Origin: Bacillus sp. NP157
Lineage (GTDB): Bacteria; Pseudomonadota; Gammaproteobacteria; Xanthomonadales; Rhodanobacteraceae
NCBI GenBank assembly: GCA_018889975.1
Contig: CP076546.1
Span: 2,232,001-2,296,000, forward strand
Direction: 5' to 3'
DNA: 64,000 nt
Shown here: one piece after another, positions 1-64,000 of the stretch
Numbering within the stretch: position 1 is the stretch's first letter
Layout: each line of letters starts with the position of its first letter
Program-made: the position numbers and the translations under genes
The notes under the pieces: generated by a model
What the model was told of the DNA's origin: nothing
Database searches by the model: none
What the model saw: only the letters and a program-made list of their open reading frames with translations

Positions 1-2
1 CA

Positions 3-50
3 TGGGCGCACCTGCAGGCGTTCGAGAATCGGAAAGCCCGGGCGGCCTAG
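3..50 (+). CDS. C-terminal end of an unidentified gene entering the window
   Basis: An open frame runs from the window edge and reads WAHLQAFENRKARAA before a TAG stop. It would converge on nlpD, leaving about 60 nt between the two stop codons. Composition is compatible with a helical protein tail, but 15 residues are too few to identify the gene, and another frame could also be open here. The call is tentative. Confidence 0.3.
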   Translation, partial: WAHLQAFENRKARAA

Positions 51-109
51 CGCGAGACGGCTGTCACGCCCAAGCCCGCGCCCCCATTTCCCATCCCCCA
101 CCCCCGCCC

Positions 110-1156
110 TTACTTCGGCGGCAGGTATTGCAACGGGTCGACCGGATTGCCATCGCGACGGATCTGGAACTGCAGTTCGTCGCGGGTGGCGCCCGACGAA
201 CCCATCTCGGCGACGGTCTGTCCCGCCTTCACCTTCTCGCCTTCCTTGACCAGTCGCTTGCGGTTGTGACCGTAAGCGGAGAGGAAGCTGTCGCTGTGCT
301 TGATGATCACCAGCTCGCCATAGCCGACCAGGCCGTTGCCGCTGTAGACCACCACGCCATCGGCGGTGGCACGCACGGGGTCGCCCGCCTTGCCGCCGAT
401 CTCGATGCCGGGAATGGCGTCGCCCGATGAGAAGCGTTTGATCAGCGTGCCGTCGGCCGGCCAGCGCCAGGCGATACCGCCGGCGTTACGCGTGGCCCCG
501 CTGGCGATGATCGGGGTGGAGGCAGGCGGGTTTTCCACTGGCGGCGGCGTAGCCGTGGGCGCGGCGCTCGGCGGTGTCGGCGGAGGAACCACGGACTCGG
601 CCGGTTTGCCGGCGACCACCACCGGGGTGTTCGTGGTCGTGGCCGGCGCAGGCGCGGCCTCGGACTCGGTCACGGCCTGGAAGCCCGGTTGGGCACTGGC
701 AACGGGAACCGTCGCCGGGTGGGCCGGGGGCACCGGCGCGGGCTGACCCGAGGCAGGCGGCGCAGACGCGGGCGGCGGCGCCGCGGCCACGACCGGCGCC
801 GCATGCGCCGACGCGGGCGCCGGCCGTGCGTCGCCCGGCGGCGACAAGCGCAGGTCCTGGCCAGGCCAGATCGTGTACGACGAATCGATGTTGTTCCACT
901 TCGCCAGGTCGCGGAAATCGACCTTGTTGCGGAACGCGATGCTGTAGAGGGTGTCGCCCTTCACCACGCGGTAGCTGCCACCGGGCGGGGGCGGCGTCGG
1001 CGCGACGGTATGCGGCGACCCGTAGTTGCCGCCGCCGCTGCCGGCAGGCCGGGTGACGACCACCGTGTGCCGGGTCGGATCGAGATCGCTGCAACCCACG
1101 GCCAGCAGCACGCCGCCGGCGACGGCAGCCAGGCCAAGCAGACGCCACGCGCGCAT
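110..1156 (-). CDS. nlpD: Murein hydrolase activator NlpD (LysM + degenerate LytM lipoprotein)
   Basis: An outer-membrane lipoprotein of 348 aa that would activate an amidase during cell separation. The signal peptide ends in a lipobox (AVGC, Cys22). One LysM domain follows (YRVVKGDTLYSIAF, about residues 60-105), then a long Pro/Ala-rich linker and a C-terminal M23/LytM domain ending PLQYLPPK. The first LytM metal motif reads GIEIGGKAG and lacks the His and Asp of active M23 peptidases, as expected of NlpD activators. The start at 1156 has AAAGGA a few bases upstream. An ATG at 1183 would overlap the previous stop and is less likely. This is the last gene of the surE-pcm-yqaA-like series; no rpoS is seen downstream. 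Confidence 0.9.
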   Translation of the reverse strand: MRAWRLLGLAAVAGGVLLAVGCSDLDPTRHTVVVTRPAGSGGGNYGSPHTVAPTPPPPGGSYRVVKGDTLYSIAFRNKVDFRDLAKWNNIDSSYTIWPGQDLRLSPPGDARPAPASAHAAPVVAAAPPPASAPPASGQPAPVPPAHPATVPVASAQPGFQAVTESEAAPAPATTTNTPVVVAGKPAESVVPPPTPPSAAPTATPPPVENPPASTPIIASGATRNAGGIAWRWPADGTLIKRFSSGDAIPGIEIGGKAGDPVRATADGVVVYSGNGLVGYGELVIIKHSDSFLSAYGHNRKRLVKEGEKVKAGQTVAEMGSSGATRDELQFQIRRDGNPVDPLQYLPPK

Positions 1157-1179
1157 CGCAGGTTTCCTTTCTCGGTCAC

Positions 1180-1788
1180 TCATCGCAGCAAGAACCACCA
1201 GGCAGCCAGGAGGATGACGGCTACGATAACAGCCCAACCTATCCACTCGATGTGTTTGCGCAGCATCTGCTCCGCCCGTTCACCGAACAGCCGGATGAGC
1301 AGGGCCAACAGCCAGACCCGCTTGCCACGCCCGATCAGCATGCACAGCAGGAACGGGACCAGGGGCACGCCGACGATGCCGGACGCCCAGGTGACGAACT
1401 TCATCGGCACCACGGGCTGCAGCGCCGCCATGGCGAGCACGATGTACAGGCCGAGCGCGTGCGACTGCATGTCCTCGCGCAGGCTGGCGACGCCCTCTTC
1501 GATATGCGTCAGCAGGTGCATCGACGCCAGCAGCGGCTTCAGCGCCTCATAGGCGAAGTGCCCCAGCGCGTAGCCCACCAGCGAACCCAGCAGGGAAAAC
1601 AGCAGGCTCCAGTTCGCATAGCGGAACGCCTTGCGCGGCTCCGCCAGCATCATCGGGGCCAGCATCACCTCCGGCATGATCGGGAAGATGAAGGCTTCGG
1701 CGAACGACAGGCCGGCCAGGTAGCGCACCGCGTGGCGATGGCGCGCCCACGTGATGGCACGCTCGTAAAGCGATCCAAACAGCCGCAT
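1180..1788 (-). CDS. YqaA/DedA-like inner-membrane protein
   Basis: A 202-aa polytopic membrane protein. Hydrophobic segments lie at about residues 25-50, 60-80, 110-165 and 180-200, with the charged stretch RKAFRYANWS between the first two. Pattern and length match the YqaA branch of the DedA/SNARE-associated family, whose members are linked to envelope homeostasis and probably act as lipid scramblases or transporters. The exact substrate cannot be read here. It sits between pcm and nlpD, with pcm ending 29 nt upstream and nlpD following closely. Confidence 0.75.
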   Translation of the reverse strand: MRLFGSLYERAITWARHRHAVRYLAGLSFAEAFIFPIMPEVMLAPMMLAEPRKAFRYANWSLLFSLLGSLVGYALGHFAYEALKPLLASMHLLTHIEEGVASLREDMQSHALGLYIVLAMAALQPVVPMKFVTWASGIVGVPLVPFLLCMLIGRGKRVWLLALLIRLFGERAEQMLRKHIEWIGWAVIVAVILLAAWWFLLR

Positions 1789-1817
1789 TCAGCGGGCTCC
1801 CCTGTGTGAAAGGCGCA

Positions 1818-2453
1818 TCAGCCGATGCCGCCCAAGAGTGGTACGAAGCTGACCGCGCCCAGTTCCTCGCGGGTCACCTCGCCCTTGTCGTCCTTGCGCA
1901 TCCGGACCAGCACCTGCTGGCTCGGGCTGCCCACGGGAGCCACCAGCACGCCGCCGGGCTTGAGCTGGTCGAGCAACTTCAGCGGCACGCGATCGCCGGC
2001 CGCGGTGAGGATGATGCCGTCGAACGGCGCATCGGATTCCCAGCCCAGCTTGCCGTCGTCGTGCCGCGAACGCAGGTTCTCGATGCCCAGCTGGCGGAAG
2101 CGGCGACGCGCCTGGCGCAGCAGCTCTTCGATGCGTTCCACGGTGTAGACGGTCGGCACGATGCCGGCGAGGACGGCGGCCTGGTAGCCGGAGCCCGTGC
2201 CGATTTCGAGCACGCGGTCGGGCACGCCGTGCTCGATCAGGGCCTCGGTCATCCGCGCCACGATCCACGGCTGCGAGATGGTCTGGCCGTGGCCGATCGG
2301 CAAGGCGGTGTTTTCGTAAGCGCGCGAATGCAGCGCCTGGTCGATGAAATGGTGCCGGGGCAGCTGGCGGATGACCTCGAGCACGCGCTCGTCGCGGATG
2401 CCTTCTTCGGCGAGCCGGGCGGCGAGGCGGTCACGGGCGCGCTGCGAGGTCAT
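1818..2453 (-). CDS. pcm: Protein-L-isoaspartate O-methyltransferase
   Basis: Methylates L-isoaspartyl residues in damaged proteins using S-adenosylmethionine. About 211 aa, with the SAM motif VLEIGTGSGYQAAVLA, the upstream GHGQTISQP signature and the C-terminal FVPLLGG typical of the family. The chosen start is the ATG at 2453 (MTSQRARDRL), preceded by a GGGGAGGG ribosome-binding site, because family similarity starts there. An upstream GTG (2501) and ATG (2492) are in frame and would add 13-16 residues. It follows surE closely on the same strand, the classic surE-pcm arrangement. Confidence 0.93.
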   Translation of the reverse strand: MTSQRARDRLAARLAEEGIRDERVLEVIRQLPRHHFIDQALHSRAYENTALPIGHGQTISQPWIVARMTEALIEHGVPDRVLEIGTGSGYQAAVLAGIVPTVYTVERIEELLRQARRRFRQLGIENLRSRHDDGKLGWESDAPFDGIILTAAGDRVPLKLLDQLKPGGVLVAPVGSPSQQVLVRMRKDDKGEVTREELGAVSFVPLLGGIG

Positions 2454-2502
2454 GCCCTCCCCGCGCAGGGCCGAAGGCGGCAGGGCGTGCATGTTCACCA
2501 CG

Positions 2503-3285
2503 TCAGGCGGCCTCCTCGTTGTCCATCGAGGCGGTCAGCGAGAGCATCCAGCTACTCACTTTCTCAAGAGCCTGGAACCGGGTGAGGTCGGTATGGATCG
2601 GCGTGACCGAAACGAAGCCGCGGGCCACCGCGTTGAAATCCGTACCCGGGCCTTCGTCTTCGACCTTGCCCGGCGGGCCGATCCACCACATGTCGCGGCC
2701 GCGCGGGTCCGCCGTGCGGATGGCGGGCGCCGAGCGATGGCGCTTGCCCAGGCGGGTGACTTCGAAGCCCTGGATCTCATCCCACGGAAGATCGGGGACG
2801 TTGACGTTGAGGATCGTGTCCGCCGGCAGCGGATCCACGACCAGCCGGCGGACCAGCATCAGCACGGCGTTGGCGGCGGATTCGAAATGCTCGCCCGAGC
2901 CTTCCTTCGTCACCAGCGACACGGCGATCGCCGGCAAGCCGAGGAAGCGCCCCTCCATCGCGGCCGACACGGTGCCGGAATAGATCACGTCGTCGCCAAG
3001 GTTGGCGCAGTTGTTGATGCCGGAGACGACGATGTCGGTCTCGTGCTCGAGCAGGCCCGACAGCGCCAGATGCACGCAGTCGGTCGGCGTACCCGAGACA
3101 CGGTAGCGGCCATCCTCCATGCGCTGTACGCGGATGGGCGAATCGAGGGTGAGCGAATTGCTTGCGCCGGAGCGGTCGCGGTCGGGAGCCACCACCGTCA
3201 CCGTGCCGAACCCGGCAAGACGCCCGGCAAGGACCCGGATGCCCGGAGCCTCCACGCCGTCGTCGTTGCTAACCAGAACTTGCAT
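2503..3285 (-). CDS. surE: 5'/3'-nucleotidase SurE
   Basis: Survival protein E, a metal-dependent nucleoside-monophosphate phosphatase of 260 aa. The N-terminus [16 protein letters not shown] carries the metal-binding Asp8 and Asp9, followed by [12 protein letters not shown] with Ser39, and the later [11 protein letters not shown] and [20 protein letters not shown] motifs. The ATG at 3285 matches the invariant SurE N-terminus, and upstream in-frame starts are rejected. The ribosome-binding site is weak. It is divergent from the Smr gene and upstream of pcm. Confidence 0.95.
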
Positions 3286-3392
3286 GCTGATCCAGATCGA
3301 AAAACGGGGCTGGCGGCCCCACATCATCGACGGGCCGCAGGACCTCCCAAGTCTACCGGACCGGGACGCGGGATTCACCGGAACCGGCTAGG

Positions 3393-3944
3393 ATGAACCG
3401 AATGAAACGACGCAATGCCTCGGTGCACGACGACGACAGCCGCCTGTTTCGCGAGGCGATCGGCGACGTTCGGCCCATGGTGGCCAAGGAAGTCGTGCCA
3501 GAGCGGCCGCGCCCGGAGCCGGTGCCGATGATGCGCCTGGCCGACGAAGCGGCCGTTCCCGCCGAATCGCTGCTGTTCGAATACGACCCCGCCGAACTCG
3601 AAGTCGGCGAAGAATTGTCGTACCTGCGCGACGGCTACCCGCCGAAACTGTTGAAACAGCTCAAGCGCGGCCAGTTCAGCATCCAGGCCGACGTGGACCT
3701 GCACCAGATGAACGCGGCGGCGGCGCAGATGACCATCGCGGAGTTCCTGGCCGAGTGCCATCGCGATGGCATCCGCTGCGTGCGGATCATCCACGGCAAG
3801 GGGCTGCGCTCGAAAGCCGCCGGCCCCGTGCTGAAGGGCCTGACCGACAAACTGCTGCGCCGCCGCGACGACGTCGTCGCATTCGCCTCCGCGCGACCGA
3901 TGCAAGGCGGCACCGGCGCCGTCGTCGTCCTGCTCAAACCCTAG
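3393..3944 (+). CDS. Smr-domain endonuclease-like protein (SmrB/YfcN type)
   Basis: A 183-aa protein with an acidic, flexible N-terminal half and a C-terminal Smr domain (about residues 95-180). The domain has the DVDLHQMN and RIIHGKGLRS motifs (LDLHGxx and HGxG classes) of MutS2-type nicking domains. Stand-alone SmrB proteins cleave mRNA at collided ribosomes in E. coli; that role is an inference here. It is the only plus-strand gene in the first 11 kb, divergent from surE and convergent with truD. A second Met, at 3402, is an alternative start. Confidence 0.8.
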   Translation: MNRMKRRNASVHDDDSRLFREAIGDVRPMVAKEVVPERPRPEPVPMMRLADEAAVPAESLLFEYDPAELEVGEELSYLRDGYPPKLLKQLKRGQFSIQADVDLHQMNAAAAQMTIAEFLAECHRDGIRCVRIIHGKGLRSKAAGPVLKGLTDKLLRRRDDVVAFASARPMQGGTGAVVVLLKP

Positions 3945-3947
3945 GTT

Positions 3948-3969
3948 GTAGGAGCGCGACTACGCGCGA
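3948..3969 (+). repeat. GTAG-headed REP element, diverged copy
   Basis: Reads GTAGGAGCGCGACTACGCGC plus GA. The GTAG head and outer stem are conserved, but the loop is ACTA instead of the usual CCTG. It lies just after the Smr gene stop, in the convergent gap with truD. Confidence 0.75.
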
Positions 3970-4027
3970 ACAGACTCCCTCGACGCCAGGCCTCCCCGCA
4001 CAGTCGGCCCACCTCGTAAAAGCCACC

Positions 4028-5044
4028 CTACCCCGTCACCGCAATCTCGCGAACCACCGTCGTCGCATACGCCCCCGCCGGCAGCACGAAACCCACCTCC
4101 AGCGCACCATCCTCGAGCCAGCGCCACGCAAAGTCGGACGGCTTGAGACGCAACGCCCGGCGCTCCTGATCCATCCGCGCGCCCACCAGCCCTTCGGCCA
4201 GGTCGGGATCGCGCGCCGCGACGGACGCTTCCAGCGCCGCGGCATCGCCGCCAGCCGGCGACTCGCCACTGCCCCACAACGGGCCGGTCGGATGGATGTC
4301 GAAACGCGCAAGCCGTTCGGCAAGCGTGTCGTTGAACGCTTCCGGCCCGAACCACGAGCGCGAGCCGTCCAGGCCCCAGATCTCGCCGTCCAGCCCCGCA
4401 TCCCACGTCCCGCCCGCTACGCGCTCGGCAAGCACGCCATTGAAGATGTGCGAGCGTGCCGCGGAAAGCAGGATCGAACGCTTGTCGCGATCCACCCGGC
4501 GCCCCTTGAACATCGCGCGTGCCTGTTCGACGTTGTTGCCGCCCAGGCCAAAACGCTGTTCGCCAAAATAGTTCGGCACGCCACGTTCGGCGATGGCCGC
4601 CAGGCGCGCCTCCGCTTCGGCGCGATCGCCCTCGACCTCGCGCAGCACGATCACGAAACGATTGCCACGCAACGCACCGCGCTTGATCTTGCGCGAATGC
4701 CGTCCGAGCGAGGTCAAGGTGACATCGGCGTGCGGGAACGCGCTCCAGTCCGGATCGGCCTTGCCGGGCAGCTGCACGGTGAACACCTGGCGGGTTACCG
4801 CATGACGGTCTTTCATGCCCGCGTAGCCGACGTTCATCGGCGCGATGCCGGCGAACTTCGCCACCTCGCGTGCGACCCAGTCGGTGTTCGCGCCACGCTT
4901 TTCCACCTGCAGGAACACGTGCTCGCCCGCGCCGTCCGGTTCGTAGCCAAGGACCTCTTCGACGAAGAAATCCTCGGCGGCACTGCGCAGGCGGCCGCGC
5001 AGCGGCGGCGCGCCGAAGGCGAAGGGCAGTTCGTTCTCACTCAT
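4028..5044 (-). CDS. truD: tRNA pseudouridine(13) synthase TruD
   Basis: Isomerises U13 of tRNA-Glu to pseudouridine. 338 aa, close to the family length. The catalytic Asp is D79 in GMKDRHAVTRQ; other family blocks are RGNRFVIVLR, VPNYFGEQRFG and an inserted TRUD domain (about residues 155-300). The ATG at 5044 gives MSENELPFAFG, and the gene begins 12 nt after the mgtE stop, suggesting co-transcription with ispD-ispF-mgtE. Confidence 0.95.
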   Translation of the reverse strand: MSENELPFAFGAPPLRGRLRSAAEDFFVEEVLGYEPDGAGEHVFLQVEKRGANTDWVAREVAKFAGIAPMNVGYAGMKDRHAVTRQVFTVQLPGKADPDWSAFPHADVTLTSLGRHSRKIKRGALRGNRFVIVLREVEGDRAEAEARLAAIAERGVPNYFGEQRFGLGGNNVEQARAMFKGRRVDRDKRSILLSAARSHIFNGVLAERVAGGTWDAGLDGEIWGLDGSRSWFGPEAFNDTLAERLARFDIHPTGPLWGSGESPAGGDAAALEASVAARDPDLAEGLVGARMDQERRALRLKPSDFAWRWLEDGALEVGFVLPAGAYATTVVREIAVTG

Positions 5045-5056
5045 GACTTACAGCCT

Positions 5057-6484
5057 TTACATCAGGAACAGGGTGGCCAGGCCCAGGAATATGAAAAAGC
5101 CGCCGCTATCGGTCATGGCGGTGATCAGCACGCTGGAGCCGAGCGCGGGATCGCGGCCCAGCTTCACCATCAGCATCGGGATGCCCACGCCCATGAAGGC
5201 GGCCAGCAACAGGTTCAAGGTCATCGCGGCGGTCATGACCAGGCCCAGCGACGGGCTGTGATACAGCAGCCAGGCGACGACGCCGATCACGCCGCCCCAG
5301 ACCAGGCCATTGATCAGTGCGACGCCAAGCTCCTTGCGCCACAGCCGACCGGCCTGGGCCACCGTCACCTGCTCCAGCGCCATGGCGCGGACGATCATGG
5401 TGATGGTCTGGTTTCCGGAGTTGCCACCGATGCCGGCGACGATCGGCATCAGCGCCGCCAGTGCCACCAGGCGTTCGATCGAATGCTCGAACAGACCGAT
5501 GACGCGCGATGCGATGAAGGCGGTGACCAGGTTGGTGGCCAGCCACGCCCAGCGATTGCGCACGGATTTCCACACGGACGCGAAGATGTCTTCCTCTTCG
5601 CGCAGGCCGCCACGCGACAGCGCTTCGGCCTCGCCTTCCTCGCGGATGAAGTCGATCATCGCGTCCACGGCCAGGCGTCCGATCAGGCGCATCTGCGCAT
5701 CGACCACCGGGGCGGTGACCAGGTCGTAGCGCTCGAAGGCCTGCGCCACGTCGTACGCGTCGTCTTCCGGGCGGAATGTATTGACGTCGGGCGCCATGAT
5801 CTCGTGGACCATCCGGTCCGGCGAGTTCACCAGCAACCAATGCAGCGGAAGCACGCCGGTGAGCACGTGGTCGCCATTGATGACGAACAGCTTGTCGGTC
5901 TGCGCGGGCAGCTCTTCGAAGCGGCGCAGGTAACGCAGCACCACTTCCAGGCTGATGTCTTCGCGGATGGTGACCATCTCGAAGTCCATCAGCGCACCGA
6001 CCTGGTCGTCCTCGAACGACATCGCCGCCTGCACGCGCTCGCGATCCTGCGCATCGAGGCTGGCCATGAGTTCCGGCAGCACTTCGGTGGGCAGGTCATC
6101 GACGAGGTCGGCGAGTTCGTCGGCGTCCAGCGGCTCGACGGCTGCGAGGATCTCGCGATCGTCCATGTCGGCGATCAGCGATTCACGCACCGAGTCGGAC
6201 ACTTCGAGCAGGATCTCGCCGTCGCGATCGCTGCGCACGCGCTGCCAGACCGCAATGCGATCTTCCAGCGGCAGCGATTCGAGTACGTCGGCAAGGTCGG
6301 CGGGATGCAAGCCATCCAGCGTGGCCTGCAGCGCGGCGTCCGCCGCATCCAGGGCGCTTTCGTCGCCGTCCGGCGCGGCACCGGCGAATTCCAGCAGGCC
6401 CTCGCGTCGACGCAGCAGCTCGTTGATCGCCTCGAGCCTGTCGTGCAGGCGCGGCGTCGACGGGCGCGGGTCGAGCTCGGTCAT
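5057..6484 (-). CDS. mgtE: Magnesium transporter MgtE
   Basis: A 475-aa Mg2+ channel/transporter of the inner membrane. It has an acidic helical MgtE N domain (about residues 30-150), two CBS domains (about 155-285) that sense cytosolic Mg2+, and five C-terminal transmembrane helices. The pore signatures [14 protein letters not shown] and [15 protein letters not shown] are present, including the late Asp of the ion path. The start codon at 6484 overlaps the ispF stop (ATGA), so translation is probably coupled to ispF. This position inside the isoprenoid gene block is unusual compared with enteric bacteria. Confidence 0.93.
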
Positions 6485-6957
6485 GCCGGCTGGACCAGCA
6501 CGGAGGCCAGCGCCGCGATACCTTCGCGGCGGCCGGTGAACCCAAGCGTCTCGGTCGTGGTCGCCTTGATGCTGATCCGGTCGATGTCGACGCCAAGGTC
6601 GGCGGCGATGTTCTCGCGCATCGCCAGTGCGTGCGGAAGCACCTTGGGCGCCTCGCAGATCACCGTGATATCGGCGTTCCCCAGCACGTACCCGCGCTCG
6701 GCGACCAGCTCGCGCACGGCGCGCACGAAGGTACGGCTGTCCGCCCCGCGCCACTGGTCGTCCGAGGGCGGGAAATGCTTGCCGATGTCGCCCAGCGCCA
6801 GCGCGCCGAGCAGCGCATCGCACAGCGCATGCAGCACGACGTCGCCGTCGGAATGCGCCAGCACGCCCTGCTTGTGGGCGACGCGCACGCCACCCAGCAT
6901 CACATGGTCGCCTTCGCCGAACGCGTGGACGTCGAATCCCTGACCGATGCGAATCAT
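6481..6957 (-). CDS. ispF: 2-C-methyl-D-erythritol 2,4-cyclodiphosphate synthase
   Basis: Cyclises CDP-ME 2-phosphate to MEcPP with release of CMP in the MEP isoprenoid pathway. 158 aa, full length. Metal ligands are D9, H11 (GFDVHAF) and H43 ([10 protein letters not shown]); the C-terminal [16 protein letters not shown] signature is intact. It overlaps ispD upstream and mgtE downstream by 4 nt each, so the three genes are probably one translationally coupled set. Confidence 0.96.
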
Positions 6958-7643
6958 CTTGTCCTCCCGAGCAGGAACTCCGCCAGCGCGAAGTCGGCCG
7001 GCGTGGTTACCTTGATATTGTCTTCCGATCCCTCGACCAGCAGGGGCGCGATGCCGATGCGCTCCATCGCCATGGCTTCGTCACTGACCACGATACCGTC
7101 GGCAACGGCAAGGCGAAGTGCACGGGCCAGCGCCTCGCGCCGGAACATCTGCGGCGTGAAGGCGCGCCAGCGGCCATCGCGGGGCTCGGTCGCCAGGCTG
7201 TGACCGCCCTCGCCTGCCCGCTTGAGCGTATCGCGCAAGGGTGCGCCAAGAAGGCCACCCTCCTGCTGCCCGGCCTGCTGGATCAGCCGGGTGATGTCGT
7301 CGGCGCGGACACACGGTCGCGCCGCGTCGTGGACGAGGACGAAGGCATCCCCGGCCACGCTGGCCGGCAGGGCGTCGATGCCCGCCAGCACGGAGTAACT
7401 GCGTTCGCTGCCACCGACGGTTGTCAGCAGCGGCTTGCCATGGATCGCCTCGACGGCGGCGAAATGCTGGTCATCCGCGGCGATCACGACCATCAGGCCC
7501 GCCACCAGCGGATGGGCGGCGAGCCGTTCCAGGGTATGGTCCAGCAAGGGCCGGCCCGCCACGGACTGGTATTGCTTCGGCCGGTCACCACCGGCCCGGA
7601 CGCCCTTGCCGGCGGCCGGAATCACGCACCACAGGGCATCCAT
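6954..7643 (-). CDS. ispD: 2-C-methyl-D-erythritol 4-phosphate cytidylyltransferase
   Basis: Transfers CMP from CTP to MEP, forming CDP-ME. 229 aa. The N-terminal nucleotide-binding signature [17 protein letters not shown] is present with its Gly-rich loop and Lys, followed by [11 protein letters not shown] and the C-terminal [13 protein letters not shown]. The start directly abuts the ftsB stop. The arrangement ftsB-ispD-ispF is conserved in gammaproteobacteria. Confidence 0.96.
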
Positions 7644-7987
7644 TACTGGCCGCCGGCGGTCACGGGCGGCGGAGGCGGCGGCACGCTGGTCGCGGCCCCC
7701 GGCTCCACTACCTGGTAGAAGGTCTCACCCGGCTTGATCAGGCCCAGTTCCTGGCGCGCACGCGCTTCGGTGGCCTGCTCGCCATGCTTGAGGTCTTCCA
7801 CGTCCGCGCCCAGCGCTTCGTTGCGCTTTTGCAGCACGGCGTTATCGTCGGCCTGCTTCTTGACCGCCGCGCGCAGGGATTCCACCTCGGCCATCCCCCC
7901 ACCGCCGACCCACAGCTTCAGCTGCAGCGCGATGAGGATGACGACAAGGATCAGGCCGACCCAGCGCAGGAGTGCCGCGTTGCTCAA
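7643..7987 (-). CDS. ftsB: Cell division protein FtsB (TTG start)
   Basis: A bitopic division protein that forms the FtsQLB complex. 114 aa: short cytoplasmic N-terminus, one transmembrane helix (about residues 8-27), then a coiled coil (about 30-75) with an RQELGLIKPGETFYQVV block typical of FtsB. The start is a TTG (7987) preceded by AAAGGGG; no in-frame ATG would retain the membrane helix. The tail is a proline run followed by VTAGGQ, longer than in E. coli FtsB. It begins 9 nt after the eno stop codon. Confidence 0.88.
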   Translation of the reverse strand: MSNAALLRWVGLILVVILIALQLKLWVGGGGMAEVESLRAAVKKQADDNAVLQKRNEALGADVEDLKHGEQATEARARQELGLIKPGETFYQVVEPGAATSVPPPPPPVTAGGQ

Positions 7988-7996
7988 GGTGCCCCT

Positions 7997-13226
<5,230 letters not shown>

Positions 13227-13250
<24 letters not shown>

Positions 13251-13292
13251 GTGGCATTGCGCGCCGCTTTGAGTGGCATTGCGCATCGCTTT
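13227..13292 (+). repeat. 22-bp tandem repeat, three copies, starting inside a coding region
   Basis: The unit begins GAGTGGCATTGCGCGCCGCT and ends TT. Copies lie at 13227-13248, 13249-13270 and 13271-13292; the first two are identical and the third differs by a few bases. Copy 1 encodes the final EWHCAPL of the aminopeptidase, and the TGA stop spans the junction to copy 2. The other copies are non-coding. Confidence 0.9.
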
Positions 13293-13322
13293 CAGTGGCC
13301 AAGTCATCGCTTCGTGGGCTTT

Positions 13323-13344
13323 TCGCGCGCGAGCGCGCTCCTAC
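13323..13344 (-). repeat. GTAG-headed REP element, variant core
   Basis: The minus strand reads GTAGGAGCGCGCTCGCGCGC plus GA, with a CTC core in place of CCTG. It is a single element between the aminopeptidase gene and parE, next to the 22-bp tandem repeat. Confidence 0.75.
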
Positions 13345-13439
13345 ACTCAATCTCGGCGCGTGATACCTGGGTGTGGCAGGCTTGACCGGCTTGCCAGCGT
13401 CACCCATCCTGCCCGGCTAACGAGAAACCGACCCGCCTG

Positions 13440-15329
13440 ATGAATACCCGTTACAACGCCTCAGACATCGAAGTCCTCAGCGGCCTTGACCCGGTCAAGC
13501 GCCGCCCCGGCATGTATACCGACACCTCGCGGCCGAACCACCTGGCGCAGGAAGTCATCGACAACTCGGTCGACGAGGCGCTCGCTGGCCACGCGAAGAG
13601 CATCGACGTCACCGTCTTCAACGACGGCTCGGTCGAGGTCACCGACGACGGCCGCGGCATGCCCGTGGATATCCATCCCGAGGAAAAGGTCCCGGGCATC
13701 GAGTTGATCCTCACGCGCCTGCACGCGGGCGGCAAGTTCTCCAACAAGAACTATGCCTTCTCCGGCGGCCTGCACGGCGTGGGCGTCTCGGTGGTGAATG
13801 CGCTGTCCACCCGCGTGGATGTCACCATCCGCCGCGAGGGCCAGGAGTTCCGCATGAGCTTCGCCAACGGCGATCGCGCCAGCGAACTCGAAGTGATCGG
13901 CACGGTGCCGAAAAAGAAGACCGGCACCACGCTGCGCTTCTGGCCGGATCCGAAGTACTTCGATTCACCGCGCATCCTCGTGTCCAAGCTCAAGCACCTG
14001 CTCCGCGCCAAGGCCGTGCTCTGCGCGGGCCTCACCGTGCGCCTGCACGACGAAGCGGCCGGCGAAACCACCGAGTGGTATTTCGAAGACGGCCTGCAGG
14101 ATTACCTGCGCGCCGAGTTGCAGGGTGCCGAAGCGCTGCCGGCCGACCTGTTCGTCAAGCACTTCGCGCGCGAGACGGACACGGTGGACGTGGCGCTGTG
14201 CTGGCTGCCGGAAGGCGAGCTGGTCCAGGAAAGCTACGTCAACCTGATCCCCACCGCGCAGGGCGGCACGCACGTGAACGGCCTGCGTTCGGGCCTCACC
14301 AACGCCATCCGCGAATTCTGCGACCTGCGCAACCTGCTCCCGCGCGGCGTGAAGCTCGCACCGGAAGACGTGTGGGAGCGTCTCGCGTTCGTGCTCAGCG
14401 TGAAGCTGCAGGATGCGCAGTTCGCCGGCCAGACCAAGGAACGCCTGTCCTCGCGCAACGCCGCCGGCGTGGTCGAGGGCGTGGTGCACGATGCCTTCAG
14501 CCTGTGGCTGAACCAGCACGTGGACCTCGGCGAGAAGATCGCCCAGCTCGCCATCGAGCGTGCCAGCGCGCGCCTCAAGGCCGCCAAGCAGGTCGTCCGT
14601 AAGAAGATCACCTCGGGCCCCGCCCTGCCCGGCAAGCTCGCCGACTGTGCCTCTACCGACCTGACCCGTACCGAGATCTTCCTCGTCGAGGGTGATTCGG
14701 CGGGTGGCTCGGCCAAGCAGGCCCGCGACAAGGATTTCCAGGCGATCATGCCGCTGCGCGGCAAGATCCTGAACACATGGGAAGTGGAATCCACCGCCGT
14801 GCTGGCGTCGCAGGAGGTGCACGACCTGGCCGTGGCGATCGGTTGCGATCCGGGCAAGGACGACCTCTCGGGCCTGCGCTACGGCAAGGTGGTGATCCTC
14901 GCCGACGCGGACTCCGACGGCCTGCACATCGCCACCCTGCTTTCCGCGCTGTTCCTGCGCCACTTCCCCACGCTGGTCCGCGAGGGCCATGTGTTCGTCG
15001 CCATGCCACCGCTGTTCCGCGTCGACGTGGGCAAGCAGGTGTTTTACTGCCTGGACGAAGAAGAGAAGCGCCTGATGCTGGAAAAGGTCGAGCGCGAGAA
15101 GATGAAGGGCGCCGTTTCCGTGACCCGCTTCAAGGGCCTGGGCGAGATGAACCCGGGGCAGCTGCGCGAATCCACGGTGCACCCGGATACGCGCCGGCTG
15201 GTGCAGCTCACGGTGGAAGCCGACGACGGCACGACCAGGCTGATGGATATGCTGCTGGCCAAGAAGCGCGCAAGCGACCGCAAGCAGTGGCTCGAGGAAA
15301 AGGGCGACCTCGCCAGCCTCGAAGTCTGA
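13440..15329 (+). CDS. parE: DNA topoisomerase IV subunit B
   Basis: ATPase subunit of topoisomerase IV, which decatenates chromosomes. 629 aa. The GHKL ATPase domain has VIDNSVDEALAG, DDGRGMPVD and GGLHGVGVSVVNALS. The TOPRIM region contains LVEGDSAGGSAKQARDKDFQ, PLRGKILNTWE and DADSDGLHI. Length and the short insert after the DADSDG motif favour ParE over GyrB. It stands alone between REP elements; parC is not in the window. Confidence 0.95.
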   Translation: MNTRYNASDIEVLSGLDPVKRRPGMYTDTSRPNHLAQEVIDNSVDEALAGHAKSIDVTVFNDGSVEVTDDGRGMPVDIHPEEKVPGIELILTRLHAGGKFSNKNYAFSGGLHGVGVSVVNALSTRVDVTIRREGQEFRMSFANGDRASELEVIGTVPKKKTGTTLRFWPDPKYFDSPRILVSKLKHLLRAKAVLCAGLTVRLHDEAAGETTEWYFEDGLQDYLRAELQGAEALPADLFVKHFARETDTVDVALCWLPEGELVQESYVNLIPTAQGGTHVNGLRSGLTNAIREFCDLRNLLPRGVKLAPEDVWERLAFVLSVKLQDAQFAGQTKERLSSRNAAGVVEGVVHDAFSLWLNQHVDLGEKIAQLAIERASARLKAAKQVVRKKITSGPALPGKLADCASTDLTRTEIFLVEGDSAGGSAKQARDKDFQAIMPLRGKILNTWEVESTAVLASQEVHDLAVAIGCDPGKDDLSGLRYGKVVILADADSDGLHIATLLSALFLRHFPTLVREGHVFVAMPPLFRVDVGKQVFYCLDEEEKRLMLEKVEREKMKGAVSVTRFKGLGEMNPGQLRESTVHPDTRRLVQLTVEADDGTTRLMDMLLAKKRASDRKQWLEEKGDLASLEV

Positions 15330-15340
15330 GCAACACCCAT

Positions 15341-15436
15341 GTAGGAGCGCGCCTGCGCGCGAAATGGGGTACGCGTGAATGGCCTGTGCGCGATGGGAGT
15401 TCCAGTGAACCCCATCGCGCGCAGGCGCGCTCCTAC
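15341..15436. repeat. REPIN: two GTAG REP elements in inverted orientation
   Basis: A forward REP (15341-15362) and a reverse REP (15415-15436) face each other with GTAG heads outward, separated by about 50 nt. The pair could fold as one long hairpin. It fills the convergent gap between parE and pgi and may act as a bidirectional transcription end. Confidence 0.88.
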
Positions 15437-15445
15437 AGGTTTTGG

Positions 15446-17080
15446 TTACCGGCGGTCGCGGATGGCGTTGATCAGGCCCTGCGTCGCCGCATCGAACTGA
15501 CTCATGTCGCCCGCGTCCTTGTCGTTGCTCAGCGACGGGTAGATCTGCTTGGCGATGAGCTTGCCCAGTTCCACGCCCCACTGGTCGAACGCGTTGATGC
15601 CCCACAGGTGGCCGAGCAGGAATACCCTGTGCTCGTACAGCGCGATCAGCGCACCGAGCGAATGCGGCGTGAGCGAGTCCAGCATAAACACCGTACTCGG
15701 GCGGTCGCCCTTGAACGTGCGCTGCGCGGCGAGCGCGCGACGCTCTTCCTCGGTGCCGGTCTTCGCTTCGGCCAACGCTTCCTCGAAGGTCTTGCCCAGC
15801 GAAAGGGCCGCAGCCTGCGCGAGCAAGTTCGCCGTCAGCACGTCCTGGTTTTCACGCAACGGATGGGCCGGCTTGACCAGGCCGATGAATTCCAGCGGCA
15901 CGATGTCGGTGCCCTGGTGCAGCGCCTGGAAATAAGCATGCTGCGCATTGGTACCGATGCTGCCCCACACCACCGGCACGGCGGACTGCGTCACCTCGGT
16001 ACCGTCATCCGGATGCACATGCTTGCCGAGCGATTCCATCTCCAGCTGCTGCAGGTAGGACGGCAGGTCGGCGAGCGCGTCGACGTACGGAATCACCGCG
16101 CGGCTCGTGCGGCCGAGGATGTTGCGATTCCAGATTTCGGCGATGGCCAGCAGCACCGGCAGGTTGTCCTGCCATGCGGCCGTGCGGAAATGATCGTCGG
16201 CTTCGGCGGCACCGGCGAGCAGGTCGCGGAAACCGTTCATGCCGATCGCGAACGCGATCGACGCGCCGACTGCTGACCACAGCGAGTAACGGCCGCCCAC
16301 GTAGTCCCACATCGGCAGCACCTGCGAGGCGCCCCACTTGTGCACGGCCTCGACGTTCGAGCTAACGGCGATGAAATGCTTCGCCGTCTTGGTGGCGTCG
16401 CCGTTGTTGGCCTTGAGGATCCAGTCGCGGAACACGCCGCCGTTGAGCAAGGTTTCCTGCGTGTTGAAGCTCTTGGACACCAGGATCACCAGCGTATGCG
16501 CGGGATCCAGGGAGTTCATCAGGTTGTACGCGGCCTGGCCATCGACGTTGGTCAGGAAGTGGCTCGTGATGCCGTCGACGTGGAACTGTTCGAGCGCGTG
16601 CACGGCGAGGCGCGGGCCAAGGTCCGAGCCCCCGATGCCGATGTTCACCACGTCGGTGACCCGACCGATGAGGCCAACCGATTCACCCTCGCCCTTGTGC
16701 ACCGCGTTGACCAGCTTTTCCATCTGGTCCAGCGCGTCGGCAACGTCCTTGCGGACATCGGCGGGCGCCGCGGGGTGGCGCGAAGCACCGCCGCGCAGCG
16801 CGGTGTGCAGCACGGCGCGATCTTCGGAGGTGTTGATGTGCTTGCCTTCGAACATCGCATCGCGCGCGGCTTGCCAGCCGGTGCTTTCGATGTACTGGCC
16901 CACGGCGTCGAGCGCTGCGATATCCAGCTTCTGGCGCGTGATGTCGAGGAGGATCGGGCCCATCCGGCGACGCATCCGGTCGCCGCGGGAAGCGTCGTTG
17001 ACCAGTGCGCGGAGGTTGGTGCCCGCAAGGCGGGAGGCATGCTCTTCGAACGAAGGCAGGGGGGCGTGCTTTGAATCCAT
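15446..17080 (-). CDS. pgi: Glucose-6-phosphate isomerase
   Basis: Interconverts glucose 6-phosphate and fructose 6-phosphate. 544 aa. Both family signatures are present: DYVGGRYSLWSAVG and GINAFDQWGVELGK. The upstream motif NIGIGGSDLGPR is also intact. The ATG at 17080 (MDSKHAPLPSF) is preferred over an upstream in-frame Met. It follows panD on the same strand with a gap of about 100 nt. Confidence 0.95.
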   Translation of the reverse strand: MDSKHAPLPSFEEHASRLAGTNLRALVNDASRGDRMRRRMGPILLDITRQKLDIAALDAVGQYIESTGWQAARDAMFEGKHINTSEDRAVLHTALRGGASRHPAAPADVRKDVADALDQMEKLVNAVHKGEGESVGLIGRVTDVVNIGIGGSDLGPRLAVHALEQFHVDGITSHFLTNVDGQAAYNLMNSLDPAHTLVILVSKSFNTQETLLNGGVFRDWILKANNGDATKTAKHFIAVSSNVEAVHKWGASQVLPMWDYVGGRYSLWSAVGASIAFAIGMNGFRDLLAGAAEADDHFRTAAWQDNLPVLLAIAEIWNRNILGRTSRAVIPYVDALADLPSYLQQLEMESLGKHVHPDDGTEVTQSAVPVVWGSIGTNAQHAYFQALHQGTDIVPLEFIGLVKPAHPLRENQDVLTANLLAQAAALSLGKTFEEALAEAKTGTEEERRALAAQRTFKGDRPSTVFMLDSLTPHSLGALIALYEHRVFLLGHLWGINAFDQWGVELGKLIAKQIYPSLSNDKDAGDMSQFDAATQGLINAIRDRR

Positions 17081-17181
17081 GGCTTCCACTTGGCTGCGAC
17101 GGAGGGAAGCCCCGATCTTACCGCACTGCAACGTAGGTGGATTGTATGGATCGCCGCCGTCGGGCGGCGATCCGGACGTTC

Positions 17182-17562
17182 TTACGCAGCCTGCTTCGGG
17201 ATCGAATGGTTGGTATGCGTGATGCGGTTGTTCGCATCGACGTACACCAGGTCCGGCTGGTACTTCGCCATCTCGGCTTCGGACAGGCCGACGAACGCGG
17301 CGATGATGACCAGGTCGCCGGTGGAAACGCGGCGAGCGGCACTACCGTTCACGGAGATGATGCCCGAGCCCTCTTCCGCACGCAGCGCGTACGTGACGAA
17401 CCGTTCGCCGTTGCTGATGTTCCAGGCGTGGATCTGCTCGTACTCGCGAATACCCGCGGCATCCAGCAGGTTGCCGTCGATGGCGATCGAACCTTCGTAG
17501 TTCAGCTCGGCGTGAGTCACCGTGGCACGGTGGATCTTGCACTTGAGCATGTTGAGGTGCAT
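17182..17562 (-). CDS. panD: Aspartate 1-decarboxylase
   Basis: Makes beta-alanine for pantothenate. 126 aa. The pro-enzyme self-cleaves between Gly24 and Ser25 (NYEGSIAID) to create the pyruvoyl cofactor; the N-terminus [20 protein letters not shown] is typical of the family. [16 protein letters not shown] and the C-terminal NRITHTN are conserved. It is the third of the panB-panC-panD genes, with a gap of about 140 nt after panC, so it may have its own promoter. Confidence 0.96.
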
Positions 17563-17703
17563 GGCGTTCTCTGGGGTCTGGCGGTTACAAAAACGCCCAT
17601 TCTAGCGGAGGGTGGCCCATACCGTCTCGAAGGGGCTTCCTCGGTTCGAGGCGCTTTATGGGGTACCCGCGCCAGAAACGCAAGTGCCCGTTTGTGAAGG
17701 AGT

Positions 17704-18549
17704 TCAGTCGAAAGGCAGGTTGTCGATCAGGCGGGTGGTGCCCAGCCGGGCGGCAACCAGCGCCACGAGGCCCTCGCGCTCGTCCGGACCCGGCTCAGCG
17801 AGGTCCTCCGTACGGCGGATGGCGACGTAATCGGGGACGAACCCGGCCCGCTCCAGACGGGCCCTGGCGGCCTGTTCCAGCGCCTGCCAGGAGTGGCCCT
17901 GGCGAAACAGTTCACGCATCTGGCTCAGCGTGGACCAGATCTGCGGCGCCCGCTGGCGCTCCTGCGGCGACAGGTACTGGTTACGCGAACTCTTGGCCAG
18001 GCCGTCCTCGTCGCGCAGCGTGGGGCCGGACATGATCTTCACTGGCAGCGACAGATCGCGCACCATCCGCTCGATCACCTTCAGCTGCTGGAAATCCTTC
18101 TGGCCGAATACGGCGAAGTCCGGCTGGACCAGGTGGAACAGCTTGGACACCACGGTCGCCACGCCGTCGAAATGGCCGGGGCGGTGGGCACCTTCCAGCG
18201 TTTCGGTGACGATCGGCACGTGGATGCTCACGCTGGCCGCGGCACCGAACGGATACAGCGTGGCCACTTCCGGGGCGAACAGCACGTCGCAACCTGCCTC
18301 GGCCAGGCCGACCTGGTCCTGTGCCAGCGTGCGCGGGTAGCGCTCGAAATCCTCGCCCGGCCCGAACTGGGTAGGGTTGACGAAGACCGAGGCGACCACG
18401 CGGTCGGCGCGGGCGCGAGCCAGCTTCAACAGCGAATGATGACCCTCGTGGAGGTTGCCCATGGTGGGCACGAAGCCCACCGCCTGGCCAGCGGCGCGCC
18501 AGCCACGGATGGTGGCGCGCAGTGCGGCGGCGTCGGTTACGGTCTGCAT
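17704..18549 (-). CDS. panC: Pantothenate synthetase
   Basis: Condenses pantoate with beta-alanine using ATP. 281 aa. The ATP-binding HxGH-type motif is MGNLHEGHHSLLKLA; VFVNPTQFGPGEDF, FGQKDFQQL and the KMS-like KSSRNQYLS loop are intact. It starts 9 nt after the panB stop codon, consistent with a panBC operon. Confidence 0.97.
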   Translation of the reverse strand: MQTVTDAAALRATIRGWRAAGQAVGFVPTMGNLHEGHHSLLKLARARADRVVASVFVNPTQFGPGEDFERYPRTLAQDQVGLAEAGCDVLFAPEVATLYPFGAAASVSIHVPIVTETLEGAHRPGHFDGVATVVSKLFHLVQPDFAVFGQKDFQQLKVIERMVRDLSLPVKIMSGPTLRDEDGLAKSSRNQYLSPQERQRAPQIWSTLSQMRELFRQGHSWQALEQAARARLERAGFVPDYVAIRRTEDLAEPGPDEREGLVALVAARLGTTRLIDNLPFD

Positions 18550-18558
18550 GGCGGTGTC

Positions 18559-19386
18559 TCAGCTAAAGCTATGTTCAGGGCCGGGGAATGCACCCGAGCG
18601 GACGTCAGCGACATAGGCGCCGATCGCTGCCTGGATGGAATCACGTCCGGCGAGGAAATCCTTGGAAAACTTCGGCCGCTTGCCGGGGGTAAGCCCCAGC
18701 AGGTCGTACACGACCAGCACCTGGCCATCGCAGTCCACGCCGGCGCCGATGCCGATGACCGGAATCGAAAGCGCCCGGCTGATCCGCTCCGCAAGGGCAG
18801 AAGGCACGCACTCCAGCACCAGCAGGTCGGCGCCTGCGGCCTCGACGGCCTGCGCGTCGGCGAACAGCTTGCCGGCAGCGTCTTCCGTCTTGCCCTGCAC
18901 CTTGTACCCACCGAATTTGTTCACCGACTGCGGAGTAAGGCCGAGGTGGCTGCAGACGGGGATGTCCCGTTCGGCCAGCGCGGCGATCACCTCGCAGATG
19001 CGGCCAGCGCCCTCGATCTTGACCATCGCCGCACCACCCTGCCCGACCAGCCGGGCCGCGGCTTCCATCGCCGTGGGCACGTCGCGGTCGCTCATGAAGG
19101 GCAGGTCGGCCACGAGCAACGTCGCCGACAGCCCGCGGGCGGTCGCCGCCGTGTGGTAGACCATCTCGTCGACGGTGACCGGCAACGTGCTGGCCCGGCC
19201 CTGCACGACCATGCCCAGCGAATCGCCGACCAGGGCCACGTCTACCCCAGCCGATTCCAGTTGCGCAGCGAAACTCGCGTCGTAGGCGGTGAGCATCACG
19301 ATCTTCCGGCCGTCGGCTTTCATCGCCTTCAAACCCGGCACGGTCACCGGCTTGCGTGCCGGCGCACTCGTCTTTTCCACGTACAC
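18559..19386 (-). CDS. panB: 3-methyl-2-oxobutanoate hydroxymethyltransferase
   Basis: Transfers a hydroxymethyl group to ketoisovalerate in pantothenate synthesis. 275 aa. It begins [19 protein letters not shown] and contains the family blocks [29 protein letters not shown] and [13 protein letters not shown]. It lies 33 nt after folK and upstream of panC. Confidence 0.96.
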
Positions 19387-19419
19387 GCGGGGTGCCTCGT
19401 TGTGTGAAGAGGGGGATTG

Positions 19420-19926
19420 TTACGCCGTTGGGCGGTGGGGGTAAAGCTCAACCGAACACCCCGCCGTATCGACGGCCGCCAGCAAATCGGCCACCCGCCC
19501 CATGCCCGGCAGCAGCACGTCGGCTGCGATGTCGGCCAGGGGCAGCAGCACGAAGGCGCGCTCGGGGATACGAGGGTGCGGCAGGGAGAGCTGTTCGTCG
19601 TCCAGCATGGTGTCGGCATAGGCGAGCAGGTCGAGGTCGAGCGTGCGTGGTCCCCAGCGCTCGCCGTCACGGGTGCGGCCGAAGGCGCGCTCGGTGTCCA
19701 GCAACGCGGCCAGCAGTGCGTGCGGCTCGAGCGTGGTCTGCACGGCGATCGCGGCGTTGACGAAGTCGGGCTGGTCGACGTTGCCCCAGGGCGGCGTCCG
19801 ATAGAAGCGCGAGCGGGCGGTCACCTGCACGCCCGGCACGTTGTCGAGGGCGCCGATCGCGGCGTCGAGCCGTGATCGCACATCCCCGAGGTTACCGCCC
19901 AGGCCGATCAGTGCGATGACGCTCAC
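19420..19926 (-). CDS. folK: 2-amino-4-hydroxy-6-hydroxymethyldihydropteridine pyrophosphokinase (GTG start)
   Basis: Pyrophosphorylates 6-hydroxymethyl-dihydropterin in folate synthesis. 168 aa. IGLGGNLGDVRSRL begins the domain, and the HPPK signature GERWGPRTLDLDLLAY is intact. The start is a GTG at 19926 whose last bases form the pcnB stop (GTGA), so translation is probably coupled. Longer in-frame extensions upstream lie inside pcnB and are rejected. Confidence 0.93.
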   Translation of the reverse strand: MSVIALIGLGGNLGDVRSRLDAAIGALDNVPGVQVTARSRFYRTPPWGNVDQPDFVNAAIAVQTTLEPHALLAALLDTERAFGRTRDGERWGPRTLDLDLLAYADTMLDDEQLSLPHPRIPERAFVLLPLADIAADVLLPGMGRVADLLAAVDTAGCSVELYPHRPTA

Positions 19927-21293
19927 GCCCCGCCCGAATCGCCTTTGCCGCGGGTCGGCTTGCGCCGGCGCCGACGCTTGCGGGCGGGCGCCGTAGCGGA
20001 CACGGTGTTGCCTTCGTGCACGGGCACGCCACCGCCGCCAAGCGCGGCCGCGAGCATTTCCGGCGGCAGCTGCTGGGCGTGGGCCCACCATTCGCCAAGC
20101 TCACGCATGCCGGTCGACTCCGGGGCACGCAGCAGCAGGAAGTCGAACGCCGCGCGGAAACGCGGATGCGACATCAGGCGGAACACCCGCTTGCGGTGGA
20201 TCTGTTCGAAGCGCGGCTGCAGCGCCCAGATTTCTTCCATCGTGAAGGTGAAGCGGCGCGGGATCGCCACGCGCTGGCACTGTTCGCCCACCACGTGCAC
20301 GGCGGCCCGCTGCCAGGCTTCGTTCATGTCGAAGCCCTGGGCGATCCAGCCATGTGCCTGGTCGCGCACTTCGCCCCACAGGAGCACGGCATAAAGGAAG
20401 GCCGGCGTCACCGACTTGCCTTCGGCGATACGCGCGTCGGTATTCGCGAGACCCTGCTCGACGAGCGCACGCAGCGCGTTGTCGCCGCGCTCCAGCGCCC
20501 GAGCCGTGGCCGGGAACAGGAACCCCAGCAGGCCGCAGGATTCGAGCATCTTGAAGCTCTTCAGGCCGTGCCCGGCGAGGAAGAGCTTCAGGGATTCGTC
20601 GAACAGGCGAGCCGGCGAGGCTTCGCCCAGCAGGTGGCCAAGCGTCTTGAACGGCGCCGAAGCCGCCTTGTCGATGGTGAAACCGAGCTTCGCGGCCAGC
20701 CGCGCGGCGCGCAACATGCGCACCGGGTCTTCGCGATAGCGCAGCTCCGGATCGCCGATGAGCCGCATGGTGCGGTCCTCGAGATCCTGCATGCCACCCA
20801 CGTAGTCGCGGACGCTGAAATCGGCGATGTCGTAATAGAGGGCGTTGACCCGGAAGTCGCGGCGGACCGCATCTTCTTCGATCGAACCCCAGATATTGTC
20901 GCGGACGATCCGGCCATCGACGATGTGGCGGTCGCCATCCGAGCGATCGGCGCCCTCCTCCCCGGTCCCGCGGAAGGTGGCCACCTCGATGATCTCCGGG
21001 CCGAAGACGACATGGGCCAGCCGGAACCGGCGGCCGATCAGGCGGCAGTTGCGAAACAGCCCCTTGACCTCTTCCGGCGTGGCGTCGGTGGCCACGTCGA
21101 AGTCCTTCGGGTGCCCGCCCAGCAGCAGGTCGCGCACGGCACCGCCCACCAGGTACGCGGCGAACCCGGCGTCATGCAGTCGGTAAAGCACGCGCAGCGC
21201 GGCTTTGCTGATGTTCTTGCGGGAAATGGAGTGCTGTTCGCGAGGGATGATGCGCAGACCCTGCGGAACGTCGCTCCTGGTTTCGGAATTCAA
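19923..21293 (-). CDS. pcnB: Poly(A) polymerase I (TTG start)
   Basis: Adds 3' poly(A) tails to RNA to promote decay. About 456 aa. The nucleotidyltransferase core has YLVGGAVRDLLLG and the catalytic acidic pair in KDFDVATDATPEEV. A basic tail (RKRRRRRKPTRG) follows, as in bacterial poly(A) polymerases. No ATG precedes the conserved IIPREQHSISR block at a suitable distance. A TTG at 21293 with AGGA about 10 nt upstream is the most plausible start. The gene heads the pcnB-folK-panB series. Confidence 0.88.
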   Translation of the reverse strand: MNSETRSDVPQGLRIIPREQHSISRKNISKAALRVLYRLHDAGFAAYLVGGAVRDLLLGGHPKDFDVATDATPEEVKGLFRNCRLIGRRFRLAHVVFGPEIIEVATFRGTGEEGADRSDGDRHIVDGRIVRDNIWGSIEEDAVRRDFRVNALYYDIADFSVRDYVGGMQDLEDRTMRLIGDPELRYREDPVRMLRAARLAAKLGFTIDKAASAPFKTLGHLLGEASPARLFDESLKLFLAGHGLKSFKMLESCGLLGFLFPATARALERGDNALRALVEQGLANTDARIAEGKSVTPAFLYAVLLWGEVRDQAHGWIAQGFDMNEAWQRAAVHVVGEQCQRVAIPRRFTFTMEEIWALQPRFEQIHRKRVFRLMSHPRFRAAFDFLLLRAPESTGMRELGEWWAHAQQLPPEMLAAALGGGGVPVHEGNTVSATAPARKRRRRRKPTRGKGDSGGA

Positions 21294-21419
21294 GCTTTGA
21301 TGTCCTGGCGGGCGCGTCCGCACCCGGTCAAGTGGCTGCCCCCACCGGCAGCCGGTGTTGGGATGAACGGGCCAAATGTAACGAATTCGACCCAATCCGA
21401 CGAGCAGGCGGCAAAGTCG

Positions 21420-21447
21420 TTGCCAGCGGGCGGAATTTGGCTATACT
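21420..21447 (+). promoter_or_regulatory. Sigma-70 promoter of tRNA-Glu
   Basis: TTGCCA at 21420-21425 and TATACT at 21442-21447 are separated by 16 nt and end 28 nt before the tRNA. Both boxes are close to consensus. Confidence 0.75.
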
Positions 21448-21475
21448 AGCGCGCTTCGTACGTCTCGTACGACCC

Positions 21476-21551
21476 GCTCCCTTCGTCTAGTGGTCTAGGA
21501 CACGGCCCTCTCAAGGCTGGAACACGAGTTCGAACCTCGTAGGGAGCACCA
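21476..21551 (+). tRNA. tRNA-Glu (anticodon CTC)
   Basis: The acceptor stem GCTCCCT/AGGGAGC pairs perfectly. The anticodon arm has the loop CTCTCAA, giving anticodon CTC. The T arm contains GTTCGAACC, and CCA is encoded at 21549-21551. The D arm (CGTCTAGTGGTCTAGGACAC) is typical of tRNA-Glu. Confidence 0.95.
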
Positions 21552-21579
21552 CTTTCCTCTCCGGCGCTGAACCGTTCGC

Positions 21580-21903
21580 ATGACCTTTGTCGTTACCGAC
21601 AACTGCATCAAGTGCAAATATACGGACTGTGTCGAGGTTTGCCCGGTCGACGCCTTCCATGAAGGCCCGAACTTCCTGGTGATCAACCCGGACGAGTGCA
21701 TCGACTGCACCCTTTGCGAGCCGGAATGCCCGATCAATGCGATCTACCCCGAGGACGACGTCCCCGCCGGGCAGGAGCAGTTCGTGGCGCTCAACGCCGA
21801 CCTCGCGAAGGACTGGCCCGTCATCACCGAACGCAAGGACGGGATGCCGGACGCCAAGGACTGGGAAAACAAGCCCAACAAGATCGAGCTGCTGCAGAAG
21901 TAG
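21580..21903 (+). CDS. fdxA: Ferredoxin FdxA (7Fe type)
   Basis: A 107-aa electron-transfer protein with two cluster-binding regions: [19 protein letters not shown] and [16 protein letters not shown]. Spacing fits a [3Fe-4S]/[4Fe-4S] ferredoxin. The long acidic C-terminal tail is typical of FdxA. The stop codon TAG is formed by the REP element that begins at 21900. The start lies 28 nt after the tRNA-Glu gene. Confidence 0.93.
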
Positions 21904-21921
21904 GAGCGCGCCTGCGCGCGA
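21900..21921 (+). repeat. GTAG-headed REP element overlapping the fdxA stop
   Basis: A perfect copy of the consensus (GTAGGAGCGCGCCTGCGCGC plus GA). Its TAG is the fdxA stop codon, so the gene and repeat overlap. Confidence 0.9.
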
Positions 21922-21984
21922 TAGCCCGGCACGAAGCCCCGGCCCGTCTCACGCCGCACCACCCCAACTCCCCCGCAGCGACCC

Positions 21985-22896
21985 TTACGGCCCGCTGACC
22001 GCCTGGTCACCCGGCTGGTAGTCAAAGCTCGCAGCGCCGGCCTGAACGGTCGGAAGCGTCAGCCGGATGATCGGCACCCAGCGCCCCGCCGTCGCCTTGA
22101 AATCCTTCTGGATGAACTGCGCGGTCGCCAGGCCCGGGGGCGACGAGCCCAGGTAGAAAAGCGCCTCCAAAGGCACCTTGTCATCCCGCCCCGGCGCCCA
22201 GCCATCCAGCACCAGTTCGTTGGGCTTGGAATCGTGCTGCTTCAGGTCGAGGATCGCCTCGGCTTTTATGACCTCTCTAAAGATTGCCGCCGACTCCCCG
22301 GCGTGCCGGGCGACGGTGAAGCTGCACTGGCGCTTATAGACACCCCCGGCAACCTCGGTGAAATGTCGCAACCAGGCAGTCGCCGTGGTGATCCCTTGCG
22401 GCTGGCACGGTCCGCTAGTGGCGATGCCACCGGACGGACCGCACCCCTTATCGGCGCGTGAGTCGGTGTCCCCATCGATCGGGAATGCACAAAGCACTTC
22501 GGGCGAATCGAACCCGTCACGATGGGCGTAGTAATCCGGGTAGAAGATGAGCCCTGCCCGGTAGGTGTAGGCCAGCCGCAACAAGGGTGCGTCACGGCGC
22601 AGGTACGAGAACGATACGCCGGGAAACTTTGCACTCCCCGGGTTGACGTCCCAGGAATGATAGTTGGGCGACGCGTCGACGCCGCGCAGCATGATGCCGT
22701 TGCAGACGAACGCTGGCGCGTTCGGATTCGCCCCGTCGCACGTACCCACGTCGTCATAGCGGCTTTGCAGGTGCTCGAGCACCGTGGGCCCGTCTTCCTC
22801 GAAGGCCGCGGTCGCGTGCGTGCGTACCGGCGGACTCGCGCAGCCGCCGAGAAATGTAACGAGGACCACGAACCAGGCAACGCGCCGGCTATCCAT
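21985..22896 (-). CDS. Exported lipoprotein, HvnA/halovibrin-like
   Basis: A 303-aa protein with a lipoprotein signal (FLGGC, Cys19), so it should be anchored in the envelope or exposed. The mature part has short conserved blocks: CNGIMLRGVD, YHSWDVNPGS, GVSFSYLRRDAP, VLCAFPIDGDTDSRADKGCG, and C-terminal PIIRLTLP. These match the block order remembered for halovibrin (HvnA-type NAD-glycohydrolase/ADP-ribosyltransferase) proteins; this is from memory and not tested. It is a paralogue of the divergent neighbour at 23153-24097. The start at 22896 follows GGGAGG. Six or more Cys residues could form disulfides. Confidence 0.55.
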   Translation of the reverse strand: MDSRRVAWFVVLVTFLGGCASPPVRTHATAAFEEDGPTVLEHLQSRYDDVGTCDGANPNAPAFVCNGIMLRGVDASPNYHSWDVNPGSAKFPGVSFSYLRRDAPLLRLAYTYRAGLIFYPDYYAHRDGFDSPEVLCAFPIDGDTDSRADKGCGPSGGIATSGPCQPQGITTATAWLRHFTEVAGGVYKRQCSFTVARHAGESAAIFREVIKAEAILDLKQHDSKPNELVLDGWAPGRDDKVPLEALFYLGSSPPGLATAQFIQKDFKATAGRWVPIIRLTLPTVQAGAASFDYQPGDQAVSGP

Positions 22897-23152
22897 GTCT
22901 TGCCTCCCTGGCCACACCTTCCGTGGTGCACAGGCAGTGTGGTTCGTGCGCGAGCGCGGATGCAATCGGCCAACTGGCCGACTCGCCGCGCGCAACGCCA
23001 GGTCCATGCCGCCCATACGATCAGGCACCTCCACCAGCGTTGCCGAATCCACGCACGCCGCGCCTACGTCGTCAGGCGTATTTACGCCGTGGCAGGCCCG
23101 GGGGATCGTGGCCTCGCCGACGGCGCGAGCCGCGACGCCAGGGAGATCCATC

Positions 23153-24097
23153 ATGAAAGGACGCGTCCACCTGCTGTGTATCGCTGCGACCGCATTGGCG
23201 GCTTGCACCACGGCACCTACCCGGCCGCCAGCCCATCAGCCCGCGGCTGCGCGCGAAGACCACAGCGTCGAAGGGCAAGCCGTGGCCGCTGACCTGCAGC
23301 TTCGGTTCGATTCCATAAACGACAGTGACCCGATCAACACGACATGCAACGGTCCCCGCATGCCGGTGTTCCTGTGCAGCGGCATCTTGCTGCGCGGCAC
23401 ATCCAATTTCAGCAGCGCCTACCACTCGTGGGACGTCAATCCGAACAGCACGAAGCCTGGCGGAGTTTCGTTTTCCTTCCTGCGCAAAGACGCCTCCTAC
23501 AGCAAGCTGGCGTATGGCTATAACCACGGCTTCATGTTCTGGCCCGACCTGCACCTGCCGCCGGACAAGATGGAGATCGAGGTGCTGTGTTATTTCCCGA
23601 TGGACGCGGCGAGCGATATCCGTGCCGACCAGGGGTGCGGTGCCAATCGAAAGTATCCGGAGGACAGCAAGCCTTGCCAGCAGCACGTGCCTCCCATCGT
23701 GACGGGTGACGCGTGGCTCCGGCTATACAACAGCGCACCCGAGGGCGAGAGCCAGCGCGAGCACTCCTGCGGCTTCACCATGATCACCGGCACGGCGAAC
23801 TCCGCGCATATCTTCAAGGAAGCCATCGGCGTGATTGGCAGCGTACGCGGCGCCTTCTTCGAATCGCAGGATGAGGCCGTCCTGCAGGCGTGGCCGATCG
23901 GCCTCGGCGAAATGTTGCCGCTACAGAATTTCTTCTATCTGGCCGGCTCGGCTGGCCTCGCGCAGTCGCGGCTCGACCAGCGAGATTTCTACGCTACCAC
24001 GAACCAGTGGCGGCCAGTGATCCGGGTCACGCTGCCAGGCGCCCGGGGCGCGGAAGCCAGGTTCGAGTACGTCCCCGCAGACCAGGACATACCGTGA
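23153..24097 (+). CDS. Exported lipoprotein, HvnA/halovibrin-like paralogue
   Basis: A 314-aa protein with a lipobox (LAAC, Cys18). It shares the block series with its divergent neighbour: CSGILLRGT, YHSWDVNPNS, GVSFSFLRKDAS, VLCYFPMDAASDIRADQGCG, FFYLAG, WRPVIRVTLP. The middle of the protein differs more. The start at 23153 has GGGAG about 8 nt upstream. The two genes are head-to-head across a 256-nt gap and may share regulation. If the HvnA assignment is right, they would act on NAD or as ADP-ribosylating enzymes at the cell surface; this remains an inference. Confidence 0.55.
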   Translation: MKGRVHLLCIAATALAACTTAPTRPPAHQPAAAREDHSVEGQAVAADLQLRFDSINDSDPINTTCNGPRMPVFLCSGILLRGTSNFSSAYHSWDVNPNSTKPGGVSFSFLRKDASYSKLAYGYNHGFMFWPDLHLPPDKMEIEVLCYFPMDAASDIRADQGCGANRKYPEDSKPCQQHVPPIVTGDAWLRLYNSAPEGESQREHSCGFTMITGTANSAHIFKEAIGVIGSVRGAFFESQDEAVLQAWPIGLGEMLPLQNFFYLAGSAGLAQSRLDQRDFYATTNQWRPVIRVTLPGARGAEARFEYVPADQDIP

Positions 24098-24154
24098 GCA
24101 AGGAGGTCGGCCACCGTGCCCAACGGCTGGGTGTCGGGGCTGAGGACGCGAACG

Positions 24155-24180
24155 AAAATGCCGCCCTGGGGCGGCATTTT
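24155..24180. terminator. Bidirectional intrinsic terminator
   Basis: The hairpin AAAATGCCGCC / GGCGGCATTTT with loop CTGG lies 57 nt after the plus-strand lipoprotein gene. The A and T runs allow use on both strands, also ending minus-strand bamC transcripts. Confidence 0.8.
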
Positions 24181-24224
24181 CACGTTACGGACCTTGCAGG
24201 TCCCAGCCGGGCTGGCGGGGACGA

Positions 24225-24246
24225 TCGCGCGCAGGCGCGCTCCTAC
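24225..24246 (-). repeat. GTAG-headed REP element
   Basis: A minus-strand perfect consensus copy, between the lipoprotein terminator and the bamC stop codon. Confidence 0.88.
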
Positions 24247-24250
24247 AGGG

Positions 24251-24856
24251 TTACTTCACGCCGAGGCGTGCGCGCAGTGCGTCGATCACGCGACGGACGC
24301 CGCTGGCGTCGCCCTGGGCGCGTACTTCCGAGCCGGCGCCGCTGGCGTTGACCGTGAGCACCACGGCGCGCTTGCCGCCGCCCTGCTGCGCGGCCTGCGG
24401 ACCACCTTCGATGGCCTCGTCCGGGTTCTTGCTGCCGCCGCCGAACATGCGCTTGAAGAAGCCGCGATGCTCTTCCGGCGCGCCGGAGGTAGCGGCGATC
24501 TGGTAGGTGTGGGTTTCGTCGTCATGGGCGGTGACGGCACCGACATCACCCACGGACAGGACTTCACCGATGCGCTTGTAGGCGGCATCCGGCGCGTCGG
24601 CCAGGATGAAACCGTCCGAGACCGGGGCGGCGGCCGCGGCGGCGTCGGACGGAGCCCCACCCGCGCCTGAACCGGCATCGGGGATGACCAGCGCCGCGCT
24701 CGTCGACGGCGTATCCAGGCCCGGCGGAATCTCCAGCGGAGCTTCCTGCTTGGCCTTTTCCCACTGTTTCGTGGAGCGGAACGCGCCGCAGCCGGATACG
24801 ACCAGGACGGACAGGAGCAGTGCCGGGACGACCAGCGCGTACGAGGTTTTCTTCAT
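24251..24856 (-). CDS. bamC: BamC-like outer-membrane assembly lipoprotein (short form)
   Basis: A 201-aa lipoprotein: the signal MKKTSYALVVPALLLSVLVV ends in a VSGC lipobox. The segment PLEIPPGLDTPS resembles the BamC lasso region, and one helix-grip-like domain follows (about residues 70-200). E. coli BamC is about 344 aa with two such domains, so this is a shortened form. It lies immediately downstream of dapA, as bamC does in E. coli, which supports the call. The start ATG at 24856 has GGAA upstream. Confidence 0.65.
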   Translation of the reverse strand: MKKTSYALVVPALLLSVLVVSGCGAFRSTKQWEKAKQEAPLEIPPGLDTPSTSAALVIPDAGSGAGGAPSDAAAAAAPVSDGFILADAPDAAYKRIGEVLSVGDVGAVTAHDDETHTYQIAATSGAPEEHRGFFKRMFGGGSKNPDEAIEGGPQAAQQGGGKRAVVLTVNASGAGSEVRAQGDASGVRRVIDALRARLGVK

Positions 24857-24908
24857 GAACAAAGGTTCCGTTGGAATCCGTTTTAAGGGGCCGTTCTAAT
24901 CGGGTAGG

Positions 24909-25814
24909 TCAGGCGGCAGTCGCCAATGGTGCCAGAGCCGCGAGCGTTTCGCGCACTTTCGCCAGCGCCGGGCCGGGTTCGAGCTCGACCAGGGGCAGGC
25001 GGGGTGCCGCCGAGCCCAGCCCCAGCAAGGCCAGGCCGGCCTTTACGGGGATCGGGTTCGGCGCGCAGTTCAGCGCGTCGATCAGCGGTGCCAGCCGCGC
25101 CGTGGCGCTGGCCGTGCGCCCTGCGTCGCCCGAACGGGCAGCGTCGCAGAATTCACGGAAAGGCCCCGGCACCAGGTTGGCCACCACCGAGATGGTGCCC
25201 GCGGCGCCGGCCAGCATGGCCTGGTGGGCCGAACCGTCGTCGCCGCTGAGGTAGACGAAATCCGCGCGGATAAGTTCCGCCATGGCGCGAATGCGCTCGG
25301 CATCGCCGCGGGCCTCCTTGATGCCAAGGATGCCCGGATGCTCGCGCAGGGCCGCCACGGTCTCGGGCGCGATGTCGCTGCCGGTGCGCGGCGGCACATT
25401 GTAGAGGATGACCGGCAGGCCGCCTTCGTCCGCCACCGCAAGGAAATGTCGGCGCATGCCTTCCTGGGTGGGACGCACGTAGAACGGCGCCACGACCAGG
25501 GCGGCATCGGCACCCAGCGCCTTGGCCAGGCGGGTGGCGGCGATGGTTTTCGCGGTACCGGCCTCACCGGTGCCGGCGATCACCGGGATGCGCTTATCGA
25601 TGTGTTTCACCGCGAACGCGAGCAGGCGCTCGAATTCGTCATGCTCGAGGAAGTGCGACTCGCCCGTGGAGCCGGCCACGACCACGCCCTGCGTGCCGCC
25701 AGCCAGCTGCTGGTCGAGCAGGCGGCCGAACGAAACCAGGTCGAGGGAACCGTCGGCGGCGAAAGGCGTCGCCAGCGCGGTGATGCTTCCGGAGATATCC
25801 AAGGTGAAACCCAT
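24909..25814 (-). CDS. dapA: 4-hydroxy-tetrahydrodipicolinate synthase
   Basis: Condenses aspartate semialdehyde and pyruvate in lysine and diaminopimelate synthesis. 301 aa. The Schiff-base Lys lies in ILGIKEARGD, the Tyr of the catalytic triad in LYNVPPRTG, and the GSTGES phosphate-binding loop in VVAGSTGESHFL. The start at 25814 (MGFTLDISGS) is preferred, with an upstream Met possible. It is followed by bamC after a 52-nt gap and is divergent from the gcvR-like gene. Confidence 0.93.
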   Translation of the reverse strand: MGFTLDISGSITALATPFAADGSLDLVSFGRLLDQQLAGGTQGVVVAGSTGESHFLEHDEFERLLAFAVKHIDKRIPVIAGTGEAGTAKTIAATRLAKALGADAALVVAPFYVRPTQEGMRRHFLAVADEGGLPVILYNVPPRTGSDIAPETVAALREHPGILGIKEARGDAERIRAMAELIRADFVYLSGDDGSAHQAMLAGAAGTISVVANLVPGPFREFCDAARSGDAGRTASATARLAPLIDALNCAPNPIPVKAGLALLGLGSAAPRLPLVELEPGPALAKVRETLAALAPLATAA

Positions 25815-25967
25815 TGAGGAACCAGCCCTTCGCATGTTACCGGGGCGTTTCCGGCGAGTCCATTCGGGGTGGACGCGCATGCGCGCGCGTCTTGCTACTG
25901 CCTCATGGCGCCCGTTAAGCTCGGGCCAACAGCGACGCCCCGCGCCCCGCGGGCCGCGCCATGGGTA

Positions 25968-26537
25968 GTGAAGGCCTTGAATCGTTCCGTAGCACGCAGC
26001 GCCGCCTCTGATAACCAGCTCCTCATCTCGACGCTGTCGCCGGCGCACCGCGCCCCTATCCTCGCCCTCGCCAAGCGCATCGCCGATTCGGGTTGCAACC
26101 TCGCCGACGCCCGCGTTTCCACGATCGGCAACGACACCTCGGTGATGCTGCTGGCCTCCGGCGCATGGGATGCCGTGGCCAAGCTGGAAACGGCGCTGGC
26201 CAAGCTCGCCCGCGACGAGGAATTGCCGGTGGTGCATTACCGCACCACGCCGCGCGAGCCGACCGCACACCTGCTGCCCTACCTGGTCGAGGTCATCGCC
26301 GCCGATCGCCCGGGCATCCTGGTCAAGATCATCGAATTCTTCTCTCGCCGCGACATCAGCGTCGAGCAGCTCACGTCCATGCGTTACCAGGCGATGCAGA
26401 CCGGCGCCGAGATGTTCCAGGCGCAGATCACCATCGGCATCCCGTCCGAAACCCACATCGCCGCCCTGCGCGACGACTTCCTCGAACTGTGCGATGGCCT
26501 CAACCTCGACGCCATCATGGATCCGGTGAAGTTCTGA
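25968..26537 (+). CDS. ACT-domain regulator, GcvR-like
   Basis: About 190 aa with two ACT domains: SDNQLLISTLS...NLADARVSTIGND (N-terminal) and LVEVIAADRPGILVKIIEFFSRRDISVEQL (C-terminal). The pattern matches the glycine cleavage system repressor GcvR, which binds GcvA. The position between dapA and bcp is also usual for this gene. No clear ATG is in frame; GTG at 25968 or TTG at 25977 are the likely starts. No glycine cleavage genes are in the window. Confidence 0.75.
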   Translation: MKALNRSVARSAASDNQLLISTLSPAHRAPILALAKRIADSGCNLADARVSTIGNDTSVMLLASGAWDAVAKLETALAKLARDEELPVVHYRTTPREPTAHLLPYLVEVIAADRPGILVKIIEFFSRRDISVEQLTSMRYQAMQTGAEMFQAQITIGIPSETHIAALRDDFLELCDGLNLDAIMDPVKF

Positions 26538-26561
26538 CCCACAAGGATTGAAGCACGAAGC

Positions 26562-27023
26562 ATGATCGGCAAGGGCAAGAAGGTTCCCAAACTCAAGGGC
26601 GCGCTCGGCGACGGTTCGACGCTGGCGCTGTCCTCCCTCTCCGGCAAGTGGGTGGTGGTGTTTTTCTATCCGAAGGACAACACCCCAGGCTGCACGAACG
26701 AGGCAAAAGACTTCCGCGACCGCTATGCCGATTTCCAGGCACGCAACGCGGAAGTGATCGGCGTCTCGCGCGACTCGGTCCGCTCGCACGCGAATTACGC
26801 GGCGAAGCACGAACTCCCCTTCCCACTCGTTTCCGACGCCGACGAATCCTGGTGCCAGGCGTTCGACGTCATCCACGAGAAGGTGCTCTACGGCAAGCGC
26901 TACATGGGTGTCGTGCGCAGCACGTTTCTCATCGACCCCGAGGGCAAGCTATTCGCCGAATGGCGAGGCGTGAAGATTCCCGGCCATGCCCAGGCCGTGC
27001 TCGAGAGTGTTCCCACCGCGTGA
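26562..27023 (+). CDS. bcp: Thioredoxin-dependent peroxiredoxin (Bcp type)
   Basis: Reduces peroxides using thioredoxin. 153 aa. The peroxidatic Cys44 lies in FYPKDNTPGCTNEAKDFRD, and the usual Arg and C-terminal block SDADESW are present. The E. coli enzyme has a second Cys five residues later, which is replaced here, so it is likely a one-Cys-type or uses a distant Cys (SWCQAF). It starts 24 nt after the gcvR-like gene and may be in one operon with it. Confidence 0.9.
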   Translation: MIGKGKKVPKLKGALGDGSTLALSSLSGKWVVVFFYPKDNTPGCTNEAKDFRDRYADFQARNAEVIGVSRDSVRSHANYAAKHELPFPLVSDADESWCQAFDVIHEKVLYGKRYMGVVRSTFLIDPEGKLFAEWRGVKIPGHAQAVLESVPTA

Positions 27024-27105
27024 CGGACACCGCGCCACGCGGCTCCTTCCCCCGGCCACTGCCGCGTGGCCGGGTTTTGCAACCTCCGCATGAGGTCACT
27101 TCCGC

Positions 27106-28494
27106 ATGACCGGAAGCAAGCGCATCTACGCCCTCGACACCAACGTGCTGCTGCACGATCCGACCTCGCTGTTCCGCTTCGAGGAACACGATGTCTTCAT
27201 ACCGATGACGGTGCTGGAGGAACTGGACGAGAAGAAGAAAGGCGGGTCGGAAGTTTCACGCAACGGCCGCCAGGTAAGCCGCTTCATCAATGAGCTGATC
27301 GAACGCGGTGGCGGCGATGGATTGAAGAGCGGGCTTGAACTGTCCAACCCCGACGGCGTCAAGCTCAAACGCGGCGCGGTGGGCCGCCTGTTCTTCCAGC
27401 AGCGCACCGGCCACGGCAACGGCAAGGCCGACAACCAGATCCTGGCGGCGGTGATCGACCTGCGCGACCAGTATCCGGATCGCCCGGTGATCCTGGTCAC
27501 CAAGGACATCAACCTCCGCATCAAGGCGTCGATCTACGGCATCACGGCCGAGGACTACGAGAACGATCGCGCGCTCGACGATTTCGCCCTGCTGTTCACG
27601 GGCTCCGAGGAGCTGCCCGAGGATTTCTGGACGCGCCATCCGGAGCTCCGCTCGTGGAACGAACGCGGCCGCACCTTCTATGAAGTGGACGTGCGCGAAG
27701 ACGAGCACTGGTACGCCAACGAGTGCCTGTACATGCCCGGCGAGAACGACGTCGAGCTGCGCGTGGTGGAACTCACGGGCCCTGAAGATGCCCAGCGCGC
27801 CAGGCTGGTCCTGCTCGACGACCATACGCATGCGGCACATGGCGTGTGGGGCATCGCAGCGCGCAATCGCGAACAGAACTTCGCAATGAACCTGCTGATG
27901 GACCCCGACGTGGATTTCGTCACCCTGCTCGGCACGGCGGGCACCGGCAAGACCCTGCTCGCGCTCGCCGCCGGCCTGGCCCAGGTGATGGATCAGCAGC
28001 GTTATCGCGAGATCATCATGACCCGCGCGACGGTGTCGGTCGGCGAAGACATCGGCTTCCTCCCGGGCACGGAGGAAGAGAAGATGACGCCATGGATGGG
28101 CGCCCTCACCGATAACCTCGAGGTGCTGGCCAATCCCGAGGAAGGCGGTTCGTGGGGCCGGCAGGCCACCAACGACCTGCTCGCCTCGCGGGTGAAGATC
28201 CGCTCGCTCAACTTCATGCGCGGCCGCACCTTCCTCAGCCGCTACCTGATCATCGACGAGGCGCAGAACCTCACGCCGAAGCAGATGAAGACCCTGATCA
28301 CCCGCGCCGGCCCCGGCACCAAGATCGTTTGCCTGGGCAACGTGGAGCAGATCGATACGCCGTACCTCACCGAGACCACCTCCGGCCTCACCTACGCGGT
28401 CGACCGCTTCAAGATGTGGGCCCATTCCGGGCACATCACCCTGCGGCGCGGCGAGCGCTCCAGGCTGGCCGACTTCGCCTCCGAGGCGTTGTAA
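27106..28494 (+). CDS. PIN domain fused to PhoH ATPase (YlaK/PhoH2 type)
   Basis: 462 aa. An N-terminal PIN RNase domain (about residues 1-150, YALDTNVLLHD and TVLEELDEKKKG) is followed by a PhoH P-loop ATPase (about residues 240-440): Walker A GTAGTGKTLLALA, Walker B LIIDEAQNLTPKQMK, and GTKIVCLGNVEQID. Such PIN-PhoH proteins are thought to act as RNA helicase-nucleases. It lies 82 nt after bcp, with its own start ATG at 27106. Confidence 0.88.
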   Translation: MTGSKRIYALDTNVLLHDPTSLFRFEEHDVFIPMTVLEELDEKKKGGSEVSRNGRQVSRFINELIERGGGDGLKSGLELSNPDGVKLKRGAVGRLFFQQRTGHGNGKADNQILAAVIDLRDQYPDRPVILVTKDINLRIKASIYGITAEDYENDRALDDFALLFTGSEELPEDFWTRHPELRSWNERGRTFYEVDVREDEHWYANECLYMPGENDVELRVVELTGPEDAQRARLVLLDDHTHAAHGVWGIAARNREQNFAMNLLMDPDVDFVTLLGTAGTGKTLLALAAGLAQVMDQQRYREIIMTRATVSVGEDIGFLPGTEEEKMTPWMGALTDNLEVLANPEEGGSWGRQATNDLLASRVKIRSLNFMRGRTFLSRYLIIDEAQNLTPKQMKTLITRAGPGTKIVCLGNVEQIDTPYLTETTSGLTYAVDRFKMWAHSGHITLRRGERSRLADFASEAL

Positions 28495-28617
28495 GCACCA
28501 CCGCCGGGGCGGTCCGCCGCCCCGGCCACCTTGCCGCACGCGCCCGCCTACCCCATGGGGGTAAACTATCGGCTGTTCCGGGCCGATCGTGCCGCCCGCC
28601 CCCTTGAGTGCAACCCC

Positions 28618-29568
28618 ATGAATTTCCTCGGGCCCCGCTTCATCGTCCTGTACGTCCTGGTGCTGTTTTCGCTGTGCGTCCTGCTGGTGCACCTGCGCGG
28701 CCGCTCGCGCCTGCGCTTCGATCGCCAGCTGGTCGACCACTCGGCACTGTTCGCGCCCTACAACCTGCTGATGTACGCGTTTTCGGCCGTGCCGGCACGG
28801 CCGATCCTCGATCGCCGCGGCTTCCCCCAGCTCGACCTCCTGCAGGACAACTGGCAGGCGATCCGCGAAGAGGCGATGCACCTGTTCGACGAGGGCTATA
28901 TCCGCTCGGCGGAAAAACACAACGACGCGTCGTTCAACTCGTTTTTCAAACAGGGCTGGAAGCGCTTCTACCTGAAGTGGTACGGCGAGCCGCTCGCATC
29001 GGCCGAAACGCTGTGCCCGGAAACGGTCAAGCTGCTCAACTCGATCCCCAGCGTGAAAGCGGCGATGTTCGCCCTGCTTCCGCCGGGCAGTAAGCTCAAC
29101 CCGCACCGCGACCCGTTCGCTGGCTCGCTGCGCTACCACCTGGGCCTGATCACGCCGAACTCCGACGATTGCCGCATCTTTGTCGATGGGGAAATGCACG
29201 CGTGGCGCGACGGTAAGGACGTGGTCTTCGACGAAACCTACGTGCACTGGGCGGAAAACCGCACGGACCAGACCCGCGTCATCCTGTTCGCCGACGTCGA
29301 GCGTCCGTTGAAGAACCGGATGATGACGGCGATCAACAAGCGCGTCGGCGCGTTCATGGGTTCGATCACCGCATCGCCCAACAGCGACGATGGCAAGGAG
29401 CAGGTCGGCTTCGTCAATCGCATGTTCGCGCTGAACCAGCGCGGCCGCGAGCGGACGCGGAAGTTCAAGAAGGCCAACCCTAAGCTGTTCCGCGCGGTGA
29501 AGTATGTCGGCATCGTGCTGATGGTGTGGCTGATCTTCCTGGCGCCGTATCCGTTTTACCGCGGTTAG
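28618..29568 (+). CDS. lpxO: Aspartyl/asparaginyl beta-hydroxylase family, LpxO-like lipid A hydroxylase
   Basis: 316 aa, membrane-anchored at both ends (residues 5-24 and 292-312). The catalytic domain shows the iron ligands in KLNPHRDPFAG and FDETYVHWAEN, and the co-substrate Arg in TRVILFADVERP. This pattern matches LpxO, which adds a 2-OH to lipid A secondary acyl chains. Other members of the family hydroxylate proteins, so the substrate remains an inference. The start ATG at 28618 gives an MNFLGPRFIV N-terminus. Confidence 0.75.
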   Translation: MNFLGPRFIVLYVLVLFSLCVLLVHLRGRSRLRFDRQLVDHSALFAPYNLLMYAFSAVPARPILDRRGFPQLDLLQDNWQAIREEAMHLFDEGYIRSAEKHNDASFNSFFKQGWKRFYLKWYGEPLASAETLCPETVKLLNSIPSVKAAMFALLPPGSKLNPHRDPFAGSLRYHLGLITPNSDDCRIFVDGEMHAWRDGKDVVFDETYVHWAENRTDQTRVILFADVERPLKNRMMTAINKRVGAFMGSITASPNSDDGKEQVGFVNRMFALNQRGRERTRKFKKANPKLFRAVKYVGIVLMVWLIFLAPYPFYRG

Positions 29569-29659
29569 GCCGGGCGGCCGTCCATCGCCGCTTTTTACGC
29601 CGGGACGACGAAAGCGGCGTATGCTCCGGATCGGGGTGGGGCCTGACGGAGATACAGGC

Positions 29660-30145
29660 ATGACACGGTACGGTTTGTTACTGGCTTGGCTCGTTCCCGT
29701 GGCGGCGTTCGCGTCGCCCCAACTGCTTACGCCACCCCCGCCGCCCGCCACGCGGGATCTTGGCCCGGTCGTGGCCCGGCTCGTCGACGACACCACGAAG
29801 GATCCGGCCAGCCAGGCCCGGGCCTTCCGCACCCTCATGGGCATGGGCCAGGCGGCCGTGCCGTATGTCGTGGCCCACCTGGGCGACGGGCGCAAGCTCG
29901 CCGAGCAATCGATCTGGGTCCAGGGCGTCACCGGGCGCGTGGACGTGCAGTACCACCCCTGGTACGTGCATGACGGCCTGCTCGCCGTGCTCAAGGAGAT
30001 CACCGGCTTCTCGCGCGCGTCGCTGAACGGGCACGCCCTGCCCTCGCAGCGCGAGCGGAACACGCGCAAGTGGGTGTCGTATTGCGAGGAGCGTTACCCG
30101 GCCAAGGCTTCCGTGTGCCAGGAAGCGCTGGCGAATATCCCGTAG
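29660..30145 (+). CDS. Small exported protein of unknown function
   Basis: 161 aa with a signal peptide (MTRYGLLLAWLVPVAAFASP). The mature part has a proline stretch, then a helical region and two Cys near the C-terminus. I do not recognise a family. The start at 29660 is preferred over an upstream Met because it begins the signal peptide. A strong terminator follows. Confidence 0.6.
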   Translation: MTRYGLLLAWLVPVAAFASPQLLTPPPPPATRDLGPVVARLVDDTTKDPASQARAFRTLMGMGQAAVPYVVAHLGDGRKLAEQSIWVQGVTGRVDVQYHPWYVHDGLLAVLKEITGFSRASLNGHALPSQRERNTRKWVSYCEERYPAKASVCQEALANIP

Positions 30146-30180
30146 CGGGGAACGCATCGGCCGCCGCTGGCGACAGGCAA

Positions 30181-30211
30181 AAAGAAACCCGGCGCAAGGC
30201 CGGGTTTCTTT
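30181..30211. terminator. Bidirectional intrinsic terminator
   Basis: A 13-bp stem (AAAGAAACCCGGC with GCCGGGTTTCTTT) with a 5-nt loop and A/T runs on both sides. It separates the small exported protein gene from tRNA-Gly and serves both strands. Confidence 0.9.
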
Positions 30212-30220
30212 TTTGAATAC

Positions 30221-30296
<76 letters not shown>

Positions 30297-30310
30297 GTCG
30301 TGAGCCCGCC

Positions 30311-30338
30311 ATTATAGGGCGCTTTGCGAATAGCGCAA
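30311..30338 (-). promoter_or_regulatory. Sigma-70 promoter of tRNA-Gly copy 1
   Basis: The minus strand has TTGCGC (30333-30338) and TATAAT (30311-30316) 16 nt apart, ending 14 nt before the tRNA. Confidence 0.75.
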
Positions 30339-30344
30339 GCCCCT

Positions 30345-30719
30345 TCAGCCCATCCCGCGCGCAATGCGCATCGCGATCACCAGGGCGCCGATGCCGACGG
30401 CCACCGACGCCAGCACATAGGCCAGCGCCAGGCCGGGCTGGCCGCGCTGGTAGAGCACCACGCTTTCCAGCGAGAAGGTCGAGAAGGTGGTGAAGCCACC
30501 CAGCACGCCCGTGGCGACGAACAGGCGCACACCCTGCGGCGCGTTGCCATGCACGGCCAGCCAGCCGGTCAGCACGCCCATGCAGGCCGAGCCGACGATG
30601 TTGATCAGCAGGGTCGCCCAGGGGAAGTCCGGTCCGAGCGTGCGCATGCCGAGCACGCTGAGCCCGTAACGCGCCATCGAGCCCAGGCCACCGCCGATGA
30701 ATACCCACAGATAGCCCAC
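30345..30719 (-). CDS. crcB: Fluoride exporter CrcB
   Basis: A 124-aa small membrane protein with four helices that exports fluoride (Fluc family). Motifs: GGGLGSMARYGLS, LLINIVGSACMG, GVLGGFTTFSTFSLE. The GTG at 30719 gives a typical length; an upstream in-frame ATG at 30779 adds 20 polar residues and is less likely. No fluoride riboswitch is visible upstream. It lies just after the tRNA-Gly promoter, on the same strand. Confidence 0.88.
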   Translation of the reverse strand: MGYLWVFIGGGLGSMARYGLSVLGMRTLGPDFPWATLLINIVGSACMGVLTGWLAVHGNAPQGVRLFVATGVLGGFTTFSTFSLESVVLYQRGQPGLALAYVLASVAVGIGALVIAMRIARGMG

Positions 30720-30804
30720 GTCGATCCCGCTGATGGCGCGCCAGATGCGATCGAGCCTACCGGCCCGCGGTTGCCCCACGCAACCGGCCGGGATGCCGCC
30801 GCGA

Positions 30805-32451
30805 TCAGAACTCGATCCACACGGCGTCTTCGGCCTTCGCCGGCAGCGGGGCCCTGGCGACCGCCTGCGGAGCGGCGGCAGGTCCGTTGCGCGTTGGGGT
30901 CGTCGCCTCGACGACGTCCTCGCCGGCGATGCTGAAGAACGCGACGTGCCGCATCAGCTCCTCGGCCAGATCGAGCATCTGGCGGCTGGCGGCGCTGGCC
31001 TCTTCCACCAGCGCGGCGTTCTGCTGGGTGACCTCGTCCAAAGCCGTGACGGCGCCGTTGACCTGCTCGATGCCGGCGGACTGCTGCAGCGATGCCGCGG
31101 CGATGTTGCCGACGATGCCCGACACCTTCGTGGCGCCCTGGCCGATCAGCGCCAGTGCTTCGCCGGTGCGGGTGACCAGCACCGAACCGGTATCCACGCG
31201 CTCGGACGCATCGGCGATCAGCCGCTTGATGTCGCGCGCGGCAGTGGCGCTGCGCTGCGCCAGCGAACGCACCTCGCCAGCGACGACTGCAAAGCCGCGC
31301 CCCTGCTCCCCGGCACGCGCCGCTTCCACGGCGGCGTTCAGTGCGAGCAGATTGGTCTGGAAGGCGATCTCGTCGATCAATACCGCGATCTCGGCGACGC
31401 TGCGGCTGCTGCTGGTGATCGCCGCCATGGCGGTGATGGCTTCGTCCGCCACCGTGCGCCCGGAGACGGCATCGCCATGCAACGTGCTGGTGAGGTTGCG
31501 GGCCATCTCGGCGCCGTCGGCGTTTTCGCGCACGGTCGCCGTCATCTCTTCCATGGATGCCGCGGTCTCTTCCAGCGAGGACGCCTGCTCCTGGGTACGG
31601 CTGGAGAGGTCGTCGGTGCCGGCGGAGATGTCACGTGCAGCGTAGGTCACCTGCTGCGCATTACTACGGACCTGGCTGACGATGTGGGTCAGCTGGGCGT
31701 CCATCGCGGACAGGGCCCGAAGCGTATCGCTGAGTTCGTCCTTGCCGGTCACTTCCAGCTGGTGGTTGAGTTCGCCCTGGCTGATGCGGGCCGCGAGGTC
31801 GCGCGCGCGCAGCAGCGGGCGCATCACGGCGCGTTCGAGCAACAGGCCAAGCACCGTGACCAGCAGGGCCGCCACGATCAGCACGCCGAGCGTCACGTAC
31901 ACCGTGCGCTTCTCGCGCGCCGCGGCGGCGGCAAAGTCGTCACCGGCCTGTCGTTCGTTGATGGTGATGATCTGGCTGATACGTGCGGCGGCGTCATCCA
32001 TGGCCGGGCCCACGTCCTTGATCAGGAAGGCCACGGCATCCTTGTCGCCGTGCTCGAGCTTGCCCAGCAGGTCCTGGATGCGCTGGTCCGACTGATTGCG
32101 CGCCGCGATAAAGGCCTTGCCCGCGGCAAGCTCATCGTCGCCGGTGACCAGTGCCGGGTAATAGGCCGACCAGTCCGCATTCAACTTCTTCTGGCTGGCG
32201 CCGATCCGCTCTTTGGCGTCGGCCAGCGCTTCGGGCGTGCCGCGGGCGATGGCGCGGTTCACCGCATTGCGCTCGTCCATGATGCCGGCGCGGACTTCGC
32301 CCACGTGGATGATCGGCGTGAGCGAGGTGCGATACATGCCTTCCAGGCTGGATTGGGTCTTGTCCAACGACACGAGACCCGTGAGGCCGATGACGATGGC
32401 GGCCAGCAGGGCTGCCGCCATGGTCGAGATAATGCGCCACCTGATTGTCAT
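30805..32451 (-). CDS. Methyl-accepting chemotaxis protein
   Basis: A 548-aa transducer with an N-terminal TM helix (about residues 8-30), a periplasmic four-helix-bundle ligand domain (30-185), a second TM (190-210), a HAMP domain (210-265) and the cytoplasmic signalling hairpin, tip about [33 protein letters not shown]. The C-terminal tail is Ala/Pro-rich and ends VWIEF, which fits the xWxxF CheR/CheB tether. No other che genes are in the window. The ligand is unknown. Confidence 0.93.
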
Positions 32452-32603
32452 GGTACCGGTACTGTCCTAGGAAAAATTCCTAGAGGTTAACGGCACGTTT
32501 TCGGTGGGCTTTAGGCCGCAGCGCGCACGTAAGTCACTGTTTTAACTGATCGTCGTCAGATTTATTGCCGTTTTGTGAAACCGATCACGCCGGCGCGCCC
32601 CGG

Positions 32604-32927
32604 TCAGGGGTGTTTTACATCGGCCGCACGCTGCGCGTCGGTGCTGGAGTTGGTCCCCTGCCCCTTCGGCGCTTCGGGTACGGGCGTGCCGTATTCGTCC
32701 TTCCTGCGCGGATCCTTCTGGCCCTGGGTATTCATGGCGTCGGACCAGTGTTGTTGCTTGCCGTGTTCGACCGACCGCGGCGTTTCATGGACCGTCTGCC
32801 TGCCCGTGTTGGCCGTCTGGGTTTTCGTCTCGATGGGGGTGTCCTGGGACCGCGATGCATCCTGTGCAGCGGCGGCACCCATGGCAGTGGTGAGTCCGGC
32901 GAGAACGGCGAGCGTGGCCATGCGCAT
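32604..32927 (-). CDS. Small exported polar protein of unknown function
   Basis: 107 aa. The signal peptide (MRMATLAVLAGLTTAMGAAA) is followed by a hydrophilic, Ser/Thr/Gln-rich mature chain with no Cys and no clear fold. It could be an osmotic or desiccation-type periplasmic protein, but nothing specific supports this. It lies between the chemoreceptor and the serine hydrolase genes, all on the minus strand but widely spaced. Confidence 0.55.
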   Translation of the reverse strand: MRMATLAVLAGLTTAMGAAAAQDASRSQDTPIETKTQTANTGRQTVHETPRSVEHGKQQHWSDAMNTQGQKDPRRKDEYGTPVPEAPKGQGTNSSTDAQRAADVKHP

Positions 32928-33043
32928 GTCGGAGGCTCCGGGTGGGAAAGCCTTACCGTCCCACCGGACGAATCAGCGGAACGGCCACGGCGTGTGAAGC
33001 CGCCATGAGGACGGGTGCCGGTGGCGGCTCGCCTGCCGGCGAA

Positions 33044-34138
33044 TCACGTCCCCGGCACGACCAACGCCTGCACCGAATCGAGCAGCGTACGCGACCAGAC
33101 GTCGTCGCCGTTGCCGTTGGTCAGGTAAACGACGACGTAGTGATCGTCGAGGTTGTCGCGATAAAGGATGCGCACGCGAACCTTGGTGCCGCCGTCGTGG
33201 CCGACCTCGTGCCAGCCACCCTCGGACTGGCCGAAGTCCCAGCCCGATTCGAAGCCACCCATGACGCCATCGCCCTGGGTGTTGGGCTGCCAGTAGCGCA
33301 GCCAGCCTGGCTTCGAGACGAACCTGCCATTCGCGACGGCCGAGACGAACGTCGCCACGTCGTCCAGTGATGCGTAGATGCAACCTTGTGCGATCGCGTA
33401 GTCCGGCCAAGCCACCGGGGCATCCGGGACGGGCTTGCCGCCTTCCGCATGGTAGCTGGCGACGATGTCACCTTTCGGCACCTTCGCTTCGTCCAGCCAG
33501 GTGTGCCGCAAGTGCAGTGGCTCGATGATGCGCTCGGTGAGCAGCTGCCGGTAAGGCTTATGCGTCACGGCTTCGAGCACGGCTTCAAGTACCAGGTAGT
33601 TGGTGCCCGTGTAGCGGGTCTTCATTCCAGTGTCGAACAGCATCGGCTGCTGGCCCAGTGTTTCGAACACTGCCCTGAGGGTCGGCGGAAAAGGCCGCGA
33701 CAGGTCCTTCGGATCGAAGAAATCCGGAACGCCGGATTGATGGTTAAGGAACTGCTCGATGGTGATCGCGCGCCACGCCGGCGGAAGCTCGGGCACGTAG
33801 CGTGATGCGGGTGCAGCGAGGTCGATCTTCCCTTCCTCGGCCAACTGGTGGACCAGCGTGTTGGTGAACAGCTTGCTGACCGAGTAGATCGGGAAAACGG
33901 TGCGCGAGGTGACCGGCTTCCCGTCCCCCAACGATGTCGTGCCCGTGGTGCCACGGTAGACCAGCTCGGCGTTGTGCATGACCAGGACGGCCTGGGCCGG
34001 GATGCCGTGCGTTGCCGCGTTGGCCTGGAGCTGCGCATCGATGGCGGCGCGGCTGGGCGCCGGCGGGACGGGGGCGGCGTGCACTATGGAAGCGCTGCTG
34101 CCAAGTAGAAGACCGATCGCGACGAACCAGCGTTTCAT
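33044..34138 (-). CDS. Serine hydrolase, beta-lactamase/class C PBP fold
   Basis: A 364-aa exported enzyme. The signal peptide is cleaved after SIVHA. The active-site S86-x-x-K89 is in IYSVSKLF, the second motif is RYTGTNY (Tyr176, with Gly instead of Asn in the YxN position) and the third is GHDGG. These place it in the beta-lactamase-like serine hydrolase superfamily (D-aminopeptidase, esterase, or PBP4*-like). Substrate cannot be assigned. Confidence 0.82.
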
Positions 34139-34259
34139 GCGGATATCCTTTCCTGCCGATGGTAGGCAGAGAGTCTGCCACAGCCTGAGACCAGGAACGC
34201 AGCCTCACACCCGGGTAACCCATGGTGTGTCATACACGAGACACTAGAGGCCGTATCCC

Positions 34260-34448
34260 ATGACCATTGCTAGATTCGTCGCTGCACCCGCAGACCTGAC
34301 GAAGGTGAATGTCTGCCTTCGTTCCGATCTCAATTACTGGACCCGGGTCCTGGGCGTCACTGAAAGCAACCTCTGCAAAGCGGTATCGCAGGTGGGTGAA
34401 GCCTCGTGCGATGTGCGGGCTGAGCTGCGCAGGCTGCGTCGGAAGTGA
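34260..34448 (+). CDS. DUF3606-like small protein
   Basis: 62 aa. The middle reads DLNYWTRVLGVTESNLCKAV, resembling the DUF3606 pattern (YW+xxxGVSxxxLxxAVxxVG). Function is unknown. It is the first gene of a GTGA-coupled pair. Confidence 0.6.
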   Translation: MTIARFVAAPADLTKVNVCLRSDLNYWTRVLGVTESNLCKAVSQVGEASCDVRAELRRLRRK

Positions 34449-34669
34449 TCGACCAGGGCCGCAGGCGGGTTTTTATCTTCTATCCGGCGATGAACAGCCG
34501 CACGTGGCGTGTTCTCGCAGGATCTGTATCGGAACTGTTCGAATCGGAATGGCTCGCCGTCGAGTTCGCCCTGGGCGTGGCCGACAAGCATGGGGGCGCC
34601 CGGATGGTCGACGTGCTCAAAGAGACGATGTCGGGCGGGTGGATGCCCATTCCCCAGGCGGCGCGCTGA
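34445..34669 (+). CDS. Small protein of unknown function, GTG start
   Basis: 74 aa. The GTG start (34445) overlaps the DUF3606-like stop (GTGA), so its translation is probably coupled. It is mixed alpha/beta, with RRVFIFYP and a C-terminal GGWMPIPQ. I do not recognise a family. DUF3606 and this protein may work together. Confidence 0.55.
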   Translation: MIDQGRRRVFIFYPAMNSRTWRVLAGSVSELFESEWLAVEFALGVADKHGGARMVDVLKETMSGGWMPIPQAAR

Positions 34670-34714
34670 TCATCGAACACTCCCGATCCTGACCGATCGC
34701 TCCAGCGCCATCGA

Positions 34715-35011
34715 TCAGCGATGCCGCGGCTTCGCAGCGTCAAGCGAAGTTGCGAGGTGGTGTAGGCAGTCTCCGTAGGCACCGATCGGCCGCTCGCCCT
34801 TCGGCCCGAGCGCGAGGGCGAGATGCGCGGCCGACTCGGCGACCTTACGCATGCCTGCCCGATCCGCCGTACCGACCATCTCGACGGCGATCAGCCGTGC
34901 TTCGTCGAAGTCGCCCACCATCGTGGCTGCGTCGAGCGCTGCAGCGTCCATCATCAGGCCTGCGTGGGCCATGAGGGTCACTTCCAGGCTAGGCATTGGG
35001 GATGGCCTCAT
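34715..35011 (-). CDS. Small helical protein of unknown function
   Basis: Up to 98 aa; a start at 34996 (MPSLEV) would give 93 aa. It is Ala- and Met-rich and predicted all-helical (MMDAAALDAATMVGDFDEARLI). No signal peptide or Cys-based motif is seen, apart from one Cys. It converges with the plus-strand pair. Confidence 0.45.
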   Translation of the reverse strand: MRPSPMPSLEVTLMAHAGLMMDAAALDAATMVGDFDEARLIAVEMVGTADRAGMRKVAESAAHLALALGPKGERPIGAYGDCLHHLATSLDAAKPRHR

Positions 35012-35268
35012 CGACGGAGTTCATTTGCCGACCGTGGCGGGCGGCGAGTGATGCGGAAGGGAGGGTACCGTTGGGTAGGTGTGATGACCGCTGGTTTCGT
35101 CATCTTCGTGAAGAGCGTGCCGCTGACACGGATTAGGTCAAACGCCTTCGCCGCGCGTCGGGCAACGCCTACTTAGCAACGTAGATCATCTGGCAATAAT
35201 GACGACGCGGCCGGCGAGTTTGATCATCAGCTGGGCGGGATTCTCATTACACGCTCCGGACAGAAAGC

Positions 35269-36177
35269 ATGCGCACCACGACTGAATTTTGCCTCACCTA
35301 TGACGGCCCCGCGCTGGACACACATGAGGTGCATCCGCGTGACCTGTCGCCTGCATTGCTCGCCATGGCCGAGCTGCTCGAGTCGGCGACGCGCGTGCTC
35401 TACGGCGAAGAGGCCAAGGCCAAGGTGCAGGTAAAGGGCTCCTTTCGTACGGGAAGCTTCCATTTCGATTTCGTCACCTGCGTGCAACGGCTCAACGGGT
35501 TCCGGCGGTTGTTCGCAGGTCAGAAGGCGAGGGGTGCCGCTACCGGGATTGCCGTGCTCACCGCGCTTGGTGTCATTGGCCATGGCTTGTTCGGCCTGGT
35601 GAAGTGGCTGCGCGGTCGCTTACCCACATTGCTCGTCCCACTCGCCCCTGCAAGGGACGGGTCGCAATGGGTTCGCGTTTATGTGGACGACGAGTTCTAC
35701 GATGTCGGCAAGAAGACTGTCGATCTCCTGCGCGACGCGGTGGTACGCGCAGCCGTCGAGCAGGTGTTGAAACCGCTCCAGCGCCCTGGCCTGGATACGC
35801 TCGCCCTCGGCGATGGAAACGGATTCAACATCATCATTCGCGACGATGAATGCCTCGGTTTCGTGTCGCCGCACTCTGGCGACACGCTACTCATCGATGA
35901 AGTCCGTACGATGTCTTTCGCGGTCGTGTCGACGGCCCGCTTGCCGAAGGCTGACTGGGTGCTGTCAGACGGATCGGCAACGATCCACGCCTCCATGTCC
36001 GATGCAGCATTCGTTGGATCGCTGGACGATACGATGCTCGGGCGCTTGCGTGGCGATTCCCTGGTCTGCCGGATGCACGTTCGTCAGTGGCAGACGGTGA
36101 TGGGCATCCGGACCGAATACAACGTGGTGCTTGTGATGAGGCACATTCCAGTGCGGAATGCCTGTGAGATGTCTTAG
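35269..36177 (+). CDS. Membrane-linked protein of unknown function
   Basis: 302 aa. The N-terminal domain (about residues 1-85) begins EFCLTYDGPALDTHEV and has DLSPALLAMAELLESATRVLYG; it is followed by a hydrophobic segment (about residues 88-108) ending GLVKWLRGR, then a C-terminal beta-rich domain of about 190 residues. I remember similar unnamed proteins in accessory regions with the same N-terminal and KWLxGR layout, but their function is unknown. It is a single gene with no operon partners, and its codon use looks slightly less GC-rich than its neighbours. Confidence 0.6.
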   Translation: MRTTTEFCLTYDGPALDTHEVHPRDLSPALLAMAELLESATRVLYGEEAKAKVQVKGSFRTGSFHFDFVTCVQRLNGFRRLFAGQKARGAATGIAVLTALGVIGHGLFGLVKWLRGRLPTLLVPLAPARDGSQWVRVYVDDEFYDVGKKTVDLLRDAVVRAAVEQVLKPLQRPGLDTLALGDGNGFNIIIRDDECLGFVSPHSGDTLLIDEVRTMSFAVVSTARLPKADWVLSDGSATIHASMSDAAFVGSLDDTMLGRLRGDSLVCRMHVRQWQTVMGIRTEYNVVLVMRHIPVRNACEMS

Positions 36178-36497
36178 CCCTTTAATCGGGCAAGCCTGGG
36201 ATGGCCTTCCCGATCGCGCTCCGTTCGTTCCAGGCATCCACCTTGGCCTATCGACGTGGTCGAGGCTATGCGCGCCTTGTAGGAGCGGAGCCGGCACTAG
36301 GTTGCCGCGATGCGATCCTGGCCTTGGCGAAGCTTCTGGCAGTGTAACTGCTGACAACCTTTTCGATGCTGCCAAGTGACGCCTCATGTAGGACTTCCCT
36401 TACATCGGAAAGGGCTCTCGCCTACATACCTTGCCTGTTCCCCCAGTCATGATCGCCGCGCTGCGGAATTCGCCGCGGCACAAACAAGGGGATAAGC
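36178..36497. other. Gene-free stretch with a REP-like fragment and a palindrome
   Basis: No convincing coding region. It includes GTAGGAGCG at 36279-36287, which shares only the head of the REP family, and an imperfect palindrome TGTAGGACTTCCCTTACA at 36387-36404. The latter lies 94 nt before the start of the next gene, so it may be an operator. Confidence 0.5.
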
Positions 36498-36833
36498 ATG
36501 AAGAAGTTCTTCTTCGGCATTGCCACGGCAGTCGCCGCGGTCACGATGGCTGGCGCGGCTATTGCCGGCACGCAGTCTGGGCGCGTGACCAGCATCCATG
36601 TCCGCCACAACGATGGCTTGATCTATTTTACCCTGGAAGGAACCATTTCCAACCGGGCGGCCTGCGCTGCAAACGACCTATGGATTGTCCAGGCGGAAAA
36701 TTCCGACAACGCCAACAAGCAGTTGGCTGCCCTTCTCGCCGCTCGTGCGTCGGATCTTCCGGTAACCGTTTCGGGTAACGGTCAATGCACCCGCTGGGTT
36801 AATAGCGAAGACGCAGACGAAATCATCTTCTGA
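36498..36833 (+). CDS. Small exported protein of unknown function
   Basis: 111 aa. The signal peptide (MKKFFFGIATAVAAVTMAGA) is cleaved near AIAG. The mature domain reads GRVTSIHVRHNDGLIYFTLEG, then two Cys in CAANDLW and QCTRW. The pattern is recurrent in small exported proteins of Xanthomonadales and Pseudomonads (my recollection); the function is unknown. The ATG at 36498 follows AAGGGG. Its GC content looks lower than that of flanking genes. Confidence 0.65.
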   Translation: MKKFFFGIATAVAAVTMAGAAIAGTQSGRVTSIHVRHNDGLIYFTLEGTISNRAACAANDLWIVQAENSDNANKQLAALLAARASDLPVTVSGNGQCTRWVNSEDADEIIF

Positions 36834-36876
36834 GTTCGCCTAAGCATAGTCACATCGATGCATTAAGGGGAAAACA

Positions 36877-37416
36877 ATGAAGATCACTACGTACGAGCGC
36901 CGCTCATTCGGGCTCTCCCTACGTCGTCTTGCTCGGGGCAGCCTGGCACTTGTCGCACTCTCCTTCGCCGGGTTTGCGGCTCCAGCATTCGCGGACAGCA
37001 CCACTGGAACAACGGTAACGACCAGTGGGAAAGCCGTTCCAGGAAAGCAGATCGCAGTCACCGTAACCGTGACGGGGAAGCACCTTGTAAATGGCCCTCG
37101 CTACTCCGTTCCGGGCGGTGACGTCCAGCTAACTCTCAACGGAAACCTCGTTGCTCAGGTCCGCGCGACTGCGGCTAACTCCGACGTCTACGAATATGGC
37201 TGCGTGGACTCTGCATGCGGGCTTTTCGTATATCGCTCGCGCAGCACCGTTGTGACGATACCGGTTACGTTGCCCATGGGCGTGACGCCTTATCAGTTCG
37301 TCGGCACGTACACGGGAGACAAGGATTCCCATGGTTCCACGTCGGCAGCGGTGACGTTGAAGCCAGTCCATCCCTCCATCACAGCTGCGACCTCGCTACT
37401 GCTCAGAAACTGGTAG
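36877..37416 (+). CDS. Exported Ig-like domain protein
   Basis: 179 aa. A long N-region and hydrophobic core (LARGSLALVALSFAGFAAPAFA) form a signal peptide. The mature protein is beta-rich: TTGTTVTTSGKAVPGKQIAVTV, GDVQLTLNGN and FVGTYTGDKDSHGSTSAAVTL, as in bacterial Ig-like (Big_3) domains. It lies 43 nt after the previous small exported gene and is probably co-transcribed. It may act as an adhesion or surface-structure part, which is not proven. Confidence 0.6.
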   Translation: MKITTYERRSFGLSLRRLARGSLALVALSFAGFAAPAFADSTTGTTVTTSGKAVPGKQIAVTVTVTGKHLVNGPRYSVPGGDVQLTLNGNLVAQVRATAANSDVYEYGCVDSACGLFVYRSRSTVVTIPVTLPMGVTPYQFVGTYTGDKDSHGSTSAAVTLKPVHPSITAATSLLLRNW

Positions 37417-37593
37417 GACAGGCCGCCAGGCATACGTGAGTTAGATTGGAGCCGCAGGGATGCGGCTTGTTCGCTAATCCGGCTCGCCAGGCTTCCCCAC
37501 GTGGCGGACCGGCCACCGCCTGCTTATGACGTCGCCACGCCCCGAGAGCCGTCAAGGGCGATCAGCGTGGGTGGATACTAAGATATGGGTTGA

Positions 37594-37680
37594 TGGTGCC
37601 CGGACTGGGACTCGAACCCAGATACCCTTACGGATGAGGGATTTTAAGTCCCTTGCGTCTACCGGTTTCGCCATCCGGGC
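37594..37680 (-). tRNA. tRNA-Leu (anticodon TAA)
   Basis: On the minus strand: acceptor GCCCGGA, anticodon loop CTTAAAA giving TAA, a long variable arm (type II), T arm GGTTCGAGTCC, and an encoded CCA (revcomp of 37594-37596). 87 nt. Confidence 0.95.
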
Positions 37681-37691
37681 TGGAAAGAAAA

Positions 37692-37721
37692 AAGGCGCAC
37701 CCGACTGAACGGGTGCGCCTT
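37692..37721 (-). terminator. Intrinsic terminator between tRNA-Cys and tRNA-Leu
   Basis: A 12-bp stem AAGGCGCACCCG / CGGGTGCGCCTT with a 6-nt loop and a T run on the minus strand. It would end transcription of tRNA-Cys before tRNA-Leu. Confidence 0.8.
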
Positions 37722-37730
37722 GGAATGCGA

Positions 37731-37804
37731 TGGAGGCCGAGGTCGGAATCGAACCGGCGTACGCGGATTTGCAGTCCGCTGCATGACCACTCTGCCACCC
37801 GGCC
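37731..37804 (-). tRNA. tRNA-Cys (anticodon GCA)
   Basis: On the minus strand: acceptor GGCCGGG, anticodon loop CTGCAAA giving GCA, T arm GGTTCGATTCC, and an encoded CCA. 74 nt. Confidence 0.95.
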
Positions 37805-37847
37805 ATCGCTGGCGCACGCGGAGAGTATCCGCCTGACACCTAAAAAA

Positions 37848-37873
37848 CAAAACCTCGGGTTACCGAGGTTTTG
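37848..37873 (-). terminator. Intrinsic terminator between tRNA-Gly and tRNA-Cys
   Basis: An 11-bp stem CAAAACCTCGG / CCGAGGTTTTG with a 4-nt loop and a T run on the minus strand. Confidence 0.8.
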
Positions 37874-37881
37874 TGGAAACT

Positions 37882-37957
<76 letters not shown>

Positions 37958-37971
37958 GTCTTGGTCCGCCC

Positions 37972-37999
37972 ATTTTAGGGAACTTGGCGAATGTGTCAA
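37972..37999 (-). promoter_or_regulatory. Sigma-70 promoter of tRNA-Gly copy 2
   Basis: The minus strand has TTGACA (37994-37999) and TAAAAT (37972-37977) 16 nt apart. The -35 box covers the pgsA stop codon. Confidence 0.8.
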
Positions 38000-38610
38000 C
38001 CGTTTTGCACGGAATTCTTTTCCGTGTCGTCGCTGGCGCGCACGTCCCCGCGCAGGGCCGGCCACGCGGCGCGCAGGTAGTCCAGGCCAGACCAGATCGT
38101 CAGGATGCCGGCGATCACCAGCAGCGCTTCGCCGATGTGATAAAGCCGCAGGGTTTCGGCGTCGTGCTGGAGCAGCAGCACCACCAGGGCGACCATCTGC
38201 ATCGCGGTTTTCAGCTTGCCGAGGAACGCGACCTTGACCTTGGAGCGGGCGCCGATCTCGGCCATCCACTCGCGAAGGGCCGAGACGCTGATCTCGCGGC
38301 CGACGATCACCGCGGCCGTCACCGCCAACAGGATCCCCGGCCACCCCGTGGGCGCGGACTGCACCAGCAGGAACAGCGTGATCGCGACCATCAGCTTGTC
38401 GGCCACCGGGTCGAGGAAGGCGCCGAAGGCCGAGGTCAGGTCCAGCTTGCGGGCGAGGTAGCCGTCAAGCCAGTCGGTGATGCCGGCCAGGACGAAGACG
38501 ATCGCTGCGACCAGGCTCGCGTAGCGGAATGGCAGGTAGTAGACGACCACCATCACCGGCAGGAGCAGTACGCGGAAAAGGGTGAGCCAGGTAGGCAGGT
38601 TGATGCGCAT
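37996..38610 (-). CDS. pgsA: CDP-diacylglycerol--glycerol-3-phosphate 3-phosphatidyltransferase
   Basis: Makes phosphatidylglycerophosphate, the first committed step to phosphatidylglycerol and cardiolipin. 204 aa, membrane protein. The CDP-alcohol phosphatidyltransferase motif DWLDGYLARKLDLTSAFGAF continues to LDPVADK with the conserved Asp residues. The ATG at 38610 gives MRINLPTWLTLFR, typical of PgsA. The stop codon overlaps the -35 box of the tRNA promoter. Confidence 0.95.
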   Translation of the reverse strand: MRINLPTWLTLFRVLLLPVMVVVYYLPFRYASLVAAIVFVLAGITDWLDGYLARKLDLTSAFGAFLDPVADKLMVAITLFLLVQSAPTGWPGILLAVTAAVIVGREISVSALREWMAEIGARSKVKVAFLGKLKTAMQMVALVVLLLQHDAETLRLYHIGEALLVIAGILTIWSGLDYLRAAWPALRGDVRASDDTEKNSVQNG

Positions 38611-38660
38611 CGTGTCAGCCGGTTACGGGAAGCGCCGCGATGGCTGGCGCTTCCACTCGT

Positions 38661-40484
38661 TCAGGGGTGCAGCATGGCATAGATGCGCTCTGCGAGGCCG
38701 CGATCAATACCCTTCACGCTCATGAGTTCTTCGACACCGGCCGCCTCGACGCCCGCGAGGCCGCCGAAGGCCTTCAGCAAAGCCGCCCGGCGGCGCGCGC
38801 CGACGCCCGCCACGTCTTCCAGCGTACTGCGTTCGCGTGCTGCTTCGCGCCTGCGCCGGTGCCCACTGATCGCAAAACGGTGCGCTTCGTCACGCACCGC
38901 CGCGACCAGGTGCAGCGCCGGCGACGAGGTGCCGGGGTGCAGGGTCTTGCCGCTTTCCGCCAGCACCAGGGTTTCTTCGCCCGCGCGGCGGCCGGGCCCC
39001 TTGGCCACGCCGACCACCCGGATGCCTTCCACGCCGAGCTCGCGCAGTACGTCCACGGCCTGCGCGACCTGCCCCGCGCCACCGTCGATCAGCAGGATGT
39101 CCGGCCTCGCCCCGCCCTCCACGACCTTCTTGAAGCGCCGGGTCAGGGCCTGGTGCATGGCCGCGTAGTCGTCGCCGGGAGTAATGCCAGCAATATTGAA
39201 TCGCCGGTAGTGCGACTTTTCCGGCCCCTCCGGGCCGAACACGACGCACGAGGCAACGGTGGCCTCGCCACGGGTATGGCTGATGTCGAAGCACTCGATG
39301 CGGCGCGGCGGCTCGCTCAGCTCGAGCACTTTCTGCAGGTCGTCGAAGCGCGCCAGCAGCGTGTGCCGGCTGGCCAGGCGTGAGGTCAGTGCGGCACTGG
39401 CATTGCGCTGGGCCATTTCGAGGAAGCGGGCGCGCTCGCCACGCACGCTCGGCTTCAGTTCCACCTTGTAACCGGCGTGCTCCGAAAGCACGTCGGCCAG
39501 CACGTCGATGTCTTCCACGGGGTCGCTCAGGACCAGCTCGCGCGGCACCTGCCGGTCGAGGTAGTACTGCGCGATGAACTGCGCAAGCACGTCGCCGACC
39601 GAGGCATCCGTCGGCAGGCGCGGAAAGAAGTCACGAGAGCCCAGGCTCACGCCATTGCGGAAGAACAGCACGCTGACGCACGCCATGCCGCCCTCAAGGC
39701 AGCAGGCGATCACGTCCATGTCGGCGCTGGCGCCCTGGACGAAGTGCTGGGCCTGCAACTTGCGCAGCGCCGCCACCTGGTCGCGCAGGGTCGCGGCGCG
39801 CTCGAAGTTGAGGTTCATGCTGGCCGCTTCCATCGACTTCGCCAGCTCATCGATGACCGCACTGCTGCGGCCCTCGAGGAACATCTCGGCGTGGCGCACG
39901 TCGTTGCGGTAGTCCTCGACGTTGATCAGCTGCACGCAGGGCGCGCTGCAACGGCCGATCTGATGCTGCAGGCAGGGCCGTGAGCGATTCTTGAAGTAGC
40001 TGTCCTCGCACTGGCGCACCTTGAACAGCTTCTGCATCAGGCCGAGGCTTTCGCGCACGGCGAACGTACTCGGATAAGGGCCGAAGTAGCGGCCTGTCCC
40101 ACTCTTGGCACCGCGGTGGAAGGCCAGCCGCGGATAGTCCTCGCCACCAGACAGGAAAATGTACGGATAGCTCTTGTCGTCGCGCAGGACAATGTTGTAA
40201 CGCGGCTTGAGCGACTTGATCAGCTGCGATTCGAGCAGCAGCGCTTCGCCCGCCGTGCGGGTCAGCGTGACCTCGGCGCGGTCGATCTGCGACACCATCG
40301 AGGCGATGCGCGGATCCATCGGCGGCTTGAGGAAGTAGTTGCTGACGCGCTTCTTGAGGTTCGCGGCCTTGCCGACGTACAGCAGCTCGCCGTCCACGTC
40401 GAAATAGCGGTAGACGCCGGGCGAGGTGGTCAGGTGGCGGACGAAGGCCTTGCCGTCGAACGGGTGCGACTCGATGTGCTCCAT
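38661..40484 (-). CDS. uvrC: Excinuclease ABC subunit C
   Basis: Makes the dual incisions of nucleotide excision repair. 607 aa. The N-terminal GIY-YIG domain starts SPGVYRYFDVDGELLYVGKA; the Cys-containing RCSAPC block, the UvrB-binding helix, the RNase H-like endonuclease (LLIDGGAGQV) and C-terminal HhH domains (ALLKAFGGLAGVE) are in the usual order. It is followed by pgsA at a 50-nt gap, a conserved pair. Confidence 0.96.
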   Translation of the reverse strand: MEHIESHPFDGKAFVRHLTTSPGVYRYFDVDGELLYVGKAANLKKRVSNYFLKPPMDPRIASMVSQIDRAEVTLTRTAGEALLLESQLIKSLKPRYNIVLRDDKSYPYIFLSGGEDYPRLAFHRGAKSGTGRYFGPYPSTFAVRESLGLMQKLFKVRQCEDSYFKNRSRPCLQHQIGRCSAPCVQLINVEDYRNDVRHAEMFLEGRSSAVIDELAKSMEAASMNLNFERAATLRDQVAALRKLQAQHFVQGASADMDVIACCLEGGMACVSVLFFRNGVSLGSRDFFPRLPTDASVGDVLAQFIAQYYLDRQVPRELVLSDPVEDIDVLADVLSEHAGYKVELKPSVRGERARFLEMAQRNASAALTSRLASRHTLLARFDDLQKVLELSEPPRRIECFDISHTRGEATVASCVVFGPEGPEKSHYRRFNIAGITPGDDYAAMHQALTRRFKKVVEGGARPDILLIDGGAGQVAQAVDVLRELGVEGIRVVGVAKGPGRRAGEETLVLAESGKTLHPGTSSPALHLVAAVRDEAHRFAISGHRRRREAARERSTLEDVAGVGARRRAALLKAFGGLAGVEAAGVEELMSVKGIDRGLAERIYAMLHP

Positions 40485-40523
40485 CCGGCCATTTTAGCCG
40501 TTCAACGGCAACCGCGAATGAAA

Positions 40524-40557
40524 AACGCCGGCATGGAGGGGGGCCCATGCCGGCGTT
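40524..40557 (-). terminator. Intrinsic terminator of the serC-kdsB operon
   Basis: A perfect 13-bp stem AACGCCGGCATGG / CCATGCCGGCGTT with an 8-nt loop, and a T run on the minus strand (40521-40525). It lies about 140 nt after the kdsB stop and upstream of uvrC. Confidence 0.85.
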
Positions 40558-40698
40558 CAGCCTTCCCTGGAGCGTCGCCTCCGTCCGTGGCGGTGTTTCC
40601 GGCGACAGGGAAAGATTACGGCGGCGCCCTCGTCAGCGCGCCCGGCGAACGTCGGCTATCCGTGTCGGCGCTGCCCGCGACCCGGTGTGGGCGAAACC

Positions 40699-41487
40699 CT
40701 ACAAACCGCCCTGCCCGGCCACCCAGCGCTCCGCGCGAGCCAGGTCGTCCGGGGTATCGATGCCCGGCGGGAAGGGTTCCGGCGTCAGGCTGACGGAAAT
40801 GGCATAGCCGTGCTCCAGCGCCCGCAGCTGCTCCAGCGACTCGGTCTGTTCCAGCGGCGTGCGCGACAGCGCGGCCATCCGCCGGAGAAACCCGGCGCGG
40901 TAGGCATAGATCCCGATGTGGCGCAGGAACGGGACGCCCGCTGGCAGGACGTGCCGGTCCTGGGCGAACGCGTCGCGCGCCCACGGTGCCGGCGACCGGG
41001 TGAAATACAGCGCACGGCCCTTGCCGCTGCGGACCACCTTGACGATGTTCGGGTCGAACAACTCGTCGGCGTCCGTGATCGGGGTGGCCAGGGTGGCCAT
41101 CGGCGCCTCGTCGCCGGCCAGGGTGTCCACCACGGCCCGGATGCCGGCCGCCGGGGCGAACGGCTCGTCGCCCTGCAGGTTCACCACGATGGTGTCTTCG
41201 GGCCAGCCGAAGTGATCGGCCACCTCGGCAATCCGGTCGGTGCCCGAGGCGTGGTCCTCGCGGGTCATGCAGACCAGGATGTCACCCTCGCAGCCGCGCA
41301 TCTCGGCGGCCACGCGCGGATCGTCCGTGGCCACGACCACCTGCGCCGCGCCGGCACCGGACGCCCGCTGGGCCACGCGGCGGACCATCGAAACGCCGCC
41401 GATCTTCAGCAGCGGCTTACCCGGCAACCGGGTGGAACCGAAGCGCGCGGGGACGACAACGACGAAGGGCGGGGTCTTGGGGGCCAT
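40699..41487 (-). CDS. kdsB: 3-deoxy-manno-octulosonate cytidylyltransferase
   Basis: Activates KDO as CMP-KDO for lipopolysaccharide synthesis. 262 aa. N-terminal [20 protein letters not shown] is the nucleotide-binding signature; [22 protein letters not shown], and [12 protein letters not shown] are conserved. The ATG at 41487 is chosen. It lies 32 nt after aroA, in the place where cmk or tyrA often sit in related operons. Confidence 0.94.
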
Positions 41488-41519
41488 GGGGGACGTCCGG
41501 TGCGATGGGCAGGCGGGGA

Positions 41520-42821
41520 TTATGCCGTCAGGTTGAAGCCGACATGATTGGCCAATTCCATGAAACCGGGGAACGAGGTGGCGACGTTGGCGCAGTCGCC
41601 GATCGTGATGGGCGCGGTGGCGACGAGGCCGGCGATGGCGAAGCTCATCGCGATGCGGTGGTCGCCGTGACTGTCCACTTCCCCGCCGCCGATGGCACCG
41701 CCACGGATGATGGCGCCGTCGGGCAGTTCGTCGATCAGCACGCCACACGCCTTCAGGCCGTTGGCCATCGAGGCGATGCGGTCCGATTCCTTGACCCGCA
41801 GTTCGGCCGCGCCGCGGATCGTGGTCATGCCTTCGGCGCTCGCCGCGGCGACGAACAGCGCGGGGAATTCGTCGATCATGTCCGGCACGATATCCAGCGG
41901 CAGCGCGACGCCGTGCAGGCGGCGATAGCGCACGACCAGGTCCGCGATGTCTTCGCCACCACTCTGGCGTTCGTTCTCGACCGTGATATCCGCGCCCATC
42001 AGCTCCAGGGCGGCGAGCAGGCCGGTCCGGCGCGGATTGAGGCCGACGCCCTTCAAACGCAGTTCCGAGCCGGGAACCACGCACGCGGCAACGATGAAGA
42101 AGGCGGCCGAGGAAAAGTCGGCCGGCACGTCGACATCCACCGCGCGTAACACGTGGCCACCTTCGACCTTGGCCTTGCCGGGCGAATACTCGATCGGCCA
42201 GCCGAACGCCTTGAGCATGCTTTCGGTGTAGTCGCGCGTGGGATGCGGCTCGATCACTTCGGTCGTGCCCTCGGCGTACAAGCCGGCCAGCAACAGGGCC
42301 GACTTGATCTGCGCGCTGGCCACCGGCGAGTGGTAGGTGATGCCTTTCAGCGGCTGGCCACCGTGGATGCGTAGCGGCGGCTTGCCGTCGTGGGTGTCGA
42401 TCTTCGCGCCCATCTGGCCCAGCGGATCGGTGACCCGGCGCATCGGCCGCCCCGACAGCGAGGCATCGCCGACCAGGGTCGCATCGAACGCTTGCCCGGC
42501 GAGCAAGCCCGACAGCAGGCGCATGCCGGTGCCGGCGTTGCCGCAGTCGAGCGGCTGGTCGGTGCCACGCAGGCCATGCAGGCCGACGCCATGCACGACG
42601 CGCTCGCCCGGGGCCGGGGTGTCGAAACGCACGCCCAGCTGACCGAGGATGGCGGCGGTGGCGCGGGTGTCCTCACCCTCGAGGAAGCCACGGATATGCG
42701 TTGTGCCCTCGGCGATCGCGCCGAACATCAGCGCGCGGTGTGACACGGATTTGTCGCCGGGAACGACGACGTCGCCACGCAGGGCGGTCCCGGCGCGGCT
42801 TACCCAATCCTGGCGGGTCAT
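41520..42821 (-). CDS. aroA: 3-phosphoshikimate 1-carboxyvinyltransferase
   Basis: EPSP synthase of the shikimate pathway. 433 aa. [35 protein letters not shown] and [14 protein letters not shown] are conserved. [11 protein letters not shown] is also intact. The ATG at 42821 overlaps the hisC stop (ATGA), so it is translationally coupled to hisC. Confidence 0.95.
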
Positions 42822-43930
42822 GGCAGGTTCTCCAGAAGGCGGTGTAGCTCGGCGCGGCTGCCGACGCTGACGCGCACGGTGTGCGGCAGGCCATAGCCAC
42901 CCATCGGGCGGACGATCACGCCGTGTTCGAACAGATGCTTCTCGAACGCAGCTGCGTCCTTGCCCAGGTCGACGAGCAGGAAATTGGTTTGCGAAGGCAG
43001 GACGCGGAAGCCGCGTGCGGTCAGTTCGTCGGCCAGCCATGCGCGGTCGCGGCGGTTGACGTCGCGTACGCGGGCGCGGTGTTCGTGGTCGCCCAGCGCC
43101 GCCTCGGCCGCGGCGAGCGCCACGCCGTTGACGTTGAACGATTCGCGCAGGCGTTCCGCCACGGCGGCCACGCTGGGATGGCTCAGCATGTAGCCGATGC
43201 GCAGGCCGGCGAGCGCATACGCCTTGGAGAACGTACGCGTCACGATCAGGTTCGGGAAACGGTTGAGCAGGTGCAGGCCCGTGCTCAGCCCCGGCGCGTC
43301 GACGTACTCGTGGTAGGCCTCGTCGACCACCACCAGCGTCTCCGCGGGCACCTTTTCCAGGAACTGCTCGAGCGCGGCGTCGGTGAACCAGGTGCCGGTG
43401 GGATTGTTCGGGTTGGCGAGGTAGACCAGCCGTGCCTCGGGCACCAGCGCCGCGGCGATGGCATCGAGATCGTGGCCGTAGGGCGCCGTCGGATGATCCG
43501 CGGGCAAGGCCGGCACGCTGATGGCGCGCGCACCGGCGGCGGCCGCCGCGATCGGGAACACGGCGAAGCCGTACTGCGAATGGACCACGGGATGGTCGGC
43601 ATCGGCGAAGCACTGCGCCAGCAACATCAACAGTTCATGCGAGCCGTTGCCCAGCGTGATGCACGCCCGGCCGATGCCAAGCTCACCGGACAACTGCTGC
43701 TTGAGCGATGCCCCGAGCGGATCGGGATAACGCCAGATTTCTTCCACGGCGCGGTTGGCCGCACGGATGGCGGCCGCGCTGGGGCCGAGCGGGTTCTCGT
43801 TGGAACCCAGCTCCGAGAGCACGGCGCCAAACTGCAGGCGCAACGCGGGAAGATCGTGACCGGGATCGTAGGCACGCAGGGCCGACGTCGCCCGGTTGGC
43901 GAGCGCCGCTGCGTCGAACACGCCGGTCAT
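42818..43930 (-). CDS. hisC: Histidinol-phosphate aminotransferase family (HisC)
   Basis: A 370-aa PLP aminotransferase. The PLP Lys is in TRTFSKAYALAGLRIGY; SNENPLGPS, YLANPNNPTGTW and VVVDEAYHEY are typical of HisC2-type enzymes. In this operon it more likely serves aromatic amino acid (phenylalanine/tyrosine) transamination than histidine synthesis, but that is inferred. It overlaps pheA upstream and aroA downstream by 4 nt. Confidence 0.9.
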   Translation of the reverse strand: MTGVFDAAALANRATSALRAYDPGHDLPALRLQFGAVLSELGSNENPLGPSAAAIRAANRAVEEIWRYPDPLGASLKQQLSGELGIGRACITLGNGSHELLMLLAQCFADADHPVVHSQYGFAVFPIAAAAAGARAISVPALPADHPTAPYGHDLDAIAAALVPEARLVYLANPNNPTGTWFTDAALEQFLEKVPAETLVVVDEAYHEYVDAPGLSTGLHLLNRFPNLIVTRTFSKAYALAGLRIGYMLSHPSVAAVAERLRESFNVNGVALAAAEAALGDHEHRARVRDVNRRDRAWLADELTARGFRVLPSQTNFLLVDLGKDAAAFEKHLFEHGVIVRPMGGYGLPHTVRVSVGSRAELHRLLENLP

Positions 43931-45030
43931 GGCAGGGCGACGGGGTAGGAGCCGAGCACGCGCACGTCGGCGGCGGCAGGCTTCATTTCGTCGAGCGCGG
44001 CCTGCAGGGCCGGGTCTTCCACGTGGCCGGACACGTCGATGAAGAACGCGTACTGCCATTTCCCCGTATGCGCCGGGCGCGATTCGATCCGGTTCATGCT
44101 GATGCCGTGGTGGGCCAGCGGGCTCAGCACGTCGTAGAGCGCACCCGGCTTGTCGCGCACGGCCACAAGCAGCGAGGTGCGATCGTTGCCCGACGGCGGG
44201 AAGATGCTGCGGCCGATGACGAGGAAGCGCGTGGTGTTGTCGCTGCGATCCTCGATCGGCCCGGCAATGATCTTCAGGCCGTAGACGCGGGCCGCGGTCT
44301 CGCCGGCGATGGCCGCGGATTCCGGCGCAAGGCGAGCCATGCGCGCCGCTTCCGCATTGCTCGACACCGGGATGCGTTCGGCGTTCGGCGCGTTCACGCG
44401 CAGCCACGCCTGGCATTGCTGCAGCGACTGCGGATGGGAATAGATGCGCTTGACGTCTTTCAGCTCGCCGCTGAGCGACAACAGGTTCTGGTGCACGCGA
44501 AGCTCCACTTCGCCGCAGATCGTCGCCTTCGACACCAGGAACATGTCGAGGGTCATCTGGATCATGCCCTGCCCCGAATTTTCCACCGGGACGACGCCGA
44601 AATCGGCGTTGCCGGCGGCCACTTCCTGGAACACTTCCTCGATGCTGCCCAGCGGCAAGCCGTAGGCGGCGTGGCCGAAGTGCTTGCGCACGGCCTGCTC
44701 GCTGAAGGTGCCTTCGGGGCCGAGGAAGCCGATCTTCAGCGGCTGCTGCTGCGACAGGCACGACGACATGATTTCGCGGAACAGGCGCACCAGCTCCGCG
44801 TTCGGCAGCGGGCCGTCGTTGCGATCGATAACGCCGCGCAGCACCTGGGCTTCCCGTTCGGGTCGGTAATACTCCACCGCCGCCTTCAACGGGCCCTTGG
44901 CCCGGCCGACCTGCTGTGCCCAACGGGCGCGCTCGCTGATGAGCGACTGCAGTTGCTGGTCGATGTTGTCGATGCGCTGGCGCGCCTCGGTCAACGTGGC
45001 TTGCTTATCGGTGGAGCTACTCTTACTCAT
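43927..45030 (-). CDS. pheA: Bifunctional chorismate mutase/prephenate dehydratase
   Basis: The P-protein of phenylalanine synthesis. 367 aa. The N-terminal chorismate mutase helix bundle (about residues 10-95, ARQRIDNIDQQLQSLISER) is followed by prephenate dehydratase (IGFLGPEGTFSEQAV, and the TRF motif in DNTTRFLVIG) and a C-terminal ACT domain with ESRPAHTGKW. The ATG at 45030 (MSKSSSTDK) is selected. It lies 79 nt after serC. Confidence 0.95.
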   Translation of the reverse strand: MSKSSSTDKQATLTEARQRIDNIDQQLQSLISERARWAQQVGRAKGPLKAAVEYYRPEREAQVLRGVIDRNDGPLPNAELVRLFREIMSSCLSQQQPLKIGFLGPEGTFSEQAVRKHFGHAAYGLPLGSIEEVFQEVAAGNADFGVVPVENSGQGMIQMTLDMFLVSKATICGEVELRVHQNLLSLSGELKDVKRIYSHPQSLQQCQAWLRVNAPNAERIPVSSNAEAARMARLAPESAAIAGETAARVYGLKIIAGPIEDRSDNTTRFLVIGRSIFPPSGNDRTSLLVAVRDKPGALYDVLSPLAHHGISMNRIESRPAHTGKWQYAFFIDVSGHVEDPALQAALDEMKPAAADVRVLGSYPVALP

Positions 45031-45109
45031 GGACGTCCAGGCGGCTAAGTGGTTGCAATTGAAACAGTTATCACCGCAAACGCATGCTGCATTGCGGTGA
45101 TCCCCGACT

Positions 45110-46195
45110 TTAACCGTGCCGCGTTGCAAAGTCCCGCATGAAATTCACAAGCACGTCCACGGCCTCGGGTGGAACGGCGTTGTACAGCGATGCGCGCATG
45201 CCGCCGACGGCCTTGTGGCCCTTGAGCGCAAGCAGTCCCGCCGCCTCGGATTCCTGCAGGAAAACCGCGTCCAGCGCGCTGTCGTGCAAGGTGAACGGCA
45301 CATTCATGCGCGAGCGTGCCGACACCTCCACCGGGCTGCGATAGAAGCCATTGGAGCCATCGATCGCGTCGTAAAGCGTCTTCGCCTTCAACGCATTGCG
45401 CTCGCCCATCGAGGTGAGGCCGCCGTTGGTTTCAAGCCACTCGAAGGTCAGGCCAGCGAGATACCAGCCCCAGGTGTTCGGCGTGTTGAGCATCGAATCG
45501 TTCGCGGCGTGCTCGGCGTAGCGAAAGATCTTCGCCATCGGACGCCCTGCCCGTTCCAGCAGGTCGTCGCGGATCACCATCACGACGAGGCCCGAGGGCC
45601 CGATGTTTTTCTGCGCGCCAGCATAGATCAGGCCGAAACGGGAGACGTCCACCGGCTCGCTGAGGATGTTGGACGACATGTCGGCCACGAGCGGCACGTC
45701 GCCGACGTCGGGCACCGCGTGGAATTCTACGCCGTGGATCGTCTCGTTCGGCGTGTAGTGCACATAGGATGCATCGCCACTGAGTTGCCACGTGGCGCGC
45801 GGCGGCAAGCCGAGGTAGTTGCGATCGACCAAGCTGGCCGCGACGCGCGCATCAATGTAGGGCGCGGCCTCGCGCACGGCTTTTTCGCCCCAATGGCCGG
45901 TCACGATGTAATCGGCATGGTCGCCGGGACCGGCGAGGTTCATCGGGATCTGCGCGAAGTGCTGCGTGGCGCCGCCCTGCAGGAACAGCACCTTGTAGCC
46001 GGCGGGCACGCCGAGCAGGCGGCGCAGGCGCTGCTCGGCCGCGGCGGCGAGCTCCATGAAACGCTTGCCGCGATGCGACAGCTCCATCACGGACGCACCG
46101 GATCCGTTCCAGTCGAGCATCTCAGCCTGCGCACGGGCCAGCACGGCCTCCGGCAGTGCCGCGGGTCCGGCACTGAAATTCCAGGCTCTGCTCAC
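45110..46195 (-). CDS. serC: Phosphoserine aminotransferase (GTG start)
   Basis: Catalyses 3-phosphohydroxypyruvate to phosphoserine in serine synthesis. 361 aa. NFSAGPAALPEAVL begins the domain; the PLP Lys is in YAGAQKNIGPSGLVV; LNTPNTWGWYLAG and HKAVGGMRASLYNAV are conserved. The start is a GTG at 46195 with GAGAGGAC upstream. It is the first gene of the serC-pheA-hisC-aroA-kdsB operon. Confidence 0.95.
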   Translation of the reverse strand: MSRAWNFSAGPAALPEAVLARAQAEMLDWNGSGASVMELSHRGKRFMELAAAAEQRLRRLLGVPAGYKVLFLQGGATQHFAQIPMNLAGPGDHADYIVTGHWGEKAVREAAPYIDARVAASLVDRNYLGLPPRATWQLSGDASYVHYTPNETIHGVEFHAVPDVGDVPLVADMSSNILSEPVDVSRFGLIYAGAQKNIGPSGLVVMVIRDDLLERAGRPMAKIFRYAEHAANDSMLNTPNTWGWYLAGLTFEWLETNGGLTSMGERNALKAKTLYDAIDGSNGFYRSPVEVSARSRMNVPFTLHDSALDAVFLQESEAAGLLALKGHKAVGGMRASLYNAVPPEAVDVLVNFMRDFATRHG

Positions 46196-46256
46196 GGGGT
46201 GTCCTCTCGCATGGGTGGACGGCCATTATGCCGCCGCCTGCGGGCGAAACGGGGCG

Positions 46257-47027
46257 TCAGAACTGGACGAACAGCACCACGGCGATGCCCAGCGCGAGCA
46301 GCGCGGCGGTCAGGATCAGCCACCACACATCGCCGCGCGAACCGGGATTGTCGTCGTCGGCCTCGGCCTCGGGCTCGGCTTCCGGCAGCGGGATGGCAGG
46401 CTCGGCCGACCAGCCCGGCGCTTCGAGGATGAAGCGATGCGTGGCCAGTCCGATCTGGTCACCCGGCTGCAGCGATGCGCGCACGGTGCGTACGCCGTTG
46501 ACGCGGACCGCGTGGCGCGCGGGCACGCGCGAGGCGTCGAGGATCAGTTCGCCCTCTTCCCAGGCCAGGGTGATAAGGGCCGCATCGTTGCCGGGCAGTT
46601 CCAGGGGCAATGCACCGTGGGTGGCGCCGAGCTCGAGCCGGTCACCGATCGCGACAAGCCGGCCGGACAGCGGACCCGCCACGGGGCGCAGGGCCGCGGT
46701 GCAGCGTGCGTCGGTGGGCTCGACGATGTCGCGGGCTTCGAGGTCGTCGTCATCGCGGATCAGCATGCGGCAGTCACCCAGCGACAGGCTGTCGCCGGGA
46801 CGCAGCAGGGCCTTTTCGCGCACGGGCCGGGCATTGACGTAGACCCGGCCGACGCCGGGAGCGACGTCCAGGACCATGCCGCGACGGTCGCGCTGGATCG
46901 TCACGTGCCGCGGGGCGACCTGGACTTCCGAGACGACGAGGTCGTTGTCGTCGGCGCGGCCGATCGTAAGCACGGGCCGGGACCAGTGGAAATCACCGCG
47001 AGCCGAGCTGACGAATTCGATGCGCAT
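46257..47027 (-). CDS. FHA domain protein with C-terminal membrane anchor
   Basis: 256 aa. The N-terminal FHA domain (about residues 1-90, LTIGRADDNDLVV and APRHVTIQRD) is followed by a second similar beta-rich region (about residues 120-210) and a C-terminal transmembrane helix (VWWLILTAALLALGIAVVLF). FHA domains bind phosphothreonine. No kinase or secretion genes are nearby, so its partner is unknown. It is upstream of serC on the same strand. Confidence 0.8.
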   Translation of the reverse strand: MRIEFVSSARGDFHWSRPVLTIGRADDNDLVVSEVQVAPRHVTIQRDRRGMVLDVAPGVGRVYVNARPVREKALLRPGDSLSLGDCRMLIRDDDDLEARDIVEPTDARCTAALRPVAGPLSGRLVAIGDRLELGATHGALPLELPGNDAALITLAWEEGELILDASRVPARHAVRVNGVRTVRASLQPGDQIGLATHRFILEAPGWSAEPAIPLPEAEPEAEADDDNPGSRGDVWWLILTAALLALGIAVVLFVQF

Positions 47028-47152
47028 GGAGGAACCGACGAGATGACGACGCAACTTTAGCAGAGTGCGGTATCTGATTGAACGCAAACAAATCAGCCGG
47101 GTTCATCGTGGCGGCCTGTTAAACTCGCGCCCTTTCACACGGGAGTCACGCC

Positions 47153-47428
47153 ATGGCCAAGATCGACATCCACCGCCCACACGACAAGGGCGCCGCCGAA
47201 GCCCGCGCCGTGGTCGACAAGGTCGCGGCGAAGATGGCCGAGAAGTTCGGGACGAAGGGCGCCTGGCAGGGCGACGCGTACGCCTTCTCGGGCTCGGGCG
47301 TGAAGGGCACGATCGCCGTATCGGATAGCGACGTCCACGTCGTGGCCGAGCTCGGCATGATGCTGTCGGCCTTCAAGGGCAAGATCGAAGACGAGATCCG
47401 CGGCAAGCTGGACCAGTACTTCGCCTGA
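47153..47428 (+). CDS. Polyhydroxyalkanoic acid system family protein
   Basis: 91 aa. It begins MAKIDIHRPHDKGAAEARAV and continues with KMAEKFGTKGAWQGDAYAF and KGKIEDEIRGKLDQYF, a pattern known from small proteins linked to polyhydroxyalkanoate granules in Xanthomonadales. No pha genes are nearby. The ATG at 47153 has GGGAG upstream. Confidence 0.8.
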   Translation: MAKIDIHRPHDKGAAEARAVVDKVAAKMAEKFGTKGAWQGDAYAFSGSGVKGTIAVSDSDVHVVAELGMMLSAFKGKIEDEIRGKLDQYFA

Positions 47429-47567
47429 GGCCGGGGCTGGCCAGCCGGGTCACCACGACGACCGCGGCCGCGACCTTCCCTGAGGGGGCGGGTGGCCTTG
47501 GTGGGGTGGGCATGCCATAATAGGGGACTTATGCGGCCACGACGGCCTCTTACTCGACCCGGAACAC

Positions 47568-47786
47568 ATGGCAAAAGACGACGTCATCGAAATGGAAGGC
47601 ACGGTCCTCGAGACCCTGCCCAACACCATGTTCCGCGTGCAGCTCGAGAACGGGCACGTCATCACCGCCCATATCTCCGGCCGTATGCGCAAGCATTACA
47701 TCCGTATCCTCACCGGCGACAAGGTGAAGGTCGAGATGACCCCCTACGACCTGACCAAGGGTCGGATCACTTACCGCATGAAGTAA
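47568..47786 (+). CDS. infA: Translation initiation factor IF-1
   Basis: 72 aa. [20 protein letters not shown] and the [20 protein letters not shown] region are typical of IF-1. It binds the 30S A site. It is followed by an intrinsic terminator. Confidence 0.98.
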
Positions 47787-47816
47787 GCGCTTTGCGCTGC
47801 TCCACCGGTAGACCAG

Positions 47817-47842
47817 AAAGCCGCGGTTTCCGCGGCTTTTTT
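47817..47842 (+). terminator. Intrinsic terminator of infA
   Basis: A 10-bp stem AAAGCCGCGG / CCGCGGCTTT with a 3-nt loop and T tract, 31 nt after infA. Confidence 0.88.
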
Positions 47843-47858
47843 GTTGCCCCATGCTTTT

Positions 47859-47924
47859 GTAGGAGCGCGCCTGCGCGCGATGGGATGTGCCTATGACCCC
47901 CATCGCGCGCAGGCGCGCTCCTGC
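47859..47924. repeat. REPIN: inverted pair of GTAG REP elements
   Basis: A forward copy (47859-47880) and a reverse copy (47903-47924, with one mismatch at the head) separated by 22 nt. It lies between infA and the ClpP-like gene, both converging. Confidence 0.88.
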
Positions 47925-47936
47925 ACAACGCAAGCT

Positions 47937-48533
47937 TTACTGCAGGTCGCTGCGGCGTTCAATGATCCTCGACACCAGGCCGTAGGCCAGGGCTTCTTCG
48001 GCGGACATCCACAGGTCGCGTTCGATGTCGTGGCGTACCCGCTCGATCGGCTGGCCGCTTTCACGGGAGATGACCCGGGCGATGCGCTCGCGCGCCTTGA
48101 TGATCTCCTGGGCCTGGATCGCCACGTCGGTGGCCTGGCCGCCGGCACCACCGCTGGGCTGGTGGATGAGGAAGCGGGTCTGCGGCAGGCATACCCGGCG
48201 CTCCAGCGGCGCGCCCAGGTACAGATGCGTGGCGGCGCTACCGACCCAGCCCGTGCCGATCATGTTCACCGGCGCATTGATGAAGCGGACCACGTCGTGG
48301 ATGACGTCGCCCGATTCCAGGTGGCCGCCGGGCGAGGAGACGATCATATCGATGGGCGCACTGGAATCGGCATCCAGCGCCAGCAGCCGGCGCACGGTTT
48401 CCGACGCCACGCTGTCGTTGATGGTGCCGAATACCAGCACGGTGCGGGCGCGGAAGGCCTTCTCTTCGAGGAAGGTGCTGCCCTGGCCGGAACCGGCGGA
48501 AGGCGCGTTGTCAGGATCGCGGGCTGCGTACAT
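47937..48533 (-). CDS. ClpP-like serine protease subunit (divergent active-site loop)
   Basis: 198 aa, the ClpP fold. The predicted catalytic triad is S99, H124 (RFLIHQPSGG) and D172 (ERDLWMSAEEA). The usual GQAAS loop reads GWVGS, so the oxyanion region differs from canonical ClpP. It probably forms a second ClpP (ClpP2) or a related chamber protease. Whether it works with ClpA (1.5 kb away) is unknown. The gene is divergent from the ECF sigma factor gene with only 58 nt between starts. Confidence 0.8.
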   Translation of the reverse strand: MYAARDPDNAPSAGSGQGSTFLEEKAFRARTVLVFGTINDSVASETVRRLLALDADSSAPIDMIVSSPGGHLESGDVIHDVVRFINAPVNMIGTGWVGSAATHLYLGAPLERRVCLPQTRFLIHQPSGGAGGQATDVAIQAQEIIKARERIARVISRESGQPIERVRHDIERDLWMSAEEALAYGLVSRIIERRSDLQ

Positions 48534-48591
48534 GGGATGGATCTCCGTGGCGTGTTAGGTTCAACCCGTATACGAACGGGCGACCACCAAC

Positions 48592-49278
48592 GTGACATCC
48601 CCCTCCCCTTTTCATCCGCTGGCCAGCGATCCCACCCTGCGCAGGCGCCTGGTCAAGCTGGCCCAGCGCTGGCTGCACGCGGGCAACGACGCCGAAGACC
48701 TCGTCCAGGAGACCTACCTGCGCACCGCCGATGCCGGCGCGCCGGAGCATCACGGCCATGAAGCGTGGATGGTGACCGTGCTACGCAACCTTTGCATCGA
48801 CGTCATGCGGCGCAGGACGCGCTACGACGCGATCCTCGCGGACCATGCCGAGGCCTTCGTGCCCGGCGCCACCGACGCGGGGCCGGAGGCGTGGTTGGAC
48901 GGGACCCAGGATGTGGAGCGTGCACTTCGGGTGCTGGTCGGTGCGCTTCCCGCGGGCGATGTCGCCACCGTGCTTTTGCACGAAGTGTTTGGCTTCGACC
49001 ACGCGCAGCTGGGCGTGATCGCCGGGCGTAACGAAGCGGCGTCGCGCCAGCACCTGCGCCGGCTGCTGTTGCGCGTGCGTGCGGCGGGCGATTCGCGGGA
49101 CGCCGATCGGACGGGGGAATGCCTGGATCGCGAGGGGAACGACGCGACCGACCTGGTCGCGCTTTGCCGGCTTGCGGTGACGCGGCGGGATCCGGCGGGG
49201 CTGATCGCCACGCTGCGGGTGTCGCGGCCGATGGCGCTGGCAGCGGGGTCGTGGATGTCGTTGGGCGAGGCAGCTTGA
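48592..49278 (+). CDS. ECF-type RNA polymerase sigma factor with C-terminal extension
   Basis: 228 aa. Sigma region 2 spans about residues 15-85 (AEDLVQETYLRT, RNLCIDVMRRR) and region 4 about 105-165 (LPAGDVATVLLHEVFGFDHAQL). About 60 residues follow, which may act as a built-in regulatory domain. The start is GTG at 48592. No anti-sigma factor is adjacent; the neighbouring divergent gene is ClpP-like. Confidence 0.85.
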   Translation: MTSPSPFHPLASDPTLRRRLVKLAQRWLHAGNDAEDLVQETYLRTADAGAPEHHGHEAWMVTVLRNLCIDVMRRRTRYDAILADHAEAFVPGATDAGPEAWLDGTQDVERALRVLVGALPAGDVATVLLHEVFGFDHAQLGVIAGRNEAASRQHLRRLLLRVRAAGDSRDADRTGECLDREGNDATDLVALCRLAVTRRDPAGLIATLRVSRPMALAAGSWMSLGEAA

Positions 49279-49279
49279 T

Positions 49280-49411
49280 GTAGGAGCGCGCCTGCGCGCG
49301 ATTGGCTCACCAAGCAATTGGCGTAACCGCATCACGCCTGATTGGCCAATCACGCGATCGGCGTTGCCGCGTCACGCGTGATGGGCTTTTCGCGCGCAGG
49401 CGCGCTCCTAC
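49280..49411. repeat. Extended REPIN with an internal 26-bp duplication
   Basis: A forward REP (49280-49301) and reverse REP (49390-49411) with 88 nt between. The middle holds two 26-bp repeats (49317-49342 and 49357-49382, 21 of 26 identical), around the palindrome ATTGGCCAAT (49341-49350). Confidence 0.88.
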
Positions 49412-49418
49412 ATGGTGC

Positions 49419-51686
<2,268 letters not shown>

Positions 51687-51764
51687 ACGGACCGTCTCCG
51701 ATAGCTGTGGGCGGCGAGGTCAAGCCCCTTGTGAGTGCCGCATGAACTCCAGATGGGGGATCGG

Positions 51765-52097
51765 CTACATCTTTTCCATAGTGCACAACAGCGGGTGCTG
51801 ATGAGACCGTGAGTACTCGTTGACCTGGGTCACCTTCGTTTCTGCCACCTCGCGGGTGAACACGCCGCACACGCCCTTCCCCCGTGTGTGGACATGGAGC
51901 ATCACCTGGACCGCCCTCTCCTGGTCCATGCCGAAGAAACTGCGCAATACCTCAACCACGAAATCCATCGGCGTGAAGTCGTCGTTCAGCAGGACCACCT
52001 GGAACAGCGGCGGCCGCGCCGTTTCGGGACGGGACGTTTCGACTGCCAACCCGTGCCCGCGGTCGCTTTCCTGATCGTGTTCGTGTTCCTGGGACAT
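51765..52097 (-). CDS. clpS: ATP-dependent Clp protease adapter ClpS
   Basis: 110 aa. [22 protein letters not shown] and [24 protein letters not shown] are the family blocks. It recognises N-degron substrates and delivers them to ClpA. The gene lies directly upstream of clpA. Confidence 0.97.
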
Positions 52098-52220
52098 TAA
52101 TTAAGAACCTTCGGTACGCGATTCGATTATATACACCTGATTTCGCCCCCTTTCGGGGTCGATTTCCACAGGTGATGGCACAATATGTCTTTTTCCAGAG
52201 CCATCTCTTCCTTTCGTCAG

Positions 52221-52703
52221 ATGACCCAGACCGACGTCCCGGCCGAAAACGTGTGGTGCCCCCGTGTCACGGTGGCGTGCGTCGTCGCGCACGGCGATCG
52301 CTACCTGATGGTGGAAGAGGAGGTATTTGGCGAGGTGGCCTACAACCAGCCCGCCGGCCACCTCGATCCCGGCGAGACCCTGCAGGCCGCCGCCGTCCGC
52401 GAGGTGCTGGAAGAAACCGGGCATACGGTGGTGCTCGACGCCTTCCTCGGCGTCTGGCAGTGGATGAGCCACGAGCACGGCGAACAGGTGCTGCGCTTCG
52501 GCTTCAGCGGCCATTCGGTCGCCCACGATGCCTCGCGGCCCCTCGACACCGGCATCCGCAAGGCGATCTGGCTGCGGCGCGACGAGATCGAAGCGCTGGG
52601 CGAGCGCCTGCGCAGCCCGCTGATCCTCGACACCATCGACGCCTGGCTCGATGGCCGCCGCCTGCCCCTCGACACCGTCGCCAGCCTCCTGGTCCCGGCA
52701 TGA
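52221..52703 (+). CDS. nudJ: NUDIX phosphohydrolase (NudJ-like)
   Basis: 160 aa. The Nudix box [22 protein letters not shown] is split here as [10 protein letters not shown] and [11 protein letters not shown]. The N-terminus from the ATG at 52221 ([13 protein letters not shown]) is chosen; an upstream ATG at 52185 would add 12 residues. In E. coli NudJ hydrolyses HMP-PP and nucleotides. The stop overlaps the mnmA start (ATGA), as in E. coli nudJ-mnmA. Confidence 0.88.
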
Positions 52704-53794
52704 AGGTCATCCTGGGCGTCTCCGGCGGCGTCGACTCCTCCGTCGCCGCCATCCTCCTGCAGCAAGCCGGCCACGAGGTGGAAGGCATGTTCATGCAGAA
52801 CTGGGAAGAGGACGACCGGTCCGGCCCGTGCACCACGGACGATGACCGCCGCGATGCCGTCGCCGTCTGCGGCCGGCTGGACATCCCCTTCCACGCCCGC
52901 AATTTCGCCGGCGAGTACTGGGACGGCGTGTTCGAGCATTTCCTGGCCGAATACGCGGCCGGCCGCACGCCCAACCCCGACGTGCTGTGCAACCGCGAGA
53001 TCAAGTTCAAGACCTTCCTGGACCATGCCCAGGCCCTCGGCGCGGAGAAGATCGCGACGGGCCACTACGCACGGGTGGATTTCCATGAAGGCCGCTACCG
53101 CCTGCTGCGCGCGGTGGACACGGCGAAGGACCAGACCTACTTCCTGCACGCCCTCGGCCAGAAGCAGCTGTCGGCCACCCTGTTCCCGGTGGGCGAGATC
53201 GAAAAGCCGCTGGTCCGCGAGATGGCCCGCGAGGCCGGCTTGCCCACGGCCGCCAAGAAGGATTCCACCGGGATCTGCTTCATCGGCGAGCGCGACTTCC
53301 GCGCCTTCCTCGCGCAATACCTCCCGGCGAAGCCCGGCCCGATGGTCGACCCCGAGGGCCGCGTCGTCGGCGAGCACCAGGGCGTGATGTATTACACCCT
53401 GGGCCAGCGCAACGGGCTCGGCATCGGCGGACGCGCGGACGCGCCGAACGAACCCTGGTATGTCGTCGGCAAGGACGTCGCTACCAACACCCTCGTGGTC
53501 GCCCAGGGTGGCGAGAACCGCTGGCTGCAGTCGACCCGGCTCACCGCGACGGACGCCACCTGGGTCGCGGGCGAACCGCCCGGCCTGTCGCTGCGCTGCA
53601 CCGCGAAGACCCGCTACCGCCAGGCCGACCAGGCCTGCACGGTCGAGGTTCGCGCCGACACGCTGCACGTCACCTTCGATGAGCCCCAGCGTGCGGTCAC
53701 GCCGGGGCAGTCGGTGGTGCTTTATGACGGTGATGTATGCCTCGGTGGTGCCGTGATCGCGGCGACCGATGCGATTTATGGTGGGCTCGCGTGA
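52700..53794 (+). CDS. mnmA: tRNA-specific 2-thiouridylase MnmA
   Basis: Adds sulfur to U34 of tRNA-Lys/Glu/Gln. 364 aa. The PP-loop [14 protein letters not shown], first catalytic Cys in [10 protein letters not shown] and second in [13 protein letters not shown] are present, together with [13 protein letters not shown]. The start ATG at 52700 overlaps nudJ. hflD follows after a REP element. Confidence 0.96.
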
Positions 53795-53813
53795 TGGCTG
53801 GGGTTTGGCTCGG

Positions 53814-53835
53814 TCGCGCGCGGGCGCGCTCCTAC
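53814..53835 (-). repeat. GTAG-headed REP element, variant core
   Basis: A minus-strand copy with a CCCG core instead of CCTG, between mnmA and hflD. It lies 15 nt before the hflD start. Confidence 0.8.
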
Positions 53836-53849
53836 ACAGAGTTTTTTCG

Positions 53850-54476
53850 ATGAATGAAGAGCGCGTCCTGGCCCTGGCCGGGGTCTTCCAGGGTGCCGCC
53901 CTGGCCCACCAGCTTGCCAGCGAAGGCCGCTGCGACGAGGCCGCCTACGAGGCGAGCCTTGCCAGCGTATTCCGGATCGACGCCGATACGGTCGCGGGTG
54001 TGTACGGTGGCGTGGCCGGCGTGCGCCGCGGCCTGCGCACGCTGGTCGGCCAATTCGAGGAGCAGACCCGCGAAGTCGCGGTGATGCGCATGGGCGTGAC
54101 CGTGCTGCGGCTGGAGCGCGCGCTATCCCGCCAGCGCCCGCTGGTCACCCGCCTGCACGACGGCATCGTTTCCGCGCAGCGCCAGGTGGAACACTTCGGC
54201 CTCGCCCACCCCAACGTGGCGGCCCGGCTGGCCGAGCTCTACGCGAGCACGCTGTCGACCCTGAAGCCACGCGTGATGGTGACCGGCAACCCGCCGCACC
54301 TGCAGCAGAAGGCCAACGTGGACCGGGTCCGCGCCTCGCTGCTGGCTTCGGTGCGCTCGGCGGTGCTCTGGCACCAGCTCGGTGGCCGCCAGTGGCAGAT
54401 GCTGTTTCAGGGCAAGCAGTGCGCGATGCTTGCACGCGGGTTGCTGACTGGGTCGACGCTGGATAACGGGTTTTAG
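53850..54476 (+). CDS. hflD: High-frequency lysogenization protein HflD homolog
   Basis: 208 aa, all-helical. The N-terminus MNEERVLALAGVFQGA and the motif TLKPRVMVTGNPPHLQ match HflD, which lies next to mnmA (and purB) in E. coli. Its normal role outside phage lambda is unclear. The ATG at 53850 is chosen; an upstream start in mnmA is rejected. Confidence 0.9.
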   Translation: MNEERVLALAGVFQGAALAHQLASEGRCDEAAYEASLASVFRIDADTVAGVYGGVAGVRRGLRTLVGQFEEQTREVAVMRMGVTVLRLERALSRQRPLVTRLHDGIVSAQRQVEHFGLAHPNVAARLAELYASTLSTLKPRVMVTGNPPHLQQKANVDRVRASLLASVRSAVLWHQLGGRQWQMLFQGKQCAMLARGLLTGSTLDNGF

Positions 54477-54497
54477 GCGGGGTCGTGGCACATCCCG

Positions 54498-54519
54498 TCG
54501 CGCGCAGGCGCGCTCCTAC
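54498..54519 (-). repeat. GTAG-headed REP element overlapping the LysR stop codon
   Basis: A perfect minus-strand consensus copy. The last coding codon of the LysR gene is GTG, and its TAG stop (54518-54516) is the TAG of the REP head. Confidence 0.9.
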
Positions 54520-55445
54520 ACTGTGAGGGGGACGGCGGCGTCGAGGCCGGGGATGGTCTCGGCCAGGCCGCGGAGTAGCTCGGCGAAGCCGACCAGGTCG
54601 TCGCGCCAGGGCGAGGCACTGCGCCAGTAGAGGGCGATGTGCCGCCCGGGCCGTGCGCCCTCGACGGCGGCCAGCACCACGTTCGGGATCGAACGAAGCC
54701 GCTCGTGGGCCAGGATCGGCACCAGCGTATAGCCCCCGCGCAGGGCCACCAGCGTGGCCAGGCTTTCGATGCTGAGGTCCTGGATGCGTTCCGGCCTTGC
54801 CGCGCCAGGCATGCCCAGGTCGGACACGCCGTTGCCGTGGCTTTCCGCCATCAGCGTCGCGTCCGCGGCGTCCAGCTCGGTGAGGGCCACGGCCGGCTGC
54901 CCCGCCAGCGGATGGCCCTTGTGCAGCATCAGTTCGTAGGGCTCGAAGAACAGCGCGGTCGAATCCAGCCCCGTCACCGTGGCGCTCGGCGGCGCCAGCA
55001 CGGCATCCAGCTCGCCCTCGCCCAGCCGGCGCAGCAGCCCGCGCGGCTTGCCCTCGGAAATGGTCAGGCGAGCGCCGGGGAACCGCTGCGGAAAGGGTTC
55101 GATCACGTGCGGTAGCAGGTAGGGGCCCAGCGTCGAGGGCACGCCGACCCTGAGCTCGCCGCCAAACGCGATGTCGCCGGCACGCGCCGCGTGCTCCAGG
55201 TGCTCGGCGGCGGCCAGCACGCCCTCGATATAGCCAAGCAGGCGTTGCCCGGCCGAGGTCGGCACGACGCGGCGGCCGCCGCGCTCGAACAGCGGCATGC
55301 CCAGCGCCTGTTCCACCTTCTGCACCTGGTGCGAGAGGCCCGAAGGGCTGATGTACATGGCGCGCGCGGCGCTGTTGAAGCTGCCCTCGCGGGCCACGGC
55401 CTGGACCAGCGCGAGGTCGCGCAGGGACACCGACGACAGGGCCAT
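54516..55445 (-). CDS. LysR-type transcriptional regulator
   Basis: About 309 aa. The N-terminal winged helix-turn-helix (about residues 5-65, SLRDLALVQAVAREGSFNSAARAMYISPSGLSHQVQ split in sequence) is followed by a LysR substrate domain. The best start is ATG at 55445 (MALSSVSLRDL); ATGs at 55490 and 55454 are also in frame. The gene is divergent from acnA with about 235 nt between, so it may control acnA. The inducer is unknown. Confidence 0.85.
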   Translation of the reverse strand: MALSSVSLRDLALVQAVAREGSFNSAARAMYISPSGLSHQVQKVEQALGMPLFERGGRRVVPTSAGQRLLGYIEGVLAAAEHLEHAARAGDIAFGGELRVGVPSTLGPYLLPHVIEPFPQRFPGARLTISEGKPRGLLRRLGEGELDAVLAPPSATVTGLDSTALFFEPYELMLHKGHPLAGQPAVALTELDAADATLMAESHGNGVSDLGMPGAARPERIQDLSIESLATLVALRGGYTLVPILAHERLRSIPNVVLAAVEGARPGRHIALYWRSASPWRDDLVGFAELLRGLAETIPGLDAAVPLTV

Positions 55446-55680
55446 CGAAATCATCGAACGCTGCGTGCCATCAAATACGTTTGCGCCCATCCGCCCCCGC
55501 CCTCATCCTTTTGCCGCCGAAATCCGCGCGGCCTGCGCCACGAGGGGTCATTCTAACGGACCCATGGTCTCAAGGCGGTCGCATACCAGCGGCAGACTGC
55601 GCGATAATCGACGCTTTGGCGCCCCCCTCCCTGGGCCGCCAGGCCTCCCCAGCTAAAGAAAGCCACGCCAGGAGTACAGC

Positions 55681-58425
<2,745 letters not shown>

Positions 58426-58426
58426 A

Positions 58427-58454
58427 AAAAAGGCCCGGGAAACCGGGCCTTTTT
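58427..58454. terminator. Bidirectional intrinsic terminator after acnA
   Basis: A stem AAAAAGGCCCGG / CCGGGCCTTTTT with a GAAA loop and flanking A/T runs. Confidence 0.92.
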
Positions 58455-58488
58455 TCATGCGGCATTCAATGCATATCTTCCACGCGTC

Positions 58489-58974
58489 CTATTTCCGGCC
58501 CTGCATTTCCAGGAACGTGGCCCTCCTGGCCGTTTCCTGGACTTCGCAGTCGGCAGACGCCACCTGATCCGCCGTGCCGCCATCGGCGGGAAGCGCACAC
58601 CGCTTTTTCTTCGAGTCGAGCCAGCGACGCTCATCGTCACGAAGAGCCAGCCTTCGATCCGCGGACATCAAGGACATAGCCAGTTTGTACTGGCGGTTCA
58701 ACCGCTTATCCTGGAACTGAAACTCGTCGTGGGCGCATTTGAGCAGTGCCGCGGTGGTCGCACCCCCGCCGCCCATGCAATCGACGTAGGACTGCCTCAG
58801 GTGCACTGCTTCGCTGGATTGCTGGATGTCGTCGGATTGCGCGTCCTGGGCTCGCGCCGACAACGCTGCTGAGAACAGACCTAACCCCACGAGCAACGCC
58901 AAAACGGATCGCTGCGGACGCCCGTCTGCTGGAGCATGTCGCACAGCGTTCAAAGCCATTCCTGCCTGCTGCAT
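58489..58974 (-). CDS. Exported LprI/DUF1311-like protein
   Basis: 161 aa. A signal region (VLALLVGLGLFSAALSARAQ) is followed by a mature domain with C...C..E..FQDKRLNRQYKLAM and ERRWLDSKKKRC, the pattern of LprI-type lysozyme inhibitor domains. The start Met lies at 58974; M6 (58959) is an alternative. Conserved Cys residues fit disulfides. It converges with acnA. Confidence 0.72.
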   Translation of the reverse strand: MQQAGMALNAVRHAPADGRPQRSVLALLVGLGLFSAALSARAQDAQSDDIQQSSEAVHLRQSYVDCMGGGGATTAALLKCAHDEFQFQDKRLNRQYKLAMSLMSADRRLALRDDERRWLDSKKKRCALPADGGTADQVASADCEVQETARRATFLEMQGRK

Positions 58975-59058
58975 TGCCTATCCTTAGCCGGTGGGTGCGG
59001 GGACGTCAGATTAAGGTAATGGGGAGACTGCGGCGCAAGATGGGTCGCCGCTGTTTAG

Positions 59059-59496
59059 TCAAAGGGCACGCTTCCATGTCGCCGTGAAACAAACCCACTT
59101 CCCGCCGTCTTTGCGCCACCCCGTCTCCACCCGATACGCCCCGGCATCGTCCGGTAGCACGCCCGAGCTCGCGGCCAGGGTGGCAGTGAACGTCGCCACC
59201 TGGCGCTCGCCGCGTTTCTCGACCGATACCGGCCCAAGCAGGACGTGGACCTTCTGCCCGCGCAAGGCAAACAGGCGGACCAGGTTGGCCAGCGCTCGCT
59301 TATCCATTTGCCCCCCGTTGCCATCGAAGTCGTCCGAGAGGGCCGCTACGGTGTCACTGGCGCTGCCAGTCTCGGTCGCCGCGGCCGCGGCGGCGATCGC
59401 CGCGCGGACCTGCTCGTCGTCCGGCGTGTGGTGGCAGGCCGCCACCCCGGCGAGGGCGATCAGGAGTAAGGTGCGGTAGATCGTTGATAGCTGCAT
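59059..59496 (-). CDS. Lipoprotein of unknown function
   Basis: 145 aa. The signal ends in a VAAC lipobox (Cys21). The mature part (PDDEQVRAAIAAAAAATETG...KVHVLLGPVSVEKRGERQVATFT) has a helix then a beta sheet, reminiscent of an NTF2-like fold. No specific family is recognised. Confidence 0.6.
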   Translation of the reverse strand: MQLSTIYRTLLLIALAGVAACHHTPDDEQVRAAIAAAAAATETGSASDTVAALSDDFDGNGGQMDKRALANLVRLFALRGQKVHVLLGPVSVEKRGERQVATFTATLAASSGVLPDDAGAYRVETGWRKDGGKWVCFTATWKRAL

Positions 59497-59621
59497 GATT
59501 TGCCCTGTTTCGCCTCGTTGCGCTGCGGCTTGCCGCTATACGCACGCGTATGCTCCAATTCTTCCGATCGTACGACGGCTGTGCCGTGCGAGTGTCACAC
59601 TTCCAGGAGCCTGTCCCGTAC

Positions 59622-61319
59622 ATGAGCAACGAGCGCCCGTGGCTTGACCACTATCCGGCCGGCGTCCCCGCCGACATCGACGTCAACGCGTACCGCTCCG
59701 TTGCGGCGGTCTTCGAAGAATCGTTTCAGAAATTTCGTGACCGTCCTGCCTTCTCGAATTTCGGGAAGGTCCTGACCTACGGCGAGATCGACCAGCTCTC
59801 GGCGGCCTTTGCCGGCTTCCTGTCCGGCGAACTCGGCCTGAAGAAGGGTGACCGGCTGGCGATCATGCTGCCGAACCTCCTGCAGTACCCAGTGGCCCTG
59901 TTCGGCGCGCTGCGCCTCGGGCTCACCGTGGTCAACACCAATCCGTTGTACACGGCCCGCGAGCTGCACCACCAGCTGGAAGATTCTGGCGCGAAGGCGC
60001 TGCTGGTGCTCGACAATTTCGCCCACACCGCGCAGGAAGCCCTTGCCGGCACCCGCGTGAACCACGTGATCACCACCGCCGTCGGCGACCTGGTCGGCTT
60101 TCCCAAGGGCAGCATCATCAACTTCGTGGTCAAGCATGTCCGCAAGGAAGTGCCGGCCTACAAGCTGCCGAAGGAAACCCGCTTCAACGACGCGATCTCC
60201 CGTGGCAAGGCCCACCCGCTGCCCACGGTCGAGGTCACCCACGACGACATCGCCTTCCTGCAGTACACGGGCGGCACCACCGGCGTGGCCAAGGGCGCGA
60301 TGCTCACCCATCGCAACATGATCGCGAACATGCTCCAGGCCGACGCCTGGATCAGCGGCTCGGCGGTCGCGGGCGAAGAGATCATCGTCACCGCGTTGCC
60401 GCTGTACCACATCTTCTCGTTGACGGCGAACGGCCTGGTCTTCACCCGCATGGGCGCGAAGAACCTGCTGATCACCAACCCGCGCGACATGAAGGGCTTC
60501 GTCAAGGAACTCTCCAAGGAGAAGTTCACGGCGATCACCGGCGTCAACACGCTGTTCAACGGCCTGCTGAACACGCCGGGCTTCGCCGAGCTGGACTTCT
60601 CGCGCCTGCACCTGTCGCTCGGTGGCGGCATGGCCGTGCAGCGCAGCGTGGCCGACCGCTGGAAGAAGACCACCGGCGTGACCCTCGCCGAGGCCTACGG
60701 CCTCACCGAGACCTCGCCGGCCGCGTGCATCAATCCGCTCGACCTGAAGGAATACAACGGCTCGATCGGCCTGCCGATCCCGTCGACCTACGTGCAGATC
60801 TGGTCCGACGACGGCACGGTGCTGGCCACCGGCGAAGTCGGCGAGCTCTGCATCAAGGGCCCGCAGGTGATGAAGGGCTACTGGAACCGCCCCGACGAAA
60901 CGGCCAAGGTGCTCGACGGCAACGGCTGGCTGCGCACGGGCGACATCGCGAAGATGGACGCCAGCGGCTACGTGTACATCGTCGATCGCAAGAAGGACAT
61001 GATCCTGGTCTCGGGCTTCAACGTGTACCCGAACGAGATCGAAGACATCGTCATGAGCCACCCGGGCGTTGCCGAAGTGGCGGCCGTGGGCGTCGAGGAC
61101 GAGCACTCGGGCGAGGTGGTGAAGATCTTCGTGGTGCGCAAGGATCCGGCGCTCACCGAGGAGGACCTCAAGGCGTTCTGCCGCGAGAAGCTCACCGGCT
61201 ACAAGCGGCCCAAGCACATCGAGTTCCGCGACGCGCTGCCCAAGTCCAACGTCGGCAAGATCCTGCGTCGCGAGCTGCGCGATGAGGACCGCGCGAAGCG
61301 CAAGGCTGCGCAGGTCTGA
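59622..61319 (+). CDS. fadD: Long-chain-fatty-acid--CoA ligase
   Basis: Activates fatty acids as acyl-CoA. 565 aa. The AMP-binding motif [13 protein letters not shown], then YGLTETSP and the [12 protein letters not shown] and [20 protein letters not shown] blocks are typical. C-terminal [14 protein letters not shown] contains the catalytic Lys. The ATG at 59622 ([12 protein letters not shown]) is the likely start. It is a stand-alone gene. Confidence 0.95.
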
Positions 61320-61325
61320 AGAACA

Positions 61326-61487
61326 TCGCGCGCAGGCGCGCTCCTACAACGTTGCATAGGTACATGTAGGAGCGCGCCTGCGCGCGACCCAAATATACAG
61401 CGGCGCAGCCGCAACGACGTAACGCGCCTGCGCGCGAATCAAAGACACGGCGGCGCAGCCGCAACATCGAAACGCGCCTAAGCGCGA
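61326..61487. repeat. REP pair merging into a 50-bp tandem repeat
   Basis: A reverse REP (61326-61347) and forward REP (61366-61387) lie with GTAG heads facing inwards. The palindrome of the forward copy recurs at 61422 and, mutated, at 61472, with CGGCGCAGCCGCAAC (61401 and 61451) in between: a 50-bp period. Confidence 0.88.
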
Positions 61488-61496
61488 TCGGCCCGC

Positions 61497-61901
61497 CTAC
61501 TCGTCCGACCAAGCCTCAAGCGTATCCGCATACCCGCCCAGCAGCTCCCACAGCGGAGCCTGCTTGTCTTCCGGGATCAGCGAATACTCCATGCCGATCT
61601 GGCGGGCGGAGGCGCGCACGACGCGCGCTTCCACGTTGATGTGCAGGTCGTGCCCGAACACCATGTCGAGGATCCAGGTCTGCCCGGCTTCGCCGCGCCA
61701 GCCCGAGGGGCGGCGCAACAGCGCGCCGGTGGCGGAGATATCCACCAGGTCGGTCGGGTGTGCTTCCCCGCCGCGGCTCATCAGCACCGCGGTCTGCACC
61801 TTCATCCTTGCGTGGCGATAACGCACGTTGGGGCCTTCCTTGTCAGCCATCAGCTGTTCTACCCATCCCGGTTCCCGGCGATTGACGATCACGGTCGGCA
61901 T
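61497..61901 (-). CDS. PilZ domain protein
   Basis: 134 aa, or 117 aa if the start is M18 (61850). The c-di-GMP motif appears as RYRHARMKV (RxxxR) and DISATGALLRR (D/NxSxxG). The rest is a small beta barrel with a helical tail. It probably binds c-di-GMP. The gene is upstream of the REP cluster and next to dinB on the same strand. Confidence 0.85.
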   Translation of the reverse strand: MPTVIVNRREPGWVEQLMADKEGPNVRYRHARMKVQTAVLMSRGGEAHPTDLVDISATGALLRRPSGWRGEAGQTWILDMVFGHDLHINVEARVVRASARQIGMEYSLIPEDKQAPLWELLGGYADTLEAWSDE

Positions 61902-61981
61902 GACCGCACTCCACGAAACTTACCTTCCGTGTCACAAACGGACACATTAGCGCAGTCCCGGCTCGGGCGGCAGCACCGCCA

Positions 61982-63169
61982 TCACTCTCGTCCGCGCGTC
62001 TTCAGCACGCCAGCCCGCACCAGTGAACCTGCGCCGAAGCGCTCGTTGATGCGGTCCTGCACGCCATCGGAGCGTTTTTCCGCGACTGGCGCAGCGAACA
62101 TGTCCTGTTGTTCGTCGCCGTGCCGCGCGTCGAAGCCCGACAGCGTGACACCAAGCAAACGCAGCCGTGGCCGCGGATGCTGGTGCCACCAGACGTTTAG
62201 CAAGCGTCGTGCCACGACATAGATATCCGGCGTGGCGTTACCCGGGGTCGGCAACTGCGCCTGGCGGCTGTGGGTGACGAAGGGCGGCTCGCGCAACTTC
62301 ACCGATACCGTACGCGCCTGTATGTCGCGTCCGCGCGCACGTGCACCGACACGCTCGCACTGGCGCAGCAACCAGGCCTCGGCGATGGCGAGGTCGTCCA
62401 CGTCCTGCTCGAAGGTCCACTCCGAACCGATCGAGACTTCGGGCGCATCGGTGACCACCGCGCGCTCGTCCTCGCCAAGGCAGAGCCGCCGCAGCTGGGC
62501 GGCGTGGCGCTCGCCCACGGCCCGGTTCAGCCGCCACGCGTCCGCGCGCAGCAGGTCGCCGATGGTGCGGATGCCCACATTGTGCAATGCCTCCTCGGCG
62601 ACCTTGCCCACCGTCCACATCCGGCCGATCGGCAGCGGGTCGAGATACCCGCGGACCTCGTCGGGGCGGATCAGCAGGAAGCCGTCCGGCTTGGACAGCT
62701 CACTGCCCAGCTTGGCCAGCAACTTGTTGTGCGCCATGCCCACCGAGGCGTTCAGGCCAGTGCGCTCGCGGATGCTGTCCTTCACCTTGCCGCCGATGGC
62801 CTCAATGGATGAGAACAACCTCAGGCTACCGGTGACGTCGAGGAAGGCCTCGTCCAGCGACAAGCCCTCGATCATCGGGGTGACTTCGGCGAAGACCCCG
62901 AACACCACCGCCGAGATGGCCGCATAGCGGTCGTGCCGGGGGTAGATGTACACGGCCTGGGGGCAGCGGCGACGCGCCTCGGCGGTCGGCATGGCCGAAC
63001 GAACCCCGTACTTACGGGCTTCGTAGTTCGCCGTGGAGACCACCCCGCGGCGGCCCAGGCCCGCCACCACCACCGGTTTGCCGACCAGCGAGGGGTCGTC
63101 CAGCTCCTCCACGGACGCGTAAAAAGCGTCCATGTCGACGTGGATGATGGCTCGCGCGTCCTGGGGCAT
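61982..63169 (-). CDS. dinB: DNA polymerase IV
   Basis: Y-family translesion polymerase, 395 aa. The catalytic motifs HVDMDAFYASVEELDD and SLDEAFLDVT are present; the little finger region is intact. It ends with GVLKTRGRE; a beta-clamp motif like QQDMFA lies near the C-terminus. The ATG at 63169 is selected (MPQDARAIIHVDMDAF). No lexA site was clearly seen. Confidence 0.95.
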   Translation of the reverse strand: MPQDARAIIHVDMDAFYASVEELDDPSLVGKPVVVAGLGRRGVVSTANYEARKYGVRSAMPTAEARRRCPQAVYIYPRHDRYAAISAVVFGVFAEVTPMIEGLSLDEAFLDVTGSLRLFSSIEAIGGKVKDSIRERTGLNASVGMAHNKLLAKLGSELSKPDGFLLIRPDEVRGYLDPLPIGRMWTVGKVAEEALHNVGIRTIGDLLRADAWRLNRAVGERHAAQLRRLCLGEDERAVVTDAPEVSIGSEWTFEQDVDDLAIAEAWLLRQCERVGARARGRDIQARTVSVKLREPPFVTHSRQAQLPTPGNATPDIYVVARRLLNVWWHQHPRPRLRLLGVTLSGFDARHGDEQQDMFAAPVAEKRSDGVQDRINERFGAGSLVRAGVLKTRGRE

Positions 63170-63485
63170 ATGCGTATTCTGCCGGAATGCCCGGCGCGGC
63201 ACAGGCGGCCGCTGGACTTGCACCGGCGCACGCTATACCCTGTGCGTCAATCGGGTGAATATTTCGGGCGAACAGCCCTCCCGGCCTGCAGTCAGGGCCG
63301 GCGATGGCGTGCTTCCCGACCCAGCTCACAGACGATGACCCTCCTGGGGTGTCCAGCGGCCATGCCTTCCGCCCGTCAGCGACGATGCGCGGCATGCCCG
63401 GCGAGGTGGCGGTGGAGCCGCCGGACAGCATCGATGGTTGCTTGCGTTCCCGGCCGCTTGAATGCGGCCCTTCTGACGTGTGCCG
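63170..63485. other. Divergent intergenic region, dinB/scpA
   Basis: No convincing gene, terminator, or REP. A plus-strand open frame at 63304-63489 has no ribosome-binding site and runs into scpA. Promoters for both flanking genes should lie here, but no clear boxes were found. Confidence 0.5.
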
Positions 63486-64000
63486 ATGACTAACGAGACA
63501 ACCGACGTCCAGGTGGTCGAGACAACCGAAACCGCGCGGAACGCTTTTGCCGGCGTGCCGCAGCAGCAGGAGATGCCCCTGGCGGTGGTCCGCGGGCAGC
63601 CCGTGCTGCAGATGCCGCAGGACCTCTACATCCCGCCGGATGCGCTCGAAGTCATCCTGGAATCGTTTGAGGGTCCGCTCGACCTGTTGCTGTACCTGAT
63701 CCGCAGGCAAAACCTCGACATCCTCGACATCCCTGTCGCCGAGATCACCCGGCAGTACATGGATTACATCGAGATGATGCGCGAAGTGATGCGCCTGGAG
63801 CTGGCGGCCGAGTACCTGCTGATGGCCGCGATCCTCGCGGAGATCAAGTCCAGGCTGCTGCTGCCCCGTCCGCCGGCCGAGGAAGGCCTGGAAGACGATC
63901 CCCGGGCGGAACTGGTGCGCCGCCTGCAGGAGTACGAACGTTTCAAGAAAGCGGCGCTCGATATCGAAGAGCTGCCGCGACTGGAACGCGACACCACCGT
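63486..64000 (+). CDS. scpA: Segregation and condensation protein A, 5' part
   Basis: The kleisin subunit of the SMC-ScpAB complex. The ATG at 63486 starts a frame that runs off the window. After a variable N-terminus of about 55 residues comes ESFEGPLDLLLYLIRRQNLD, a signature of ScpA, then VAEITRQYMDYIEMMREVMR. The remaining part lies outside the window. Confidence 0.93.
   Translation, partial: MTNETTDVQVVETTETARNAFAGVPQQQEMPLAVVRGQPVLQMPQDLYIPPDALEVILESFEGPLDLLLYLIRRQNLDILDIPVAEITRQYMDYIEMMREVMRLELAAEYLLMAAILAEIKSRLLLPRPPAEEGLEDDPRAELVRRLQEYERFKKAALDIEELPRLERDTT

What the first reader, a model, noticed from the sequence alone, without database searches (positions are those of the whole stretch)
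21985..24097. Head-to-head pair of HvnA/halovibrin-like lipoproteins
Two related exported lipoproteins (303 and 314 aa) face away from each other. They share a series of blocks (GILLRGT/GIMLRGV, YHSWDVNP, GVSFSxLRxDA, VLCxFPxD, DxRADxGCG, PxIRxTLP). The blocks match what I remember of halovibrin (HvnA), a secreted NAD-glycohydrolase/ADP-ribosyltransferase studied in Vibrio fischeri. If right, this would be a lipid-anchored, duplicated form of an effector normally described as secreted. The divergent arrangement suggests common control.
Basis: partly seen in the sequence, partly recalled or inferred. Interest (0 to 1): 0.75.

Follow-up and report, generated by a model that had tools for sequence, protein, structure and literature searches.

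The report
Paired surface NAD-cleaving halovibrin-like lipoproteins
A soil and plant bacterium carries two neighbouring genes for surface-anchored proteins related to halovibrins, which most likely cut the cofactor NAD outside the cell, and their predicted shape resembles a known enzyme that attaches ADP-ribose to ubiquitin.

The parts
21985..22896 (-). hvn1 (P0001): 303-aa HvnA-family lipoprotein; motif residues R71, S95/S97, D141, R147, E227
23153..24097 (+). hvn2 (P0002): 314-aa HvnA-family lipoprotein; motif residues R81, S106/S108, D151, R157, E241
22897..23152 (.). 256-bp gap between the two start codons; no sigma-70-like promoter match
21580..21903 (+). ferredoxin FdxA gene, left border of the recurrent hvn site
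24251..24862 (-). unnamed 203-aa lipoprotein-like gene ahead of dapA (BamC by recalled position only; no Pfam or NCBIfam match), right border of the hvn site; start codon not settled

Best explanation
Both genes encode HvnA-family enzymes that are exported by the Sec route, lipid-modified, and sorted to the outer membrane (residues after the Cys are Ala and Thr, not Asp; recalled +2 rule). Outside the cytoplasm they bind NAD+ in an R-S-E ADP-ribosyltransferase fold of the CteC type and split off nicotinamide: the Arg holds the diphosphate, the Glu (E241/E227) with a conserved Asp (D151/D141) works on the nicotinamide ribose. The ADP-ribose goes to water (NAD+ glycohydrolase, as reported for V. 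fischeri HvnA/HvnB) and possibly to a target docked on the Cys-rich stretch between strands 4 and 5. Shown here: homology, export signals, predicted fold, motif conservation, purifying selection, the recurrent site. Inferred: NAD cleavage, the role of each residue, localisation, any target, and that the likely object is a neighbouring eukaryote or its released NAD.
Against: No sequence-level match to any solved structure, CteC included, even with a 46-row profile, so the CteC link is structural only (Foldseek TM by query 0.38-0.41, rmsd 7.4-8.6; VIA rmsd 3.7-5.3 over 171-195 residues). The two models share most of their alignment rows, so they are not independent. No Pfam or NCBIfam model names the domain. 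The motif is not universal: the P. aeruginosa comparator P0084, which is in none of the alignments counted, departs from it at one position. No activity is shown for any Luteibacter member. Residue matching to CteC is by order, spacing and strand, not by superposed coordinates. The V. fischeri proteins were not retrieved.
Confidence: 0.75

Rival explanations
1. Target-specific mono-ADP-ribosyltransferases: like CteC they modify a particular protein, probably of a fungus, protist or plant that the bacterium meets, with the stretch between strands 4 and 5 choosing the target; hydrolysis of NAD+ is a side reaction.
For: Only CteC matches the fold convincingly. In CteC the ubiquitin-recruiting insertion lies between strands 4 and 5 (PMC10810742, text parts 1 and 2 of 5); the models have a largely helical, Cys-rich stretch at the same place. 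The family expands to many divergent copies in the genus.
Against: V. fischeri HvnA/HvnB are described as NAD+-glycohydrolases (title of Stabb 2001 in reference lists). A lipid anchor leaves no obvious way into a eukaryotic cytosol. The stretch holds conserved Cys, unlike a cytosolic docking domain.
Confidence: 0.25
2. Surface NAD+ scavenging: the enzymes cut environmental NAD+ so that nicotinamide and ADP-ribose parts can be taken up.
For: Lipid-anchor signal; in 8 of 10 occupied sites no other convincing gene lies beside the hvn genes; members in Luteibacter and Pseudomonas.
Against: 0 to 17 matched stretches per genome, with 8 of 23 genus genomes without a match, and lower protein identity than the housekeeping neighbours fit interaction better than nutrition.
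Confidence: 0.15
3. Antibacterial toxins delivered to neighbours.
For: Multi-gene, variable arrays at recurrent sites. Two of ten occupied sites (L078, L080) hold an extra open frame of 220 or 204 codons with a Pro-rich, zinc-ribbon-like end, below Pfam cut-offs, of unknown role.
Against: No constant partner gene that could be an immunity factor: 8 of 10 sites have none, and the two extra frames are not alike outside the zinc-ribbon-like end; no match in PADLOC; the export signal is Sec/lipoprotein.
Confidence: 0.05

Closest known systems
HvnA/HvnB (halovibrins) of Vibrio fischeri and HvnA (PA1914) of Pseudomonas aeruginosa
   Same: Same domain family: 33-35% identity to the P. aeruginosa 408-aa protein, exported, same conserved blocks.
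   Different: The Luteibacter pair carries a lipobox, lacks the C-terminal DUF2599 of the Pseudomonas protein, and lies at a chromosomal site with variable gene number. The P. aeruginosa protein departs from the motif at one position.
CteC of Chromobacterium violaceum (type III effector, Thr66-ubiquitin mono-ADP-ribosyltransferase)
   Same: Closest solved fold; R-S-E order, an Asp after strand 4, a stretch of similar length between that Asp and the Glu (86 residues in CteC, 90 and 86 here).
   Different: No detectable sequence similarity; CteC is injected and acts in the cytosol, these have a lipoprotein signal; the stretch between strands 4 and 5 holds conserved Cys; target unknown.
Lipoprotein HvnA relatives of Pseudomonas (P0139 of P. 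prosekii; loci L003-L006)
   Same: Lipobox and, in L004, L005 and L006, two neighbouring lipoprotein genes, at least one of them hvn (the second seen by its first residues only).
   Different: Other neighbours; the eight Pseudomonas loci are 35-41% identical to hvn2.

Membership tests
HvnA/halovibrin family | Significant sequence similarity over the whole domain to named HvnA proteins | tested here: met
   Profile hit to P0059 'halovibrin HvnA' E 2.6e-69 over 90%; P0084 E 8e-42 and 8e-37
HvnA/halovibrin family | Export signal | tested here: met
   Hydrophobic signal with lipobox in both; V. fischeri forms are called secreted
HvnA/halovibrin family | Published regions I-III, region III as active site | not testable with these tools
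   Named in a figure legend only (PMC3510237); residues not given; Reich 1996 and Stabb 2001 not held
HvnA/halovibrin family | NAD+ glycohydrolase activity | not testable with these tools
   Needs a protein assay
ARTC (R-S-E) ADP-ribosyltransferase fold | Predicted fold matches a solved R-S-E transferase well above background | tested here: met
ARTC (R-S-E) ADP-ribosyltransferase fold | Conserved Arg, Ser and Glu in that order on strands 1, 2 and 5 | tested here: met
   R81 46/46, S106 41/46, S108 44/46, E241 46/46; both window copies keep all; strands
ARTC (R-S-E) ADP-ribosyltransferase fold | Gln/Glu two residues before the catalytic Glu (Q/E-x-E) | tested here: inconclusive
   Gln at that place in 25 of 46 (P0002 yes, P0001 no); CteC also lacks it (PMC11281641 passage)
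CteC ubiquitin transferases | Asp (D134) that partners the Glu | tested here: inconclusive
   D151 in 44 of 46, just after strand 4; equivalence by spacing, not by superposition
CteC ubiquitin transferases | Cytosolic delivery by type III secretion | tested here: not met
   Both carry a Sec-type signal with lipobox
CteC ubiquitin transferases | Modification of ubiquitin Thr66 | not testable with these tools
   Needs an assay

The most novel reading that the evidence does not exclude
The whole halovibrin family is the surface-displayed branch of the CteC-type ADP-ribosyltransferases: a disulfide-braced version with the same Arg-Ser-Asp-Glu active site, in which the stretch between strands 4 and 5 is an exchangeable target-recognition module. 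In Luteibacter, a plant- and fungus-associated genus, it has been multiplied at fixed chromosomal sites into a diversified set of contact-acting modifiers of eukaryotic partners, not merely NAD+ cleavers.
Probability: 0.22. Interest if true: 0.75.

Novelty: new member of a known kind. Interest (0 to 1): 0.5.

Why it matters
Halovibrins were first reported as ADP-ribosyltransferases and then as NAD+ glycohydrolases (titles in the reference list of PMC3510237). By sequence no solved structure matched here, and no Pfam model covered the domain in the ten members scanned. A confident fold assignment to a known transferase makes that old question directly testable with the CteC assays, and names residues whose removal should abolish activity. 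The recurrent site gives natural sets of genomes with 0, 1, 2 or 3 genes for genetic comparison in a plant- and fungus-associated genus.

Tried and rejected
Pfam, NCBIfam and PADLOC searches of the two proteins: nothing above cut-off. Sequence searches of the PDB with one protein and with a profile: nothing. Rejected: 'N-acyl homoserine lactonase', a label that sources give to relatives in Photorhabdus, Serratia and Xenorhabdus; no HxHxDH motif (recalled as that enzyme's metal site) in any of 179 family proteins, no NCBIfam match for P0144 or P0150. Rejected: recent tandem duplication of the two window genes; they are 41% identical and the + copy groups with G019/G020 genes (quick tree of 54 rows, support 100; the place of the - copy is unresolved). 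Rejected as evidence: the divergent order as a sign of co-regulation. Class-wide search: 1 of 369 genomes (the own one) matched, but at most 6 candidates a genome were scored there, and relatives in Pseudomonas are known, so absence is weak evidence; family search 7 of 117 genomes, 2 of 26 genera. Protein searches scored only the about 8000 candidates sharing most words, so their counts are lower bounds. Literature: Reich 1996, Stabb 2001 and Tan 2024 are not held; what I say of them comes from titles, citing passages and recall. SopF, CopC and DarT appeared as weak second structural matches and were not followed. Hits beyond CteC in Foldseek (PyrR and others, E 0.6 or more) were ignored. Corrected on checking: the dapA marker was an out-of-frame 81-residue piece; the right frame was searched and lies next to the lipoprotein gene in 22 of 22 maps.

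Full report
What is there. The two open frames are as described: hvn1, 303 aa, 21985-22896 on the minus strand, and hvn2, 314 aa, 23153-24097 on the plus strand, with 256 bp between their start codons. They are 41% identical over 289 positions (E 4e-64). Each has a hydrophobic signal ending in a lipobox, with Ala or Thr after the cysteine; by the recalled +2 rule this favours the outer membrane. The genome (4,875,246 bp, one contig) has no third copy at E <= 0.001.

Family. No Pfam or NCBIfam model covers the domain. Three protein searches gave 19, 59 and 176 relatives (120 of the 176 listed). Sources label several as halovibrin HvnA or HvnC. P0084, a P. aeruginosa protein of 408 aa with DUF2599 at residues 302-408, has exactly the length and borders given for P. 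aeruginosa HvnA/PA1914 in PMC3510237 (passages read); that paper states 44% identity of PA1914 to V. fischeri HvnA and HvnB. hvn2 and hvn1 are 35% and 33% identical to P0084. I did not retrieve the V. fischeri proteins, so the last link rests on that paper. [quoted passage not shown] aeruginosa.

Neighbourhood. I mapped the region in 22 genus genomes (own included) with marker proteins and an hvn profile (loci); 23 were searched and one 80%-complete genome had no fdxA match. The order panC-panB-folK-pcnB-fdxA-[site]-lipoprotein-dapA-gcvR-bcp-phoH is shared (dapA in the right frame in 22 of 22). panC, panB, folK, pcnB, fdxA and dapA pass an NCBIfam cut-off; gcvR, bcp and phoH are named from matches below their cut-offs, and no library names the lipoprotein. 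The gap between fdxA and the lipoprotein gene is 108-231 bp in 12 of 22 genomes and holds 1, 2 or 3 hvn genes in 10 of 22 (distances). Order relative to fdxA: minus only in 7 of the 10, plus-plus in 2, minus-plus (the window) in 1. In 8 of the 10 the remainder holds no open frame of 100 codons except one overlapping an hvn gene in L071; in L078 and L080 an extra frame of 220 or 204 codons ends in a Pro-rich, zinc-ribbon-like tail, below Pfam cut-offs, and the two are not otherwise alike. A second site beyond panC holds hvn stretches in 9 of the 22 maps (L067, L071, L072, L074, L077, L078, L081, L082, L084/L085; the maps reach different distances beyond panC, so this is a lower bound), with nine hvn domains in tandem in G004. 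With hvn2 alone as query, 15 of 23 genus genomes matched, 0 to 17 matched stretches each, some of them partial. Outside the genus the family is sparse: 1 of 25 other genera in the family sample.

Evolution. In a quick tree of 54 rows hvn2 groups with plus-strand genes of G019 and G020 (support 100), while hvn1 stands on a long branch in no well-supported group. So the pair looks like turnover at a recurrent site, not a fresh duplication. dN/dS by Nei-Gojobori is 0.11-0.25 for three orthologue comparisons and 0.12 for one second-site pair; fdxA, panC and phoH give 0.03-0.12, and the lipoprotein gene 0.12-0.25, like hvn (dS is near saturation in several hvn pairs). hvn2 is 60% identical to its G019 counterpart, the lipoprotein 76%, fdxA, panC and phoH 89-93%. 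The genes are thus under constraint and change faster than their housekeeping neighbours.

Function. Shown: kinship, export signals, predicted fold, conserved active-site residues and selection. That they cleave NAD+ follows from the fold and from what is reported for V. fischeri HvnA/HvnB (title of Stabb 2001 in the reference lists of PMC3510237 and PMC11112999). Whether ADP-ribose is passed to water or to a protein is not decided. A type II secretion marker (GspG, PF08334) is present in the genome, so display on the outer face is possible but untested. Luteibacter is known from plants and fungi, including inside hyphae (search listing with starts of abstracts), which makes a eukaryotic partner plausible; PMC9040847, on such a partnership, has no occurrence of 'ribosyl' or 'lipoprotein' (term search).

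Novelty. The two proteins are new members of the HvnA family. The lipid anchor is not new to the family: strict lipobox in 71 of 179 proteins held, 57 of 89 of those with 260-370 residues and 14 of 89 of the longer ones (the pattern misses some likely lipoproteins), Pseudomonas members included, where two lipoprotein genes also lie side by side (L004-L006). The structural tie of halovibrins to CteC was not found in the held library: a search for HvnA together with CteC gave 0 papers, and all 7 papers with 'halovibrin' are listed; key papers of both fields are not held, so this is not proof. A Luteibacter-halovibrin search also gave 0.

Noticed in passing
L085 (G004) 3053-11150: Nine hvn domains in direct tandem, eight of them paired in four long open frames of 568-721 codons, at the site beyond panC.
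   Followed up: partly
L078 14689-15351 (-) and L080 14377-14991 (-): Extra open frames inside the fdxA site with a Pro-rich stretch and a C-terminal zinc-ribbon-like end, below Pfam cut-offs; otherwise unlike each other.
   Followed up: partly
P0022, P0066, P0115: Relatives that by eye hold two HvnA domains in one protein; P0154 carries Ig-like repeats and others DUF2599 tails, so the domain is used in several architectures.
   Followed up: partly
P0144, P0150, P0156, P0158, P0160: Relatives in Photorhabdus, Serratia and Xenorhabdus are named 'N-acyl homoserine lactonase' by a source; the family lacks that enzyme's recalled metal motif, so the name looks like a propagated error.
   Followed up: partly
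P0084 (P. aeruginosa, 877 member sequences): The P. aeruginosa HvnA-type protein departs from the family at one motif position that is invariant in the counted alignments; whether it is active is unknown.
   Followed up: no
window 28531-29568: Aspartyl/asparaginyl beta-hydroxylase-family protein (PF05118, E 7.9e-51) downstream of phoH.
   Followed up: no
L003, L006, L007, L012 neighbours of hvn: Several Pseudomonas hvn genes appear to sit beside KaiC-like and response-regulator-like genes, judged by their first residues only.
   Followed up: no
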